Shown piece after piece: positions 1-64,000 of a DNA stretch of 64,000 nucleotides. Within the stretch, counting starts at the first letter, position 1; each line of letters starts with the position of its first letter. Under the pieces are notes generated by a model. That model was not told the origin of the DNA and ran no database searches. It saw only the letters and a program-made list of their open reading frames with translations. Both the position numbers and the translations under genes were made by a program. This DNA is from an uncultured Pseudomonadales bacterium (GTDB lineage Bacteria; Pseudomonadota; Gammaproteobacteria; Pseudomonadales; Porticoccaceae), in NCBI GenBank assembly GCA_943788895.1, contig CALSRZ010000005.1, forward strand, positions 124,001-188,000, in the 5' to 3' direction.

Positions 1-397
1 CGGCTGGGAATTCTGTGATATTTGTGGCGGCAGAATGATAAACAAAACTGCCTACAACTTCAGCGCCTTTCTCAATTCCTATCAAGTTATAGTGTAAATT
101 ACCTTCGACAACAGCTTTAGCCGCCAATTCAACTAGCTCGCTGGCGTGAAGATCACCTTTAACAGAGCCATTAACAATAATCGTGGCAACCTCTATATCA
201 CCTTTTACCGAACCGCTCTGCAAAACTCTAACTCTGGACTGATCGCCCTCGGCGCTGATATTGCCAATCACTTCACCTTCAATTTCCAAATTACCCGTGA
301 AACTGATATCGCCAGTCAACTTGGTGCCAGCGGCAATTAGCGTCGTGGTTCCGGCGCCAAAACCGCTATCATTTTTAAAACCTTTAGAAGCAAACAT
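1..397 (-). CDS. bactofilin (polymer-forming cytoskeletal protein), C-terminus off the window
   Basis: The reading frame starts with ATG at 397 behind a GAGGGG ribosome site and runs off the left edge without a stop, so only about 132 residues are visible. The chain is a succession of short beta-strand repeats rich in G, V and I (for example GDISFTGNLEIEGEVIGNIS, then VKGDIEVATIIVNGSVKGDL), the right-handed beta-helix pattern of bactofilins. Family members self-assemble into filaments without nucleotide and scaffold envelope or wall enzymes. It follows argC and the DUF6776 gene on the same strand, the order known in Pseudomonas, where erpA comes next. The family call is firm; the specific cellular job is unknown. 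Confidence 0.9.
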   Translation of the reverse strand, partial: MFASKGFKNDSGFGAGTTTLIAAGTKLTGDISFTGNLEIEGEVIGNISAEGDQSRVRVLQSGSVKGDIEVATIIVNGSVKGDLHASELVELAAKAVVEGNLHYNLIGIEKGAEVVGSFVYHSAATNITEFPA

Positions 398-400
398 TTT

Positions 401-1105
401 TTACCCCTCAATTTTCCAGTCATATTTTTTATCGAACTGTGTCTTTTCCATCCACGGATAGCGCAGTGTTATCCGCACCTGCCTGGGCTCAAAATTATCC
501 GGGAATGTCATAACACCCCGACTGATTGAGAAATATTTAAACTCCATCTTTAGCGGCAGTTTTTCAACCTCAGGATCAAGCTCTGCCAGCGTCAAACTGG
601 TCTCTTTTCCATCGAGCAACCCTGAAACCCAAAACTTTGCCGAGACACTTAGCGTTTTCATCTTTTCTGTCTTTTGTCTTGCTACCCAACGATAACTGAC
701 TCGCCCATCATCCAACAGGTTTAACTTTAGATCTGCCACTGAGAGCCCATTGGGCTGGCTGCCATCCTGCAGCAATTCACGATAGAGTTTTAATTCCTCA
801 TCGCGCTGGTAAATACTTTTCTGTAAAACAATTATTTCCTGGCGGGTACTTTCCAGTGCCGCAGAATCCACTTGCAGATTGAGCTCGAGCCGAACCAGCT
901 GCTGCCGTTGACTTGCAACGGTCGCCTCGAGTCTGGATGCCAGCACTTCAAGGCGCGCCTTCTCCTGCATTTCATCCTTAAGAGTCTCTCTCTCCGAGGA
1001 TTTACCGAAAAAGAAAGCCCCAAGCATAAGAGCAGCAAATACCAACACCACAAGGTAAGCCAGCTGCGGCCGATAGGGAAGAACAATGGATTTTACTTCA
1101 CTCAT
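401..1105 (-). CDS. DUF6776-type membrane-anchored coiled-coil protein
   Basis: A protein of about 234 residues. I chose the ATG at 1105, whose ATGA overlaps the argC stop, over an upstream in-frame codon at 1171 that lies inside argC. A single hydrophobic segment (about residues 16-34, LVVLVFAALMLGAFFFG) follows a short basic, cytoplasmic-looking N-terminus. Residues 35-110 are rich in E, K, R, Q and L and look like a coiled coil. A compact beta-rich C-terminal domain follows. It sits between argC and a bactofilin gene and is probably co-transcribed with both; the stop at 401 is three bases from the bactofilin start. This conserved trio suggests an envelope role with the bactofilin, but no function is established. 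Confidence 0.8.
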   Translation of the reverse strand: MSEVKSIVLPYRPQLAYLVVLVFAALMLGAFFFGKSSERETLKDEMQEKARLEVLASRLEATVASQRQQLVRLELNLQVDSAALESTRQEIIVLQKSIYQRDEELKLYRELLQDGSQPNGLSVADLKLNLLDDGRVSYRWVARQKTEKMKTLSVSAKFWVSGLLDGKETSLTLAELDPEVEKLPLKMEFKYFSISRGVMTFPDNFEPRQVRITLRYPWMEKTQFDKKYDWKIEG

Positions 1106-2148
1106 CAGGGCAGCAGGGCCGGCGCAGTCAGTCCTGAGTTCTCCGGTAATCCAAAGATAATGTTCATGCACTGTATACCCTGACCGGAAGCACCTTTAGT
1201 CAAGTTATCCTCAACAACCAGCACCACGACCTTGTTGCCGCCACCGGGACGAAAGACAGCAATGCGGCACATATTCGAGCCGCGCACAGAGCGAGTTTCC
1301 GGATGACTGCCAGCAGGCAGCACATCGACAAAAGGCTCATCCTGATAACGCTGTTCAAACAGTGCCTGAACATCAACCTCTTTGGTCAGGTTGGCATATA
1401 GAGTGGTATGTATGCCTCTATTAATAGGCAGCAGATGCGGCACAAACGTGAGATTGATTTCGCCAGCATCGGAATTTCCAGCGGCAATATCGCCAAGCCC
1501 CTGAACAATTTCTGGCTGATGGCGATGGCCGGATGCTGCATAGGCCTTAAAGCTATCGCTCATCTCGGAATGCAATGTACCAATACTGGCCTGACGACCT
1601 GCACCACTAACCCCTGAAGCCGAGTTGGCAATCAGGTCAGTCGAATCGATGCAATCAGCTTCCAGCAGTGGCAAAAATCCAAGCTGAACACTGGTTGGAT
1701 AGCAGCCCGGACAGGCAATAAGGTTGGCACCTTTAATCGCTTCACGATTTACCTCAGGCAGACCATAGACCGCCTGGGGAATTAAGTCGCGGGCACTGTG
1801 GGGCTGTCCATACCAGCTCTCCCAGAGATCCGCATCCCTGATTCTAAAGTCTGCGGACAGATCTATAACCTTAACGCCGCGCGCTAAGATATCTGCCACC
1901 ATACTCTGCGCCACACCATGAGGAGTAGCAAAAAATACCACATCGCAGTTAGCCAGCTCATCGACATCAGGTGTCGAAAAAGCCAGGTCCACTATACCCC
2001 TAAGATTGGGATATAAATCGGCAACGGGCCTTCCCTTCTCGCTGCGCGACGTAATCACCGTCACCTCTGCCTGAGGGTGGCCAGCCAGTAGCCTTAAAAG
2101 TTCAACGCCGGTATATCCAGTTGCACCTACAATTCCAACTTTAATCAC
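1105..2148 (-). CDS. argC: N-acetyl-gamma-glutamyl-phosphate reductase
   Basis: Third step of arginine synthesis: NADPH-dependent reduction of N-acetylglutamyl phosphate to the semialdehyde, in the cytoplasm. The 347 residues match the usual long-form length. The N-terminus has the Rossmann nucleotide loop GATGYTG (residues 8-14). The catalytic cysteine is C149 in the signature GCYPTS. The C-terminal region carries the family segment [12 protein letters not shown]. The stop overlaps the start of the downstream DUF6776 gene by ATGA, so the two are translationally coupled. It diverges from hemJ across about 118 bases. Confidence 0.97.
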
Positions 2149-2211
2149 TTGTCTTCTCTTATGTCTTCTCTAATTAGTTATCCAGAACCAAATCATCGGT
2201 CTATAATACCC

Positions 2212-2217
2212 GAATAT
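2212..2217 (+). promoter_or_regulatory. candidate -10 element of hemJ
   Basis: A perfect TATAAT lies 50 bases before the hemJ start, in the divergent argC-hemJ gap. No convincing -35 hexamer sits 16-18 bases upstream, so this is a partial promoter call based on the -10 box alone. Confidence 0.35.
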
Positions 2218-2266
2218 TGCAGTATCTGTGCTTTTTATAGCCACCAACTTTAACCGGAGATCATAA

Positions 2267-2695
2267 ATGTACCCATGGATTTTGTCCTTCCATTTAATCG
2301 CCGTTATCTGCTGGTTTGCCGCACTGTTTTATCTGCCGCGCCTGTTTGTCTATCACGCCATGTCAGAAGATACACCGAGTATTGAGCGGTTTAAGCTGAT
2401 GGAGCGCAAACTCTACAACGGCATTGCCACCCCCTCGATGATCGCTACTGTAGTTTTTGGCGGCTGGCTGGTGCTGCTAAATCCCGACTACTATCTGAGT
2501 CAGCTGTGGTTTCAATTAAAAGCGCTGCTGGTTGTGATACTGATTGGCTATCACTTTGCCTGTGCGGTCTATATGAAGCAGCTAAGCAGTGACAGCAGCA
2601 CCAAGTCCCATGTGTTTTTTCGTCTATTTAATGAAGTGCCAGTGCTGTTTCTGGTGGCCATTGTGATTTTGGTTATTGTAAAACCCTTCGGCTAG
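2267..2695 (+). CDS. hemJ: protoporphyrinogen IX oxidase HemJ
   Basis: Converts protoporphyrinogen IX to protoporphyrin IX, the penultimate step of haem synthesis, in the inner membrane. The 142 residues form about four membrane spans, the usual size for the UPF0093/HemJ family. Conserved functional positions are visible: H9 in the first helix (SFHLIAV), WF at 16-17, H30 after the first helix, and K85 in WFQLKALL. A good ribosome site (CCGGAG) precedes the ATG. hemL and hemB lie nearby on the same strand, so three haem genes are clustered although not in one operon. Confidence 0.93.
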   Translation: MYPWILSFHLIAVICWFAALFYLPRLFVYHAMSEDTPSIERFKLMERKLYNGIATPSMIATVVFGGWLVLLNPDYYLSQLWFQLKALLVVILIGYHFACAVYMKQLSSDSSTKSHVFFRLFNEVPVLFLVAIVILVIVKPFG

Positions 2696-2701
2696 AAACC
2701 T

Positions 2702-3298
2702 CTAAAACCCGCTGCCAGGCTGATCAAGATAGACCTGCTCAGCCGCAGTATTATCTCGCTTGAGGATGCTGTTGCGATGGGGATAGCGGCCAAATTGCTT
2801 GACCACTTGTCGATGACGCTCGGCAAAATCCACAAAGCCCATAAATGTACCACTATTCTCAACACCCGCCAGCTCAGCTAGCTCGCTAAACTTTTTCACC
2901 GAGAGCTCTTGCATCTCGCGGGACTCTGCATGTTCCAACGGCATATAAAAAAACACTCTACCTATATAAGGCAATTCAATATCCTGCTTTGAAGCCATAC
3001 CATCCAGACACCAGCCTAAGGCCAACTCATCCTGAGCAAATGCCCGAGCTGTATTGCGATACATATTGCGTGAAAATTGATCGGCAACAATAATCGCCGC
3101 CAAACGGCCTCTGGGGCTTTCAAGCCAGTGATCGTAATCACCGCTGACCAGGCCCTGTAATCCGTCGGCAAACTTCTGTCGTATCAGGGCATCAGTCTGG
3201 GAATTTTTTTGCCACCAGAGTGGCGTTTGGCGCTTTGCCAGACTTGGGTCGTTGAGATCATTGCCAAACCAAAACTCGATTACCTGTTCTATTTCCAT
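2702..3298 (-). CDS. DUF924 family protein
   Basis: A 198-residue soluble alpha-helical protein. The family signature is clear: the N-terminal IEFWFG segment, then DQFSRNMYR near residue 92, and the C-terminal FAERHRQVVKQFGRYPHRN motif. It has a tetratricopeptide-like fold in known structures. No enzymatic activity is established for the family, and no function is proposed here. The gene is convergent with hemJ (gap of 6 bases) and divergent from hemL, so it stands alone. Confidence 0.88.
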   Translation of the reverse strand: MEIEQVIEFWFGNDLNDPSLAKRQTPLWWQKNSQTDALIRQKFADGLQGLVSGDYDHWLESPRGRLAAIIVADQFSRNMYRNTARAFAQDELALGWCLDGMASKQDIELPYIGRVFFYMPLEHAESREMQELSVKKFSELAELAGVENSGTFMGFVDFAERHRQVVKQFGRYPHRNSILKRDNTAAEQVYLDQPGSGF

Positions 3299-3397
3299 GA
3301 ATATTGTCCTTCGAATAGCATCACCGCCTTATATTCAGGATAATACACAATTAGCAATTTCGCCCTAAAGTGGCTTTTACCCGATCAGGAAATCTAC

Positions 3398-4684
3398 ATG
3401 ACTCAATCGCGCTCCAAACAACTTTTCGAAGCAGCTCAGAAACATATTCCCGGTGGCGTAAACTCGCCAGTGCGAGCTTTTCGCGCTGTAGGTGGCACAC
3501 CGATATTTTTTGATCGCGCCAAAGGCCCCTATATGTACGATGCCGATGGCAAGCGCTATATCGACTATGTGATGTCCTGGGGGCCAATGATACTGGGCCA
3601 CGGTCACCCCGTCGTGTTAGACGCCATTCGCGAGCAGTTAGAAAAAGCCATGACCTTTGGCACCCCCACCGAACTGGAAATCTCACTGGCCGATAAAATC
3701 TGCGAGCAGGTTCCAGGCATGGATATGGTGCGTATGGTCAACTCTGGCACCGAAGCGACCATGAGCGCCATACGACTGGCGAGAGGCTATACAGGCCGCG
3801 ATAAAATTATTAAGTTTGAAGGCTGCTACCACGGCCACTCCGACTCACTGCTGGTAAAAGCCGGCTCCGGCGCTCTTACTCTGGGCGTTCCTAGCTCACC
3901 CGGTGTTCCCGCCTCTCTGGCCGACCACACAGTAACCCTAAACTATAACGATATAGAGCAGGTAAAAGAGACCTTTGCCGAGATCGGCGAACAGGTTGCC
4001 TGCATTATTGTTGAGCCTGTGGTTGGCAATATGAACTGTGTTCCACCGATCCCCGGATTTTTGGAAGCCCTGCGCGAGTGCTGTACAGCATCTGGTGCGG
4101 TACTGATTATTGATGAAGTGATGACCGGTTTCCGTATCGGTCCACAGGGCGCAAGTGCCTATTACGGTATCGAGCCGGACCTAATCTGTCTGGGCAAGGT
4201 AATCGGCGGCGGTATGCCAGTGGGTGCCTTTGGTGGCAAACGCGAGATTATGGAACAGATCTCACCTCTAGGCCCGGTCTATCAGGCTGGAACACTTTCT
4301 GGTAACCCCGTTGCGATGGCCGCAGGTCTGGCAACCCTTAACCAGGTTTCACAGCCGGGCTTTCTCGATCCATTAGTCGCTCGTACAGATCAGTTGGTCA
4401 ATGGACTTCGCGAGCGCGCAGCCGCCGCAGGTATTCCCATGACCAGCAACCATGTTGGCACCATGTGGGGACTGTTCTTCTCTGAGGAAGAGAAAATCAT
4501 TAATTACTCTCAGGTAATGAACTGCGATACAGAGCGATTCTCAACATTCTTCCATGGCATGTTAGACGAGGGTATCTATCTGGCACCGGCTTCCTACGAA
4601 GCGGGCTTTATGTCTGCCGCCCATACGGATGAGGATATTCAATATACGCTGGATGCCGCTGAGCGGGTATTTAAAACGCTGTAA
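3398..4684 (+). CDS. hemL: glutamate-1-semialdehyde 2,1-aminomutase
   Basis: PLP enzyme that converts glutamate-1-semialdehyde to 5-aminolevulinate, the first committed precursor of tetrapyrroles in the C5 pathway. Its presence, together with hemB nearby, indicates the glutamate-derived route. The 428 residues match the usual length. The PLP lysine is K267 in [16 protein letters not shown], and the cofactor-binding region [10 protein letters not shown] is at 237-246. The start is the first ATG after an AGGAAA ribosome site. It is divergent from the DUF924 gene and 132 bases from hemB. Confidence 0.97.
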
Positions 4685-4690
4685 AAAATA

Positions 4691-4721
4691 AGCTCGTAAA
4701 ATTAGCCCGTAAAATTAGCGC
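4691..4721. repeat. 13-base tandem duplication between hemL and hemB
   Basis: Two adjacent near-identical copies of AGCYCGTAAAATT, then a partial third, lie just after the hemL stop. The pattern looks like a recent slippage or duplication event. No coding or regulatory role is visible. Confidence 0.5.
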
Positions 4722-4792
4722 TTAGATTTATAGTTACTATATAGGCATGCCGTCCCGGTGTTTTTTCCGTATCATGGCGCAATAGTTTTTAG

Positions 4793-5833
<1,041 letters not shown>

Positions 5834-5842
5834 GAACCCATA

Positions 5843-6541
5843 ATGCTTAGAGTTGATAAATATATTAGCAATGCGACGGATCTGTCACGCTCCGAAGTTA
5901 AGCGCATGATCAAATACGGTGAAGTCACCGTCGACGACGAACCGGTCACCAATCCCGGGCAAAAAGTCTCCGGCAGTGAAGATATCTGCATTGAAGGCTC
6001 GGCAATTAGCATGCCGACAAACCGCTACTTTATGCTGAACAAACCGGCCGGCGTTGTCTCAGCGACCAAAGATAACAACAACAGCACCGCCCTCGATCTT
6101 ATCTATGAACATCGCAGCGCCGAGCTACAAATCGCCGGGCGACTGGATATAGATACCACCGGCCTGCTGTTAGTCACCGATGATGGCCAGTGGAATCACC
6201 GTCTGACATCACCGCGCAGCGATTGCCAAAAGATTTACCAGGTCAAACTGGGGGTGCCTATCAGCCCCGACTATCAGGAAAAGCTCGCCAACGGCGTTTG
6301 GCTTGAAGGCGAAAAACATCCCTGCCTGCCGGCAACCATGGAAGTTATCGACGATCAGCATGTGCTGTTGAGTATTGCCGAAGGTAAATATCATCAGGTT
6401 AAACGTATGTTTGCCGCACTTGGCAATCATGTGGAAGCCCTGCATCGCACTCAGGTTGGCGGCATAGTATTGGACGAAGACCTCGAGCCAGGCGATTATC
6501 GGCCGCTGACCGAAGCAGAAGTTGCCAGTATCCATGAATGA
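5843..6541 (+). CDS. rsuA: 16S rRNA pseudouridine(516) synthase
   Basis: Isomerises U516 of 16S rRNA to pseudouridine. The 232 residues hold an N-terminal S4 RNA-binding domain (LRVDKYISNATDLSRSEVKR, residues 2-21) and the RsuA/RluB/E/F catalytic domain. The catalytic aspartate is D102 in GRLDIDTTGLLL. The C-terminal motif KYHQVKRMFAALGNHVEAL is also characteristic. It starts 9 bases after hemB and overlaps the start of rsmC by 8 bases, so two small-subunit rRNA modification genes are coupled. Confidence 0.93.
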   Translation: MLRVDKYISNATDLSRSEVKRMIKYGEVTVDDEPVTNPGQKVSGSEDICIEGSAISMPTNRYFMLNKPAGVVSATKDNNNSTALDLIYEHRSAELQIAGRLDIDTTGLLLVTDDGQWNHRLTSPRSDCQKIYQVKLGVPISPDYQEKLANGVWLEGEKHPCLPATMEVIDDQHVLLSIAEGKYHQVKRMFAALGNHVEALHRTQVGGIVLDEDLEPGDYRPLTEAEVASIHE

Positions 6542-7589
6542 TCAAAGTGTTGAATTACTGGTTCAGCAACTCTCTCGTATTCAGGGAAAATGTTTAATTG
6601 TCGCCGATGAAAACTGGGCAGCATCCTCATGGCATAGCGTCGCCCATGCGGGCAGCGCCAGCCGCACGCTGTTTAGCAACCGCTATGAAATAGCACAGAG
6701 TGCCGAGCAGGCAGGTATTGAAACTGTCTTTAATGACTTCGATTTTTCTGCGCTGGCAGCGGGCAGTTTCGACAGCATATTATTTCGCGTTTCCAAAGAG
6801 CGTCCGGTCAGCCACCATATAATCAATCAGGCCTCCGCACTGCTTAAAGCCGAAGGTCAGCTACTGCTTAGCGGCGAAAAAAATGACGGCGTTAAAACTT
6901 ATACAGACCACGCCTGCAAATTATTTGGTGATAAATGTAAGCCGCAGAAGCACGGCAATTATTACCTCGCCTGCATCACTAAATACGCTGTTAGCGACAA
7001 GCTGTTGGACGATAAAGATTATTTAAATCTGCGCGCCATAAAGAGCACAGAAAATTTGCCACTGCAGAGCAAGCCGGGGATTTTTGGCTGGAATAAAATC
7101 GATCAGGGCAGTGCATTTTTAATCGAGCATCTATCCGGATTTTTGCAGTCTTACCCCGAGGGAAATGCACCCCAATCTCTACTGGATTTGGGTTGTGGCT
7201 ATGGCTATTTATCCTCTGCAGCAAGCCTGTATGACTTTCAACAGATAACCGCAACGGATAATAATGCCGCTGCACTAAGAGCCTGCGAAGAGAATTTTGA
7301 ACGCTTAAAGATTAACGGAAAGATTATTGCCGGTGATGCAGGCAGTCAGCTCAATGAAAAGTTTGATGCGATTATCTGCAACCCGCCCTTTCATCAGGGC
7401 TTTAATATAGATAGCGCTCTAACCGAGAAATTCCTAAATGCGAGCAAGCGTTTATTAGCTCCCAAAGGAAAAGCGTTGTTTGTAGTGAATAACTTTATTG
7501 CACTGGAAAAAAAGGCTAAGGATTATTTTTCCGAAGTAGAAGAAGTTGCCAGAAGTGGTTCCTTCAAACTAATTGTGCTCTCCCAGTAA
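6534..7589 (+). CDS. rsmC: 16S rRNA (guanine(1207)-N(2))-methyltransferase
   Basis: SAM-dependent methylation of G1207 in 16S rRNA. I chose the ATG at 6534 (overlap with the rsuA stop) rather than the in-frame TTG at 6522. This gives 351 residues. The architecture is the usual pair of Rossmann-like domains: a degenerate N-terminal half, then a catalytic half with the SAM loop LDLGCGYG (217-224) and the substrate motif NPPF (283-286). The overlap with rsuA suggests translational coupling. RsmC is the best fit among the NPPF methyltransferases; RlmG is the main alternative, but its length and N-terminus fit less well. Confidence 0.88.
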   Translation: MNDQSVELLVQQLSRIQGKCLIVADENWAASSWHSVAHAGSASRTLFSNRYEIAQSAEQAGIETVFNDFDFSALAAGSFDSILFRVSKERPVSHHIINQASALLKAEGQLLLSGEKNDGVKTYTDHACKLFGDKCKPQKHGNYYLACITKYAVSDKLLDDKDYLNLRAIKSTENLPLQSKPGIFGWNKIDQGSAFLIEHLSGFLQSYPEGNAPQSLLDLGCGYGYLSSAASLYDFQQITATDNNAAALRACEENFERLKINGKIIAGDAGSQLNEKFDAIICNPPFHQGFNIDSALTEKFLNASKRLLAPKGKALFVVNNFIALEKKAKDYFSEVEEVARSGSFKLIVLSQ

Positions 7590-7634
7590 CCCTCGATATT
7601 GCCAAGCGGAGCTAGCTCCGCGACCGCTCCATAC

Positions 7635-8852
7635 CTAAAGCCCCATCACCTTCTTAATAATCTCATTCTTAACCGGCTTTAATTTATCAACCTGACTCAA
7701 CCCCATATTCCGCAATAACCGCAGCGCCAGATTATCCGCCGCAAAAAGCCGCTTAAATCCTTCCATCGCCGCCATCATCGCCAAATTCTCAGGCTTGCGC
7801 TGACGCTGATATTTATTCAACGTCATCAATGAACCCAAATCATTACCGCGCTTCGCCGCCGCCGAAAGCGTCTCCACCAACGCCGCAACATCAGCAAAAC
7901 CCAGATTTACGCCCTGCCCCGCCAGCGGATGAATAGTGTGCGCAGAGTCACCCAACAGAGCCACCCGCTCAACCACATAATCCGTCGCATGACGCTGCCG
8001 CAGAGGAATCGAATAACGCTTATCTACAGCAGTAATCTTACCCAAACAGTGCTCACTGCCAAGACTTAGAGCCTGACAAAATTCAGCATCATCCAGAGCC
8101 ATTAAACGCTCTGCCTCATCCGACTCCTGAGACCAAACCAGCGAACAGTAATGCTGATCACCCGCCTTATTCAGTGGCAGTAACGCCAACGGCCCAGTGG
8201 GCATAAACCGCTGCCAGGCAGTTTGCTGATTGACCTGCTCAGTCTGTACCGTAGTAACAATCGCGCTGTGACCATAGTCCCACTCACGAGTGGGAAAATT
8301 AAACTGCTGGCGAATCGTTGAATTACCGCCATCGGCAGCAACCAATAGAGGCGCCGATAAGCGCCGACCATCCTCTAATTCCAGAGATACCTGCTGCTCT
8401 GAATCACTGTAGCTGGCCACTGTTACCGGACAGAGAAATTCAATATTTCCAAGCTGCTGGATCTCAGAGAGAAGACTTTCAACCACCAGCGAGTTTTCAA
8501 CAATATGCCCCAAGTTAGGCTGATGCACATCCTGACAATTAAACCGAATTCGACCCGTGCCCTCGGCATCCCATACATCCATCGCCATGTAAGCACTTAC
8601 TCTTTTTTCCGATATCTGCTCCCAAACACCACAGCATTCCAACAGGCTGCGCGACTTTTCGGTTAGTGCAGCAACCCGCGGATCAAATTTTTCACTGGTA
8701 TAACTGGCGCCCTCGTGAGCCTCAACAAGCGCGATCTGCAGCTGGGGATTAGCCCGAGCAAAGAGACAGGCGAAAGCCGCGCCGACCATTCCAGCGCCGA
8801 CAACAATCACAGCGTATTGACGATGCTGCTGCTTATATTTTTGCTCAACCAT
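7635..8852 (-). CDS. ubiI: UbiH/UbiF/VisC-family FAD monooxygenase, probable ubiquinone C5 hydroxylase
   Basis: Flavin hydroxylase of aerobic ubiquinone synthesis. I start it at the ATG at 8852, which overlaps the ubiH stop by 8 bases, not at the upstream in-frame codon at 8894; this gives 405 residues. The FAD-binding GxGxxG loop is VVGAGMVGAAFA near the N-terminus. The second FAD motif is LLGDSAHTIHPLAGQGVNLGF. Gene order ygfB-pepP-ubiH-this gene equals the Escherichia and Pseudomonas order, in which the last gene is ubiI/visC. Assignment within the paralogous family rests on that context, so the exact ring position hydroxylated is inferred. Confidence 0.85.
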   Translation of the reverse strand: MVEQKYKQQHRQYAVIVVGAGMVGAAFACLFARANPQLQIALVEAHEGASYTSEKFDPRVAALTEKSRSLLECCGVWEQISEKRVSAYMAMDVWDAEGTGRIRFNCQDVHQPNLGHIVENSLVVESLLSEIQQLGNIEFLCPVTVASYSDSEQQVSLELEDGRRLSAPLLVAADGGNSTIRQQFNFPTREWDYGHSAIVTTVQTEQVNQQTAWQRFMPTGPLALLPLNKAGDQHYCSLVWSQESDEAERLMALDDAEFCQALSLGSEHCLGKITAVDKRYSIPLRQRHATDYVVERVALLGDSAHTIHPLAGQGVNLGFADVAALVETLSAAAKRGNDLGSLMTLNKYQRQRKPENLAMMAAMEGFKRLFAADNLALRLLRNMGLSQVDKLKPVKNEIIKKVMGL

Positions 8853-10095
8853 GTCCCGCCTCCCTGGTCGCCATACCCATACCAAAGCGCGCAAAACGAC
8901 TGCGCAGCCCGGGAATTAAATCCATCATCAATAATCCAGAATTGCGTCCCAGTGCAATAGCCGACGATGACTGAGAAAATAGTTTCGGAAGGTTGTCGCT
9001 AAACAATAATGTGTTTTGCTGATCAGCAAGCTGCTGCTGCTGATAGGACTCAAGCGTTTCCAGTGCAGCGAAATCACCGCCAGAGGATCTGGCACTGCCG
9101 AGCACATCGGCGAGTACCGCAACATCGCGCAACGACAGATTAAACCCCTGCCCAGCCACCGGATGCAGACTGTGAGCGGCATTACCCAGCACCACCAAAT
9201 TGCGCCGCACCTGTTCTGTCGAGGTGGTTAGCGACAATGGATAGGCGTGGCGCTCGCCAACTTGCTGGAGCATTCCCAGCCGATAGCCAAAGCGCTCTTG
9301 CAGGCATTGTAGAAATTCTTCATCGCTGGCTGTCATTAACTGCTCAGCCTTTTCGGCGGGTTCTGTCCACACCAGTGCACAGCGCGGGCGGCCCTGATAA
9401 TCGGGCAGCGGCAACATTGCCATGGGGCCCTGATCGGTAAAGCGCTCATAGGCGACACCATCATGGGGCTTATCCAAGGCGATATTGGCAATAATGCCCT
9501 GCTGGCCATAGGGCTGTTGATTGCTATGAATACCCATTTTTTGTGCAGTCTTGGAATTGGCGCCATCGGCAATCACTACCAGCGAGGACTCAAGAATCTG
9601 CTCACTGTCTTCAAGGATTAGGCGTACGCCTTTTTTTAGTGGTTTGATTGTCGCCACACGCGCCGGTGCTAACACTTCCACTGATGTTGCCGCCAATTTT
9701 TCCAAGAGAACTGAGCCAATCCAGCGATTTTCAACCACATAACCCAGCGCCTCAACGCCAGCCTCTTGGGCATCAATTCTTGTCAGGCCAATATGACCGC
9801 GGTCGCTAACATGAATTTTTTTAATATGGCTGGCTTGCGATTGCAGTGCCGGCCACAGGCCGGCGGCTTCAAAAATCTTGCGGCTGCTCCATGACAGAGC
9901 CGTGGAGCGGGCATCAAAGCTGGGGCGATGTTCCGAGTGATCCGACTGCTGATAAGCCTGCGCCTCTAACAGCAAGATTTTCCATGGATGCTGCTGTTCG
10001 GCCAGCAGCAGAGCTAGACTAATACCCACCATGCCGCCGCCGACAATAACGATGTCGTAGCTGCGGCTGTTCTGGGTTGCTGGGGTCTCAGTCAC
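8845..10095 (-). CDS. ubiH: 2-octaprenyl-6-methoxyphenol hydroxylase (FAD monooxygenase)
   Basis: Flavin hydroxylase of the ubiquinone pathway. The 416 residues contain the FAD loop VGGGMVGISLALLLAE near residue 18 and the conserved VLGNAAHSLHPVAGQGFNLSLRD segment, where the usual D of the GDAAH motif is replaced by N (LGNAAH). It lies 2 bases after pepP and overlaps ubiI by 8 bases, so the three genes with ygfB form one transcription unit. Membrane association is typical of the family although no membrane span is visible. Confidence 0.9.
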   Translation of the reverse strand: MTETPATQNSRSYDIVIVGGGMVGISLALLLAEQQHPWKILLLEAQAYQQSDHSEHRPSFDARSTALSWSSRKIFEAAGLWPALQSQASHIKKIHVSDRGHIGLTRIDAQEAGVEALGYVVENRWIGSVLLEKLAATSVEVLAPARVATIKPLKKGVRLILEDSEQILESSLVVIADGANSKTAQKMGIHSNQQPYGQQGIIANIALDKPHDGVAYERFTDQGPMAMLPLPDYQGRPRCALVWTEPAEKAEQLMTASDEEFLQCLQERFGYRLGMLQQVGERHAYPLSLTTSTEQVRRNLVVLGNAAHSLHPVAGQGFNLSLRDVAVLADVLGSARSSGGDFAALETLESYQQQQLADQQNTLLFSDNLPKLFSQSSSAIALGRNSGLLMMDLIPGLRSRFARFGMGMATREAGHG

Positions 10096-10097
10096 AT

Positions 10098-11393
10098 TTA
10101 GCCTGCCATCAGTAATTCGATTTCGCTGCGCTTTTTGGGTACGCCAGCGGTTAGGTCTTCACAGCCGGTTTTGGTCACGGCAACATCGTCTTCAATGCGC
10201 ACTGCCAACCCGCGCCACTGTTCGGCGACGCTGGTATTATCGGGTGAAATATAAATCCCCGGCTCCACGGTTAACACCATGCCCGGTTCAAATTCTCGCC
10301 ACTGGCCATCAATTTTGTAGTCACCCACATCATGTACATCCATGCCCAACCAGTGACCAGAGCTGTGCATATAAAAGTCTTTGCAGGCCTGCTGTTCAAT
10401 TAATTCGCTGACATCGCCATTGAGAATCCCCAGATCAACCAAGCCCTGAGTAATCACCTCAATGGTTGTCTGATTGGCAATATTGTAGGCGGCACCGGGA
10501 ACAATGCTTGCCATTGCCTGAACCTGCGCTTCCAAAACAATATCGTAGATGGCCGCTTGTTCGCGACTGTATTTGCCGTTTACTGGAAAGGTGCGGGTGA
10601 TATCGGCTGCGTAATTTTCATATTCGCAGCCGGCGTCGATCAGCACCATATCGCCATTGTTAATTTTTTCGCGGTTCTCAATATAGTGCAGTATGCAGCC
10701 GTTTTTCCCGCCGCCGACAATACTGGTATAGGCCGGAGCTGTGGCACCGGAAGCCATAAACTCATGCTCGATTTCTGCCTGTAGCTGATATTCATAGATG
10801 CCGGGTTTAGCAGCACGCATGGCGCGGCAGTGGGCGCGCGCGGAAATCTCCCCCGCCCTGCGCATCAACTTCAGTTCTGCTGCGGTTTTGATCAGGCGCA
10901 TCTCATTGACTATATGATCCAGATCGACAAACTCTCCAGGCGCTTCCGAACCACTAATTTCATTGACCCAGCCCATCAGATGACGGTCAAAATCAGCGTC
11001 CTTACCTATGGCGTAATAGACCCGCTCTCTGCCTTCCAATAGCCCGGGCAAAATATCGTCAAGATCACCAATTGGAAATGCATCATCCAATGCAAAGTCG
11101 GCAACCGCGCCCTCTGGCCCGACTCTGTAGCCATCCCAGGTTTCACGCAGCCTGTCCTTCTCGCGACAGAACAAAATTGCTTCGCCCTGACCGCGGCCGG
11201 GGATTAATACCAACACAGATTCTGGCTCGGAAAAGCCACAGAGATAGCTGAGATTGGTGGCTTGTTTGTAGGGGTAGTGGGTATCTCGGGATCGAATTTT
11301 TTCAGCCGCCGCCGCGACTATTGCAATGCTGTTGCCCTGCATAGTCGACATCAGTTCTCTGCGTCTTGCGGTATATTCTTTGGCGGTGATCAT
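10098..11393 (-). CDS. pepP: Xaa-Pro aminopeptidase
   Basis: Metallopeptidase that removes N-terminal residues preceding proline. The 431 residues show the creatinase-type N-terminal domain and a pita-bread catalytic domain. Metal ligands are recognisable in VLIDAGCEYENYAADITRTFP (two aspartates), the histidine of MHSSGHWLGMDVHDVG, and the glutamates in MVLTVEPGIYI and AVRIEDDV. It lies between ygfB and ubiH in the conserved cluster, separated from ubiH by only 2 bases. Confidence 0.95.
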   Translation of the reverse strand: MITAKEYTARRRELMSTMQGNSIAIVAAAAEKIRSRDTHYPYKQATNLSYLCGFSEPESVLVLIPGRGQGEAILFCREKDRLRETWDGYRVGPEGAVADFALDDAFPIGDLDDILPGLLEGRERVYYAIGKDADFDRHLMGWVNEISGSEAPGEFVDLDHIVNEMRLIKTAAELKLMRRAGEISARAHCRAMRAAKPGIYEYQLQAEIEHEFMASGATAPAYTSIVGGGKNGCILHYIENREKINNGDMVLIDAGCEYENYAADITRTFPVNGKYSREQAAIYDIVLEAQVQAMASIVPGAAYNIANQTTIEVITQGLVDLGILNGDVSELIEQQACKDFYMHSSGHWLGMDVHDVGDYKIDGQWREFEPGMVLTVEPGIYISPDNTSVAEQWRGLAVRIEDDVAVTKTGCEDLTAGVPKKRSEIELLMAG

Positions 11394-11420
11394 ATAATGG
11401 CCAGTTGATACCTATTTGTA

Positions 11421-11966
11421 TTAGTGGATAGTTGGCTCTGCGCTGGGGCCGGAATCTGGATGAAGATCGGTGAATATAAGCTGTACGGCAATGCGGATAT
11501 ACTCGATCAATTCAGCGTAGTCGCGCTCGCCGTCGTCGTCCGTCTCAAAGTCCACTGAGATCTGCCCGATGGAGGCAATATCTTGCAGCGCCTCTTTGGC
11601 ATCTTCGGAGACTTCAAACTCAGCACTCATGCCTTCGCCGAGTCCGGAAATATAATTGCTGCACCAGGCGCCAACGGCCACCAGACGCTCGGGCAGTGGC
11701 AGCTCATCGTCGGGCAGGATTGGCTGAAAAAGAAAAGAGATATCTTCAAGGCTGGTCAGGGCCTCTTCATAGAAATCGCGAAGAGGATTCTCTACGGCCT
11801 CGCCCTGCTCTTCGTTGAGTCCCAACCAACTGGTGGATGTCTCTACCAGAGTCTCTAGGGGCATGGTTCCGCAACACAGGCGGCCGCAGAGAAAACCGTG
11901 GAATCCGGATGGATCGGCTTTTACTTGCAGCGTAAAAAATAGATCTTCTAACTGTTCAAATGTCAT
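11421..11966 (-). CDS. ygfB: YgfB/YecA (UPF0149) family protein
   Basis: A 181-residue acidic soluble protein with the family features GFLCGRLCCG near residue 24 and the central SWLGLNEEQGEAVENPL-like stretch. It heads the ygfB-pepP-ubiH-ubiI operon. In Pseudomonas aeruginosa the orthologue affects AmpD-linked beta-lactam tolerance; whether that applies here is unknown. It diverges from the zapB-like/zapA genes across a 146-base gap. Confidence 0.88.
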   Translation of the reverse strand: MTFEQLEDLFFTLQVKADPSGFHGFLCGRLCCGTMPLETLVETSTSWLGLNEEQGEAVENPLRDFYEEALTSLEDISFLFQPILPDDELPLPERLVAVGAWCSNYISGLGEGMSAEFEVSEDAKEALQDIASIGQISVDFETDDDGERDYAELIEYIRIAVQLIFTDLHPDSGPSAEPTIH

Positions 11967-12042
11967 TTAACTACCTCAATTTTACAGCGGCCATCCTAAC
12001 ATTCTATAAATAGCACTGCACGCCAGTTTATTAATCTTGTAA

Positions 12043-12071
12043 TTGACCAAATCCGCCACAATGCCTATAGT
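12043..12071 (+). promoter_or_regulatory. sigma-70 promoter of the zapB-like/zapA operon
   Basis: A -35 box TTGACC (12043-12048), a 17-base spacer and a -10 box TATAGT (12066-12071) lie 42 bases before the first ATG. The match to the housekeeping consensus and spacing is good. It faces away from ygfB. Confidence 0.65.
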
Positions 12072-12112
12072 TAGCCGGTTCCAAGTTGTAAATACGGAAA
12101 AGTTCTCTGCTT

Positions 12113-12313
12113 ATGAATGGTTATGAAAATCTAGAACAAAAACTGGACAGCTTAATTGAGCTCTGCCAGCAGCTTAAACGCGAAAATCAGGCACTGCGCG
12201 AGCGCGAGTCTACCCTGTCTGGCGAGCGTGGAAAACTGATGGAACAAAATGAGATGGCGAGACAAAAAATCGAAACCATGATCAATCGCCTTAGAAACCT
12301 GAACGCAGAATAG
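12113..12313 (+). CDS. TIGR02449 family coiled-coil protein (ZapB-like)
   Basis: A 66-residue protein made almost entirely of heptad-patterned coiled coil (LEQKLDSLIELCQQLKREN and onward). The family (TIGR02449) is found just upstream of zapA in gammaproteobacteria and resembles the division factor ZapB in size and composition. A structural role at the division ring is inferred from context. The stop is 2 bases before the zapA start, implying co-translation. Confidence 0.85.
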   Translation: MNGYENLEQKLDSLIELCQQLKRENQALRERESTLSGERGKLMEQNEMARQKIETMINRLRNLNAE

Positions 12314-12315
12314 CT

Positions 12316-12612
12316 ATGTCATCCATTTCCCTTAAAATTCGCATCCTCGACAAAGAATATCAAGTCAACTGCCAGCCTGAAGAGCGAGAGGCTCTTGAAC
12401 TCTCCGCAAAGTTGCTCGACGAGAAGATGGAAGAGATTCGTCGTGGCTCACACCTTATAGGTGTCGAGCGTATCGCTGTTATGGCAGCCTTAAACCTGGC
12501 CCATGACCTGATCCGCAGTGAACAGAATGTCAAAGCCGATGAGCAGACTTCCCACCTGCTGCAATCCATGAACTCCAAGCTCAGCTCTGTTTTATTAGAT
12601 CTGAACGGTTGA
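12316..12612 (+). CDS. zapA: cell division protein ZapA
   Basis: Binds and bundles FtsZ protofilaments. The 98 residues have the usual layout: an N-terminal beta-rich head (ISLKIRILDKEYQVNCQPEE) and a C-terminal coiled-coil tail. The conserved GVERIAVMAALNLAHDL segment is at about residues 49-65. The gene order zapB-like, zapA, 6S RNA, fau is the classic gammaproteobacterial arrangement. Confidence 0.93.
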   Translation: MSSISLKIRILDKEYQVNCQPEEREALELSAKLLDEKMEEIRRGSHLIGVERIAVMAALNLAHDLIRSEQNVKADEQTSHLLQSMNSKLSSVLLDLNG

Positions 12613-12683
12613 TCTCAGTCACAATTTCCCCGGGCAATTCCTTTTAGCTGGTCCTTTTTAACTGACTCTTTGCTATTCCGCTC

Positions 12684-12692
12684 TGCTATAAT
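12684..12692 (+). promoter_or_regulatory. extended -10 promoter of 6S RNA
   Basis: TGC-TATAAT is a perfect extended -10 element, 6-7 bases before the inferred 5' end of 6S RNA. The -35 region is weak (CTGACT at 12662, with a long spacer). Confidence 0.6.
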
Positions 12693-12697
12693 TTCAT

Positions 12698-12870
12698 CTC
12701 CTGGGGTGTACGCCAGTCAAGAAGTCCCTGAGCCGATAATTATTATCCGGTTTTTCTCCGTCAATATTGTTGTGCACTTCCGTGCGTCGGAAAGCCTGAT
12801 ATATTGCGAGCGAAGCCACCTTGAACTCTTCGGTTCGAGGCCACGTTGACAGCGGCACCTTGGGGTTTAA
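12698..12870 (+). ncRNA. ssrS: 6S RNA
   Basis: Regulatory RNA that mimics an open promoter and sequesters sigma-70 RNA polymerase in stationary phase. It lies exactly between zapA and fau, the diagnostic position. Sequence blocks match the Escherichia molecule: GCCAGTC, then CCTGAGCCGATA on the 5' side, GTCGGAAAGCCT in the middle, and CACCTTGAAC with a GGTTCGAGG partner on the 3' side. The closing stem pairs GGGGTGT near 12703 with GCACCTT near 12855, including wobbles. Both ends are estimates from the promoter and the closing stem, accurate to perhaps 5-10 bases. Confidence 0.9.
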
Positions 12871-12893
12871 TAAAAGGTTTAATAAAAGGTTTA
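12864..12893. repeat. 12-base tandem repeat after 6S RNA
   Basis: GGTTTAATAAAA occurs twice in tandem, then a degenerate third copy (GGTTTATAAAA), bridging the 3' end of 6S RNA and the fau start. Its effect on 6S processing or on fau translation is unknown. Confidence 0.55.
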
Positions 12894-12917
12894 TAAAAAC
12901 ATAACGGTTGTCTGCCA

Positions 12918-13496
12918 ATGAATGCTGGTGAGATACGCAAAACTATTCGCACTAAACGCCGGGCATTAACCTCTGCTCAACAGCAGACTGCGGCCGAAAA
13001 TCTCGCCGCACTTATCTCCCAACAAAATTTTTTCCTGCGCGCAAAACGTATCGGCATCTATCTTGCCAATGATGGTGAAATTGATCCTTCGCTATTGATG
13101 GGCATAGCACTGAAGGCAAAAAAAGCCTGCTATTTACCGATTATTCATCCACTGCAATTTAACCGCCTCTACTTTGGCGAGTACCGCGAGGGCGATCAGC
13201 TCAAAGCCAACCGCTTTGGTATTTTGGAGCCGCAGTTCAACGCGACAACTATCGCGCCACTCTGGATATTGGATTTAATTCTTCTGCCACTGGTAGCCTT
13301 CGATCGCAGTGGCAGCAGAATTGGTATGGGTGGTGGTTTTTACGATCGCACTCTGGCAGCTTTCGCCAACCAACCGCGCAAGCCAAGCCTGATTGGCCTG
13401 GCCCACAGCTGTCAGGAAGTTGAAAATATTTCCCAGCAGAGCTGGGATATTCCTCTGGATCAAATAATCACTGACCGCGAGATTATTCGGGCCTAG
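12918..13496 (+). CDS. fau: 5-formyltetrahydrofolate cyclo-ligase
   Basis: Converts 5-formyl-THF to 5,10-methenyl-THF with ATP. The 192 residues carry the N-terminal basic IRKTIRTKRRAL segment, and the ATP-phosphate motif GMGGGFYDRTL around residue 136. Its position directly after 6S RNA repeats the Escherichia ssrS-ygfA arrangement, in which both come from one precursor transcript; that is likely here because no separate promoter is evident. It converges on ilvA with a 6-base gap. Confidence 0.93.
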   Translation: MNAGEIRKTIRTKRRALTSAQQQTAAENLAALISQQNFFLRAKRIGIYLANDGEIDPSLLMGIALKAKKACYLPIIHPLQFNRLYFGEYREGDQLKANRFGILEPQFNATTIAPLWILDLILLPLVAFDRSGSRIGMGGGFYDRTLAAFANQPRKPSLIGLAHSCQEVENISQQSWDIPLDQIITDREIIRA

Positions 13497-13502
13497 CTCT
13501 TT

Positions 13503-15023
13503 TTAAGAGCCGAGAAAAAACTGATAGGCTTCATTATCAGTCTCATTAGCATACTGATAACCCAGCTTATCGAGGAAGCCCGAGAGCTTCTTGATATCTT
13601 TTTTCGTCGCCTGAACACCCACCAGCACCCGACCAAATGCCGAGCCGTGATTGCGGTAGTGGAACATCGAAATATTAAATTCACTGCCCAACTGAGTTAG
13701 GAAATTCAGCAGCGCGCCGGGGCGCTCAGGAAATTCAAATCTATACACCTGCTCCTCACCCACCTGGGGCGAACGACCGCCGACCATATGACGGATATGC
13801 AACTTGGCCACTTCGTTATCAGTCATATCTGATACCTGATAGCCCTTGCTGCGTAGATCCTCGACCAGCTGATGACGATCTTCATCACAGGTTACCTGGG
13901 CACCGACAAAAATATGCGCCTGACCGGCATCGCTATAGCGATAGTTAAACTCCGAGATATTGCGCTTTTGCATCGCTGTGCAGAAAGACTTAAAGCTGCC
14001 TGGTTTCTCGTCGATGGTTACCGCCAATACCGCCTCGCGTTTCTCACCTATTTCGGTGCGCTCGGAGATATAACGCAGACGATCAAAATCTATATTGGCG
14101 CCACATTGGATGGCCAGTAATGTCTGCCCTTCAACGCCCTTCTGATCGACATACTTTTTTAGCCCAGCCAGACCCATAGCGCCGGATGGCTCACAGATCG
14201 CCCGAGTATCGTTGTAGACATCCTTGATCGCCGCACAGATTTCATCAGTGCTAACGGTAATAACTTCATCCACCAGCTGCTTTAAAAGTCTAAATGTCTC
14301 CTTGCCGATCTGTGCTACCGCCGTGCCGTCGGCAAAGATACCGACTTCTTTTAGGCGCACTCTGCGGCCGGCCTTTAATGCGGCATCCAGGCAGGCGCTA
14401 TCATCGGCTTCGACAGCGATAATTTTTACGTCGGGGCGCACATACTTTATATAGGCTGCAACGCCGGCACAGAGTCCACCCCCGCCCACGGCGATAAAGA
14501 CCGCATCTAGATCCCCGGACAGCTGGCGCAGGATTTCTACACCGATGGTGCCCTGACCGGCAATAACATCTGGATCATCAAAGGGATGGATATAGACCAG
14601 GCCTTTTTCTTCAACCAGCTTGTTGGCATGAGCCGAGGCCGCGTCGTAGTTATCACCGACTAAAACGACTTTGGCGCCGCGCGAGCGCACTGCATCAACT
14701 TTAATTTGCGGCGTTGTCTTGGGCATAACAATGGTCGCTTTTACGCCCATCTTTTTTGCCGCCAGCGCCAGACCCTGAGCATGGTTTCCCGCAGACGCTG
14801 CAATCACGCCATTGGCGCGCTGCTGTTCCGACAGCTGTCGCAGTTTGTTGTAGGCACCGCGCAACTTAAACGAGAATACCGGCTGCAGGTCTTCACGCTT
14901 TAACAGCACCTGATTATTCAGTCGCTGCGAGAGCAATGGCGCTGGATCGATCGGCGTCTCTACCACTAGATCGTAGATACGCGCGTCGAGAATTTTTTTC
15001 ACATACTTAGTCGGCATGGACAT
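13503..15023 (-). CDS. ilvA: threonine ammonia-lyase, biosynthetic
   Basis: PLP-dependent deamination of threonine to 2-oxobutanoate, the first step of isoleucine synthesis. The 506 residues match the long biosynthetic form with two C-terminal ACT-like regulatory domains (about residues 325-395 and 420-500), where isoleucine and valine act. The PLP lysine is K53 in SFKLRGAYNKL, and the phosphate-binding glycine loop is VGGGGLCAG near residue 188. It is transcribed alone, divergent from rpiA. Confidence 0.96.
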   Translation of the reverse strand: MSMPTKYVKKILDARIYDLVVETPIDPAPLLSQRLNNQVLLKREDLQPVFSFKLRGAYNKLRQLSEQQRANGVIAASAGNHAQGLALAAKKMGVKATIVMPKTTPQIKVDAVRSRGAKVVLVGDNYDAASAHANKLVEEKGLVYIHPFDDPDVIAGQGTIGVEILRQLSGDLDAVFIAVGGGGLCAGVAAYIKYVRPDVKIIAVEADDSACLDAALKAGRRVRLKEVGIFADGTAVAQIGKETFRLLKQLVDEVITVSTDEICAAIKDVYNDTRAICEPSGAMGLAGLKKYVDQKGVEGQTLLAIQCGANIDFDRLRYISERTEIGEKREAVLAVTIDEKPGSFKSFCTAMQKRNISEFNYRYSDAGQAHIFVGAQVTCDEDRHQLVEDLRSKGYQVSDMTDNEVAKLHIRHMVGGRSPQVGEEQVYRFEFPERPGALLNFLTQLGSEFNISMFHYRNHGSAFGRVLVGVQATKKDIKKLSGFLDKLGYQYANETDNEAYQFFLGS

Positions 15024-15191
15024 TCCTTAACATGAAGGTTCCGTTTTCAGAGCACTTAAAAATATTTACTTAAAGGCAATGGTATGTTGATAAAACAATT
15101 TACGCCACCCTCAAAGCAATGAATCTGTTTTATTCCTGCTATCACCGTATAATCGCTCTCTTCTGATGGCGGATAATTAGCGAGGCTAAGG

Positions 15192-15872
15192 GTGGATCAA
15201 GATCAACTTAAACATGCGGTAGCGGCAGCAGCTGTTGAATACACATTAACCAGGATTAATGGCGACAGCATTGTCGGTATTGGCACCGGATCAACGGCTA
15301 ACTTCTTTATTGATTTACTCGCTGAACACAAAAATAAATTCCAGGCGGCGGTTGCCAGCTCGGAAGCCTCTGCCGATCGCCTGCGCGGTCATGGTATCGA
15401 TGTTATTGAATTAAACTCAGCATCGGAAATCGCCATCTATATCGATGGTGCTGACGAAGCCAACCCACGCCTTGAGCTAATCAAGGGCGGCGGTGCTGCA
15501 CTTACTCGTGAAAAAATTGTCACCGCGGTGGCCAGTGAATTTGTCTGTATTGCCGATGAAAGTAAGTGGGTCGATTACCTGGGTACTTTCCCACTGCCAG
15601 TTGAAGTTATTCCTATGGCCCGCAGCCATGTTGCTCGCGAGCTAGTTAAGCTGGGTGGCGATCCGGTATGGCGTGAAAATGTTATCACTGATAACGGCAA
15701 CCAGATCCTCGATGTACACCATCTCTATCCTGTTGGTTCCGCCACTGATCTGGAAGAAAAAATTAACCAGATCACCGGTGTCGTCACCAATGGCTTTTTC
15801 GCCTGCAAGCCTGCCGATATATTATTTCTGGCAACCCAGCAAGGTATTGTTACCCACCGTGCCATAGATTAA
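15192..15872 (+). CDS. rpiA: ribose-5-phosphate isomerase A
   Basis: Interconverts ribose-5-phosphate and ribulose-5-phosphate in the pentose phosphate pathway. The 226 residues show the family motifs [13 protein letters not shown] near residue 32, [21 protein letters not shown] near 87 and the VEVIP segment. It starts with GTG behind a GAGG ribosome site 6 bases upstream; no ATG gives a full-length N-terminus. A TATAAT at 15148 is a candidate -10 box. A PfkB kinase gene follows after 30 bases. Confidence 0.95.
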
Positions 15873-15902
15873 AGATAAAAAGATTAGAGACAGGAAGCAG
15901 CT

Positions 15903-16904
15903 ATGAGTTTGAAAAAGTACCATGTCTATGGCCTTGGTAATGCATTGGTCGATACTGAAATTGAAGTAACAGATAACAACCTTAGCGATCTGGGTATTGA
16001 GAAAGGTTTAATGACCTTGGTGGATGAGGAGCGACAGCATTTTTTGCTGGATAATCTTGCCGACCATATGGTGATGTCGAAGCTTGCCTGTGGCGGCTCT
16101 GCGGCCAATACAGTTATCTCTCTCAGTCAGTTTGGCGGTAAAAGTTTCTTTTCCTGCAAAGTTGCCGATGATGATAACGGGCATTTCTATATGCAGGATC
16201 TTGCCGACAACGGCGTCGACCACAATGCCCATGCGCAAATATCTGAGGGTATTACCGGAAAATGTCTGGTGATGATTACCGACGATGCCGAGCGCACGAT
16301 GAACACATTTCTTGGCACCAGCACTGAACTCTCATCCGCTGATCTCGACGCGGACGCTATCGCAGATTCTGAATACCTTTATATAGAAGGCTATTTAGTT
16401 ACTGGTGATAGCGCCAAACAGGCGGCTATAGAAGCGGTCGAAATAGCGCGACTGGCTGGCACCAAAATCGCCTTGAGCCTCTCTGACCCGGGTATCGTTG
16501 AATTTTTCCGCGCGGGTTTGAAAGAGATCGCAGGCCCGAAAGTTGATCTTCTGTTTTGCAATGAACAGGAAGCACTCAACTGGTGTGAAACCGACGATAT
16601 TGATCAGGCATTGGAACATTTGCAAAATACTGCCCAACAGTTTGTCGTTACTCGTGGCAGTAATGGCTCTGTAGTCTTTGATGGCAATCAATATCTAACT
16701 GCGCCAGCACAGCCTATTACTGCGGTTGATACCAATGGTGCGGGCGATATGTTTGCCGGCGCCTATCTCTACGGTATCACTCAGGGTTACAGCAGCCTAT
16801 CGGCGGCAGTTTTTGCCAACCGTGCAGCCAGCGCTGTGGTCGGCCAATATGGCCCGCGTCTGCACAGTGCTGAGTACGATGGTTTAAAAGAAGGGCTTAA
16901 ATAG
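15903..16904 (+). CDS. PfkB-family carbohydrate/adenosine kinase
   Basis: A 333-residue ribokinase-fold kinase. The C-terminal PfkB signature with the catalytic aspartate is DTNGAGDMFAGAYLYG (about residues 276-291), and the N-terminal substrate region has the GGSAANTVISLSQFGG glycine-rich motif. Relatives in marine gammaproteobacteria are usually named adenosine kinase, but substrate cannot be read from sequence; a sugar substrate is an alternative. An AGGAAGC ribosome site precedes the ATG. It follows rpiA closely, which fits pentose or nucleoside metabolism. Confidence 0.85.
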   Translation: MSLKKYHVYGLGNALVDTEIEVTDNNLSDLGIEKGLMTLVDEERQHFLLDNLADHMVMSKLACGGSAANTVISLSQFGGKSFFSCKVADDDNGHFYMQDLADNGVDHNAHAQISEGITGKCLVMITDDAERTMNTFLGTSTELSSADLDADAIADSEYLYIEGYLVTGDSAKQAAIEAVEIARLAGTKIALSLSDPGIVEFFRAGLKEIAGPKVDLLFCNEQEALNWCETDDIDQALEHLQNTAQQFVVTRGSNGSVVFDGNQYLTAPAQPITAVDTNGAGDMFAGAYLYGITQGYSSLSAAVFANRAASAVVGQYGPRLHSAEYDGLKEGLK

Positions 16905-16909
16905 CAGCT

Positions 16910-19435
16910 CTAGACTTTTATTTTATTGAGCGGCTGCGGATGTTGAAACAGAAATCCCTGCAGATAGTCGACACCAATTTTTTTCAATAGCTCTAGCTGT
17001 TTTTCATTTTCGACACCCTCGGCCACGGTGGGGATTCCCATAATATGGCCGAGGTGGTTGATGGTACTAACTACCGAATAATCGACATCGCTATTTTCCA
17101 TGGTGTGAATAAAGCTCGAGTCAATTTTCAGGCAGTCGATCGGCAGTTCTTTTAAATAGGCAAATGACGATAGTCCACTGCCAAAATCATCCAGCGCAAT
17201 CGACACCCCCACTGACCTCAACGTCGCAATCAGGCGCTTGGCTTCCTGCAGATGCTTTACCGCTGCAGTCTCGGTAATTTCAAACTGAATATGCCGAGGC
17301 GATATGCCACTGTCGCTAAAGCCGCTAAGAATATAATCGATGGCATTCTCATCACCCACCGTGCTGCCGGATAAATTCACCGAGAGTAATGGCAGCGGCG
17401 AACCTTTGGCTTTAAGCATCTGCAAAAATTTTAGCGAATGGTTAAATACCCATTTATCCAGATCATCAATTAATGAAAAGTGTTCGGCGACGGGAATAAA
17501 TTCCGAGGGCTGTAAAATACTGCCATCACTGTCGCGCATTCTTACCAGCACTTCGTAGTATTTGGCTGGCCCGGTGGATCTATTCATCGGCACTATCGGC
17601 TGGGCAAATAATGTAAAGCGATCCTCATCCAGTGCCGAGACTATTTTCGGCATGCTGGTGGCGAGACTGCGGCGCTTGGCAACCTCTTCATTAAACGACT
17701 GGAAGTGAATTTTATTTCTGCCCTTGTCACGGGCGGTGGCACAGGAGGAACCGGCGGAGATCATCAGGTCAATATCTGACACTGCGTTGGCATCAATCAG
17801 TATGCCGCCAATGCTGGCACCGATTTTTAACACCTCGCCCTCCCAGGGAATACTCAGCTCTTTTAATTCACTGAGTATTTGCTCGGCCAGAGCCATGGCT
17901 TTGTCATAATTTACCCGGTGCAATAACAGGGCAAATTCATCATTGCCGATACGCGTAGCTATATCGCTGGGGCCGGCCAATTTGACCAGCAGATGAGCAA
18001 ACTGTTTAAGCAGCTCATCTCCGGCATGATGACCGCTGGTATCGTTGATCACCGAGAAGTTGTAGAGGTCAATATACAGCAGCGCATGAATAGCGCCCTC
18101 GAGCTTGGCAATCTCGATTGCCTTTTGAATGCGTTTGGCCAGCGAGGCGCGATTCGGCAGTCCAGTTAATGGGTCGTGCATGGCCTGCCATTTCAGGCGA
18201 CTGGAGACTCTGCGTGCTTCGCTGAGCGGCCTGAATATAACCAGGCATTTGGTTATTCGGCCCATTGAATCGCGCAGCGGAAATGCAGATACAGCAACGC
18301 TCATCGGTGTTGCCCCGCGCACCTTTAATAGCAATGACTGGTTGGACTCGACATTCAGCGCCTTGTGCAGGGCATCATGAACCGGCGTGACGGTAACACC
18401 GGTATCTTCATTGGCCAGTGGCATGGCGACATGAATCTGGGTGGGTTTGGATTTATCCAATTCAAGACCCAATAGCTGTTCGGCAATCGGGTTCATCTCG
18501 ATCAGAAAGCCTTCGGCATCGACCATCAATACACCGTCGGCTATATGCCGAGAGGTTAAATCAAACAACCGACCACGGTTAATCAGGTCATCGGCCTGCT
18601 GACTGGCATGGGTCCAGTCGCGGCAGACAATGATTAATTCATCTTCTCTATCGGCACTGTTAAACAGGCTTATATCCAGATAGCGGCTCTCTCCCTGGGA
18701 GGTGGCTGCAAGCACATAACCCTGAATATGCTGATCCCTCAAACTGGCAAAATTTTCTCTTAAATCGAGACTGTCCATCTCGTCGAGACCGGGAAATAAA
18801 ATTCGTACAGAGCTGCCAGCCAGCAATTCATTGCTGTAGGCAAATAATTTCTCTGCCGCCGCGCTCAGCCTCGAAACAAATCCGTAGCGATCAGTAATAA
18901 TGTATGCCGAATGGCTGTCGAGAAAAAATGCGTTTTTCTGCTGCTCGGCATTTGCCGGCGCTGCAGCCGATAAATTTTCACCTGCCGGCTGAGTGATATT
19001 ATTCTGTTGAGATTGCTGAGGCAGGTTTTGTAATTTGAGTTGTATCAGGCCATAGATATTTGAGTCGTCCTCATAAGCCTTAATCGAGATACCCAGCAGC
19101 GCAGAGTGGTCTCTGGAAAATGCCTCAACAAACTGATCCAGTAGAGAATTATCTGCCGGACGCGAGCAGCGCCTGGCACCCAGAGTGCCGGTGACCTGAT
19201 GCAAACTGGCGGCGAACTCTGTGCCTAAAAGGGCGGGAAATAGTGCGTAGAAACGTTTGCCTTGAGATTGCCCGGCGGAGACTGCGCAAAACTCGGCGGC
19301 CTTGCGGTCGATCATTACGACTCTAAAGTTGCGGTCTACCACCATCACGCCGCCTTTTAAGCGCGCCGCAACCAGAGCCCGACTCAACTCAGAACCGGCT
19401 CCACTAACTCCCTTTATGTGGAAAATATTATTCAT
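16910..19435 (-). CDS. PAS-GGDEF-EAL cyclic-di-GMP signalling protein
   Basis: An 841-residue multidomain protein. Three PAS-like regions occupy about residues 25-410 (for example the GFVSRLSAAAEKLFAY and GFLIEMNPIAEQLLGL segments). A diguanylate cyclase domain follows (about 420-575), then an EAL phosphodiesterase domain (about 585-835). The cyclase signature is degenerate, GNDEF in RIGNDEFALLL. The EAL domain keeps YEVLVRM (EVL for EAL), the metal-binding DDFGSG loop, KIDSSFI and the TVAEGVE glutamate. I infer phosphodiesterase activity with a possibly GTP-sensing or weak cyclase domain. No transmembrane span is visible. It is convergent with the PfkB kinase. Confidence 0.88.
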   Translation of the reverse strand: MNNIFHIKGVSGAGSELSRALVAARLKGGVMVVDRNFRVVMIDRKAAEFCAVSAGQSQGKRFYALFPALLGTEFAASLHQVTGTLGARRCSRPADNSLLDQFVEAFSRDHSALLGISIKAYEDDSNIYGLIQLKLQNLPQQSQQNNITQPAGENLSAAAPANAEQQKNAFFLDSHSAYIITDRYGFVSRLSAAAEKLFAYSNELLAGSSVRILFPGLDEMDSLDLRENFASLRDQHIQGYVLAATSQGESRYLDISLFNSADREDELIIVCRDWTHASQQADDLINRGRLFDLTSRHIADGVLMVDAEGFLIEMNPIAEQLLGLELDKSKPTQIHVAMPLANEDTGVTVTPVHDALHKALNVESNQSLLLKVRGATPMSVAVSAFPLRDSMGRITKCLVIFRPLSEARRVSSRLKWQAMHDPLTGLPNRASLAKRIQKAIEIAKLEGAIHALLYIDLYNFSVINDTSGHHAGDELLKQFAHLLVKLAGPSDIATRIGNDEFALLLHRVNYDKAMALAEQILSELKELSIPWEGEVLKIGASIGGILIDANAVSDIDLMISAGSSCATARDKGRNKIHFQSFNEEVAKRRSLATSMPKIVSALDEDRFTLFAQPIVPMNRSTGPAKYYEVLVRMRDSDGSILQPSEFIPVAEHFSLIDDLDKWVFNHSLKFLQMLKAKGSPLPLLSVNLSGSTVGDENAIDYILSGFSDSGISPRHIQFEITETAAVKHLQEAKRLIATLRSVGVSIALDDFGSGLSSFAYLKELPIDCLKIDSSFIHTMENSDVDYSVVSTINHLGHIMGIPTVAEGVENEKQLELLKKIGVDYLQGFLFQHPQPLNKIKV

Positions 19436-19480
19436 TCCTTTTTACCTTAAGAGGATTACCTCTGTGAGCAATCCCTGGAA

Positions 19481-20551
19481 TTAACCTTGCGAGAGAAGCT
19501 CCCGTAAATCAATTATTGCCGCATTGGCGCGACTGATATAAGAGGCCATAACCAATGAGTGATTGGCCAGTAAACCAAAGCCTTCGCCATTAACTATAAC
19601 CGGTGCATGCACCGGTTGCTGGCTCATTTCCAGCTCAAGAATGATTTGCTGAAGACTGGTGCGCGCATTTTTTCGCGCCAGCACCTCGGCAAAATCCACT
19701 TCGACGGCTTTTAAAAAGTGCAGTAACGCCCAGGTAGTGCCACGGGCTTCATAAAAAACATTGTCTATCTGCAGCCAGCTGGTTTTTACCACCACTTCTG
19801 CAGCTGTCCGGGTTGACTGGCGGCCCGCTGCATCGCCGGAGAGATCGGTATTGATTCGTCGCTGGCCAACACTGGCGGAGAGTCGCTGAGAGAGACTGCC
19901 CAATCGGGTCTCGACAGTACCCAGCCAATAGCGGAGGTTATCGGCGCGGGCAAAAAATTGCGCATCGTAGGCCTGATTATCCATCAGCCGCTGCAGATAG
20001 GCGGCAAGATACTCCTGCCCCTCGGCATACTCCGACTCGGGCCAGGGCACTGCCCAACTTCTGTGGTCAATATGAAAGCGCGGTTCAGCTATCGCCAGAT
20101 CGGCATCTTCTGTGGACTGGGACTGAGAGCGACTAAAGGCTTCGCGCATGGCTTTGCTAAGGTCGCGCATCTGCACCAGAACACCGAATTCCCAGCTGGG
20201 AATATTATCCAGCAGCACGCCCGGCGGCAGCATATCGTTGCTCAGATAACCGCCCGGCTTGTGCAGCAATATTTCTATACTGTGAATTAGAGTGGCGGTA
20301 GTGGTCGCTCCGACCACAGGCTTTTGCTCGCCAATACTTTTTGCCGTCTGCTCTCGAACATCAAACAGATCAGGCTCACTGCTCCAGTACCAACCCAGTC
20401 CAGTGATTAATAAAAAAACCACTAATACTGCGGCGAGGACATTGCGCAGAGTTTTGGATTTTTGCTGGTCGACATAGCCATCGGTTATCTCTTCATTGGA
20501 ATCGAGAAACGGTTTTCGTCCGGCCATTTTTAGTCGACGCCAAAATCTCAT
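19481..20551 (-). CDS. DUF2333 family membrane-anchored protein
   Basis: A 356-residue protein with one membrane span (about residues 38-55, VLAAVLVVFLLITGLGWYW) and a large, probably periplasmic, domain. Family features include LHKPGGYLSNDMLPPG, the WEFGVLVQMRDLSKA segment and FFARADNLRYWL. Its function is not established. Its ATG at 20551 overlaps the stop of the upstream copper-chaperone gene by 4 bases (ATGA), so the pair is coupled. A second in-frame ATG 8 codons in is a possible alternative start. Confidence 0.88.
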   Translation of the reverse strand: MRFWRRLKMAGRKPFLDSNEEITDGYVDQQKSKTLRNVLAAVLVVFLLITGLGWYWSSEPDLFDVREQTAKSIGEQKPVVGATTTATLIHSIEILLHKPGGYLSNDMLPPGVLLDNIPSWEFGVLVQMRDLSKAMREAFSRSQSQSTEDADLAIAEPRFHIDHRSWAVPWPESEYAEGQEYLAAYLQRLMDNQAYDAQFFARADNLRYWLGTVETRLGSLSQRLSASVGQRRINTDLSGDAAGRQSTRTAAEVVVKTSWLQIDNVFYEARGTTWALLHFLKAVEVDFAEVLARKNARTSLQQIILELEMSQQPVHAPVIVNGEGFGLLANHSLVMASYISRANAAIIDLRELLSQG

Positions 20552-21111
20552 TTGCTACTGTCCTGCTGTTTATGCATTTTATGGTCATGGTGGTCGTGAG
20601 CGTCGTGGTTATGAGCGCTGTGATCATGATGGCTTGACTGTCTACTTTTAAACAGACTGCGAACCTCAGCCGGAACCAAAAGCGCACCGCAGTTCTCTGT
20701 TGTCAGCGCCAACACATGCTGATGCCCCGGAACCAGGGTAGTCTGTATGCCGAATAGCATCAGGTGCACCTGGCCGGGCTCTAAGAGAAGACTCTGCCCG
20801 GCTTTAACAGTCACCGAGGATAGAGGGCGCATTTTCATCATGCCATCGCTGTTTAGCTGCTCGTGAATCTGCACTTCTGTGGCTATAGGTGAGCTGCCAC
20901 CGGTAACCTTGCAGGCTCGATCACTGTTGTTGACCAGCTTGAGAAAGGCGGCGGTCACCTGCTGACCTGGAGGCATGGCGCGAATATAGGCTTGCTCGGC
21001 ATAGAATCCCTGAGGAGAGAGCCCTTTTTGAGAGGCGCCTTCTGCCGAAAGACCGACCGCTAGGCAGCTAACGAAGCCAAATAATAAACTGTTAAATATT
21101 GATTTTTTCAT
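20548..21111 (-). CDS. periplasmic copper chaperone PCu(A)C family protein with histidine-rich tail
   Basis: A 187-residue exported protein. It begins with a classical signal peptide (SLLFGFVSCLAVGLSAEGA, cleavage near residue 26). The central domain shows the PCu(A)C copper ligands: the histidine and methionines in VQIHEQLNSDGMMKM and the distal HLM in GQVHLMLFG. The C-terminal 25 residues are a run of H, D and K (HHDHSAHNHDAHDHHDHK), an additional metal-binding tail not present in minimal family members. It probably delivers or buffers copper for cytochrome oxidase. It is coupled to the DUF2333 gene and divergent from dsbD. Confidence 0.88.
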   Translation of the reverse strand: MKKSIFNSLLFGFVSCLAVGLSAEGASQKGLSPQGFYAEQAYIRAMPPGQQVTAAFLKLVNNSDRACKVTGGSSPIATEVQIHEQLNSDGMMKMRPLSSVTVKAGQSLLLEPGQVHLMLFGIQTTLVPGHQHVLALTTENCGALLVPAEVRSLFKSRQSSHHDHSAHNHDAHDHHDHKMHKQQDSSK

Positions 21112-21247
21112 AGGAATCCTTGCTCAAACTATAGCATGTGATATGGATGTTACTCGCTCTCGTAAATACTTTTTATTCGCAGGGCTAATTATTACTTAAA
21201 CCCCCACTCAAACAACAGGGCAAACTATTGCGAGAACTATTGTAAGC

Positions 21248-21277
21248 GCTGAGGCTCCAATAGCTGAGGCTCCAATA
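21248..21277. repeat. 15-base perfect tandem duplication upstream of dsbD
   Basis: GCTGAGGCTCCAATA occurs twice back to back in the divergent PCu(A)C-dsbD gap. It looks like a recent duplication; no function is evident. Confidence 0.6.
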
Positions 21278-21311
21278 AAAGATATTCAAACACTCAGCCA
21301 ATAGCCTGCAC

Positions 21312-21346
21312 TATAATGCCTTTTGTTAAAATGCCCTTTGGTTAAA
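21312..21346 (+). promoter_or_regulatory. candidate dsbD -10 box within a second short tandem repeat
   Basis: A perfect TATAAT (21312-21317) lies 45 bases before the dsbD start. It is followed by two near-copies of ATGCCYTTTGGTTAAA (21316-21330 and 21331-21346). The -35 region is not clear. The repeat adds in-frame ATG codons that lengthen the apparent dsbD reading frame. Confidence 0.4.
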
Positions 21347-21361
21347 ATGCTCGGATCTATT

Positions 21362-23077
21362 ATGAACATCAGCTTTCGAATTATTTTTTTGTGCCTCGCT
21401 CTGTTTGCCAATGCGGCAGCGGCAACCGAAAATCTGTTCGCAGAGAAATCTGGCAACGCTTCTTCCTCTTTCGCCAGCAGTCCAGAATTTGTTCCCGTCG
21501 AACAGGCCTATCAATTTAACCTGATCGTTGAAGAGCAACAGCTGATCTTTAACTGGGATATACGCGACGGCTACTACTTATACCGTGATCGCTTCGATTT
21601 TAGATCTCTCAACAACAACCTTCAGCTTCAGGCACCAATTTTTGCCAGCGGTATAGTGAAGTGGGATGAGTTCTTTGAGAAGGAGCTCGAGGTCTACTAT
21701 TCACAAACCAGCGTGCGACTTCCCTTTAGCTCGACTGGCGACAGGCTTCACCTACAAATTGAATCTCAGGGCTGCGCCGATGCCGGTCTCTGTTACCCGC
21801 CCTACAAACAGTGGCTGGTGATCGACCTGCAAACTGGCGCGGTAGATATTAGCAGCGAGCCACCAGAACAGCAGAAACAAGATTCTGCAGAGACTCTTTC
21901 TCTGGCGGCGGTTCTACTCTTCGCCCTGCTCGGCGGAATAATTCTCAATCTGATGCCCTGCGTTTTTCCGATTCTATCGATCAAGGTTTTAAGTTTTACC
22001 ACCACCCATCAAAGTGCTCGCAGCCGACATATACATGGCTTGGTCTACACCGCGGGTGTGGTATTGAGCTTTGTTGCCATCGCGGTTGTGATGCTGGCAC
22101 TGCGCGCTGCCGGCGAGAGTATCGGCTGGGGTTTCCAGCTGCAGTCGCCGCTATTTGTTATCTTTCTGGTCTACCTGTTCTTTGTTATGGGGCTCGGCCT
22201 CTCTGGGTATCTGGAGATTGGCAGCAACCTGATGGCTCTGGGTCAGCTCTCGAAACGTCAAGAAGGACTGATGTCCTCCTTTATGACTGGGGTTCTGGCA
22301 ACGACGATTGCCAGCCCCTGCACAGCCCCTTTTATGGGCCCGGCGCTGGGCTTTGCAATATCACAACCCACCTATATGGCACTGCTGGTCTTCGCCTGTC
22401 TGGGTCTGGGTATGGCTCTGCCATTTATTCTGTTGGCATGGATTCCCGGCTTAAGTAAACGCCTGCCACGACCTGGCGCGTGGATGGATACCTTTAAGCA
22501 ATTCCTCGCTTTTCCGCTCTATATCACTGCCGTATGGCTGCTCTGGGTGGCGGGAAGACAGACCTCTATGGATGTGGCCGCTGCGGTGATCACTGGTCTG
22601 GTCTTGCTGGTAATGGGGCTGTGGCTGTGGAAGTTAAGCGTCAAACCAGTGGGCAAGCTATTTGCCATCGCTGTACTCGGCGCCGCTCTGGCAGCCCCTG
22701 TTGTGACTCTTTCCGAGGATGCTGAAGACACCGCTTTTGAAACATACAGCCCACAGCGACTGGCCGAACTGCGCGCCTCTGGCCAGCCGGTATTTATCAA
22801 CCTGACTGCCGACTGGTGTATCACCTGTCTGGTTAATGAGCGTGTGGCACTGGGCTCCGAGAAGCTGGCACAGCTGATGGATAATCAGGGAATTGTCTAT
22901 CTAAAGGGCGACTGGACTAACAGTGACCCGCAGATCACTGCGCTGCTGAATCAATTTGAGCGCAGCGGGGTTCCGCTCTATCTGGTTTACCCGCGCGGCT
23001 CTGGACCGGCGCAAATTCTGCCGCAAATTCTTAGCGAATCGATGGTTATTGAGGCCTTAACCGAGGCCTCCAGATAA
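21362..23077 (+). CDS. dsbD: thiol:disulfide interchange protein DsbD
   Basis: Carries electrons from cytoplasmic thioredoxin across the inner membrane to periplasmic DsbC/DsbG and cytochrome-c maturation proteins. I start at the ATG at 21362 because it begins directly with a signal peptide (NISFRIIFLCLALFANAAA); the longer frame from 21323 adds only repeat-derived residues. The 571 residues have three parts: an N-terminal periplasmic alpha domain with its cysteine pair in CADAGLCYPP, a membrane domain with redox cysteines in MPCVFPI and SPCTAPF, and a C-terminal thioredoxin-like domain with WCITC at about 485-489. The neighbouring copper chaperone fits a role in respiratory copper and haem-protein assembly. 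Confidence 0.95.
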   Translation: MNISFRIIFLCLALFANAAAATENLFAEKSGNASSSFASSPEFVPVEQAYQFNLIVEEQQLIFNWDIRDGYYLYRDRFDFRSLNNNLQLQAPIFASGIVKWDEFFEKELEVYYSQTSVRLPFSSTGDRLHLQIESQGCADAGLCYPPYKQWLVIDLQTGAVDISSEPPEQQKQDSAETLSLAAVLLFALLGGIILNLMPCVFPILSIKVLSFTTTHQSARSRHIHGLVYTAGVVLSFVAIAVVMLALRAAGESIGWGFQLQSPLFVIFLVYLFFVMGLGLSGYLEIGSNLMALGQLSKRQEGLMSSFMTGVLATTIASPCTAPFMGPALGFAISQPTYMALLVFACLGLGMALPFILLAWIPGLSKRLPRPGAWMDTFKQFLAFPLYITAVWLLWVAGRQTSMDVAAAVITGLVLLVMGLWLWKLSVKPVGKLFAIAVLGAALAAPVVTLSEDAEDTAFETYSPQRLAELRASGQPVFINLTADWCITCLVNERVALGSEKLAQLMDNQGIVYLKGDWTNSDPQITALLNQFERSGVPLYLVYPRGSGPAQILPQILSESMVIEALTEASR

Positions 23078-23141
23078 ATTTCTCACCTTTAGCGTTTTTT
23101 AGCCGCAATTTCGCAGAAATTAATCGAACTTAGTCGCTTTT

Positions 23142-23185
23142 AGCCTTTTTGGGGCGTTTTTTCGTAGAAAAGCCCCCTAAAAAGC
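23142..23185 (+). terminator. imperfect hairpin after dsbD
   Basis: The left arm AGCCTTTTTGGGGC pairs imperfectly with the right arm GCCCCCTAAAAAGCT, and the loop contains a further TTTTTCGTAGAAAA pairing. It begins about 65 bases after the dsbD stop. It lacks a following T-run, so termination at this hairpin alone is uncertain. Confidence 0.4.
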
Positions 23186-23228
23186 TTAAACGTCGCACTT
23201 CAATAAAATAGCTGCGTAATAAAATCAT

Positions 23229-23286
23229 AAAAAAACCTCTTTTCGTCGACATTTTCTGTCAATTTCGTCGAAAATCGGTTTTTTTT
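23229..23286 (+). terminator. long A-run/T-run hairpin between dsbD and aroQ
   Basis: Two 21-base arms (23229-23249 and 23265-23285) pair with three mismatches around a 15-base loop. The left arm begins with seven A and the right arm ends with a T-run. This is the form of a bidirectional intrinsic terminator, and it probably ends the dsbD transcript. The 296-base dsbD-aroQ gap holds no gene besides these two hairpins. Confidence 0.6.
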
Positions 23287-23373
23287 ATCTATTCATGGAC
23301 AGCTGTTTTATTTTCGGGCAGACTTCGCGCACTAATAGAACGCCTCGCAGAAGGTAATCGGGAAATACTGTCT

Positions 23374-23814
23374 ATGTCATCAATACTAGTAATTCACGGA
23401 CCCAATCTAAATCTACTCGGATCTCGAGAGCCTGAACACTACGGCGCAGAGACCCTCGAGGACATTAACCAAACATTGATCGCTCAAGCCGCAGATGCCG
23501 GCCACAGCCTTTCCGCTGTGCAGAGCAATGCCGAGTTTGAGCTGATCCAGCATATTCACGATGCCAAAAAAGACGGCGTCAGCTTTATTATTATCAATCC
23601 CGGCGCCTTCACCCATACCAGCGTCGCCCTTCGCGATGCTCTGCTCGGTGTCGAGATACCCTTTATAGAAGTACATCTGTCGAATGTTTTCGCGCGCGAA
23701 GCATTTCGTCATCACTCCTATTTTTCAGATATTGCTGAAGGCGTTATTTGCGGCTTCGGTTCTAAAAGTTACCAGCTAGCTCTGCAAGCAGCGCAGAACA
23801 AGCTTGATCATTAA
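23374..23814 (+). CDS. aroQ: 3-dehydroquinate dehydratase, type II
   Basis: Third step of the shikimate pathway. The 146 residues are typical of the small dodecameric type II enzyme. Key motifs are [16 protein letters not shown], with the catalytic tyrosine Y23, [17 protein letters not shown], and the EVHLSN histidine segment. It heads the common aroQ-accB-accC arrangement; accB starts 21 bases later. Confidence 0.96.
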
Positions 23815-23834
23815 TCCCAGAACGAGAGATATTC

Positions 23835-24290
23835 ATGGACATTCGCAAAGTAAAAAAACTAATCGAGCTACTCGAAGAGTCAAACATCAATGAACTGGAA
23901 ATCACCGAAGGTGAAGAGTCAGTTCGTATCAGCCGCGGTGCAACTGTTGTGGCAGCACCTGCTCCTGTAGCGCCTGCAGCAGTAGCTGCTCCAGCACCTG
24001 TTGCGGCTGCGCCTGCAGCAGCGGCACCAGCAGCAGCCGCTGCAGAAGAGCTGACTGGCCATGTAGTTCGCTCACCAATGGTCGGCACTTTCTACGGCTC
24101 CCCAGCACCTGGATCTCCAGTATTTGTTGAGCCCGGCAAAGCCGTTAAAGTTGGCGATGTGTTATGTATTGTCGAAGCAATGAAAATGATGAACCAAATT
24201 GAGGCTGATAAGGCCGGTACCATTGGTGCAGTTCTTGTCGAAGACGGTGAGCCTATCGAATACGACCAGCCACTGTTCACCATCGTATAA
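23835..24290 (+). CDS. accB: acetyl-CoA carboxylase biotin carboxyl carrier protein
   Basis: Carries the carboxybiotin of acetyl-CoA carboxylase, the first enzyme of fatty acid synthesis. The 151 residues consist of an N-terminal helix region (1-35), a flexible alanine/proline linker (about 40-70, largely A, P and V) and the biotinyl domain. The biotinylated lysine is K117 in EAMKMMN. accC follows after 20 bases, the usual co-transcribed pair. Confidence 0.97.
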
Positions 24291-24310
24291 ACTTATTCAG
24301 GAATAGAATC

Positions 24311-25651
24311 ATGCTCGATAAAGTGCTGATCGCAAATCGCGGCGAAATTGCTCTGCGCATTTTGCGCGCTTGCAAAGAATTAGGAATTAAAACTGTTGCG
24401 GTTCACTCAAAAGTGGATGCGGATCTAAAACATGTAAAGCTTGCAGATCAATCTATATGCATTGGACCCAACCCGTCCCCGCAAAGCTACCTGAATATCC
24501 CCGCTATTATCAGCGCCATGGAGGTTACTAATGCTGTAGCCGTTCACCCTGGCTATGGCTTTCTCGCGGAAAATGCTGACTTTGCCGAACAGGTAGAGAA
24601 CAGCGGCTTTGTATTTATCGGCCCAACCGCTGAATGTATTCGCACCATGGGTGACAAAGTGGCGGCGATTAAAGCCATGAAAGCCTCTGGCGTGCCAACA
24701 GTGCCAGGCTCTGACGGCCCTCTCAACGACGACCCGGAAACACTGAAAGCGATGGGCAGACGCATCGGCTATCCAGTGATTATTAAAGCGGCAGCTGGCG
24801 GCGGTGGTCGCGGCATGCGCGTTGTAGAAAACGAAGAGAGCCTGGTCACGTCGATCACGATTACCAAAACCGAAGCAGAAGCGGCCTTTGGTGATGGCAC
24901 TGTTTACATGGAGAAGTTTTTACAAAATCCTCGCCATGTGGAAGTACAGGTTTTATCTGACGGTCAGGGCAATGCTATCCACCTTGGCGATCGCGACTGT
25001 TCACTGCAACGTCGCCACCAGAAAGTTCTCGAAGAAGCACCGGCTCCGGGCATTCCAGAAGAAGCTCGTCAGGCGGTTTTCGAAAGCTGCACCAATGCCT
25101 GTATTGAAATCGGTTACCGCGGTGCGGGCACCTTTGAATTTCTCTACGAAGATGGCCACTACTACTTTATCGAAATGAACACTCGTGTTCAGGTAGAGCA
25201 CCCTGTATCAGAAATGATCACCGGTGTGGATATTGTTAAAGAGCAGCTATTAATTGCTGGCGGTGAACCTCTGAGCATCAAGCAGGAAGATATTATTTTC
25301 CGTGGCCACTCTTTTGAATGTCGAATCAATGCCGAAGATCCGGTTACTTTTCTGCCCCAGCCCGGCACGATTACCAGTTACCATGCTCCCGGTGGCAATG
25401 GTGTACGCGTAGACTCGCATATCTACAATGGTTATCGCGTACCGCCAAACTACGATTCACTGATTGGTAAAATTATCACCTATGGTCACGATCGTGATTC
25501 TGCGCTGTCAAGAATGCGCAACGCTCTGGACGAGATGATGATCGACGGTATTAAAACCAATATTGCCTTGCACCAGGATCTGGTTGAAGACGCTGAGTTT
25601 AAGAAAGGCGGCGTTAATATCCACTATCTCGAGAAGAAGCTCGGACTGTAA
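24311..25651 (+). CDS. accC: biotin carboxylase subunit of acetyl-CoA carboxylase
   Basis: ATP- and bicarbonate-dependent carboxylation of the biotin on AccB. The 446 residues match the family. The N-terminus [20 protein letters not shown], the glycine-rich ATP lid [12 protein letters not shown], and the catalytic region [14 protein letters not shown] are intact. It is cotranscribed with accB; prmA follows after 41 bases, an order shared with other gammaproteobacteria. Confidence 0.97.
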
Positions 25652-25692
25652 TTTACAGTTCGACTTTCTATACTTTTCAAACTTATACCTCC

Positions 25693-26586
25693 ATGCAATG
25701 GCTTCAGCTAATTATCAGTGCTACTCGCGAAACCAGCGGTAGCATTGAAGATGCCCTGCTCGACTGCGGCGCAGTGTCTGTTACTCTCGAAGACGCTGCC
25801 GACCAGCCTATCTTTGAGCCTGGTGTTGGCGAAACCCCGCTGTGGGATAACTGCCAAATCAAAGCGCTATTTGATGCCACTACAGATACCGTGGAAATCA
25901 CCACTCAACTAAAAGCCCAACTGCAATCACCGACTGCTCAACTGACTGCCTTGCGCTGGGAACAGCTCGAAGATAAAGACTGGTCTCAGGAGTGGAAGAA
26001 GTATTTCTCACCCGTAAAGTGTGGCGAGCGACTGTGGATCTGCCCGAGCTGGATCGAGCCACCAGATGCCAATGGCATCAACCTAAGCCTCGACCCCGGC
26101 CTAGCTTTTGGCACCGGCAGCCATCCGACTACTCACCTCTGCCTGCGCTGGCTGGATAAGCAGGATCTTGTTGGACAAACCATTATCGATTACGGCTGCG
26201 GCTCGGGTATTCTCGGTATTGCCGCTCTGCTGCTCGGCGCGGAAAAGGTTATCGCGGTTGATAATGATCCCCAGGCACTGCTGGCAACTCGCGACAATGC
26301 CGAGCGCAATAATATTGCTCAGGGACGCCTGATCACTTATCTACCCGACCAACTGCCCGAAGATGCTCACGGCGCAACCATGGTGGCCAATATTCTTGCT
26401 GCACCGCTAATCGAACTGGCACCAAGATTAATTGCTCACACCGACGCTGGTGGACTGCTCTGCCTGTCGGGACTGCTCGAGCATCAAATCGATGCGGTTA
26501 GCCTTCCCTACTCTGAAGATTTTGTCTTTGACGAACCGGCACTTGAATCTGAATGGGCGCAGCTCTCAGCTCGAAAAAACAGCTAA
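25693..26586 (+). CDS. prmA: ribosomal protein L11 methyltransferase
   Basis: Trimethylates ribosomal protein L11 using SAM. The 297 residues have the N-terminal L11-recognition domain with the WEQLEDKDWSQEWKKYFSP signature (about residues 93-111). The SAM-binding domain follows, with LDPGLAFGTGSHPTT and the glycine-rich IDYGCGSGILGIAAL loop. No unusual features. It is probably the last gene of the aroQ-accBC-prmA run. Confidence 0.95.
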   Translation: MQWLQLIISATRETSGSIEDALLDCGAVSVTLEDAADQPIFEPGVGETPLWDNCQIKALFDATTDTVEITTQLKAQLQSPTAQLTALRWEQLEDKDWSQEWKKYFSPVKCGERLWICPSWIEPPDANGINLSLDPGLAFGTGSHPTTHLCLRWLDKQDLVGQTIIDYGCGSGILGIAALLLGAEKVIAVDNDPQALLATRDNAERNNIAQGRLITYLPDQLPEDAHGATMVANILAAPLIELAPRLIAHTDAGGLLCLSGLLEHQIDAVSLPYSEDFVFDEPALESEWAQLSARKNS

Positions 26587-26678
26587 TTTAATAATCCCCG
26601 CTCAGACTTAACCCACCGCTCAAGCTGTCGCGATATTTTTATCCTGCTAAACTCAAGCAAAGATCTTTTGGAATTTCC

Positions 26679-27482
26679 ATGTCAGACAAACCTAGCTCGG
26701 AAATAAGTGCTTCGGAAATGATCACACGCTGCCCAACCTGCGAGACCGCCTTTCGGGTTACCCCAGAGCAACTCGACGCGGCAAATGGCATGGTGCGCTG
26801 CGGTAAATGTATCGGCGTCTTTAATGCACCAGAGCATCAGGTTCTCTCGCCAACCCAGCCGCCTGCCGAGACTAAAAGCCGTGAACCCGACCTACTGGGC
26901 GAGCACCAGGAAGTCGACCTGGCATTGCCACAGCTAACCGAATTAATTCACAATGAGTTTTCCGAACAGCAGCCCGCTCCCCAAGTATCAAAGAACCTGA
27001 GAAAGTTTCTATATAGGCTGGCCGCCGTCGCCCTTGGCGCACTGGTTCTTGCCGGGCAAGCTATTTATTTCTTAAGCGGCGAATTAAGCCGCAATGAAAA
27101 TTATCGTCAGGCTCTGATCAGCAGCTGTTACTACCTGGGCTGTAAAATTAATCCCTACAGCGACCTGAATAAACTAACCATCAATACCTTTATTATTCAG
27201 TCTCATCCGAACCAGCCCGGCGCGGTTATTATCGATATGCTGATTGAAAATCAGGCGCAGTTCAGACAGCCCTACCCAAAGATTAAAGTGCGCTTTGATG
27301 ATCTTTACGGCGAGCTTGTAGCTCAGCGTATTTTCTCCCCGCAGGAATATATCTCCCGACAAAATCCGCGGCGCTCTCCAGCACCAAAAAATATCGCCAG
27401 CGGCCGTCAGGCTCATATCAGTTTTAGCCTGGTCGATCCTGGGTTAAGCGCGGTCAATTATCTTGTAGAGCTGAGTGATTAA
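26679..27482 (+). CDS. MJ0042-type zinc-ribbon, DUF3426 membrane protein
   Basis: A 267-residue protein with three visible parts. The N-terminus holds a four-cysteine zinc ribbon (RCPTCETAFRVTPEQL, then RCGKCIGVFN). An acidic linker follows, and then one membrane span (about residues 112-130, LAAVALGALVLAGQAIYFL). The C-terminal half is the DUF3426 domain, probably periplasmic (ISRQNPRRSPAPKNIASGRQ region). The family occurs next to prmA and dusB in many gammaproteobacteria. Function is unknown. Confidence 0.87.
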   Translation: MSDKPSSEISASEMITRCPTCETAFRVTPEQLDAANGMVRCGKCIGVFNAPEHQVLSPTQPPAETKSREPDLLGEHQEVDLALPQLTELIHNEFSEQQPAPQVSKNLRKFLYRLAAVALGALVLAGQAIYFLSGELSRNENYRQALISSCYYLGCKINPYSDLNKLTINTFIIQSHPNQPGAVIIDMLIENQAQFRQPYPKIKVRFDDLYGELVAQRIFSPQEYISRQNPRRSPAPKNIASGRQAHISFSLVDPGLSAVNYLVELSD

Positions 27483-27599
27483 TCGTCTCTGATCCATAGA
27501 GATAAAAATTTTGGCTTTTTTTAATTGATCACTTTTTAATCAGCTGGCCAAAGGGTATGATTAGCGCCCTTTTTATCTCAGGCTTATCTCGAGGCTAAT

Positions 27600-28590
27600 T
27601 TGTTCAATATTGGGCCCTATCAGATTCAGCGAAAGACAGTGTTAGCACCTATGGCTGGTGTTACCGATCTGCCTTTCCGCCAGCTCTGTCGCGAGATGGG
27701 CGCCGGCCTCGTGGTCTCTGAGATGGTCGCCGCAGACCCGAGCACCTGGTCGAGCAGAAAATCCAAATTACGTATTCAATTTGCCGATGAGCCAGCACCC
27801 AGATCGGTGCAGATCGCCGGTTACGATCCACAGATGATGGCAGAGGCGGCGCGCTTTAATGTTCAACAGGGCGCTGAAATTATTGATATCAATATGGGCT
27901 GCCCGGCCAAGAAAGTCCTGAAAAAAGCCGCAGGCTCGGCACTGCTGCAACACCCGGATCTGGTGCGCGATATTCTTCACGCCGTGGTCGAGAGTGTCGA
28001 GGTGCCCGTCACTCTAAAAATTCGCACCGGCTGGGATCGCCAAAATCGCAATGCGGTAACCATTGGCAAAATTGCCGAAGATGCCGGCATTGCCGCGCTG
28101 GCAATTCATGGCCGCACCCGAGCCTGTCGCTTTGTTAAAGAGGTGGAGTACGACAGCATTGCCGATGTGGTTTCTGCGCTATCTATTCCGGTGATCGCCA
28201 ATGGCGATATTACCTCGCCAGAAAAAGCCCTGACTGTACTAGCAGCACACCGGTGCTGCCGCCGTAATGATCGGCCGTGGGGCACAGGGCAATCCGTGGA
28301 TATTCCAACAGATCAATCAGTTTCTCGAGACTGGCGAAGTGGCTGCCAAGCCCTCCATCGAGGAGGCGCAGCGGGTGATGTGTAGACATCTTTTAGCCCT
28401 GCATGAGTTCTATGGCGAATTTGCCGGTGTGCGTATTGCGCGCAAACATATCGGCTGGTACGTCAATAATCTGGCTGGCGGCAAAGTCTTTGCCAAGCAG
28501 TTTAATAAAATCGAAAACCATCTTGAGCAGCAGGATTTCCTGCAGCAATTTTTTCAACAAAATCATATTTACCAAGGACAGGCCGCATGA
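27600..28590 (+). CDS. dusB: tRNA-dihydrouridine synthase B, interrupted by an apparent one-base insertion
   Basis: FMN enzyme that reduces uridine to dihydrouridine in tRNA. It starts with TTG at 27600 behind a GAGG site 5 bases upstream. The first frame (to 28385) has the family motifs [13 protein letters not shown], the MGCPAKKV active-site cysteine segment, and AIHGRTR. Around 28242 the frame breaks: it degenerates after [13 protein letters not shown], while the next frame resumes with [20 protein letters not shown] and continues to the normal C-terminus at 28590. Removing one G from CTAGCAG near 28242 restores a 329-residue protein of normal length. The last base overlaps the fis start (ATGA), the conserved dusB-fis coupling. 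Either a sequencing error or a genuine mutation. Confidence 0.88.
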
Positions 28591-28871
28591 ATCCAGCACC
28601 ACAGACACCCGGAGACTCAGAAGAAGACCGCGTCAACCATCAGCGTCAGTCTCTGAAGCAGAGTGTTACCGAAGCCATGCAGCGCTACTTTTCTGATCTC
28701 GACGGACAGGCAACTCACGATCTTTACGATATTGTGATGGCCGAAGTCGAGCCGCCACTGCTAAAAGCGGTAATGGCCTACACCAGACAAAATCAAAGCA
28801 GGGCCGCGGAAACTCTCGGCCTTAATCGCGGCACATTGCGAAAAAAATTAAAACAATACGACCTTCTGTAA
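28587..28871 (+). CDS. fis: DNA-binding protein Fis
   Basis: Nucleoid protein and regulator of rRNA and growth-phase genes. The 94 residues match the family. The C-terminal helix-turn-helix (NQSRAAETLGLNRGTLRKKL, residues 71-90) is intact. It overlaps the dusB stop by ATGA, so its translation is coupled to dusB as in Escherichia and Pseudomonas. purH follows after 18 bases. Confidence 0.96.
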   Translation: MNPAPQTPGDSEEDRVNHQRQSLKQSVTEAMQRYFSDLDGQATHDLYDIVMAEVEPPLLKAVMAYTRQNQSRAAETLGLNRGTLRKKLKQYDLL

Positions 28872-28889
28872 TTTTTCCTCGAGGACTCC

Positions 28890-30464
28890 ATGAGCGAACT
28901 GAAAAAAGTTTCACGCGCATTAATAAGCGTTTCTGATAAAACCGGCATTGTTGAATTTGCCCAGGCACTAACTGCACAGGGTGTGGAAATACTCTCTACT
29001 GGAGGCACCTTCCGTCTGCTTACCGAGAACAGTATTCCGGCAACCGAGGTTTCGGATTACACGGGCTTTCCAGAGATGATGGACGGCCGGGTAAAAACCC
29101 TGCACCCAAAAGTACATGGCGGCATTCTCGGTCGTCGCGGTACTGATGACGCAGTTATGCAGGAGCACGGTATCAAGCCAATCGATATGGTTGTGGTAAA
29201 TCTCTACCCCTTCGCCGCGACAGTTGCAGATCCAAACTGCCCGCTGCCAACCGCGATTGAAAATATCGATATCGGTGGACCCACCATGGTGCGCTCGGCG
29301 GCGAAGAATCATAAAGATGTGGCGATTGTGGTTAATGCCAGCGACTATTCAGCTGTTGTGGAAGAGATGCAGGCCAATCAGGGCCAGCTGGATTACAGCA
29401 CTCGCTACCAGCTGATGGTTAAAGCCTTTGAGCACACTGCAGCCTACGACGGCATGATCGCCAACTACTTTGGTGCTCGTGATACCGACAATCAGGCGCG
29501 TAACTTCTCCGATACTTACAATGTTCAGTATCACAAGACTCAAGAGATGCGCTACGGTGAAAACCCTCACCAGAAAGCGGCCTTCTATACTGAAGCCAAT
29601 CCCACTGAAGCCAGTGTTGCAACGGCCAAGCAGTTACAGGGTAAAGAGTTATCCTTTAACAATATCGCCGATACCGACGCTGCGCTTGAGTGCGTTAAAC
29701 AGTTTGACCAGCCGGCCTGTGTCATCGTAAAGCACGCCAACCCCTGCGGTGTAGCTGTGGCTACTGATATCAATCTGGCCTACGAACTGGCCTTTGCCAC
29801 TGACCCGGAATCTTCCTTTGGCGGCATTATTGCCTTTAACCGTGAACTGGATGCGGCGACTGCTGCAGCAATTTGTGAGAAGCAATTTGTCGAGGTGATT
29901 ATTGCGCCTTCAGTTTCTCAGGAAGCGGTTGCCGTAATTACCGCGAAAAAGAATGTGCGCCTGCTTGAGTGCGGTACCTGGGGTGCTGAGCGACCTCAGG
30001 ACTTTGACTACAAGCGCGTTAATGGCGGCCTGTTAATTCAGGATCGCGATAACGGTATGGTTACTGAAAAAGATCTTAAAGTGGTCAGCGAGCGAGTGCC
30101 CAGCGAAGATGAAATGAGCGATATGATGTTTGCCTGGAAAGTCGCCAAGATGGTCAAGTCCAACGCGATTATCTATTCTAAAAACAACCGCACTATCGGT
30201 GTTGGCGCGGGTCAGATGAGCCGTATTAACTCAGCTCGAATTGCCGGCATTAAAGCCGAGCACGCTGGACTTGAGGTCAAGGGTGCTGTGATGGCATCAG
30301 ATGCCTTCTTCCCGTTCCGCGATGGTATCGACAATGCTGCAGAAGCTGGAATTAGCTGTGTGATTCAGCCCGGCGGTTCAATGCGCGACGATGAGGTTGT
30401 TGCTGCGGCCAATGAGCACGGCATGGCAATGGTGTTTACCGGAATGCGTCACTTCCGACATTAA
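28890..30464 (+). CDS. purH: bifunctional AICAR transformylase / IMP cyclohydrolase
   Basis: Last two steps of de novo purine synthesis. The 524 residues contain the N-terminal MGS-like IMP cyclohydrolase domain ([18 protein letters not shown], then STGGTFRLL, and [16 protein letters not shown]). The C-terminal transformylase domain has [23 protein letters not shown] with the catalytic lysine-histidine, and GAGQMSR. A GAGG ribosome site precedes the ATG. An intrinsic terminator follows the stop. Confidence 0.97.
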
Positions 30465-30484
30465 TTGCTATTCGCGTTAATGCC

Positions 30485-30511
30485 AAAAAGCCCGCGTTCT
30501 GCGGGCTTTTT
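30485..30511 (+). terminator. intrinsic terminator of purH
   Basis: A perfect 11-base stem AAAAAGCCCGC/GCGGGCTTTTT encloses a 5-base loop, 20 bases after the purH stop. It ends in TTTTT and can also act on the opposite strand against the PP2C-kinase transcript. Confidence 0.85.
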
Positions 30512-30541
30512 AGTTTCTGACTTTTGCCAGCGAGCTTAATT

Positions 30542-32258
30542 TTATAACAGCTTCTGAATAACCATTATCAGCAACAGAGTAACAGTTACGCTCTTCCAGA
30601 AAATCACCGGATCACGCTCGAGTAAGGGTCGGCTATTGCGCGAGATAAACGCTTTGTTTGGATGATGCAGATCGTGAACAAATTCTGACAATTCTTCGTA
30701 GCGTTTTTGCGGTTCAACATGCAGTGCTTTTCGAAGCGCATCATCAACCCAAATTGGAAACTCGGTATCTTCATTAACGACCGTTTTATACGTCAGGCGA
30801 CGCTGTGCGGAAAGGCTTCTGGCCTGGGCTATTTCATTAGTGTAAGGAAAGCGGCCAGACAACATTTGATAAGTGATAACGGCTAATGCATAAATATCCG
30901 AACGTTGACTACCCACTTTGTCCCAAGAAGTATTCCGGCGCTGAATAGCGCATAGTGCCGCGCACGGCTTCTTCGTTTTTAATATCGGTTACGCCAGCAA
31001 CAAAGGTCGATCCAAAGTCGATAATTTTCACCGTATTGCCAGGACCGATCATAATGTTATTTGGTCGTAAATCCTGATGAATCATTTCTTGCCGATGAAA
31101 AGCTTGCAGCCCTTTTGCCGTTTGCTCGATAATTGCTCTGACCTGATTAATGGTTGGCTGCGGATTGTCGATTATCCATTGATTTAGGGTTATTCCCTCA
31201 ACATATTCACTTACCAAGTATAGAAAATTACGCTTGCGAGCAGGTTCAATCGCTTTGACAACATGGGGATTATCTATACGCTTAGCTATCCATTCTTCAA
31301 GCATAAAACCCTCGAGATATTGAGCATCATTACGCAATTCGGTTGAGGGTGTTTTAATCACAAGCGTTTTTTGACTTTCTATATCGCGCGCTAAAAAAAC
31401 ATGGCTGCGACTGCTGATATATATTTCACGGAGTATTTCATAACCATCAAATTTCATTCTTGGCATCAGTCTCGGCGGTAGTGGTAGCAGCGAAATATGC
31501 TGCTGAACCTCCGCTAACTGATAGTCGGGAAGATGCTCAACTCGAACAATTTGAATACTTAAATTGTCATCACTACCAGATAACATTGCCTGCTCAATAA
31601 TTTTCTCTGCGGCAATATCTAGATCGTCTGACTCCTTAATAAACTTCAATATTTCGGCGTTGCTAATAAATTCATAGACGCCATCAGTGGCGATAATAAA
31701 CCGATCCCCTTCATCTATTATTGCGCTGTGACAATCCACATCTAATATCTGTTCAATCCCTAAGGCACGGGTTAAATAACTGATCTCGTCAGAGACAACT
31801 CGACGATGATCTTTGGTCAATAACTCGAGTTGATTCCCTGAAATACGATAGATTCGAGTGTCACCAGAATGGAATAAATGGGCAGTATTGGACTTTAGTA
31901 TTAGGGCGCTAAACGTACATATATAGCCTTTATCTTTTTCAAAACGGTAAGGGCTGTTCTGGGTCTGTGCATAGAGCCAATGATTAACCGACTTCAATAC
32001 TTTTTGAGCTGAAGTTTTTACCGCCCAGGCATCCGAGGTACAGTAATAGTCTTGCAAAAAACTTGAGACCGCCGTGCGACTAGCTTCTTGACTAACTTTG
32101 CTTGAGCTAATGCCATCGGCCATGGCTAAAACAATGCCCTTAGTACTTAACAGAGGTTCTTCGGGAACCAAATGACCCACGGCGTCCTGGTTAATTTCCT
32201 TAACGCCCTTGTTTGTCGCTTGACCAATACTCACTGTTAGCGGCTGGTTAATAATCAA
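30542..32258 (-). CDS. bifunctional PP2C phosphatase / serine-threonine kinase with C-terminal membrane anchor, frame broken once
   Basis: The N-terminal half (about residues 1-240) is a PP2C-type phosphatase: NQDAVG, ADGISSSK, SGDTRIYRI, ATDGVYEF and SGSDDNLS metal-binding motifs are present. A kinase domain follows, with VIK lysine, catalytic loop MIHQDLRPNNIM (HQD in place of HRD), DFG (IIDFGSTF) and APE. At 30909 the frame stops after YFLGQSG. The frame one base along (from 30916) continues with GSQRSDIYALAVITYQMLSG and ends in a hydrophobic anchor (SVTVTLLLIMVIQKLL). Removing one A from CAAAG (30917-30919) gives about 571 residues. The TTG start at 32258 is uncertain because the purine-rich ribosome site is only one base away. 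It lies downstream of the FNT gene. Confidence 0.85.
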
Positions 32259-32321
32259 TCTCCCACTGTTTCAAATGTTTATTCTTCACAACTGTGATTG
32301 TTAATAGTTTTCGTCCAGCTG

Positions 32322-32360
32322 AAATAAAAAAGGCTCCAAAGTATTATCACTTTGGAGCCT
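32322..32360 (-). terminator. strong intrinsic terminator between the FNT gene and the PP2C-kinase gene
   Basis: A perfect 12-base stem (AGGCTCCAAAGT and its complement) with a 6-base loop is followed on the minus strand by a T-rich tract. It lies 23 bases after the FNT stop and about 65 bases before the kinase start, so the kinase gene is reached by read-through or by its own promoter. Confidence 0.88.
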
Positions 32361-32382
32361 TTAACTTGCCAGTCAAAAATCG

Positions 32383-33198
32383 TTACTTAGCGATTTCACG
32401 CGCAGGCGATGTTCTTACATGGGTATAGTACAGAGGCAAACCAACAAACAGTAAGCCGCCGGCTAGGTTACCCAGAACAGTAGGTAATTCGTTCCACAGA
32501 AGATAATCATAGACCGTAAATTCACCGCCCATAATCATAGAGAATGGGAACAGGAACATGTTAACAATTGAATGCTCAAAACCCATAAAGAAGAACAGCA
32601 TTACCGGCATCCACATAGCGGCCATTTTAGCGCCAGCAGAGGTTGAGATCATTGCGCCAACAACACCCATGGATACCATCCAGTTACACAACATACCGCG
32701 GATAAAAATGGTTATCCAACCACCGAGGCCATGCTCTTGATAACCGAGTGTTCTCGACTCACCAATAGTACTCACCTTAGCGGCAATTGCACCGCCATCA
32801 GTTGCATAACCATAGGTTAGAATAAAGGAGACCATAAAGGCGGTTGTCAGGGCGCCAGCAAAATTACCCAGAAATACCAATCCCCAATTTCGCATAACAC
32901 TTTTACCGGTAACACCTGGACGCTTATCGAGTAACGCTAAGGGTACAAGTGTAAACACGCCAGTCAGCAAGTCGAATTTCATCAGGTACAGCATAATGAA
33001 ACCAACTGGGAAAAGTACGGATCCAACCAGCAGGCTACCTGTTTTAACAGCAACAGTAATAGCAAAGACTGCCGCCAGACCTAGAATAGCACCAGCCATA
33101 TATGCTCTGATAAAAGTATCTTTAGTAGACATAAATACTTTCTGTTCACCTGAATCAACCATCTTTGTGACGAATTCACTTGGTTCGATATAAGCCAT
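32383..33198 (-). CDS. formate/nitrite transporter (FNT) family channel
   Basis: A 271-residue inner-membrane protein with six hydrophobic spans, the FNT fold. The central pore histidine is H209 in MGFEHSIVNMF, the same position number as in FocA, and the family asparagine-methionine-phenylalanine segment follows. Characterised relatives pass small monovalent anions: formate, nitrite or hydrosulfide. Because cynS lies 83 bases upstream on the same strand, I infer that the channel may carry cyanate or nitrite, but selectivity cannot be read from the sequence. A strong terminator follows. Confidence 0.92.
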   Translation of the reverse strand: MAYIEPSEFVTKMVDSGEQKVFMSTKDTFIRAYMAGAILGLAAVFAITVAVKTGSLLVGSVLFPVGFIMLYLMKFDLLTGVFTLVPLALLDKRPGVTGKSVMRNWGLVFLGNFAGALTTAFMVSFILTYGYATDGGAIAAKVSTIGESRTLGYQEHGLGGWITIFIRGMLCNWMVSMGVVGAMISTSAGAKMAAMWMPVMLFFFMGFEHSIVNMFLFPFSMIMGGEFTVYDYLLWNELPTVLGNLAGGLLFVGLPLYYTHVRTSPAREIAK

Positions 33199-33281
33199 TA
33201 AATTTTCTCACTTTTTAAAATTAAATTATTTTGTAAAACAATCTAAACCCTGCAGCTAGATTGCCTGTTTCTTTGAATTGA

Positions 33282-33722
33282 TTACCAGGATGCGTAAGGT
33301 AAGAATTTACCGTTCAGGGTTAAAACAACACGATCACCTTTAGGATTTTCCTCTTTATCAACTTCCATAGAGAAGTCGATTGCACTCATAATTCCATCAC
33401 CAAACTTTTCCTGGATAACTTCTTTTAAGGTATCGCCGTATACGCCAACAACTTCGTAGAGTCGATAAACTAACGGATCCTGCGGCACATCCTTATCCCA
33501 TTCTTTAGTCGGATATTCCATTAGTACTGACTTGGCTTCTTCTGGTAGCCCTAAGAATTCAACAAGCTTTTCCGCAACCTCTGGCTTACAGCTGTTCATC
33601 CCCAAACAAGCTGAGGTCGTCCAAACCACTGACATTCCAATGCCATCGGCAATAGCCTGCCAGGTTAAATCTTTTTCTTTTTTAATCGAAAAAATAATTT
33701 CTGTTAAATCTATTTTCTGCAT
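33282..33722 (-). CDS. cynS: cyanate hydratase (cyanase)
   Basis: Decomposes cyanate with bicarbonate to ammonia and carbon dioxide, detoxifying cyanate and yielding nitrogen. The 146 residues hold an N-terminal helical domain and the C-terminal catalytic domain. The catalytic triad is visible as R87 and E90 (VYRLYEVVG) and S113 (IMSAIDFSM), each nine residues lower than in the Escherichia enzyme. Instead of the usual cyn operon partners (carbonic anhydrase, MFS permease, CynR), the downstream genes are an FNT channel and a PP2C-kinase. A sigma-54-type promoter lies 114 bases upstream. Confidence 0.95.
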   Translation of the reverse strand: MQKIDLTEIIFSIKKEKDLTWQAIADGIGMSVVWTTSACLGMNSCKPEVAEKLVEFLGLPEEAKSVLMEYPTKEWDKDVPQDPLVYRLYEVVGVYGDTLKEVIQEKFGDGIMSAIDFSMEVDKEENPKGDRVVLTLNGKFLPYASW

Positions 33723-33835
33723 AAAACTCTTCCCAAGGTATTTTTTGATGACTTTAAAAATGGCTTTTAAAAGAATAAATCTTTGCTTTTAACTAAATGC
33801 CTACACATAATTTTTTACATTACGGTTCAGGTTTA

Positions 33836-33850
33836 GCAACAACTGTGCCA
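33836..33850 (-). promoter_or_regulatory. sigma-54 (-24/-12) promoter upstream of cynS
   Basis: On the minus strand the sequence TGGCACAGTTGTTGC matches the RpoN consensus TGGCACGNNNNTTGC at every fixed position but one, with exact GG-GC spacing. Transcription would begin near 33824, giving a leader of about 100 bases before the cynS ATG. Upstream, at 33994 (TGCACTAAA) and 34025 (TGCACC), are sequences resembling NtrC half-sites, in the distance range usual for enhancer binding. The 356-base gap between cynS and the photolyase gene otherwise holds no gene. Confidence 0.65.
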
Positions 33851-34078
33851 ACAAATTGGAAAGGGATAATTAACCAGCAATAAAACTAATGTTTTACCGG
33901 GAAATGCCTAAGAATCAGGAGGGCTTGAGGGAAAGACGATAATTATTTTTATTACAAGGAAGCTTATAACTAAAACCGTTATTTTCTTATTTATGCACTA
34001 AATAAAATCCATAGAAATTACCAATGCACCAGATTGATACATTGCCGAGCAGTAGGTATTACCAATAGTTAATTTTTA

Positions 34079-35509
34079 TTAAGGGCTGTTCTTTGTAAAA
34101 GCAAAGGCGGCCAGTGCTCTTTCCCGCGATTCTTTGATATCGACAATCGGTGCTGGATAATCAGTGCCAATCTCTACACCAGCTGCGGCGAGAATTTCCG
34201 CCGAGGCCAACCAGGGGGCATGAATATACTTGGCCGGCATATTGGCCAGCTCTGGAACAAAGCGGCGAATATAGTCGCCCTGTTTATCGAACTTTTCACT
34301 CTGGGTAATCGGGTTAAAGATGCGAAAGAATGGCGCTGCATCCGCACCACAGCCGGCGATCCACTGCCAGCTTGCGCTATTGCTGGCCAGATCCGCATCG
34401 ACCAGGCAATCCCAGAACCACTGTTCACCATGGTGCCAGTGGATCAATAAATTCTTAACCATAAAAGAACCGACCACCATGCGCACACGGTTGTGCATAT
34501 AGCCGGTCTCCCAGAGTTCGCGCATTCCTGCATCGACCAGTGGATAGCCGGTCTGACCCTTTTGCCAGGCGTGTAACTCTGCATCTGTGTCTTGCGCCCA
34601 AGGGAAAACATCAAACCTTGGCTGGAGATTTTTTGTTGGCAGTGCCGGGAAATGGTAGAGCAAATAGTAGGAGAACTCGCGCCACCCCAGCTCACTTAAA
34701 AAGGTATCCAGATTGGTTTCATTGTCGATTAATGCCGCTGCATCATTGGCGGCGTACCAGGCGCTGTTGACTGAAATCTGTCCAAAGTGAAAATAGGGTG
34801 AGAGCCGCGAGACATTTTTCTTATTGGGAAAGTTACGCCCTTCACGGTAATCCTGAATACCGTTAAAGACAAACTCATCCAAACGATCTTTCGCACCCTC
34901 TTCACTAATATCCCAGTGCTCGTGCATCTTTTTATCCCAGCCTATTTCCGGCAGTAGAGACAAGTCTGCGACGCTTAAATTATTCTCAAGTTTGTGCAGC
35001 TGCATTTTGGCTGGCACGGCCAGAGGCTTTCTTGGTGCCGGCTTTTGCAGACAGCCTCGGCGGTAATAGGGGGTAAAAACTTTGTAAGGGGTGCCATCTT
35101 TCTTTAGAACCTGCCAGGGTTCCCAGAGCAGCGAACCATTAAAACTTTGCACGTCCAATCCTGCCTCTTTAAGACTGGATTTAATCAGTCCATCTCGTTC
35201 AATACTCTGGGGCTCATAGCAGCGGTTCCAATATACCCGGCTAGCATTATTCTCCGCCGCTAGCTTTGCGAGTATTGCCTGAGGCTCGCCATGAAAAATA
35301 TTGAGCTTGCCCTGCAGACTGGTGTCCAATGATTCCAGCGCATGATGCAGCCACCAGCGACTGGCGCCACCGAGCGCCCACTGCTGATCAGTCTCATCCT
35401 CATGAATATACACAGGAATAACAGTACCGGCTTCGCAGGCAGCGACTAGTGCGGGATTGTCAGTGAGACGAAGGTCCTGCCGGAACCAGAAAATAGTGGG
35501 CTGTGAGAT
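34079..35509 (-). CDS. phrB: deoxyribodipyrimidine photolyase, no canonical start codon
   Basis: Light-driven repair of cyclobutane pyrimidine dimers. The family N-terminus is readable: PTIFWFRQDLRLTDNPAL begins at codon 4 counted from 35509. The C-terminal FAD-binding region is intact (GYPLVDAGMRELWETGYMHN and the WQWIAGCGADAAPFFRIFNP segment). In this frame there is no ATG, GTG or TTG between the stop TAA near 35521 and the family motif. The codon in the expected start position, 7 bases after an AAGGA ribosome site, is ATC (35507-35509). The first usual start codon is GTG at 35413, which would delete the first beta strand. ATC initiation or a G-to-C error are the options. Full length from ATC is 476 residues, normal for the family. 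Confidence 0.88.
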   Translation of the reverse strand: MSQPTIFWFRQDLRLTDNPALVAACEAGTVIPVYIHEDETDQQWALGGASRWWLHHALESLDTSLQGKLNIFHGEPQAILAKLAAENNASRVYWNRCYEPQSIERDGLIKSSLKEAGLDVQSFNGSLLWEPWQVLKKDGTPYKVFTPYYRRGCLQKPAPRKPLAVPAKMQLHKLENNLSVADLSLLPEIGWDKKMHEHWDISEEGAKDRLDEFVFNGIQDYREGRNFPNKKNVSRLSPYFHFGQISVNSAWYAANDAAALIDNETNLDTFLSELGWREFSYYLLYHFPALPTKNLQPRFDVFPWAQDTDAELHAWQKGQTGYPLVDAGMRELWETGYMHNRVRMVVGSFMVKNLLIHWHHGEQWFWDCLVDADLASNSASWQWIAGCGADAAPFFRIFNPITQSEKFDKQGDYIRRFVPELANMPAKYIHAPWLASAEILAAAGVEIGTDYPAPIVDIKESRERALAAFAFTKNSP

Positions 35510-35610
35510 AGCGCTTTCCTTTTATTATTATGGCTATTTTACGCAGGCACAGGGGTTAATGGATTGGTCGCCAAGGGATTTAGCATTTGAGCATATTTGT
35601 CGTTTTACTC

Positions 35611-35619
35611 TGGTACAAT
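35611..35619 (+). promoter_or_regulatory. extended -10 promoter of purD
   Basis: TGG-TACAAT is an extended -10 element 35 bases before the purD ATG. No -35 hexamer is well spaced (TTGAGC at 35587 is 21 bases away), which is tolerable for extended -10 promoters. Confidence 0.4.
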
Positions 35620-35653
35620 CTTCGCCTTTAATTTTGACTGTGGATTTATAGTG

Positions 35654-36943
35654 ATGAATGTATTGGTTGTCGGTTCAGGTGGTCGCGAACATGCTCTTGC
35701 ATGGAAAGCTGCGCAGAGTGCTGAGGTTGAAACTGTCTTTGTAGCACCGGGCAATGCAGGTACTGCTATAGAAGCAAACCTGCAAAATGTTGCTATCGCT
35801 ATTGATGACTTTGCAGCACTGGCAGACTTTGCCGAAGCGAACAATGTTGGCCTGACAATTATCGGACCTGAGCAACCTCTGGTAGACGGCGTTGTCGACT
35901 TCTTTAACCAGCGTGGACTGCCTGTGTTTGGCCCATCAAAAGGCGCGGCACAGTTAGAGGGTTCAAAAGCATTTACCAAAGACTTTTTACTGCGCCACAA
36001 TATTCCCACCGGTAGCTATCAAAATTTTACCGATATCGACGAGGCACTGGCTTACCTAAATCAGGTGGGCGCGCCGATTGTTATCAAGGCTGATGGTTTG
36101 GCTGCGGGTAAGGGTGTAATTGTTGCCATGACTCTTGAGGAAGCCGAGGCTGCAGTGCGCGATATGCTGGCTGGCAATGCCTTTGGCGAGGCCGGTCACC
36201 GCGTGGTTATCGAAGAGTTTCTCGATGGTGAAGAGGCGAGCTTTATTGTGATGGTCGATGGCAAAAATGTTCTGCCAATGGCCACCAGCCAGGATCACAA
36301 GCGAGTGGGTGATGGCGATACCGGGGTTAATACCGGTGGTATGGGGGCATACTCTCCCGCGCCTGTGGTTGATCAGACTATTTTCCAGCGCGTGATGGAT
36401 GAGGTTATCACTCCGACTGTTGAAGGTATGGCGGCTGAGGGTAATGATTACACTGGTTTTTTATATGCCGGCCTGATGATTATGGCTGATGGCACGCCTA
36501 AGGTTATTGAATACAACTGTCGCTTTGGCGATCCGGAAACCCAGCCAATTCTGCTGCGCTTAAAATCAGATTTAGTCGCTCACTGTCTGGCGGCACTGGA
36601 TGGAAAACTGGATTCAGAGCAGGCTGACTGGGATTCGCGTCCCGCAGTAGGCATTGTGATGGCGGCAGGTGGCTATCCCGGTAGCTATGCCAAAGGCGAA
36701 GTTATCAACGGTCTGTCAGCAGAGAATATTGCTGGTGAAAAGGTTTTCCACGCTGGCACCGCGATGGTTGATAATCAGGTGGTGACCAACGGTGGTCGTG
36801 TACTCTGCGCCACGGCTCTGGGAAATAGCGTCGCCGAGGCGCAACAGGCTGCCTACAAGTTGGCAGCAACAGTTAATTTTAAGGATGTTTATAAGCGTAC
36901 GGATATTGCCTGGCGCGCCATAGAGCGCGAACAAAAAATCTAA
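35654..36943 (+). CDS. purD: phosphoribosylamine-glycine ligase
   Basis: Second step of purine synthesis (GAR synthetase). I start at the ATG at 35654, since MNVLVVGSGGREHALAWK is the family N-terminus; the longer frame from 35597 lies in the promoter. The 429 residues have the ATP-grasp motifs KADGLAAGKGV, the GVNTGGMGAYSP segment and IEYNCRFGDPETQ. It is not adjacent to purH, unlike in enterobacteria. The next gene starts 20 bases later. Confidence 0.96.
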   Translation: MNVLVVGSGGREHALAWKAAQSAEVETVFVAPGNAGTAIEANLQNVAIAIDDFAALADFAEANNVGLTIIGPEQPLVDGVVDFFNQRGLPVFGPSKGAAQLEGSKAFTKDFLLRHNIPTGSYQNFTDIDEALAYLNQVGAPIVIKADGLAAGKGVIVAMTLEEAEAAVRDMLAGNAFGEAGHRVVIEEFLDGEEASFIVMVDGKNVLPMATSQDHKRVGDGDTGVNTGGMGAYSPAPVVDQTIFQRVMDEVITPTVEGMAAEGNDYTGFLYAGLMIMADGTPKVIEYNCRFGDPETQPILLRLKSDLVAHCLAALDGKLDSEQADWDSRPAVGIVMAAGGYPGSYAKGEVINGLSAENIAGEKVFHAGTAMVDNQVVTNGGRVLCATALGNSVAEAQQAAYKLAATVNFKDVYKRTDIAWRAIEREQKI

Positions 36944-36963
36944 TATCTGGGAGCAAAGTATCT

Positions 36964-37686
36964 ATGTGGCAGAGTTTTCTTCGCAACGATTATGATTTTC
37001 AGGCTTTTGGCGATCAACATCTGGCCGCAGTGCTGGTATTTTCTCTCTTCGCTGCCGGTGCTATCTGGTCTGTTCGTAACTTAAACGCTGCCCAAAATCT
37101 GCTTCTCAGCCGCTGCTTTTCGATTTTTATCTTTTTAACCCTGATCGTCTGGTCGCTAATTAAAATTTATTTCGATCGCTTTAATCTATTGGTCGATCTG
37201 CCACTGTCACTGTGCAATTTGTTTGCGGTACTGGCCCCACTATTATTCTGGCGTCCTGAGCAGCGACGCCTTGAGGTTATGTATTTTCTGGTTACCGTCG
37301 GCACCTTTCAGGCGATGCTGACACCGGATCTCTATGTTGGCTACCCCAGCAATGAGTTTTTTAAATACTGGATTGTGCATGGCGGCGTGGTGCTATTGGT
37401 GGTGCATAGCATCTTTGCCTTTCAACTCTTCCCACGATTTAAGGGCGTGTTTGTTACCTTCGGCTGGATTAATATCTATTCTGCCATTCTCTATCCACTG
37501 AATATTGCCATTGGTGCCAACTATTTTTACCTGATCAGCAAACCTGGCAACGCCTCAATACTTGATCTATTTGGCCCCTGGCCGATGTATATCTTTGTTG
37601 CTGAGCTGGTGGCCATGGCCTTTTTTGCAATTGCTTACCTGCCGTTTTTACTGGTTAAGAAATCTCCCAAGGCGGCTGTCGCGTAA
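36964..37686 (+). CDS. TIGR02206/YwaF-like integral membrane protein
   Basis: A 240-residue protein with about seven hydrophobic segments and little soluble sequence. The pattern LPLSLCNLFAVLAPLLFW and FFKYWIVHGGVVLL matches my recollection of the TIGR02206 (YwaF) family. Function is unknown. An AAG-rich ribosome region and 20-base spacing suggest cotranscription with purD. The family name is less certain than the multi-span membrane topology. Confidence 0.7.
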   Translation: MWQSFLRNDYDFQAFGDQHLAAVLVFSLFAAGAIWSVRNLNAAQNLLLSRCFSIFIFLTLIVWSLIKIYFDRFNLLVDLPLSLCNLFAVLAPLLFWRPEQRRLEVMYFLVTVGTFQAMLTPDLYVGYPSNEFFKYWIVHGGVVLLVVHSIFAFQLFPRFKGVFVTFGWINIYSAILYPLNIAIGANYFYLISKPGNASILDLFGPWPMYIFVAELVAMAFFAIAYLPFLLVKKSPKAAVA

Positions 37687-37764
37687 CTATTAGCTAAGTT
37701 CGGCAAATTTAATCTACAATAGCAGCAGTTAAACAGACGTCTAAAACAAACTTCGAGATACCGC

Positions 37765-38409
37765 ATGTCAAGACAGAGACTTTCAGCAATTGACCATTTT
37801 CTGGTTCAAGCAGATCAGGCCCTGCGCACGCTGGCAGGAAGTGCTCCGCAACCACAACGCGTGTCTCCCGCAAGAAAAGTCCCTGAGGGTGAATTATCCG
37901 AGCAGGAAAAGCGTCATGCGGCGGGTTTAATGCGCGTTAATCATTCCGGTGAAGTCTGTGCCCAGGCGCTCTATCAGGGCCAAGCCCTCACAGCCAAATT
38001 GCCGGAAGTTGGTCAGCAGATGGCCGAAGCTGCCGCTGAAGAGATTGATCATCTGGCCTGGTGCGAGGAGCGCATCAACGAACTGGACGGCAAGCCCAGC
38101 CTGCTAAATCCGCTCTGGTATGCCGCGTCATTTGGAATAGGTGCCACGGCTGGATTGATTAGCGATAAGCTCAGTCTTGGATTTGTCGCTGCCACAGAAG
38201 ATCAGGTGTGCAATCACCTGCAAGAGCATCTGGACAGACTTCCAGCCAATGACAGTAAGAGTCGTGCGGTTGTTGAGCAGATGCTGGTCGACGAGAAACA
38301 TCATGCCGAGTCCGCGCTCGATGCCGGTGGCTATCCTTTCCCCAGCCCGGTTAAAAAGCTGATGACAGTCGTTTCATCGGCCATGACCGCAAGCAGTTAC
38401 CGCCTCTAA
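37765..38409 (+). CDS. coq7: 2-polyprenyl-3-methyl-6-methoxy-1,4-benzoquinone monooxygenase
   Basis: Di-iron hydroxylase of the ubiquinone pathway, an alternative to UbiF. The 214 residues show the ligand motifs [33 protein letters not shown] (EEIDH), the [12 protein letters not shown] glutamate and EKHHAESA. The membrane-binding central helices ([13 protein letters not shown]) are present. With ubiH and ubiI in this window, most of the aerobic hydroxylation steps are represented. It converges on the LysR gene with a 4-base overlap of the stops. Confidence 0.94.
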
Positions 38410-39386
38410 CTAGGTTCGTCCTGTGGCAATAGTTGGCTCTCTGAGCCTTCCATGCCAGTCGCCAGATCGACAATAATCTCTGATAACCAACGATGCATTG
38501 GCGAGCCTAGAGTTCGCTTGTGCTGCAATAACACCAGGGGAACGGTTCCCTCGTGAGGCAGATCTGCCGGATAGCGCTTGCTGACAACCCGGTGCAGTTC
38601 GCGCTCCATTCCTGAACCAAACTTTGCTGCAACCATTAGGCAATCTGTATCGCAGATTGTCTCAATAGCCGTCATCAACTGGTTGGTCACCATGGCTTTC
38701 TTACGCTTGCGCCCCAGCTCTCTCAATGCGCGGTCAAAACGCGCATCGGTTCTGGCACTTACCCGCTTGGCAATCAGCAGATAGTACTGAACAAAGGGGT
38801 ACTCAAGAATTTCATTAAGGGTTACCCGGGATTTTTGCGCCAGGGGGTGACCTTCGCGCATCCAGATCGTCGGGCTGAAAATAGCCAAATGCCGCTTGGT
38901 AATATCGCTGGTGATATCTTTTTCAATATCGATAGCGAAATCCAAAACTCCGTCAGCCAATTCGCCTTCCACAGAGTCAGTCTCACTGGAGATCGACAGC
39001 ACCACGCCCGGTGCATATTTATTTAATACGCCAGATAGCTGTGAGGCCAGGGAGATAGCAATAAATTCAGGGATCGCGATAGTCACTTCGCCGACATAGG
39101 CGGCGGGATCAAACTCACCCTCGGTGACCATATCGAGAATATCTTCGAGCATGCTCGGCAGTCGCAGTTGTAAATCCCGCGCCTTAGGTGTCGGAATCAG
39201 CTTATTTCCGGTGCGCGTAAACAGCGGATCATCCAATTGGTCGCGCAGTCGCTGCAGCACTCGGCTCATTGCCGGTTGGGTAATAAACAGACGTTCTGCG
39301 GCTCTTGTCACACTCTTTTCTTCAAGTAATGCCTGTAGAGAGACCAGTAAATTGAGATCGAGACGGGATAACTTCTGTAAATTCAT
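38406..39386 (-). CDS. LysR-family transcriptional regulator
   Basis: A 326-residue regulator. The N-terminal winged helix-turn-helix is clear ([24 protein letters not shown], then [14 protein letters not shown], residues 10-50). The C-terminal co-inducer domain follows. Its N-terminus resembles the NodD/NahR/LeuO-type subgroup (LDLNLL). It is divergent from two tandem small units at 39414-39994 whose promoters carry the same repeated operator-like motif, and the first motif lies 28-54 bases before its start codon. I infer that it binds there and may control itself and both units. Confidence 0.92.
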
Positions 39387-39413
39387 AAACTTAACCTAGG
39401 TCATTACCTGTGA

Positions 39414-39477
39414 GCATATAAATAATGCTAAGAATGCATTTGGATTATGACATACCTCTGAGTATATTGACACGCAT
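39414..39477 (+). promoter_or_regulatory. operator and promoter of unit 1 (microprotein gene)
   Basis: The operator GCAT-N7-ATGC-N4-AATGCATT spans 39414-39440. The -35 box TTGGAT (39440-39445) overlaps its last base. After 17 bases comes the -10 box TATATT (39463-39468), then CACGCAT (39471-39477) at the expected start of transcription. The same elements in the same order recur 393 bases downstream. Confidence 0.65.
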
Positions 39478-39515
39478 AGGGCAGATAGCCCAGTTAACAC
39501 TTAAGGAGATAGACC

Positions 39516-39638
39516 ATGACACTCGTATATATATTAATCGGATTTTCTGGATTAGCGGGTGCTGCAATTGCGAAAGATGATTTCGCCAACGTTAAAGCAC
39601 CAAAACTCAAAAATTCAGATAAAACGCTGGCCCAGTAA
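39516..39638 (+). CDS. 40-residue putative membrane microprotein
   Basis: A short frame with a near-perfect ribosome site (AAGGAGAT, 8 bases before the ATG) and a TAA stop. The product starts TLVYILIGFSGLAGAAIA, one membrane-span-like segment or signal anchor. A lysine-rich polar tail of about 22 residues (AKDDFANVKAPKLKNSDKTL) follows. It is framed by a promoter (39440-39468) and a strong terminator (39692-39720), so it is the only gene of its transcript. No family is recognised. It could be a small membrane protein or a cleaved secreted peptide. Confidence 0.7.
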   Translation: MTLVYILIGFSGLAGAAIAKDDFANVKAPKLKNSDKTLAQ

Positions 39639-39691
39639 GCCGACGTTTTGAAACCAAACCCCTCTTAATCCTTGCTATAGGATTTTTTTAC

Positions 39692-39720
39692 GGGGCCCAA
39701 CCTCTGGGCCCCTTTTTTTT
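39692..39720 (+). terminator. intrinsic terminator of unit 1
   Basis: GGGGCCCA-ACCTC-TGGGCCCC is a perfect 8-base GC-rich stem with a 5-base loop followed by eight T. It is 54 bases after the microprotein stop. The flanks GGATTTTTTTA before and TTTTTTTTGCCTGC after recur at the unit 2 terminator. Confidence 0.92.
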
Positions 39721-39806
39721 GCCTGCTAAAAATCCAACATACATACAAAGTTCAGTCAAACCTCAGAGCACGGAATACCTGATATTTTTAGCGATATTAC
39801 CAAAAT

Positions 39807-39869
39807 GCATGACCCTGATGCAAACAATGCATTGGATGTATGGGCTTAGTATTCTTATTATGCACGCAT
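39807..39869 (+). promoter_or_regulatory. operator and promoter of unit 2
   Basis: GCAT-N7-ATGC-N4-AATGCATT at 39807-39833 has exactly the spacing of the unit 1 operator. It is followed by TTGGAT (39832-39837), 18 bases, TATTAT (39856-39861) and CACGCAT (39863-39869). Confidence 0.65.
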
Positions 39870-39994
39870 TGAAGTTGTACAGAGATTTTTAAGGGCTGCT
39901 GAGAAGCAACTCTTTAACAGATTTACCCCCTACCCCTTTTCTTGTGATTCATCCAAGGATTTTTTAAGGAACCTTCCTCAGGTTCCTTTTTTTT
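39868..39994 (+). ncRNA. candidate small RNA (unit 2)
   Basis: A transcript of about 125 bases is predicted from the unit 2 promoter and terminator. It holds no reading frame with a ribosome site; the longest ATG frame near its start is 10 codons. Visible RNA features are a TGCT-GAGA-AGCA stem closed by a GNRA tetraloop (near 39896), a single-stranded C- and T-rich stretch (ACCCCCTACCCCTTTTC near 39924) suited to base-pairing with G-rich ribosome sites, and the terminator hairpin with a U tail. Function and targets are unknown. Confidence 0.45.
39966..39994 (+). terminator. intrinsic terminator of unit 2
   Basis: AGGAACC-TTCCTCA-GGTTCCT is a perfect 7-base stem followed by eight or nine T and then GCCTGC, matching the context of the unit 1 terminator. 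Confidence 0.88.
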
Positions 39995-40042
39995 GCCTGC
40001 GATTTAGTGGATCCCTATCATCGAGGGTTTATTGGTAAGCGC

Positions 40043-40462
40043 CTAGGCCTCAACCAGCTCGTAGCTGTGAGACATTTCAACGCCAGCCGCTGCCATCATA
40101 ATGGATGCAGAACAGTACTTTTCGGCGGACAGCTCAACGGCACGCTTAACCTGTGCCTCTTTCAGTCCCGTACCAGTAACCACAAAGCGCAGATGAATCT
40201 TGCTAAATACTGCGGGAACCGCATCCACTCGCTCAGCTTCAATCTCAGTGCGACAATCTGTTACCTGCTGGCGACTCTTCTTGAGCATGCTCATCACATC
40301 AAAAGAGGCGCAGCCTCCGAGACCCAATAACAGCATCTCCATGGGTCGAATACCCATATTGCGACCACCCTGACTCTCTGCACCATCCATTACCGCCGCG
40401 TGCCCGCTGCCGGACTCGCCTAGGAACATTACGCCATCCACCCACTTAATTGTCGCCTTCAT
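40043..40462 (-). CDS. OsmC family protein
   Basis: A protein of about 139 residues. I prefer the ATG at 40462, which has a GAGG ribosome site 6 bases upstream, over the ATG at 40474 that precedes that site. The OsmC/Ohr fold signature includes GIRPMEMLLLGLGGCASFDVM with the reactive cysteine, and KYCSASIMMAAAG with the second cysteine. It resembles the YhfA branch found beside crp. A peroxide or thiol redox role is typical of the fold, but the substrate is unknown. It is divergent from crp. Confidence 0.92.
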   Translation of the reverse strand: MKATIKWVDGVMFLGESGSGHAAVMDGAESQGGRNMGIRPMEMLLLGLGGCASFDVMSMLKKSRQQVTDCRTEIEAERVDAVPAVFSKIHLRFVVTGTGLKEAQVKRAVELSAEKYCSASIMMAAAGVEMSHSYELVEA

Positions 40463-40616
40463 AATTTGCCTCATTTACAAGAGCGCAAAGATTACCATAG
40501 AGCAGTAGGCAAAATTTACTCGCCAATGGATTTTTTTTACTACTATTACTTCTAGGAGTCGCGGATAAACACTATATAAAGCGGCATTTAGCTAAACTTG
40601 TAAATGGAGAAACAAA

Positions 40617-41252
40617 TTGGCGCCTGCACCCCTCACACCACACATTGAGAATGTGGAAGAATTCTTATCCCACTGTCACAGACGCCGATACCCGGCGAAA
40701 AGCACAATCATTTACGCCGGAGACCAGGGAGATACCCTTTATTACATTATCAAGGGTTCGGTTACGGTGATGATTGAAGATGACAGCGACGGTAAAGAGA
40801 TAATACTCGCCTATCTAAACCCTGGAGATTTCTTTGGGGAGATGGGTCTTTTCGACCAGGAACACCGCAGTGCCTGGATTCGCACTAAAACCGAGTGCGA
40901 GGTCGGTGAAATCAGCTATGCAAAGTTTATCGAACTCAGCAATAAGCATCCGGCATTTCTATTTGCGATCAGTAAGCAGGTGGCCCAGCGGCTTCGCGAT
41001 ACCACCCGCAAGGTCAGTGATCTGGCATTCCTCGATGTTACCGGACGCGTTGCCCGCACATTGCTGGATCTGTGCAAAGAGCCGGATGCTATGACTCACC
41101 CGGATGGTATGCAGATTAAAATCACTCGTCAGGAGATTGGCCGTATTGTCGGCTGTTCCCGGGAGATGGTTGGTCGTGTGCTCAAGGAGCTTGAGGAGCA
41201 GGGGCTGGTATCTGTTACGGGTAAGACGATGGTGGTGTTTGGTACTCGCTAG
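40617..41252 (+). CDS. crp: cAMP receptor protein, Vfr-type
   Basis: Global cAMP-dependent regulator. The 211 residues closely resemble Pseudomonas Vfr: [18 protein letters not shown] at the N-terminus, the cyclic-nucleotide pocket [18 protein letters not shown], and the DNA-binding domain with [21 protein letters not shown]. It starts with TTG at 40617 behind GGAGA, as no ATG lies nearby. In Pseudomonas, Vfr together with the Pil-Chp system controls surface-sensing virulence; the Chp cluster is also in this window. It converges on trpC. Confidence 0.94.
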
Positions 41253-41266
41253 GCTCTCTAAACCGC

Positions 41267-42067
41267 CTAGCTAAACATCTCCGCCAATCGCTCACCCGGT
41301 TCTTCACTGCGCATAAATGCTTCGCCCACCAGAAAGGCATTAACATTATGTTGTCGCATTGCGGCAACATCGGCTGGGCTGTGAATACCACTCTCGGTAA
41401 TAACAATTTTGTCGTCGGGAATTTTGCTCAGTAGCTGATAGGTATTTTCCAGCGAGACTTCGAAACTGTGCAGGTTGCGGTTATTGATACCGACCATTGG
41501 GTTATCCAGTTTCAATGCTATATCAAGTTCCGCACCATCGTGAACTTCAATCAGCACATCCATACCCAGAGAGCGTGCAACTTCATGGAGCTGGTTAAGC
41601 TGCTCTTCGGAGAGCGCCGAAACAATTAACAAGATGCAGTCTGCACCCATGGCTCGGGCTTCGTAGATTTGATATTCATCGATAATAAAATCTTTGCGAA
41701 TCACTGGCAGTGTGCTGGCGCTGCGGGCCATTTTTAAATATTCATCTGCGCCCTGAAAGAAATCCACATCGGTTAGAACTGACAGGCAGCAGGCGCCGCC
41801 CTTTTCGTAGCTCTGGGCAATTGCTGCGGGATCAAAGTCTTCGCGGATCACACCTTTACTCGGCGAGGCTTTTTTAATCTCGGCGATAACACCAGATTGG
41901 CCAGCGGCTATTTTCGCGGCAATAGAGGCGGCAAAACCTCTGGGTGCCGATGCGGTTTTGGCTTTTTCAATCAGCTGGGGAATGCTTACCTGGGCACTGC
42001 GCTCGGCAATTTCCTCATGCTTACGGGCGAGGATCTTTTTTAATATGGTCGGTGTATCAGAACTCAT
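41267..42067 (-). CDS. trpC: indole-3-glycerol phosphate synthase
   Basis: Ring closure step of tryptophan synthesis. The 266 residues are the monofunctional form. Motifs are [16 protein letters not shown], with the catalytic lysine in the first strand, [17 protein letters not shown] and the glycerol-phosphate loop [13 protein letters not shown]. It is the last gene of the trpE-trpG-trpD-trpC run and follows trpD by about 21 bases. Confidence 0.97.
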
Positions 42068-42088
42068 TTTTTATCTCTTATTTTTTTA

Positions 42089-43127
42089 TTAGCCGTCTTG
42101 CTGAACCTGGGTAAAGGTTGCCAGATCGGTTATTCTCGCTCGCGCCAGTCCAGAGCCTATAGCGTCCTGCGCCATGGCAACGCCCTCGTTTCATATCCGC
42201 TGCACAACCGGCAACATAGAGTGCGGCACCCGCATTCAGGGCGATAATATCGGCGGCTTTGCCCGCATTGGGCCCCAGCTGTTTACCCAGCGCATCAGTA
42301 ATCATTGCCAGTGACTGCTTGGCATCTTCGACATCCAGACCTTCGAGGCTCTGGCGCTCGGGCAAAAAGTCTTCTGGTGCAATTGTATATTCTGTGACTG
42401 CGCCATTTTTATATTCGGCAACATAGGTCTCTGTGGCGATACTGATTTCATCCAGACCATCGGCGGAGTGGACGATCATAATATGCTCTGCGCCCAATCT
42501 TCCCAACACTTCAGCCATTGGCTTACAGAGTGCTTTGTCATAGACACCTATCAACTGTCGCTTTACACCAGCGGGGTTGGTCATCGGCCCGAGGATATTA
42601 AAGATAGTTCGCAGGCTCAGCTCGCGGCGCGGGCCAATCGCATGCTTCATGGCGCTGTGATGGGCCGGGGCAAACATAAAGCCTACACCCAATTCCTGCA
42701 CACAGAGTGCAACCTGTTCGGGGCTAAGATTTAGATTAACACCGGCAGCTTCGAGAAGATCTGCGGCGCCACTGTTACTACTGACTGAGCGATTGCCGTG
42801 CTTGGCAACCTGGCCGCCGGCCGCTGCGACAACAAAGGTCGAGGCGGTGGAGACATTAAATAAATTTGATTCATCGCCACCGGTGCCAACAATATCCACT
42901 AGGCTATCGCCAGAGACTTTTACACCGGTTGCCAGCTCACGCATCACTTCGACGGCGCCGGCAATCTCATCGATGCTTTCGCCTTTCATACGCAGGGCAA
43001 TAAGAAAACCACCGATCTGGGCATCGCCGGCATTGCCGGTCATAATCTGGCGCATCACATCGCGCATTTCTGCGGCGCTAAGGTTTTCGCCGTTAACCAC
43101 TGTTTCCAGTGCCTGTTTAATATCCAT
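42089..43127 (-). CDS. trpD: anthranilate phosphoribosyltransferase, C-terminus frameshifted by an apparent one-base insertion
   Basis: Transfers phosphoribose to anthranilate. I start at the ATG at 43127; the longer frame from 43145 uses a TTG inside the trpG stop region. Motifs [17 protein letters not shown] and [19 protein letters not shown], which form the PRPP site, are intact. After [14 protein letters not shown] the original frame becomes unrelated sequence ending at 42078. One base along, the frame reads [20 protein letters not shown] and ends with TAA at 42089. Removing one C in AAACGAG (42188) gives the normal 345 residues. As written, about the last 30 residues are replaced. Confidence 0.92.
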
Positions 43128-43141
43128 TGTTATATCCCTGT

Positions 43142-43720
43142 TCAAGCCTTGAGGAAATTATTTAACAGATCATGTCCATGCTGGGTGAGGATTGATTCTG
43201 GGTGAAACTGCACTCCTTCAATCGCCAGCTCTTTATGTCGCACACCCATAATTTCGTCGATACTGCCATCGTCGTTCTGTGTCCAGGCGGTAATCTCAAG
43301 ACAGTTGGGCAGAGTTGTCTGATCTATCACCAGTGAGTGATAGCGAGTGGCTTCAAAGGGCTTGCTCAGTCCTTTAAAAACACCGCTGTCGCTGTGATAC
43401 ATCATCGACGTTTTGCCGTGCATAACCTGTTTGGCGCGAACAATATCGCCGCCAAATGCTTGGCCGATGCTCTGGTGTCCAAGACAGATACCGAGAATTG
43501 GAATGCGCCCAGCAAAGGTTTTAATCACGTCGACGGAAACGCCCGCTTCGTTGGGCGTGCAGGGACCGGGAGAGATTACGATTTTCTCCGGTGCGAGCTT
43601 TTCGATTTCAGCAATAGTAATTTCGTCATTGCGGTAGACCTGAACATCGGCATCTAACTCGGCGAGGTACTGCACAATGTTGTAGGTAAAGGAGTCGTAG
43701 TTATCGATCATTAAAATCAT
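43142..43720 (-). CDS. trpG: anthranilate synthase component II (glutamine amidotransferase)
   Basis: Supplies ammonia from glutamine to TrpE, and in many bacteria also to PabB. The 192 residues form a class I amidotransferase with the catalytic cysteine in [18 protein letters not shown] and the C-terminal histidine-glutamate pair in [11 protein letters not shown]. The start codon overlaps the trpE stop by 4 bases, so the two subunits are translationally coupled. Confidence 0.96.
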
Positions 43721-45219
43721 TTTGACTCTCCATTTACTTGCCCATCCGCTTTCTCACAGACCATTGCCGCCGCGCGCATTACTGCCCGGGCTTTGTTCAT
43801 TGTCTCTTTCCATTCCAATTCAGGAATCGAATCTGCAACCACGCCGGCGCCGGCCTGAACATGCAGCATGCCATCTTTGATTACCGCTGTGCGGATGGCA
43901 ATGGCGGTATCCATATTGCCATTCCAGCCGATATAGCCAACCGCGCCGCCGTAAATATTGCGCTTGACCGGTTCGAGTTCATCGATAATTTCCATGGCGC
44001 GAATTTTTGGTGCGCCACTCAATGTGCCCGCGGGCAAGGTGGCTTTAAGGACTTCCAGGCTGCCCATACCATCGACTACCTGACCGGTCACATTGGAGGT
44101 GATATGCATAACATGGGAATAGCGTTCGACAACCATTTTTTCGGTGACTTCGACGCTGCCAGTTTTACTGATACGGCCAACATCGTTGCGCCCCAGATCG
44201 ATCAACATTAAATGTTCGGCAATCTCTTTTGGATCGGCGAGCATTTCATCTTCCATCGCCTGATCTTCCTCTGCGGTTTCGCCGCGCTTGCGGGTGCCGG
44301 CGATCGGTCGCACGGTGACTTCGCCATCTTCGAGACGGGCCAACACTTCTGGAGACGAGCCGACAATATGAAAGTCGCCCATATCGAGAAAGTACATATA
44401 GGGCGATGGATTGAGTCTGCGCAGTGCGCGATAGAGATTTATCGGCGAGGCATCAAAGGGGGCCGAGAGTCGCTGCGACGGAACCACCTGCATAACATCA
44501 CCGGCCATCACATAGTCTTTAATTTTATTGACGCTCTGTTTGAATTCCTGCTCACCAAAGCTGGAGACAAAGTCTTTTTCCGCGATTCCATCGCCGCTCA
44601 AATTCATTGGCGGCAATTCCGGGGTTGGCTGGGCCATTTGCTGTTCCAGCTCGTCGAGCCGGGCTTCGGCTTTCTGCAGTGACTCGGGATCTTTGGCGTC
44701 CACATGCACCACCAACATAATGGTTCCCGACAGATTATCGAAGACCGCCACTTCATCGGAGGCCATCAGCATTATATCCGGGGTGCCAAGCTTATCTTGC
44801 GGTGCGCTCTCGGCCAGACGGCGTTCGACAAAGCGCACGGTGTCATAACCAAAGTAACCGACTAGGCCGCCGGTAAAACGCGGCAGATCCGGAAGGTTGG
44901 GCATGCTAAATAGCTGGCGGAATTTTTCGACTTCACCCAGGGGGTCAGTAGTAGCGCGATTGACCATGGGTTTGCCGTCGCGAACAATTTCCAGTCGCGA
45001 GCCAAAAACCTTGAGCACGGTGGATGTCTGCAGACCAATCAGCGAGTAACGCCCCCACTTCTCTCCGCCCTGAACAGATTCGAACATATAGGAGTTGGGG
45101 CCCTGAGCAAGTTTTAGATAGACGCTCAATGGGGTTTCAAGATCGGCGAGGACTTCGCGAGTAACCGGGATACGGTTAAAGTCTTGGCGGGCTAAATCAG
45201 CAAATATTTCGGGGGTCAT
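43717..45219 (-). CDS. trpE: anthranilate synthase component I
   Basis: Converts chorismate to anthranilate. The 500 residues include the N-terminal feedback region (the [21 protein letters not shown] segment contains the tryptophan-binding LLES-like element) and the chorismate-binding catalytic domain ([47 protein letters not shown]). It is preceded by a leader region with a candidate tryptophan-rich leader peptide. The gph gene that often separates rpe from trpE in relatives is absent here. Confidence 0.97.
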
Positions 45220-45284
45220 AATAGGTGTTCCTGGTTCTCTAACAGAGTGGTTTTGTTTTGGCGATCAAAGCGCCTCGTCTGGCA

Positions 45285-45347
45285 CTAGATGCGCCAACGC
45301 CACTCGCGACAATCACTGTCAAACTGTTTGGAACTCAAGTATTTCAC
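45285..45347 (-). CDS. candidate trp leader peptide
   Basis: A 20-codon frame starting at GTG 45347 with a GGAG ribosome site 7 bases upstream, between a promoter and trpE. Its end reads CREWRWRI and then TAG: two tryptophan codons separated by one arginine, directly before the stop. Downstream RNA can fold TGGCGC-ATCTA-GTGCCA over the second Trp codon and stop. An alternative pairing of the same TGGCG uses CGCCA near 45258. This is the layout of a ribosome-mediated attenuator, but the distal hairpin is followed by A-rich, not U-rich, sequence. Confidence 0.55.
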   Translation of the reverse strand: MKYLSSKQFDSDCREWRWRI

Positions 45348-45373
45348 GACCCATCTCCAGTAGGGGATTCGCT

Positions 45374-45401
45374 ATTGTAATCAATTGCGCAGATTCAACA
45401 A
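45374..45401 (-). promoter_or_regulatory. promoter of the trp operon leader
   Basis: On the minus strand, TTGTTG (45396-45401), a 16-base spacer and TACAAT (45374-45379) form a sigma-70 promoter. The start would be near 45367, about 20 bases before the leader peptide and 148 before the trpE ATG, close to the leader length of enterobacterial trp operons. Confidence 0.6.
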
Positions 45402-45434
45402 ACTCTCTGGGCAAAAAGATTGGTAATTGTAATT

Positions 45435-46103
45435 TTAGGCCTGCGCAAGCTCAGCGCGCATTTTGCCGATCACCTCTGGGTAATCCGCGGCGCCAAAGAT
45501 TGCCGATCCGGCAACAAAGGTATCTGCACCCGCGGCGGCAATCTCGCGGATATTTTGTACGGTAACACCGCCATCGATTTCGAGGCGAATATCATGGCCG
45601 CTGCTGTCGATCAGCTTTCTCGCTTCAGCCAGCTTGTCGAGCGTTGACGGAATAAACTTCTGGCCACCAAAGCCGGGGTTAACTGACATCAGCAATAACA
45701 TATCCATTCGATCCATTACCCAGCGTACGGAGTCAAGACCAGTTGCCGGATTGAGTACCAATCCTGCCTTGCAGCCGAGATCACGAACCAGCTGCAGCGA
45801 GCGATCTACGTGATTAGAGGCTTCTGGGTGGAAGGTAATATAGGTTGCGCCGGCATCGGCAAACATACGGATAAGATCATCGACTGGCTGCACCATCAAA
45901 TGAACATCAATAGGCGCGGTGACGCCATGATCACGCAGGGCTTTACAGACCATCGGACCAATAGTGAGATTCGGCACATAGTGATTATCCATCACATCAA
46001 AATGAACAACATCGGCTCCAGCTTCGAGCACCGCGTCGACCTCTTCTCCGAGACGGGCAAAATTGGCAGACAAAATGGATGGGGCAATCAAAAAATCAGT
46101 CAT
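45435..46103 (-). CDS. rpe: ribulose-phosphate 3-epimerase
   Basis: Interconverts ribulose-5-phosphate and xylulose-5-phosphate. The 222 residues are typical. The metal-binding and catalytic motifs are [35 protein letters not shown], the [11 protein letters not shown] loop and [11 protein letters not shown]. It lies upstream of the trp promoter on the same strand. The 270 bases between it and chpC (46104-46373) hold no gene that I can support and presumably contain its promoter. Confidence 0.96.
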
Positions 46104-46373
46104 AAAACACCAGCGGTCAAGTAAGGCGTAACTATGCGCGACTTCGTTATTAGGTGCAAATAATTTGCCCTAAAATAGAGCGTTAAAAAGAGGCGTAAAA
46201 ATAAACTGTAATGACCAATGCTCTATATCAAGAGTATTGATAACCTTTAAACTGATCCTTGAGATCCTTTTTGCTGGTTTTACCGGTTGCTGTATGGAGG
46301 ATTCCAATGTCAAAAACACAGTATTGTTGTTACGGTTAGTCGAGAGGAAAAAATTATTACAGGAAGTGGCATT

Positions 46374-46883
46374 TTATTCTTTTGCTGATATCTCTCGCAG
46401 GTGATTTTCGATCTGCTGAAAATCCGGCAGCTGTAAAAGCTGCCCGTCACAGTCGATATTGAGACTGATGCAGGGGGCCAGCGCCATTTCATCCTGAGCC
46501 GCCAGAACAGAGTCTTCCTCGATTCTTAAGGTGTGGGGAAAGCCCCGAGAAATAATCGCGTAGTAGCGCTGCTCATGTCCTTCGAGCAGACTGTTAAGCA
46601 CCAGTATTCGCGTACTGCCGGCAAAATCTTTAGCCGCTTGATTGGCTTGCAGTGCAGCAAAGTCGATTAATGGGATATCCAGGTTGCGCCAATTAATCCA
46701 GCCAAACATCCACTGCGGTGACTGTTTATCCGCCGTCACGTCCTGATTGAGAATAATCTCTGCCACTGCAGACATGGGTATCAGGATATTGGCATTAGCG
46801 GAAGAACCTGTATTGACCGACAGGCAATCTATATTGGCCACTGGGCCCTGCTGATCAAGAAAAAATAAACTCATTGGCTGCAC
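46374..46883 (-). CDS. chpC: CheW-like coupling protein ChpC
   Basis: A 169-residue single CheW domain protein (ILIPMSAVAEIILNQD, WMFGWINWRNLDIPLIDF, YAIISRGFPHTLRI). Its place after chpB in the pil-chp cluster corresponds to ChpC of Pseudomonas, an optional second adaptor that links chemoreceptors to ChpA. The start overlaps the chpB stop by 13 bases. The cluster ends here; chpD and chpE of Pseudomonas are not present. Confidence 0.87.
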   Translation of the reverse strand: MQPMSLFFLDQQGPVANIDCLSVNTGSSANANILIPMSAVAEIILNQDVTADKQSPQWMFGWINWRNLDIPLIDFAALQANQAAKDFAGSTRILVLNSLLEGHEQRYYAIISRGFPHTLRIEEDSVLAAQDEMALAPCISLNIDCDGQLLQLPDFQQIENHLREISAKE

Positions 46884-47467
46884 GCCTCCATTTGATTTAC
46901 ATCTTCACTTATTCTGTTGGCAAGCTGGTCTACACTGCCAATAAAGTCGGTTTCACAGCGCTGGATTACCGCCTCGGGCATGGCTGGCACTGTGCATTCC
47001 TGCGGATCCTGAACCCAGACCTGGCCGGCATACTCTTTAACTGCACAGCAACCCCTGGCGCCATCGTCGCCCATGCCAGTAAAAATAATTGCACCGCAGT
47101 CCTGACGGTAGAGTTGCGCCAGGCGATTGGCCAACTGGTCAATCGAGGGCGCGTAGTCGCCACGCCAGGATGAGGCAAAGCGCAGTATCCAACCCTCTCG
47201 GCTAACCCTTGTTTCAAATTGCGGTGAAATAACGGTCACTGTGCCGGGGCGAAAAAAATGTCCTGTGGATGGTTCGCGAGCTGGCCATCCGGTTTGGGTT
47301 TCAATCATCCTCAATACTGTCGCTATCTGCTGCCCGGGAATATGCTGTGCATAGACAAAAATCAGTTCACTGCTGACAGGCACGCTGGATAAAAATTGTC
47401 TCACGGCCTGCAGTCCACCTGTGGATGCGCCGAGCAGCCAGATCCTTTTTGCGTTTAGCGGCTGCAT
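46871..47467 (-). CDS. chpB: CheB-type methylesterase domain protein ChpB
   Basis: A 198-residue protein consisting only of the CheB catalytic domain. The catalytic serine is in LLGASTGGLQA, the histidine in AQHIPGQQ and the aspartate in TGMGDDGARG, all intact. No receiver domain precedes it, so its activity is not controlled by phosphorylation in the classical CheB way, unless by interaction with another protein. It should remove methyl groups from PilJ, opposing PilK. It starts 10 bases after the chpA stop. Confidence 0.88.
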   Translation of the reverse strand: MQPLNAKRIWLLGASTGGLQAVRQFLSSVPVSSELIFVYAQHIPGQQIATVLRMIETQTGWPAREPSTGHFFRPGTVTVISPQFETRVSREGWILRFASSWRGDYAPSIDQLANRLAQLYRQDCGAIIFTGMGDDGARGCCAVKEYAGQVWVQDPQECTVPAMPEAVIQRCETDFIGSVDQLANRISEDVNQMEACSQ

Positions 47468-47476
47468 AGACTGAAA

Positions 47477-49516
47477 TCAATTCTCTACGGTCAGCAGTTG
47501 ATTGAGCGTTTCCAGCAACTGTTCTTCCTGATAGGGCTTGCCCATATACTGATCTACGCCTAGCTCCATCGCGCGCTGACGATGCTTATCACCGGTTCTC
47601 GAGGTGATCATCACAATAGGTATATGCTTTAAATCCTGACTGGCTCTAACCCTTGTAGCCACCTCAAAACCATCCATTCGCGGCATTTCAATATCCAATA
47701 ACATCACTGCGGGTATTTCTTCCTGCATACTCTTTAAAGCTTCAATACCATCTTTCGCGGTCAGCACCCGGTATCCCTGACGACGCAATATACGGCTGGT
47801 TACCTTTCTTACCGTTACCGAGTCATCGACAACCAGTATGGATGGCGCGAGATCAATAGATGATATGGCCTGGATGGGTGACTTATCCGCCTGGCTTATA
47901 CGCGGCACATCGGCAAAGGCAACCCTGGCCAATTCATTGAGATCAATAATCACCACCACCTGACCATCACTCAGAATCGTCGCTCCACCGAGCCCGGGAA
48001 CCCCGGAGAACTGTGGGCCCAGAGTTTTCACAACAATTTCTTTGGTGCCGACAATTTCATCAACCTGAACCGCAAAGCGCCGGTTGTCGGAGTGGAATAA
48101 AACCAGTGCTGCATCTGCATTGAGATTATCCGAGCGCCGGCTGATCTCCGGATTGAGCAGCGTGCCCAGATAGCAGAGCTCATACTGACTGCCTGCATAG
48201 CTGATCACACCGCCACTCTGCATAGCCTCTTCAACAGCGCTCGAAGACATAAAATGTACGCCATCAATTGAGTTTAGCGACAGCGCATAGTGATCTCCGG
48301 TGACATTGATCATCAGCGCGCGGTTAACCGACAGGGTAAAGGGCAGGACAATAGTGAACTGGGTGCCGCGGCCGGCAGAGGTTTCAATATCTACGCTGCC
48401 GCCGCACTGACGAACTTCACTGTTGACCACATCCATGCCGACACCGCGACCGGATATCTGGCTGACAGCATCGGAGGTTGAGAATCCCGGATGAAAAATA
48501 AACTGGGCAATCTCATGTTCCGACAGCGCGGCATCTTCGCTGATCAGCTCTTTCTCAAGAGCTATTTGGCGGATACGCTCCACATCCAGACCGCGACCAT
48601 CATCGGCGAGATGGATTACGATATCGCCACCCTGCCTATAGGTGGTTATAGCAATGCTGCCGGTTTCAGGTTTGCCGGCTTCTTTGCGCTGCTGCTCAGA
48701 TTCAATACCGTGATCGACAGCGTTGCGAATCATATGCTCGAGGGGCGCAACCATGCGATCGAGAACGGATCTGTCCATTTCGCCGTGGATATTGTCCATG
48801 CGCAGCTCAACTTTTTTGCCCAGCTCAAGCCCGACCTGACGCACAATTCGGCGCAGACGGGGAACGATTCGCGCAAATGGCACCATGCGGGTTTTCATCA
48901 AGCCCTCTTGCAGATCGGTATTAATGCGCGACTGATGCAGCAGCAATGTTTCAGTGCCAATCAATCGTTCGTTAAGGGTCTCTTTAAGATCGTGCAAATC
49001 CGACGCGGACTCCATCAGCGAGCCGGTTAGCTGTTGCAGATGGGAGTAGCGATCCATTTCCAGCGGGTCAAAACTGTCGGCTTCTCCCGAGGCTTCAATT
49101 TGCTCGCGGCGGTAATCAATCTGCGCTTCGGTCTCTGTTCCCAGACGTCTTACCTGCTCTTGCAAGCGCACTACGGTGGCATCCATTTCATCGAGGAACT
49201 GATTAAACTCACTGACCTGCTCTTCGATTCGGCCGCGGAAAATTATATTTTCACCAGAGAGATTGACCAGGGTATCGAGAACTTCGGCACCGATTCGAAC
49301 AACTTCCTTGATCTCTCCTTTCATCGAGAGTGATTGCGCTGACTCTTGAGGCTCTTGAGGAACGCTGGACTCTGCCTTTAACTTCAGCGGCGCTGGAGGC
49401 TGGATATCCTCAGAGACCGACTGTTGCTTCAACTTGATTTTCAAGCTCTTCCATCTTCTGACGAAGGTCTTTGATATCACCCCCGCGGGCGATTTGGCGA
49501 ACAATATCGTAAGCAC
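47477..49516 (-). CDS. chpA: ChpA, C-terminal part: CheA kinase core, CheW domain and receiver domain
   Basis: This 679-codon frame is the second half of the hybrid histidine kinase of twitching motility. From about residue 75 it has the dimerisation region, the ATP-binding boxes (HMIRNAVDHGIE, ADDGRGLD, GRGVGMDVV, GRGTQFTIVLP), a CheW domain, and a C-terminal receiver with DDS, the phospho-acceptor in LLDIEMPRMDGFE, and the K of GKPYQEEQL. Its first 35 codons are the out-of-frame reading of the end of the preceding frame, which overlaps to 49410. One base removed near 49410-49420 joins both into a single protein of about 2013 residues, as expected for ChpA. Confidence 0.88.
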   Translation of the reverse strand: MLTILFAKSPAGVISKTFVRRWKSLKIKLKQQSVSEDIQPPAPLKLKAESSVPQEPQESAQSLSMKGEIKEVVRIGAEVLDTLVNLSGENIIFRGRIEEQVSEFNQFLDEMDATVVRLQEQVRRLGTETEAQIDYRREQIEASGEADSFDPLEMDRYSHLQQLTGSLMESASDLHDLKETLNERLIGTETLLLHQSRINTDLQEGLMKTRMVPFARIVPRLRRIVRQVGLELGKKVELRMDNIHGEMDRSVLDRMVAPLEHMIRNAVDHGIESEQQRKEAGKPETGSIAITTYRQGGDIVIHLADDGRGLDVERIRQIALEKELISEDAALSEHEIAQFIFHPGFSTSDAVSQISGRGVGMDVVNSEVRQCGGSVDIETSAGRGTQFTIVLPFTLSVNRALMINVTGDHYALSLNSIDGVHFMSSSAVEEAMQSGGVISYAGSQYELCYLGTLLNPEISRRSDNLNADAALVLFHSDNRRFAVQVDEIVGTKEIVVKTLGPQFSGVPGLGGATILSDGQVVVIIDLNELARVAFADVPRISQADKSPIQAISSIDLAPSILVVDDSVTVRKVTSRILRRQGYRVLTAKDGIEALKSMQEEIPAVMLLDIEMPRMDGFEVATRVRASQDLKHIPIVMITSRTGDKHRQRAMELGVDQYMGKPYQEEQLLETLNQLLTVEN

Positions 49517-52500
49517 TTACTAGCCTCTCCTGCTCTGAGACTATTGCCTTAAAGAATTTTTTATTGTGCTTTTTGGTTTCATCAATCAGCGATTCAATTG
49601 CATGGGCTCGCTCGCCCAGAGAAATAAATCCAGCCATTCGCGCACCACCTTTTAAGGTGTGTAGATCGCGCTTTAGGCGGTCGGCAAGTTCCACTTGTGA
49701 GGGATTCGACTGCCAGGCCAGCACCGACTCTTCGATACTGCTAACTATATCGTCGGCCTCTTCGACAAAGACACTGACAATATCTGGGTCGAGATCTGCA
49801 TCGATCAATGTTGCCGGTGGCTTCTCTGGCTCCTGCTCTTCTAATTTTTGGTCTGGCTGTTCTTTTTGTTCCTGTTCTAACCTCTCCTCCTCTACTCGCT
49901 CCTGCTCTAACCGCACCTGTTCTAATCGCTCGGCTTCCCGAGAAGCTTCGGCCAATTCCTGGTCTTTTCGAAGCTGTTCTTCCCTAAGCTTTTCTTCCTT
50001 AAGCTTTTCTTCCTTAAGCTGTTCCTCTCTAAGCTTCTCATCCTCAAGTTTTTCTGCCGCAGCACGATCGCGCTCAAGCTGCTCAAGATCGCGTTTTCCC
50101 TTTTCCGCCATCTGCTCGGCAAGCTGTTCTTTTAATACCCGTAATTCAGTTTCTTGCGCTTCTGGCAGCGCATTTAAATCCTGATCTGCGGCGAGCATAT
50201 CGAACAGGTTTAGCAGCGTTTCATGATTGACCTGCAGAACCTCAATCTCCTGCCGGGAGGGTGCCTGACCTATGCCTTGCAGCAACTTATAGATCTCGGC
50301 CATTATTGCTGAGAGCTTTAGAATAGGCTTTATCTCGGCATCCTTTAACTTGCTTCCAATCTCATTTAGGTCACTGAGAAGCTCATGGTAAACAACCCGT
50401 GGCGGTGCGGTTTGCTGTTGCAGATGTGCATATAGCTGGGGGTAGTTTTGCAGTGACAGCAATCCCTCTGCCATCAGCTTTTTCACCGCAGAGAAATCCT
50501 TGCCACTGCCCTCAGCGTCACCACGATTCAACAGATGGCCAACGGCTTTGTCGCGCAGCTCTGCGAGACGCGCGCGGAACATTGGCAAGCCTTCCTGGGG
50601 AACGGCATCTCCGCCAGTCATGCTGGTCAATGTGCTGCGGAAGATAGCTGCGGCATCTTCGACAAGATGGACAATATCTTCATCGAGACAAATATGGTGA
50701 TGGTGAAGCTCTTTTATAAACGCTTCCAGCGGGGCAACCAGCTTGCTGAGCTCGGAGAAATCAGCCATCTCCGCCGTGCCTTTCAAGGTGTGCAGCGCTC
50801 TCTGCAATGACAGCGGCGGCGCTTTATACAGCGGCGCCATACTGCGGGTTGCGGCGACAAAATCATCAATGGTTTTTAAATGCCCCTGGGCCTCATTGAC
50901 AAAGATTTCTAGGAGTATCGTCTCATGCTCCTCTTCTTCGGATAGCGCTTCAACCTCTTCGGTCTCTGCCTCTTCGCTGGCCGGCTCTTTACTTGCCGAC
51001 TCTGCGGTTTCCAATACTTCAGCGATCTCTTCCACAGCTTCGGGTTCGTCTTCCTCAACCTCCAGCTCTTCAATGACAACTGTAGGTGAGTCTATTTGCC
51101 CATCTTCTATTTCCTCAGGCTCGGGTTCAGAGGCTTCTACTTGTGAAGCTGTTTCTGATAATTCACTGCTCTCCGGCAATGACTCAAGGGCTTCACCTTT
51201 AGCCAGACGCTCTGCACTGGCTATTATTTCCTGACTGATTTCCGGGGTTGGTGTCGACAATTTTTCAGCAAAGGCTGCGACCAATACTGGCATGCGCTGA
51301 ATGCTCTGCTCGGCCAAATCGACCATTGCGGTATTGCAATTGATTCGACCATCGAGAACGCGGTTTAGCATATCCTCAATTGCCCATGCCAATGCGCCAA
51401 TATCCTCGGCACCGACCATTCGCCCGCTGCCTTTGAGGGTGTGAAAGGCGCGACGGATAACTGCGAGCTGATCTTTTGATTGCGGCTGGTCTCGCCATGC
51501 CGGCAACAGGGTATTTAAGCCTTCCAAAACCTCTTCGGCTTCTTCAATAAATATTTCAACAATCTCTTCATCAATCTCTGCATCAATGATTTCGCTACCA
51601 CCACTAACCTCTGGTGCAGATTCTTGATGCTGCTCAGTGTCTATTGAAATCTCAGTTTTATCACTGTCCTGAATATCTTGCAGCTCGGCAAGCTCTTCGA
51701 GAATCTCTTCCGGCTCGACATAAAACTCTTTATCAATTTCTGTTTTCGGTTCAGCAGGCCGGCTTTCCAGCAGCGCGAGAATACTCTCTTCTGCTGCCGA
51801 CAAAACATCGTCCTGCTGATTGGCTGTATCGCTATCAAATTGCTCGAGATAGTATTCAACAATGGTAATGGCATCGGCAAAGGTATCCAGCGCGTGCCAC
51901 TCCACAGCGCGGCCCTGATTGATCAGAGCCTCTTGCACATACTTTAAACAACCGTCGATCACCGCCGCCGCTCGGGTAAGGCCAATAATATGCAGCGCGC
52001 CCTGCAGTTCCTGAAACATGGTCGGCACTTGCGACAGCAGCTGTAGATCCCACTGTGAATTTATAAACTCAACAACCGCTTCTTTTATGCGCTCAATTCC
52101 GGTTCGCGATTCGGCTAACAATGTCTGGGTTGCACTGTTGTATTCAAATTGGTTTTGCTGGCTATCCAGATCGACGCTGCCAGAAAACTTGTCCGGCCTC
52201 GCGGCCCAGGCATTTAAGGCCAACTCGACTTCAGTCAAGCTCTGCACTGTATTGATTACATCAGCATCGTTAATGCCGGAGCCATCCGCGGTAAAAATCT
52301 GGCGTAACTTTTGTTCTATTTTACTGATCGCATCACGCAATTTACCCTGACCTACAAGAGCCAGAGAATCCGCCATACTAAGCAGCACCGGCAGGCTTTC
52401 GCGGACATCGTCGGCGGAGAGACCGCCCTCCAGCGAGAAGCGCTCCAGTGCTGATCGCACATTTGCCAGCTCGCCCTGGATAGCGCTGACCAGTGAGCGA

Positions 52501-53519
52501 ACTACCTGCGGATCGTACTGCGGCATCAGTCGCCCACCTTCGGGGTTTACTTCGCCTGAAGGAAAGGCTTCGGCAAGGCTGTAGTCGCTCCAAATCGCTT
52601 TCAGCTCTGCAGTATTAGCCTCAGTGGTCGTCAGGTAGTAGAGCAGGTTTTTCAACAGCCCCAGGTCTGGGTTACTGCTCTCGTTCGAGATAGCTTCTTT
52701 GGCCTGCATTTTCAGTTGGCTGTCGAGAGCACGAAAAAGTTTTTTCAGGGCGATACTAAAATTAATTTCACGGGATGAAACCAGGCCGAGAATTTGCTGC
52801 GCAATACGCCAAAGTTTTTCCCGCCAGCTGCCTTTTGATAATTCCTGCATTCGCTGCAAGACTTTTATCAGATTGGCACAATTTTTATTTTTTTCCTCAC
52901 CTTTAATCAACTTGATTAGTGACAGCTGATAAACCTGGCGCAGTCGTTTTACCAGATCTGCAGTGGCGACTGGATTTGCACTGATTTCTGGCTGCGGCGT
53001 ATTCTCAAAAGAGGTTAAATTCGGCGAAAATAAAACACCTTCAGAGACCAGTGCTCGTCCCTGCGCTGCGCGCAAATCATTGAGCAATATTATCAGTGCT
53101 TCTGGATGATCTTCTCTGCTGGAAAGTATTTGTCGCAGATAGATCGGCAACTTAATAATTGCCTGAACAAGAATTTCACAGGCTTCATTTGTATTGGAAA
53201 TTTGCCTATCAAGAATTCCCTGGGTGAGCGCTTCCATCTCTTCGACCAGAAGAATGCAGCCTTCGCACTGAAGAATTTTAAAAGACCCAGTAATCTGGTG
53301 CAGATGCCCGAGACAAAAACGTATTTTTGTCTCGTCGCTATTATTTTGGGTAAAGGCTTCCAATTCATTGAAGGCCGATTGCAGACTGTTTTCAATTTCG
53401 CCAATAAGCCATTCAAGACCGGTAAAGGTTTTTACATTTTTTACCTGAAACTTTTCCCCATGAGCTCTATTTTCATGAGCTTTGTTTTCATGAACACTTT
53501 TATCCTGAACATTGCTCAT
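49410..53519 (-). CDS. chpA: ChpA, N-terminal part: multiple Hpt domains
   Basis: This 1369-codon frame carries the phosphotransfer portion. Canonical Hpt histidines lie in HTLKG motifs at about residues 693, 910 and 1287. Degenerate Hpt-like sites are HLHQITG (near 74) and LHIIG (near 510). Between the last two canonical Hpt domains is a charged linker (about residues 1140-1240) of E, K, R, L and Q with repeated KLREEQL/KEEKL units, probably a long helix. The start overlaps the pilK stop by 4 bases. The frame ends prematurely at 49410, while the kinase core continues one base out of frame. Confidence 0.88.
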   Translation of the reverse strand: MSNVQDKSVHENKAHENRAHGEKFQVKNVKTFTGLEWLIGEIENSLQSAFNELEAFTQNNSDETKIRFCLGHLHQITGSFKILQCEGCILLVEEMEALTQGILDRQISNTNEACEILVQAIIKLPIYLRQILSSREDHPEALIILLNDLRAAQGRALVSEGVLFSPNLTSFENTPQPEISANPVATADLVKRLRQVYQLSLIKLIKGEEKNKNCANLIKVLQRMQELSKGSWREKLWRIAQQILGLVSSREINFSIALKKLFRALDSQLKMQAKEAISNESSNPDLGLLKNLLYYLTTTEANTAELKAIWSDYSLAEAFPSGEVNPEGGRLMPQYDPQVVRSLVSAIQGELANVRSALERFSLEGGLSADDVRESLPVLLSMADSLALVGQGKLRDAISKIEQKLRQIFTADGSGINDADVINTVQSLTEVELALNAWAARPDKFSGSVDLDSQQNQFEYNSATQTLLAESRTGIERIKEAVVEFINSQWDLQLLSQVPTMFQELQGALHIIGLTRAAAVIDGCLKYVQEALINQGRAVEWHALDTFADAITIVEYYLEQFDSDTANQQDDVLSAAEESILALLESRPAEPKTEIDKEFYVEPEEILEELAELQDIQDSDKTEISIDTEQHQESAPEVSGGSEIIDAEIDEEIVEIFIEEAEEVLEGLNTLLPAWRDQPQSKDQLAVIRRAFHTLKGSGRMVGAEDIGALAWAIEDMLNRVLDGRINCNTAMVDLAEQSIQRMPVLVAAFAEKLSTPTPEISQEIIASAERLAKGEALESLPESSELSETASQVEASEPEPEEIEDGQIDSPTVVIEELEVEEDEPEAVEEIAEVLETAESASKEPASEEAETEEVEALSEEEEHETILLEIFVNEAQGHLKTIDDFVAATRSMAPLYKAPPLSLQRALHTLKGTAEMADFSELSKLVAPLEAFIKELHHHHICLDEDIVHLVEDAAAIFRSTLTSMTGGDAVPQEGLPMFRARLAELRDKAVGHLLNRGDAEGSGKDFSAVKKLMAEGLLSLQNYPQLYAHLQQQTAPPRVVYHELLSDLNEIGSKLKDAEIKPILKLSAIMAEIYKLLQGIGQAPSRQEIEVLQVNHETLLNLFDMLAADQDLNALPEAQETELRVLKEQLAEQMAEKGKRDLEQLERDRAAAEKLEDEKLREEQLKEEKLKEEKLREEQLRKDQELAEASREAERLEQVRLEQERVEEERLEQEQKEQPDQKLEEQEPEKPPATLIDADLDPDIVSVFVEEADDIVSSIEESVLAWQSNPSQVELADRLKRDLHTLKGGARMAGFISLGERAHAIESLIDETKKHNKKFFKAIVSEQERLVSAYDIVRQIARGGDIKDLRQKMEELENQVEATVGL

Positions 53520-54400
53520 CGAGCTTCTCCCTGTTCAACTGTCTTGTCCTTGATGTAGGCCTGAATATTGCGCTGGGTAACTCGGGTAAATCCGCTCGGT
53601 AGCCAGTTGCTCAACTCGCCCAATCCGAGCATAAGACAACCCTGATTATCCAAGTGATTACTCAGCTGGCCGATAATCTCGCGACGCTTCCAGCGACGAA
53701 AATAAACCAACATATTTTGACAGTAAATCAAATGCATTTTGCGTCTTACCAGCGGCGATCCATCAGTCAGTATATTGCTAGTTAAAAAACACACTCGGCG
53801 GCGTAAATCGGCTTTTACTCGCCACAGCCCGCTGCCAACCGGATCAAAATATGCACTGTTGATAGGCTTGTCGATTACCGCCATTTTACTTTCGCGGTAG
53901 ATACCGCGACGCGCATGGAAAACTGCCTCGCGGCTTATATCTGTGCCAATAATTCCGTAGCGTGGCTCCTGGCCCTCGGCCTTCATCGCCTGTTCAACGG
54001 TGATCGCCAGCGAATAGGCCTCTTCACCAGTTGAGCATCCGAGGCTCCATATCCACAGCGGTTCACTAATGGACTTCTCTCTGACTGCATCCCTGACCCA
54101 GGTCTTTACATAATCCATCGAAGGCTGGTGGCGAAAGAAACTGGTTTCTTTAACCAGCAGACTATCGATAAGATCGCTCCATTCCTGCGCGCCTTTGGCT
54201 ATGTCCAGAGCATCGTTCATATACTGATCAATATCTTGGGAATCCAGCTCTTTTATTCTGCGTTCGAGCAGCAGCGCTAACGCCCTTTCACGATCCGGCG
54301 TAATTTGCACACCGGTGCGCTCTTCGATAGTCGCTTTCCAGACATCGAAGTAACCGAAATCGCTATTCTGGCTGATTGCGTTCTCCATACTGTTAGCCAC
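53516..54400 (-). CDS. pilK: CheR-type chemoreceptor methyltransferase PilK
   Basis: A 294-residue SAM-dependent methyltransferase that modifies the receptor PilJ. CheR motifs are visible: the N-terminal helical domain (ERRIKELDSQDIDQYM), SLLVKETSFFRHQP near residue 83, WSLGCSTGEEAYSLAI with the SAM loop, and IGTDISREAV. The C-terminal part ends SGFTRVTQRNIQAYIK. It lies between pilJ and chpA; its stop overlaps the chpA start by ATGA. Confidence 0.93.
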   Translation of the reverse strand: MANSMENAISQNSDFGYFDVWKATIEERTGVQITPDRERALALLLERRIKELDSQDIDQYMNDALDIAKGAQEWSDLIDSLLVKETSFFRHQPSMDYVKTWVRDAVREKSISEPLWIWSLGCSTGEEAYSLAITVEQAMKAEGQEPRYGIIGTDISREAVFHARRGIYRESKMAVIDKPINSAYFDPVGSGLWRVKADLRRRVCFLTSNILTDGSPLVRRKMHLIYCQNMLVYFRRWKRREIIGQLSNHLDNQGCLMLGLGELSNWLPSGFTRVTQRNIQAYIKDKTVEQGEAR

Positions 54401-54426
54401 GGCTAAATCCTGTGTCCGTCGATTAG

Positions 54427-56775
54427 CTAGCTGCGTTTTTCGTCGTCACCCTCGGTCAGCATGGCTTCTATTTCTGCCTCAAACTCTTCGAGGTTTTCGT
54501 GCTCTTCGCCCTCGTCTACTTCTCGATCTTCATCAAGCTCTTCGTGAAGTGTTTGCTCGGATTCGGTGCTGGCTGGTGACACAAAACCGAGATCGAGCAT
54601 CTCGGCTCTATCCTGATCAAACGCTTCATCGCTGCTGTCGGTTTCTTCAACTTCTTCAATGTTATCTTCCGGGACTTCTGCTACAGCAAATAAATCACCC
54701 AGAGATCCATCGTCCAATTCGTCCAGCCCAAGCGGCTCGTCGCTTTCGATAATTTCATCTTCGTCGGCATCTTTGCCGGGCAGAATAAAGCCACTGACCG
54801 AGTCTTTCATTTCAACGGCCATGCCAGCCAATTCGCCAATTGAGTTGGCTGTGTCATTGGTTCCAGAAAGCGTTTGCGAGGTAATTTCCTGAATAACATT
54901 CATCGTGTTGGAAATATGTGCAGAGGTGGTGGCCTGGTGTTTTGCCGCTTCGGAAATATCCTGAATCAACTCTGCCAGATTGGTGGATACAGTTTCAATT
55001 TCTTCCAGTGCCGTACCTGCACTGTTGGCGAGTTCAGCACCTTTAACAACTTCGGCGGTTGTCTGCTCCATCGAACTAACCGCTTCGTGAGTATCGGTTT
55101 GAATGGTTTTTACCAGTCCGGCAATCTGCTTGGTCGCTGTCGCCGAGCGCTCCGCAAGTCGCTGAACCTCATCCGCTACAACCGCAAAACCGCGACCGGC
55201 TTCACCGGCCATGGCCGCCTGAATTGCCGCGTTGAGTGCGAGAATATTTGTCTGGTCGGCAATCTCATTAATTAACGAAACTATATCGCCGATTTCCTGG
55301 GAGCTTTCACCGAGGCGTTTAATTCGCTTTGCTGTATCCTGAATCTGCTCGCGAATCGTGTCCATGCCATCGATGGTATTGCGCACCAGTAATGCACCAT
55401 TTTTTGCAATGGATACCGAGCGCTCTGCTACCGCTGCCGACTCGGCAGAGTTTGATGATACCTGGTCGATGGTAATGGCCATTTCATTGATCGCTGCCGA
55501 TGCTCCAGCAATTTCCTGAGCCTGGTGCTCGGCACTCTCTGCCAACTGCAGCGATGTCGCCCGCGTCGCATCCGCAGAGCCGGTTACCTTGGCCGATGAG
55601 CTGGCGACGTTTTCTACCAGGCTTCTCAGCTCGGCAATTGCAAAGTTGATCGAGTCGGCAATGGTTCCAGTAAAGTCTTCTGTCACCGTTGCCTCGACGG
55701 TTAAATCACCATCTGCCAGATCAGAAATATCGTCGAGCAGACGCAGTATTGCCTGCTGGTTTTTATCTTTGATCTGCTCGGATTCAAGTAGGTTGCGCCT
55801 TGTGGTTCTGAAGTTAATAAATCCCAACATAACCAATGCGGCAAAGAATCCAGCTACGGCCATCAGGGTTGTGAAGTCATTAAAAATTCGTTTTCCGGAG
55901 GTATTTAAGTCGACTACTGTGTTATCCAGAGTATCAAATTTGGTCAGCAGCGCTGGCACATCGCCAAGCAGTGATGCGGCTGAACTGCGCGCGACAGAAA
56001 GATCATCTGCGGATTCGTAAATACGGTCAATATCATTGGCAACCACATCAAAAGATTCCTGAATTTGATCGATACTGGCGATCGCCTCTTTATCGGTAAC
56101 CTTGGTAATACCAAGAATAAAGTTGCCATTTTTCATCGAATCCAATGTGTCGCGAAATACATTGGAATCACTTTTAAACTGATCGGCAGCCACATTGGCA
56201 TCGCCGCTGCCAGAGATCATCTTGTCAATATTTCGACCGATTCGCTCAACAAGCCACAGCTGTTCCTGGGCAATTGCGATCTGTCCGGCGGGTGCCGACT
56301 GGGTAATCAGTACATCGACCACCTGACCGGAGTTATCCTGCACCTGAGGTAATTTTGCATTGAGCTCTCGGGCAACTCTCGAGACAAACAAGACCGTTTC
56401 ACGGTTATCTCCCAGCAGCTGCAATTTGTCACTTACCGCGTCCCAGCTATCTGCCACGGACTGAACCTGTGGGCGGGAAATTTCGCCCTGATCGTAGAGG
56501 CGTTTTTGTAGCCGTCTCCAGGCTTGTGTCATCTGGTTATTGAGGTTGCTGAGGGCATCGAAAGCATCTTCATTGGCGGCACCGGCGTCTTCCGCCAGCT
56601 GGGTAATTCGCAGTGCGTTGACCCGCAAATTTGCAATACTTTGAATATTGCTCTGGTCGTTTTTAACCTGACTGCTAACCTCTATGGCGCTGTAGGTGCC
56701 GACCAGTATGCAGGCAATGCCCAAGATAATTATTAGGCTGCGGAACGGCGATCCTTTCCCAGTATTTTCTTTCAT
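54427..56775 (-). CDS. pilJ: methyl-accepting chemotaxis protein PilJ with long acidic tail
   Basis: The 782-residue membrane receptor of the Pil-Chp pathway, thought to sense pilin or pilus tension. It has a first membrane span at about residues 12-31, a periplasmic helical domain, a second span at about 303-322 ([15 protein letters not shown]), a HAMP region and a signalling domain. The hairpin tip reads [20 protein letters not shown], with [21 protein letters not shown]. After the signalling domain the protein continues with about 110 residues dominated by D and E ([12 protein letters not shown], then [19 protein letters not shown]). This extends beyond the usual PilJ end. Confidence 0.92.
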
Positions 56776-56802
56776 ATAATCCTCCAGATTGATTCTGTAT
56801 TA

Positions 56803-56816
56803 CTCTATTAATAGAG
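56803..56816. repeat. perfect 14-base palindrome between pilI and pilJ
   Basis: CTCTATTAATAGAG reads the same on both strands and lies in the 60-base gap between pilI and pilJ. It could be a small hairpin or an operator; nothing else supports a function. Confidence 0.35.
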
Positions 56817-56836
56817 CGTTACGGCGCTAAACCCCT

Positions 56837-57364
56837 CTACACCGAAACACTCAAAAACTGACCGTCCTCAATCAGTTTTTGGGCGCAAAAAAGTGGGTAG
56901 TCTCTATTTTCTTCGCTAAAACTACCGTCGATAAAATGAACTAGGGGCCCGTTATTGCGGGCCTCTTTGTAGCGATCTACTGCCAGTGATTTAATCCCCT
57001 GAACCGCATCGACAATCAGACCTATATAGATGCCATCCATGTCCAGTACCAGAACTCGCCTGTCCCTGACCGAGCCTGCCAGTGAGCCACCGAGGAAATC
57101 GGCGAGGTCGATAATCGGCAGCAGCCGTCCGCGCACGTTGGCCAGTCCGCGAACCCAAGATTTAACTCTCGGCAACTTGGTACATTCGGGTACGTCCAGC
57201 ACTTCGCTAAGCTCATTGAGCGGCATCACATAGTCGTCGCCGAGTACAGAAAAGCTGACCAGCTTACGGGTCTCGACAATCTCCTTCTGTGCCGGCAGGC
57301 CGTAGCTGGACTGCCCAAAACGGCTGACAACGCTACTGATTACTGAAAATATATCCTTGGCCAC
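56837..57364 (-). CDS. pilI: CheW-like adaptor PilI
   Basis: Couples PilJ to the kinase ChpA. I start at GTG 57364 (AGGGA ribosome site, 175 residues, close to Pseudomonas PilI) rather than at the TTG at 57421 inside pilH. The CheW domain is clear: VSFSVLGDDYVMPLNELSEV, RVKSWVRGLANVRGRLLPII and VLDMDGIYIGLIVD. It lies 10 bases after pilH. Confidence 0.92.
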   Translation of the reverse strand: MAKDIFSVISSVVSRFGQSSYGLPAQKEIVETRKLVSFSVLGDDYVMPLNELSEVLDVPECTKLPRVKSWVRGLANVRGRLLPIIDLADFLGGSLAGSVRDRRVLVLDMDGIYIGLIVDAVQGIKSLAVDRYKEARNNGPLVHFIDGSFSEENRDYPLFCAQKLIEDGQFLSVSV

Positions 57365-57374
57365 AGGCTGTTCC

Positions 57375-57737
57375 CTAGTTGAGTACAGCGCTGATGGCTG
57401 AAACCAATTGCTTCTCGTCAATCGGCTTTACCAGATAGGCTTTGGCGCCCTGACGTTCGCCCCAGACCTGATCCGCCTGTTGGTTTTTCGCGGTGACAAT
57501 TATCACTGGGATATGTTTAGTCTCTTTACTGCGACTCAGTTGGCGGGTGGCCTGAAACCCGTTCAAGCCCGGCATAACTATATCCATCAACACCACATCC
57601 GGTTGCTCATCTTTTGCCAGATGCACGCCCTGCTCACCAGAGTCGGCAGAGAGAACAGAAAATCCATTGCGCTCAAGAATATTTGTCAATTTATATGTTT
57701 CTGTGGGGGAGTCATCCACAATCAATATTTTTGCCAT
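57375..57737 (-). CDS. pilH: response regulator PilH
   Basis: A 120-residue single receiver domain. The acidic pair is in ILIVDDSPTE, the phospho-acceptor is D52 (VLMDIVMPGLNGF), and the conserved threonine and lysine are in VIIVTAKNQQ and LVKPIDEKQ. In Pseudomonas, PilH acts with PilU-linked retraction and as a phosphate sink opposing PilG. It sits between pilG and pilI. Confidence 0.94.
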   Translation of the reverse strand: MAKILIVDDSPTETYKLTNILERNGFSVLSADSGEQGVHLAKDEQPDVVLMDIVMPGLNGFQATRQLSRSKETKHIPVIIVTAKNQQADQVWGERQGAKAYLVKPIDEKQLVSAISAVLN

Positions 57738-57758
57738 GATCCAACCTCTAAGTCCTTT

Positions 57759-58136
57759 TTAGTTTTGAATATATTTGTCCAACACATCGAGTAGCTCGGT
57801 GCGACCAAATGGTTTTGTCAGATAGTCGTCCGCGCCAACAATGCGACCCTTGGCCTTGTCGAAAAGACCATCTTTGCTTGAGAGCATAATGACTGGTGTG
57901 GATTTAAAATCGGGATTGTTTTTGATCAGTGCGCAGGTCTGGTAGCCGTCGAGTCGAGGCATCATAATGTCGACGAAAATTATGTCGGGATTGATATCGA
58001 CGATTTTGGCAAGCGAGTCAAAACCGTCTGACGCGGTAGAAACGGCACAGCCCGCTTTAGCAAGCAGGGTTTCTGCCGTACGTCTAATTGTATTACTGTC
58101 GTCTATGACGAGCACTTTAAGGCCCTGAACATCCAT
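57759..58136 (-). CDS. pilG: response regulator PilG
   Basis: A 125-residue single receiver domain. Features are VLVIDDSNTIRR, the phospho-acceptor D56 (IIFVDIMMPRLDGYQ) and YLTKPFGRTELL. In Pseudomonas, phosphorylated PilG promotes pilus extension and cAMP synthesis. It is the first gene of the pilGHIJK-chpABC cluster and diverges from gshB across 210 bases. Confidence 0.95.
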   Translation of the reverse strand: MDVQGLKVLVIDDSNTIRRTAETLLAKAGCAVSTASDGFDSLAKIVDINPDIIFVDIMMPRLDGYQTCALIKNNPDFKSTPVIMLSSKDGLFDKAKGRIVGADDYLTKPFGRTELLDVLDKYIQN

Positions 58137-58266
58137 TTTATCACCACTGTAAAACCACTTAACGCCTCAAGTACTGTCAATGTCACTCAAGATGTGGAAT
58201 TTTAAACACACTTGTAATATATAATCCACAAGCCTCTAAATTTATTAATAAAATTGATTTATAGGT

Positions 58267-58295
58267 CACAGAATTTTCTGTGGCATCTGCATTGC
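58267..58295 (+). promoter_or_regulatory. inverted repeat and sigma-54-like site upstream of gshB
   Basis: CACAGAA-TT-TTCTGTG (58267-58282) has perfect 7-base arms. Overlapping its end, TGGCATCTGCATTGC (58281-58295) has the GG-GC spacing of a -24/-12 element with two mismatches. It faces gshB, about 50 bases away. A chance match is possible, as gshB is normally a housekeeping gene. Confidence 0.3.
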
Positions 58296-58346
58296 TGTTG
58301 CCACACTTAGTTATAGCGCAAAAACTCAGCACAAGGTCGTCATTTT

Positions 58347-59300
58347 ATGGGCACTACTCTTGGGGTCGTTATGGACCCGATTCAACTGATCTCTTTTAAA
58401 AAGGATTCCACTCTGGCGATCTTGCTCGCCGCCCAGCGACAGGGCTTTGAGCTGTTTTACATGCAGCAGCAGGATCTGTTTTTAGAAAATGGTGAACCCA
58501 GAGCCAGTATTACGCCACTCCGCGTCTTCGAAGACCCTGACAAGTGGTTTGAGCTGGGCGAAAGTCGCGTTGCCGCGCTGGAAGAGATGGATGTTTTGCT
58601 GATGCGCAAAGATCCGCCCTTTGACAGTGAATTTATCTACTCCACCTATATTCTCGAAGCAGCTGAACAGCGCGGTTCGCTGGTGGTCAACAAGCCGCAG
58701 AGTTTGCGCGACTGCAATGAGAAGGTATTTGCTACCCAGTTCCCCCAGTGCACACCCCCCCTTCTAGTCAGTCGCGACCAGTCGCGCCTGAAACTGTTTC
58801 TGGAGGAGCATAAAGATGTGGTTTATAAACCACTGGACGGCATGGGCGGCACATCTATTTTTCGGGTTAGCGAGGGAGATCAAAATCTCAATGTGATTCT
58901 CGAGACGCTGACCAACTATGGCCAACAGACTATTATGGCGCAGAAGTATCTGCCGGAAATTACTCAGGGTGATAAACGCATTCTGGTTGTCGACGGCGAA
59001 GTGATTCCCTTTGGTCTGGCGCGGATACCAACCGGCAGCGACTTTAGAGGCAATCTTGCCGCTGGCGGTCGCGGCGTTGTTCAACCGCTTAGTGAACGGG
59101 ACCAGTGGATCGCCCAACAGGTTGCGCCGACATTAAAAGAGCGCGGGTTAATCTTTGTCGGCCTGGATGTTATCGGCGACTATCTAACCGAGATTAATGT
59201 CACCAGCCCAACCTGTATTCGTGAGATTGATAATGCCGAAGATACCCAGATTGGCGATCGTCTGATTGCCGCTATTCAGGCCAGACTGGAACAGATATAA
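58347..59300 (+). CDS. gshB: glutathione synthetase
   Basis: Joins glycine to gamma-glutamylcysteine. The 317 residues are an ATP-grasp enzyme: LGVVMDPIQLISFKKDSTLA at the N-terminus, KPLDGMGGTSIFR glycine loop, and the metal-binding end INVTSPTCIREID. It lies between pilG and tonB, as in Pseudomonas. Confidence 0.96.
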   Translation: MGTTLGVVMDPIQLISFKKDSTLAILLAAQRQGFELFYMQQQDLFLENGEPRASITPLRVFEDPDKWFELGESRVAALEEMDVLLMRKDPPFDSEFIYSTYILEAAEQRGSLVVNKPQSLRDCNEKVFATQFPQCTPPLLVSRDQSRLKLFLEEHKDVVYKPLDGMGGTSIFRVSEGDQNLNVILETLTNYGQQTIMAQKYLPEITQGDKRILVVDGEVIPFGLARIPTGSDFRGNLAAGGRGVVQPLSERDQWIAQQVAPTLKERGLIFVGLDVIGDYLTEINVTSPTCIREIDNAEDTQIGDRLIAAIQARLEQI

Positions 59301-59336
59301 GGCGCAATAAAGCCGCGCAGATAAACAGGGACCGCA

Positions 59337-60185
59337 GTGGAAAATTTAATTGAGAGCAGCTGGAACACTACCGATGAACGTCTGCGCAAGACGTTTTCGG
59401 CGGCGCTTATCTTTCATTTAATTATGCTGATTGGTGTCAGCTTTACCCTGCCCTCCGGTTCCTCACCGAGCGTCTCCATGGAAGTCACGCTGGCCCATTA
59501 CAAAAGCGACGAAGCACCGGACAGTGCGGATTTTTTAGCCCAGGCTAATCAGCTCGGCAGCGGCGATCAGTCCGAGGCCAGTCAGCCGACAACTGATCAG
59601 CTATCGCCCTTTGAAGGCCGCGATCAGGGTCAAATGCCCCAGCTTCAGCAAGAGCGTGACGAACCTCAGACTCAAACTCTATTAGCCAGCGCCGGCGACA
59701 CTAGTAATTCCCGGACTAACGATAAGCAGGCCGAAGATTTAACGACTCAACCCGCGCAGATCGCTGACCGGGATATTGGTGCTATTCGCGCTGAGCTCGA
59801 TCGCTTGCAGCGCGCTTACAGTAAATTACCTCGGGTGCTGCGTATGACGTCGGCATCGGCGAAATCTGCGGATGAAGCCGCTTATATGCATTATTTTGAA
59901 CAACGTGTAGAGCAGGTCGGCAATGTTAACTATCCTCAGGAGGCGCGCACGCAACGTATTTACGGCCATGTGCAGTTGGTAGTGGCGCTGCTTGCCAATG
60001 GCAGTATCAAGCGTATCGAAGTCTCCAAAACCTCTGGTTCTCGGTTGCTCGATCAGGCCGCCGTTCGCTCTGTGCAACTGGCATCTCCCTATAAGCCCTT
60101 CCCGTTAGAACTTCGCAACAGCGACGAAATTCATATTATTCGCACCTGGCAATATCAATCCAATAATGTGCTAACCACAAACTAA
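59337..60185 (+). CDS. tonB: TonB-family energy transducer
   Basis: A 282-residue protein with one N-terminal span (about residues 22-40, SAALIFHLIMLIGVSFTL), a long Q/S/D/P-rich periplasmic linker and a C-terminal TonB domain (YPQEARTQRIYGHVQLVVAL, VSKTSGSRLLDQAAVRSV, and PYKPFP). It starts with GTG behind AGGGA. The position between gshB and algH is that of Pseudomonas tonB3, a TonB homologue needed for twitching motility, so a role in pilus assembly rather than iron uptake is likely. No exbB/exbD is nearby. Confidence 0.9.
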   Translation: MENLIESSWNTTDERLRKTFSAALIFHLIMLIGVSFTLPSGSSPSVSMEVTLAHYKSDEAPDSADFLAQANQLGSGDQSEASQPTTDQLSPFEGRDQGQMPQLQQERDEPQTQTLLASAGDTSNSRTNDKQAEDLTTQPAQIADRDIGAIRAELDRLQRAYSKLPRVLRMTSASAKSADEAAYMHYFEQRVEQVGNVNYPQEARTQRIYGHVQLVVALLANGSIKRIEVSKTSGSRLLDQAAVRSVQLASPYKPFPLELRNSDEIHIIRTWQYQSNNVLTTN

Positions 60186-60234
60186 TCCCATTCACAGCTT
60201 GAGTTTGTCTCGTTAAAACCCCATATTAATAACT

Positions 60235-60813
60235 ATGGAAACAACTAAACCAAAAAAGATAAGCAGCCTTAAAAATCACTTCCTGGTGGCGATGCCCGGT
60301 CTTACTGACCCTAACTTTGCCGACTCGGTGATCTATATCTGCGAGCACAATGCCGATGGCGCTATGGGCCTGATTATCAATCATCAGCTGGATGTGCCGG
60401 TCAAAGCTATCTTCGACCAGCTGGACGTCGAGTATCAGGATGAATTTGCCCGATCCCTGCTATTTGATGGCGGTCCGGTTCAACGCGACCGCGGGTTTAT
60501 TCTTCATCCCAGCTGCGAGCGTCAGTGGGAGTCAACCATGGCTATTTCTGATGAGGTGAGTCTGACCGCATCGAAAGATATCCTCTCTGATATTGCTCTG
60601 GGCACAGGCCCAAAAGATTCACTGATCACTCTTGGCTACACTGGCTGGGATACAGGGCAGCTCGAAGAGGAGCTCAGTGAAAACAGCTGGCTGACCATTC
60701 CGGCAGAGGCCGATATTATCTTTAACACCAACTGTGCCGAGCGCGCCTCGGCGGCAGCCCTGTGTATTGGACTGGATTTGCGTATGCTCTCCCACGAGGC
60801 CGGACATGCCTGA
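60235..60813 (+). CDS. algH: YqgE/AlgH (UPF0301) family protein
   Basis: A 192-residue soluble protein. Family motifs are LVAMPGLTDPNFADSVIYIC, GAMGLIINHQLD and LFDGGPVQRDRGFILH. The molecular function is unsettled; it was first linked to alginate regulation in Pseudomonas. The last 8 bases overlap the ruvX start. Confidence 0.93.
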   Translation: METTKPKKISSLKNHFLVAMPGLTDPNFADSVIYICEHNADGAMGLIINHQLDVPVKAIFDQLDVEYQDEFARSLLFDGGPVQRDRGFILHPSCERQWESTMAISDEVSLTASKDILSDIALGTGPKDSLITLGYTGWDTGQLEEELSENSWLTIPAEADIIFNTNCAERASAAALCIGLDLRMLSHEAGHA

Positions 60814-61243
60814 TGCGAGTAAGCCAAAGAGTTTGCTGGGTTTTGACTACGGCTTAAAGCAGATCGGTGTTGCCAATGGCCAAACCCTAACCTGTTCCGC
60901 CAGTGGCTTAACCATTCTCAAAGCGTTGGATGGTATTCCCGACTGGGCTGAAGTGGAAAAACTATTAAATGAATGGAAGCCCGATTTGGTGGTGGTTGGA
61001 CTGCCGCTAAATATGGACGACAGTGAAAGTGAACTCTCTACCCGGGCGCGCAAATTTGCGCGCCGCTTGCAGGGGCGCTTTGCTGTTGAAGTGGAGATGG
61101 TTGACGAGCGCCTGACCAGCCGTGAGGCAAAAATGCTCGGTCGCGAGCAGGGGACTCAGGATCTGACAAAAATTGATCATATTGCCGCTTCACTGATTTT
61201 ACAGAGCTGGCTGAACTCCCCGGAAATCGGGACCCTTCCTTAA
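60806..61243 (+). CDS. ruvX: YqgF/RuvX: putative pre-16S rRNA nuclease / Holliday junction resolvase
   Basis: I start at the ATG at 60806, overlapping the algH stop, and not at the frame's upstream end at 60734 inside algH; this gives 145 residues. RNase H-like fold motifs are present: LGFDYGLKQIGVA with the first acidic residue, VVGLPLNMD, VEMVDERLTSREA and DHIAASLIL. The family processes the 16S rRNA 5' end and was also proposed to resolve Holliday junctions. Confidence 0.93.
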   Translation: MPDASKPKSLLGFDYGLKQIGVANGQTLTCSASGLTILKALDGIPDWAEVEKLLNEWKPDLVVVGLPLNMDDSESELSTRARKFARRLQGRFAVEVEMVDERLTSREAKMLGREQGTQDLTKIDHIAASLILQSWLNSPEIGTLP

Positions 61244-61270
61244 AAGCTGCGCCCTAAAAAAAGCGCCGGC

Positions 61271-62419
61271 CTACCAACGCAATTTATCCGACTGATCCTC
61301 CTCAATCGTCAGATCATCTGCCGCGGCATCAAGCTCATTAACATGAGTATCTGACTGCATCTTAATCATTAATCGCAAATCGTTTTTCGAGTCGGCATGG
61401 GCGATCGCATTTTCATAGCTGATCTGATCTTCGATATAGAGCTGATAGAGCGCCTGGTCAAAAGTCTGCATGCCGTGCTCAGTGGAGTTGGTCATAATTT
61501 CCTTGAGCTTGTGTACCTCACCTTTGCGAATGGTATCGGCCACCAGTGGCGTATTGAGCATAATCTCAATCGCCGCGCGGCGACCCTTGCCATCTTTGGT
61601 CGGCACTAGTTGCTGGGCAACAATGCCACGCAAGTTGAGCGACAGATCCATCCATAACTGATCGTGACGGTCTGCCGGAAAAAAGTGGGCAATGCGATCC
61701 AGCGCCTGGTTGGCATTGTTGGCATGCAGGGTGGCCAACACCAGATGGCCGGTCTCGGCAAAGGTAATCGCATGCTGCATGGTTTCCGGGGTGCGGATCT
61801 CTCCGATCAAAATAACATCCGGCGCCTGACGCAGAGTATTCTTTAGCGCCACATCAAAAGACTCTGTATCCACGCCCACTTCGCGCTGGGTAATAATGCA
61901 TCCGAGATGTTCGTGAACAAATTCAATGGGATCTTCGATCGAGACTATATGGCCTCGGCTGTTTTTATTGCGGTGGCCAATCAATGCCGCAAGGGATGTC
62001 GACTTACCGGTGCCGGTGGCGCCAACAAAAATAACAATGCCGCGCTTGTTCATCACCAGCTCTTTAAGGATTGGCGGCAACAGTAGGGATTCCGGTGTTG
62101 GAATTACCGTTTCAATGCGCCGCAGCACCATGCCAATTTCACCGCGCTGATAAAAAGCACTGGCGCGAAAACGTCCGCTGGTTTCACTGACAAGGGCATA
62201 GTTAAGTTCTTTGTGCTGTTTAAAATCGCGCTGCTGATCTTCATCCATGGTACTCAGCACCAACGCTTCGCACTCAGACTGGGAGAGTTTGTTTTTGGTA
62301 ATCGGCATCACTGCCCCATTAACCTTTAAACAGGGTGGCAGACCCACAGTGATAAAAAGGTCGGATGCCTTTTTCTCAGCCATATACCTGACCAGCTTTT
62401 CGAGGGTCTGCTCCAACAT
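61271..62419 (-). CDS. pilU: type IV pilus retraction ATPase PilU
   Basis: PilT-dependent accessory motor for pilus retraction. I chose the ATG at 62419, which has an AAGGAG ribosome site, giving 382 residues. Motifs are the Walker A GATGTGKSTSLAALIGH, the Asp box SIEDPIEFVHEH, and the His box GHLVLATLHANNANQALDRI. The extended acidic C-terminus (ELDAAADDLTIEEDQSD) is characteristic of PilU rather than PilT. It lies downstream of pilT on the same strand. Confidence 0.94.
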   Translation of the reverse strand: MLEQTLEKLVRYMAEKKASDLFITVGLPPCLKVNGAVMPITKNKLSQSECEALVLSTMDEDQQRDFKQHKELNYALVSETSGRFRASAFYQRGEIGMVLRRIETVIPTPESLLLPPILKELVMNKRGIVIFVGATGTGKSTSLAALIGHRNKNSRGHIVSIEDPIEFVHEHLGCIITQREVGVDTESFDVALKNTLRQAPDVILIGEIRTPETMQHAITFAETGHLVLATLHANNANQALDRIAHFFPADRHDQLWMDLSLNLRGIVAQQLVPTKDGKGRRAAIEIMLNTPLVADTIRKGEVHKLKEIMTNSTEHGMQTFDQALYQLYIEDQISYENAIAHADSKNDLRLMIKMQSDTHVNELDAAADDLTIEEDQSDKLRW

Positions 62420-62481
62420 CGCTTTTCTCCTTAAAAACAATTATTGCTTTAAAATTTGCGCTTAAAGTTTGTCGATTAGTT

Positions 62482-63519
62482 TTATGAAAAACTCTCGGGC
62501 ATTTTGGCCTTTTCGCGAGCTACATCTGGGCTGATTAAACGCTTATCCACCAGATTCAATAAACACTGATCCAGTGTCTGCATTCCCATCGCACCACCAG
62601 TCTGAATCGCCGAGTACATCTGTGCGACTTTATCCTCGCGAATCAAATTTCGAATCGCCGGTGTACCAATCATAATTTCATGGGCAGCAACCCGCCCGCC
62701 ACCAATTTTCTTAAGTAGGGTCTGGGAGATAACCGCCTGAAGTGACTCCGACAACATTGAGCGAATCATCGGCTTCTCGCCGCCGGGAAAAACATCCACG
62801 ACCCGATCAATGGTCTTGGCCGCCGAGGTAGTGTGCAATGTGCCAAAAACCAGGTGGCCGGTTTCCGCGGCGGTCAGCGCCAGACGAATGGTTTCGAGAT
62901 CACGCAATTCACCGACCAGAACGACATCCGGATCTTCACGCAGTGCCGAGCGCAACGCCTCACTAAAGCCATGGGTATCGCGATGCACTTCACGCTGGTT
63001 AATCAGGCACTTCTTACTCTGGTGAACAAATTCAATAGGATCTTCGATGGTCAGGATATGGTCGTAGCGATTCTCATTAACGTAGTCGACCATCGCCGCG
63101 AGGGTTGTCGATTTACCGGAACCGGTCGGCCCGGTTACCAGCACCAGACCACGGGGCATCAGCGAGAGCTTTTTGAAAATATCACCCATGCCCAACTGTT
63201 CAAGGGTTAGCACCTGAGAGGGAATGGTACGAAATACTGCCGCTGCGCCACGGTTTTGATTGAATACATTGACTCGAAAGCGCGCGATCCCCGGAACATC
63301 AAATGAAAAGTCGGTTTCCAGAAACTCCTCAAAGTCCCTTCTCTGCTTGTCATTCATTATTTCGTAGATCAAACTGTGAACCTGACGATGCTCCATGGGC
63401 GGCAGGTTTATTCGCCGCACATCACCATCAATTCTAATAATAGGGGGAAGACCCGCGGAAATGTGTAAATCTGAAGCGCCCTCTTTGGCACTGAAAGCCA
63501 ATAATTCCGTTATATCCAT
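62482..63519 (-). CDS. pilT: type IV pilus retraction ATPase PilT
   Basis: Hexameric motor that depolymerises pili to drive twitching. The 345 residues have the Walker A loop GPTGSGKSTT (130-139), IEDPIEFVHQ, the GHLVFGTLHTTSAAKTIDR His box and the AIRNLIREDK retraction motif. It diverges from yggS. pilT and pilU lie about 8 kb from pilGHIJK-chp, which controls the same pili. Confidence 0.96.
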   Translation of the reverse strand: MDITELLAFSAKEGASDLHISAGLPPIIRIDGDVRRINLPPMEHRQVHSLIYEIMNDKQRRDFEEFLETDFSFDVPGIARFRVNVFNQNRGAAAVFRTIPSQVLTLEQLGMGDIFKKLSLMPRGLVLVTGPTGSGKSTTLAAMVDYVNENRYDHILTIEDPIEFVHQSKKCLINQREVHRDTHGFSEALRSALREDPDVVLVGELRDLETIRLALTAAETGHLVFGTLHTTSAAKTIDRVVDVFPGGEKPMIRSMLSESLQAVISQTLLKKIGGGRVAAHEIMIGTPAIRNLIREDKVAQMYSAIQTGGAMGMQTLDQCLLNLVDKRLISPDVAREKAKMPESFS

Positions 63520-63586
63520 GCTATATCTCGCTTATTCCTTTTCGGCGTGTGAAGCTGCGTAAAACTCCTAAAGACCTGATAAGTAT

Positions 63587-64000
63587 ATGCCAAAGATTGA
63601 AAATAACATCCGCCAGGTTACTCAGCGTGTAGAACAGTCGGCACGGGATGCCGGCCGCGACCCCGCCGATGTTCTTCTGCTGGCAGTCAGCAAGACTCGC
63701 AGTGCAGAGGATATCCGCTGTGCAGTTGATGCCGGGCTGACAAATTTTGGTGAAAACTATGTTCAGGAGGCGGTGGAAAAAATCGCCCTTTTGAATAAAA
63801 ATTTGGGTGAAGAGCTGAATAAAGAGCCATTGCAATGGCATTTTATTGGCCCTCTGCAATCGAATAAAACCCGCGTTGTCGCGGAAAGTTTTAACTGGGT
63901 GCACAGTGTCGATCGATTAAAGATCGCCCAACGTCTCAGCGAGCAGCGCCCCGCAGAACTGGGCCCACTGAATATCTGCCTACAGGTGAATATAGACAAT
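63587..64000 (+). CDS. yggS: YggS family pyridoxal-phosphate homeostasis protein, C-terminus off the window
   Basis: 138 codons from the ATG at 63587 to the window edge. The PLP lysine region is LLAVSKTRSAEDI (K36), with FGENYVQEA and WHFIGPLQSNKTR following, all family signatures. YggS/PROSC proteins bind PLP without known catalysis and keep its free level in check. In relatives yggS lies beside pilT and is followed by proC. Confidence 0.94.
   Translation, partial: MPKIENNIRQVTQRVEQSARDAGRDPADVLLLAVSKTRSAEDIRCAVDAGLTNFGENYVQEAVEKIALLNKNLGEELNKEPLQWHFIGPLQSNKTRVVAESFNWVHSVDRLKIAQRLSEQRPAELGPLNICLQVNIDN

Follow-up and report, generated by a model that had tools for sequence, protein, structure and literature searches.

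Results

A LysR gene faces two tandem operator-promoter units

The locus lies in a stretch of 64,000 nucleotides, here called the window. It comprises a LysR-type regulator gene (38406..39386, minus strand) and, divergent from it, two small tandem units on the plus strand. A domain search placed the 326-residue regulator among the LysR-type proteins by its N-terminal HTH_1 domain (1.1e-18) and its LysR substrate-binding domain (LysR_substrate, 7.5e-17). Assignment to a named LysR subfamily was rejected: none of those in NCBIfam (BsrA, LelA, YidZ, CitR) reached its cut-off among the 25 matches listed, the best being BsrA with 105 bits versus a cut-off of 480.

A first-pass annotation of this DNA had described for each unit an operator, a TTGGAT box, a -10 box and the sequence CACGCAT. 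We confirmed all of these at both units, with operators starting at 39414 and 39807 and hence the claimed spacing of 393 bases. The operator is better read as GCAT-N7-ATGC-N7-GCAT-N7-ATG, which would be four half-sites in 11-bp steps making up two LysR-type dyads. The second dyad, missed in that annotation, is the GCAT-N7-ATG that follows AAT, its N7 being TTGGATT in unit 1 and TGGATGT in unit 2. Within each operator the two dyads measure 15 bp each, their centres are separated by 22 bp, and the -35 box overlaps the second. Such geometry is usual for LysR-type sites, as in the ATAC-N7-GTAT of BenM.

Operator 1 spans 39414..39450 on the plus strand (dyads 39414-39428 and 39436-39450, reading GCAT-N7-ATGC-N7-GCAT-N7-ATGA) and overlaps predicted promoter 1 (39440..39468, plus strand), which consists of TTGGAT at 39440-39445, a 17-base spacer and TATATT at 39463-39468 and is kept in the unit-1 consensus. 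Operator 2 (39807..39843, plus strand; dyads 39807-39821 and 39829-39843; 41 unit-2 sequences) overlaps predicted promoter 2 (39832..39861, plus strand), read from the sequence as TTGGAT at 39832-39837, an 18-base spacer and TATTAT at 39856-39861. Also missed in the first pass was the element GTCATTAC, which lies upstream of operator 1 (39400..39407, plus strand; consensus of 46 unit-1 sequences) and in the consensus of the unit sequences is kept upstream of both units. Half-site counts in the unit consensus lean on the relaxed pattern with which the sites were collected.

The pattern GCAT-N7-ATGC-N5-ATGCAT has exactly two exact matches in the 1.95-Mb genome that contains the window, both at the two units, and a reversed-pattern control has none across that genome. 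When up to three mismatches were allowed the window gave three operator matches, a number reached by 21 of 100 shuffles (mean 1.46) and not significant; hence, the evidential weight falls on the exact matches and on conservation. With up to two mismatches, additional matches appeared in seven genomes, at places that look unconserved beyond the LysR locus. A third exact site was found in two genomes, G005 and G010, and in G005 it lies inside an ORF of 842 residues. Geometry and adjacency suggest that LysR controls the two units. As operator 1 also fronts lysR itself, its geometry and position make autoregulation probable.

Unit 1 carries a conserved microprotein ORF

The 40-residue ORF of unit 1 (39516..39638, plus strand), already proposed in the first pass, is preceded by AAGGAG at 39503-39508 and is backed by conservation of its protein sequence in SAR92 and other genera of Porticoccaceae. 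The core of the microprotein reads M-T-L-V-Y-x-L-x-G-F-x-G-L-x-G-A-A-I-A-K-D-(D/S)-F, and its part GLxGxAIAxDD persists from genus to genus although the nucleotide sequence differs. AlphaFold2 modelled a single helix, residues 2-26 (pTM 0.31), with pLDDT values of 89 and 85 over the first and second ten residues and then 65 and 54. Hydropathy is 1.96 over 18 residues, and a transmembrane microprotein is predicted. At E 0.001 neither Pfam nor NCBIfam gave a match to it. Some internal-start peptides and one spurious ORF (L069 at 1314) in the peptide listings were excluded from use.

Synonymous codons were identical in 0.646 of comparisons among 37 SAR92 microprotein sequences (one further locus, L071, was missed by the search pattern) versus 0.407 in LysR, and LysR windows of equal size (n=112) reached at most 0.489. 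Ala16 is encoded by GCT in 33 of the 37, Ala17 by GCA in 34 and Ala19 by GCG in 33. Because neighbouring residues of the same amino acid use different codons, which codon bias alone does not explain, the RNA inside the ORF is likely under constraint beyond that on the protein. A candidate hairpin within the ORF (39558..39601, plus strand; GGUGCU/AGCACC outside, GCGAA/UUCGC inside) is suggestive. Its positions pair in 93.5% of cells versus 24-49% when slid, and three pairs have changed on both sides, as many as in 8 of 500 shuffles; its percentage paired and its covariation score, reached by 101 and 60 of 500 shuffles, do not stand out.

RNA-level constraint on codon choice would also be expected if the units were plain sRNAs and the ORF incidental, and two groups, together 10 of the 58 SAR92-like loci among the best 80 of 152 (see below), have no ORF. 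Conservation of the GLxGxAIAxDD core across nucleotide sequences that differ between genera, together with the Shine-Dalgarno-like sequence and the predicted helix, makes an incidental ORF very improbable.

Both units end in a C-rich element, a hairpin and a terminator

Transcript 1, the predicted microprotein mRNA with a C-rich 3' RNA, would extend from a start placed at 39475 to 39720 (plus strand; alignment of 28 units, with L069, L084, L118 and L121 left out). Its 3' part holds the C-rich element ACCCCTCTTAATCC (39658..39671, plus strand), our proposed sRNA seed, and directly 3' of the seed the hairpin AAUCCU-loop-AGGAUU (39667..39684, plus strand). Terminator 1 follows (39692..39720, plus strand; GGGGCCC/GGGCCCC stem, T8); its stem differs among units, and at several pairs the changes preserve pairing. 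Predicted RNA 2 (39868..39994, plus strand, its start likewise placed by prediction) has the C-rich element ACCCCCTACCCC at 39925..39936 and terminator 2 at 39966..39994 (AAGGAACCT/AGGTTCCTT stem, T8), both on the plus strand. The first-pass view that unit 2 has no supported frame stands, an ORF starting within the operator being present only in G000, G017 and G033 and no frame being conserved. The 3' ends are common to the two units as had been described: a GGATTTTTT(T)A run, a hairpin and then CCTTTTTTTTGCCTGC, which agrees at 16/16 positions.

The C-rich element, overlooked in the first pass, is the best-conserved piece of the 3' parts of both units, and its presence in both argues against a simple division into one protein copy and one RNA copy. 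Two types recur: type I joins ACCCCUCUU to AAUCCU-loop-AGGAUU and type II joins ACCCCUCUU to CUUUG-loop-CAAAG, each followed by a terminator with a U tail of at least 7; in unit 2 of the window ACCCCCUACCCC is joined to a short stem. A common seed start combined with different stems would be expected of paralogous sRNAs. In three genomes (G024, G026 and G030) the coding unit has an altered C-rich element or none, and in G032 this element is unreadable (N).

Against 200 shuffles each, the fold of transcript 1 stands out (z -2.89, reached by 0) and that of RNA 2 does not (z -1.03, reached by 30). When transcript 1 takes its best predicted fold, the conserved seed is partly paired with the transcript's own Shine-Dalgarno sequence, AGGAG pairing with CUCUU of the C-rich element. 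This pairing and the structurally unremarkable unit 2 would fit a microprotein that is the only functional product, a C-rich element that acts in cis by masking the Shine-Dalgarno sequence or protecting the 3' end of its own mRNA, and non-coding copies that are decaying duplicates.

A scan of the window with Rfam gave no family at gathering score for either unit; mmgR/suhB (RF00519, 20.5 of 41 bits) and ncS54 (RF02871, 19.1 of 43 bits) fell below it. Known Rfam families were thus rejected on score, and DUF1127 was rejected for want of a domain match. The only Rfam match in the window at gathering score is a 6S RNA at 12695-12870 (92.4 bits).

At the LysR locus of the genus the C-rich element is more constant than the ORF

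By its named records, among them HTCC2207, MOLA455, H921 and H231, the genus belongs to the SAR92 clade of Porticoccaceae. Conservation was assessed in 35 genus genomes, that of the window included, and in 21 genomes of other families. A search of relatives for the operator beside this LysR type, proposed in the first pass, succeeded within the genus: the exact pattern is present in 30 of 35 genus genomes versus 1 of 21 from other families. A LysR ortholog of at least 69% identity was found in 34 of the 35. Two strict operators precede LysR at 24 of these 34 loci, one at 6 and none at 4, and in the last four both operator positions hold near-matches in which GTAT replaces GCAT. ACCCCTCTTAATCC occurs exactly, once or twice per genome, in 34/35 genus genomes and 0/21 others, and is in front of LysR at 34/34 loci.

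For a broader survey the best 80 of 152 named loci were taken, 58 of which (L067-L124) are SAR92-like. The peptide is in unit 1 at 25 of the 58 and in unit 2, or the last of three units in L110, at 14. Seven loci, all of one clade, have two RNA units, neither of which encodes the peptide, three have a single RNA unit and no peptide, and nine have LysR without the usual units. Exact ACCCCTCTTAATCC is present at 46 of the 58 loci, with variants in L069, L084 and L100. In L110 two ORF-less RNAs with ACCCCTCTTAATCC come before the peptide unit.

The coding copy is first in one clade and second in others. The first-pass picture of a duplicated module with one coding and one RNA copy is supported for this genome; roles are not fixed across clades, and the seven loci lacking the peptide in both copies depart from it. 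On a tree of 80 LysR proteins the five arrangement labels need 4 changes, the minimum possible, and the RNA-only loci and the nine loci without the usual units share a well-supported clade with the unit-1 coders; this was a quick tree without bootstrap, with long branches flagged and with an outgroup that no single branch separates from the rest. At the LysR locus within the genus the predicted RNA element is the more constant part, the ORF being in either copy, missing or elsewhere. These patterns tell against decaying duplicates: at the seven RNA-only and three single-RNA loci the operator, seed and terminator persist in units without an ORF, unit 1 of clade B lacks the ORF and has its seed unchanged, and an exact 14-mer would not survive decay.

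The nine loci that carry LysR without the usual units argue against strict LysR-unit coupling, and would be expected if the operators belonged to another regulator and the LysR gene were adjacent through shared synteny. We think this quite unlikely. LysR-type sites have dyads of this geometry, at most genus loci the LysR start has one operator 25-32 bp away, small units again front orthologous LysR genes outside SAR92, and the one genus genome without LysR, G012, lacks motif and seed too, in an assembly that is only 71% complete.

Displaced copies and relatives outside the genus

At one of the nine loci without the usual units, L104, a peptide ORF lies 0.57 kb from LysR. A peptide profile matched seven of the nine genomes, two weakly (E 3.5e-4 and 0.0011); those of L114 and L120 gave no peptide match anywhere at E 0.01. 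No peptide match was obtained in the five genomes searched from among the ten ORF-less loci (L122, L123, L124, L092 and L101). GCAT-N7-AT(G/T) lies 70-85 nt before the start codon at seven of eight relocated or displaced peptide loci and in 1-5% of shuffled upstream stretches per locus, or 3-5% when it may stand anywhere in the stretch, a pattern that was chosen after viewing the sequences and that counts four close relatives among the displaced loci. L233, which has only 69 nt of upstream sequence, cannot show a dyad at that distance. At the LysR locus the dyad is 75-83 nt from the start codon at all 38 of 38 loci. A C-rich seed after the displaced ORF is clear in only 2/8, ACCCCTCTTAATCC in L238 and a similar CCCC run in L239; L232 to L237 showed no convincing C-rich run there. 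With the dyad kept at seven of eight displaced loci and the seed at two, operator and ORF tend to travel together and the RNA element less so. L234-L237, in some SAR92 genomes, hold a relative of the peptide (MSVIYAVLAVSGLLGAAI...) with a GCAT-N7-ATT dyad, beside a gene that by eye resembles alpha/beta hydrolases of the dienelactone-hydrolase type.

Among 390 genomes of the order, 46, from 22 of 142 genera, have a LysR ortholog (E <=1e-75), and small units mostly precede the orthologs examined outside SAR92 (L125-L146, L147-L186). Outside the genus the number of units ranges from one to four. Other Porticoccaceae have one to four in tandem with peptides (four in L154), and in Porticoccus (L127-L132) RNA alone precedes LysR. 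In distant families hydrophobic peptides of 23-43 residues with a Shine-Dalgarno-like sequence are found (L170, L172-L178, L181, L185), and from position and pattern our guess is that they are akin to the SAR92 peptide; candidate CAT-N7-AT dyads stand before them. Peptides without a C-run occur in these families, which would fit a microprotein as the only functional product. Some upstream regions, such as those of L167, L171, L179, L180 and L182, have no comparable small unit. In another family of the order, f41 (L157-L162, L166, L183, L184), the LysR ortholog has in front of it an ORF-less stretch that recurs among these loci, holds CATCCAGGTCC and a terminator, and differs from the SAR92 element. 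At 20 loci of non-SAR92 Porticoccaceae 31 terminators were detected, none of them in L136, and a C-run stands 18-75 nt upstream of 29 of the 31 versus 30% of random positions; these loci are not independent, and some of the terminators belong to near-identical relatives.

The peptide profile matched 13 of 390 genomes of the order, all Porticoccaceae and all at the LysR locus save for extra copies in G215, which has four matches at LysR and six elsewhere. The six (L226-L230) share a promoter-like upstream sequence with ACTTAACATTG, not LysR-type dyads, and none has a CAT-N7-AT dyad within 110 nt. As ACCTACCC, which is C-rich, follows the ORF in five of the six, the ORF and, mostly, the C-rich 3' part have evidently moved in G215 without the operator, and the extra copies may answer to another regulator.

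Targets and Hfq

Hfq is encoded in all 22 genus genomes searched. The seed complement AAGAGGGGT has six matches in the genome of the window, one of which is the sRNA itself. Another (L242:1500-1515) is immediately before the start of a porin-like ORF, a gene that follows VTC-like and DUF4956-like ORFs (names by eye). We rejected it as a general target because its protein had a match in only 5 of 36 genomes, its own included (E 1e-30). In five genomes AAGAGGGG-N3-11-ATG gave 28 matches versus 16 for a reversed control, and no ORF of at least 50 residues among them was common to the genomes. Neither screen, that with AAGAGGGGT in the one genome or that with AAGAGGGG-N3-11-ATG in the five, gave a conserved seed target, a result that would also fit the microprotein as sole product. 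Given the retention of operator, seed and terminator in ORF-less units, we consider that account unlikely.

Discussion

We consider it reasonably probable that the locus encodes LysR-controlled tandem sibling sRNAs, one of them dual-function, in a layout of the GcvA/GcvB type. The LysR protein would bind two dyads, two helical turns apart, before each unit. Each unit would then be transcribed into a short RNA whose 3' part is laid out like that of an Hfq-dependent sRNA: first a C-rich seed (ACCCCUCUU or ACCCCCUACCCC), next a hairpin, and last an intrinsic terminator that has a long U tail. As the seed resembles an anti-Shine-Dalgarno sequence, the RNAs would most likely block translation of target mRNAs at their Shine-Dalgarno sites. 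Unit 1 would in addition be translated into the microprotein, which we expect to insert into the membrane.

More tentatively, and at somewhat less than an even chance, we propose an undescribed cassette of operator, transmembrane microprotein, anti-Shine-Dalgarno-like sRNA and terminator, which across several families of the order accompanies a single group of LysR orthologs, duplicates in tandem (up to four), trades roles between copies, loses its ORF while keeping the RNA, and moves. If so, the passage between mRNA and sRNA could be read in living relatives. SAR92 bacteria are common in the sea and some strains are cultured, and their compact regulon offers a natural genotype series (coding plus RNA, RNA only, swapped, multiplied, moved) in which the passage from mRNA to sRNA, or the reverse, is open to comparison and simple genetics. 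The locus also adds a microprotein family to which no model of Pfam or NCBIfam matches at E 0.001. In the open-licence literature we found nothing on this locus or on any SAR92 small RNA.

Parts of the locus resemble known arrangements, and where membership of a known family was checked it was not found. PrrF1/PrrF2 and OmrA/OmrB are pairs of adjacent similar sRNAs under one regulator; they share the tandem siblings and differ in having other regulators and no known microprotein. SgrS, an sRNA that also encodes the small protein SgrT, adjoins a regulator gene and so resembles our locus in joining an sRNA and a small protein beside a regulator, although we take SgrR not to be a LysR protein and SgrT not to be of the peptide type found here. 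The oxyS sRNA gene is divergent from that of its LysR-type activator, OxyR. The GcvB sRNA gene is likewise described as divergent from that of GcvA, the LysR-type regulator that activates it (PMC1557403, in the part available). The likeness to both, drawn here from sequence, is a small unit with LysR-type dyads divergent from a LysR gene; those systems differ in having a single sRNA unit and no known microprotein, and the window gave no Rfam match to the GcvB or OxyS families.

Closer in their products are two RNAs that join a small protein to an sRNA. According to the part of the report available, the CcaF1 mRNA of Rhodobacter is a small-protein mRNA whose 3' UTR yields the repeated RNAs CcsR1-4 (PMC8625941). 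CcaF1 is a DUF1127 protein, whereas our peptide has no Pfam match at E 0.001, and that part describes no LysR gene, whereas one adjoins here; the common feature is a small-protein mRNA with a 3' small RNA part. VcdRP of Vibrio cholerae, as described in the available part of its report, is a single transcript with a 29-residue ORF and an sRNA whose seed has four cytosines and which represses at translation start sites in an Hfq-dependent manner (PMC8672173). It differs in being CRP-repressed and, in that part of the report, in having no adjoining LysR gene and no tandem non-coding sibling. Transcript 1, with a conserved small ORF and a cytosine-seed sRNA part predicted from its letters to share one RNA, resembles VcdRP in just this combination.
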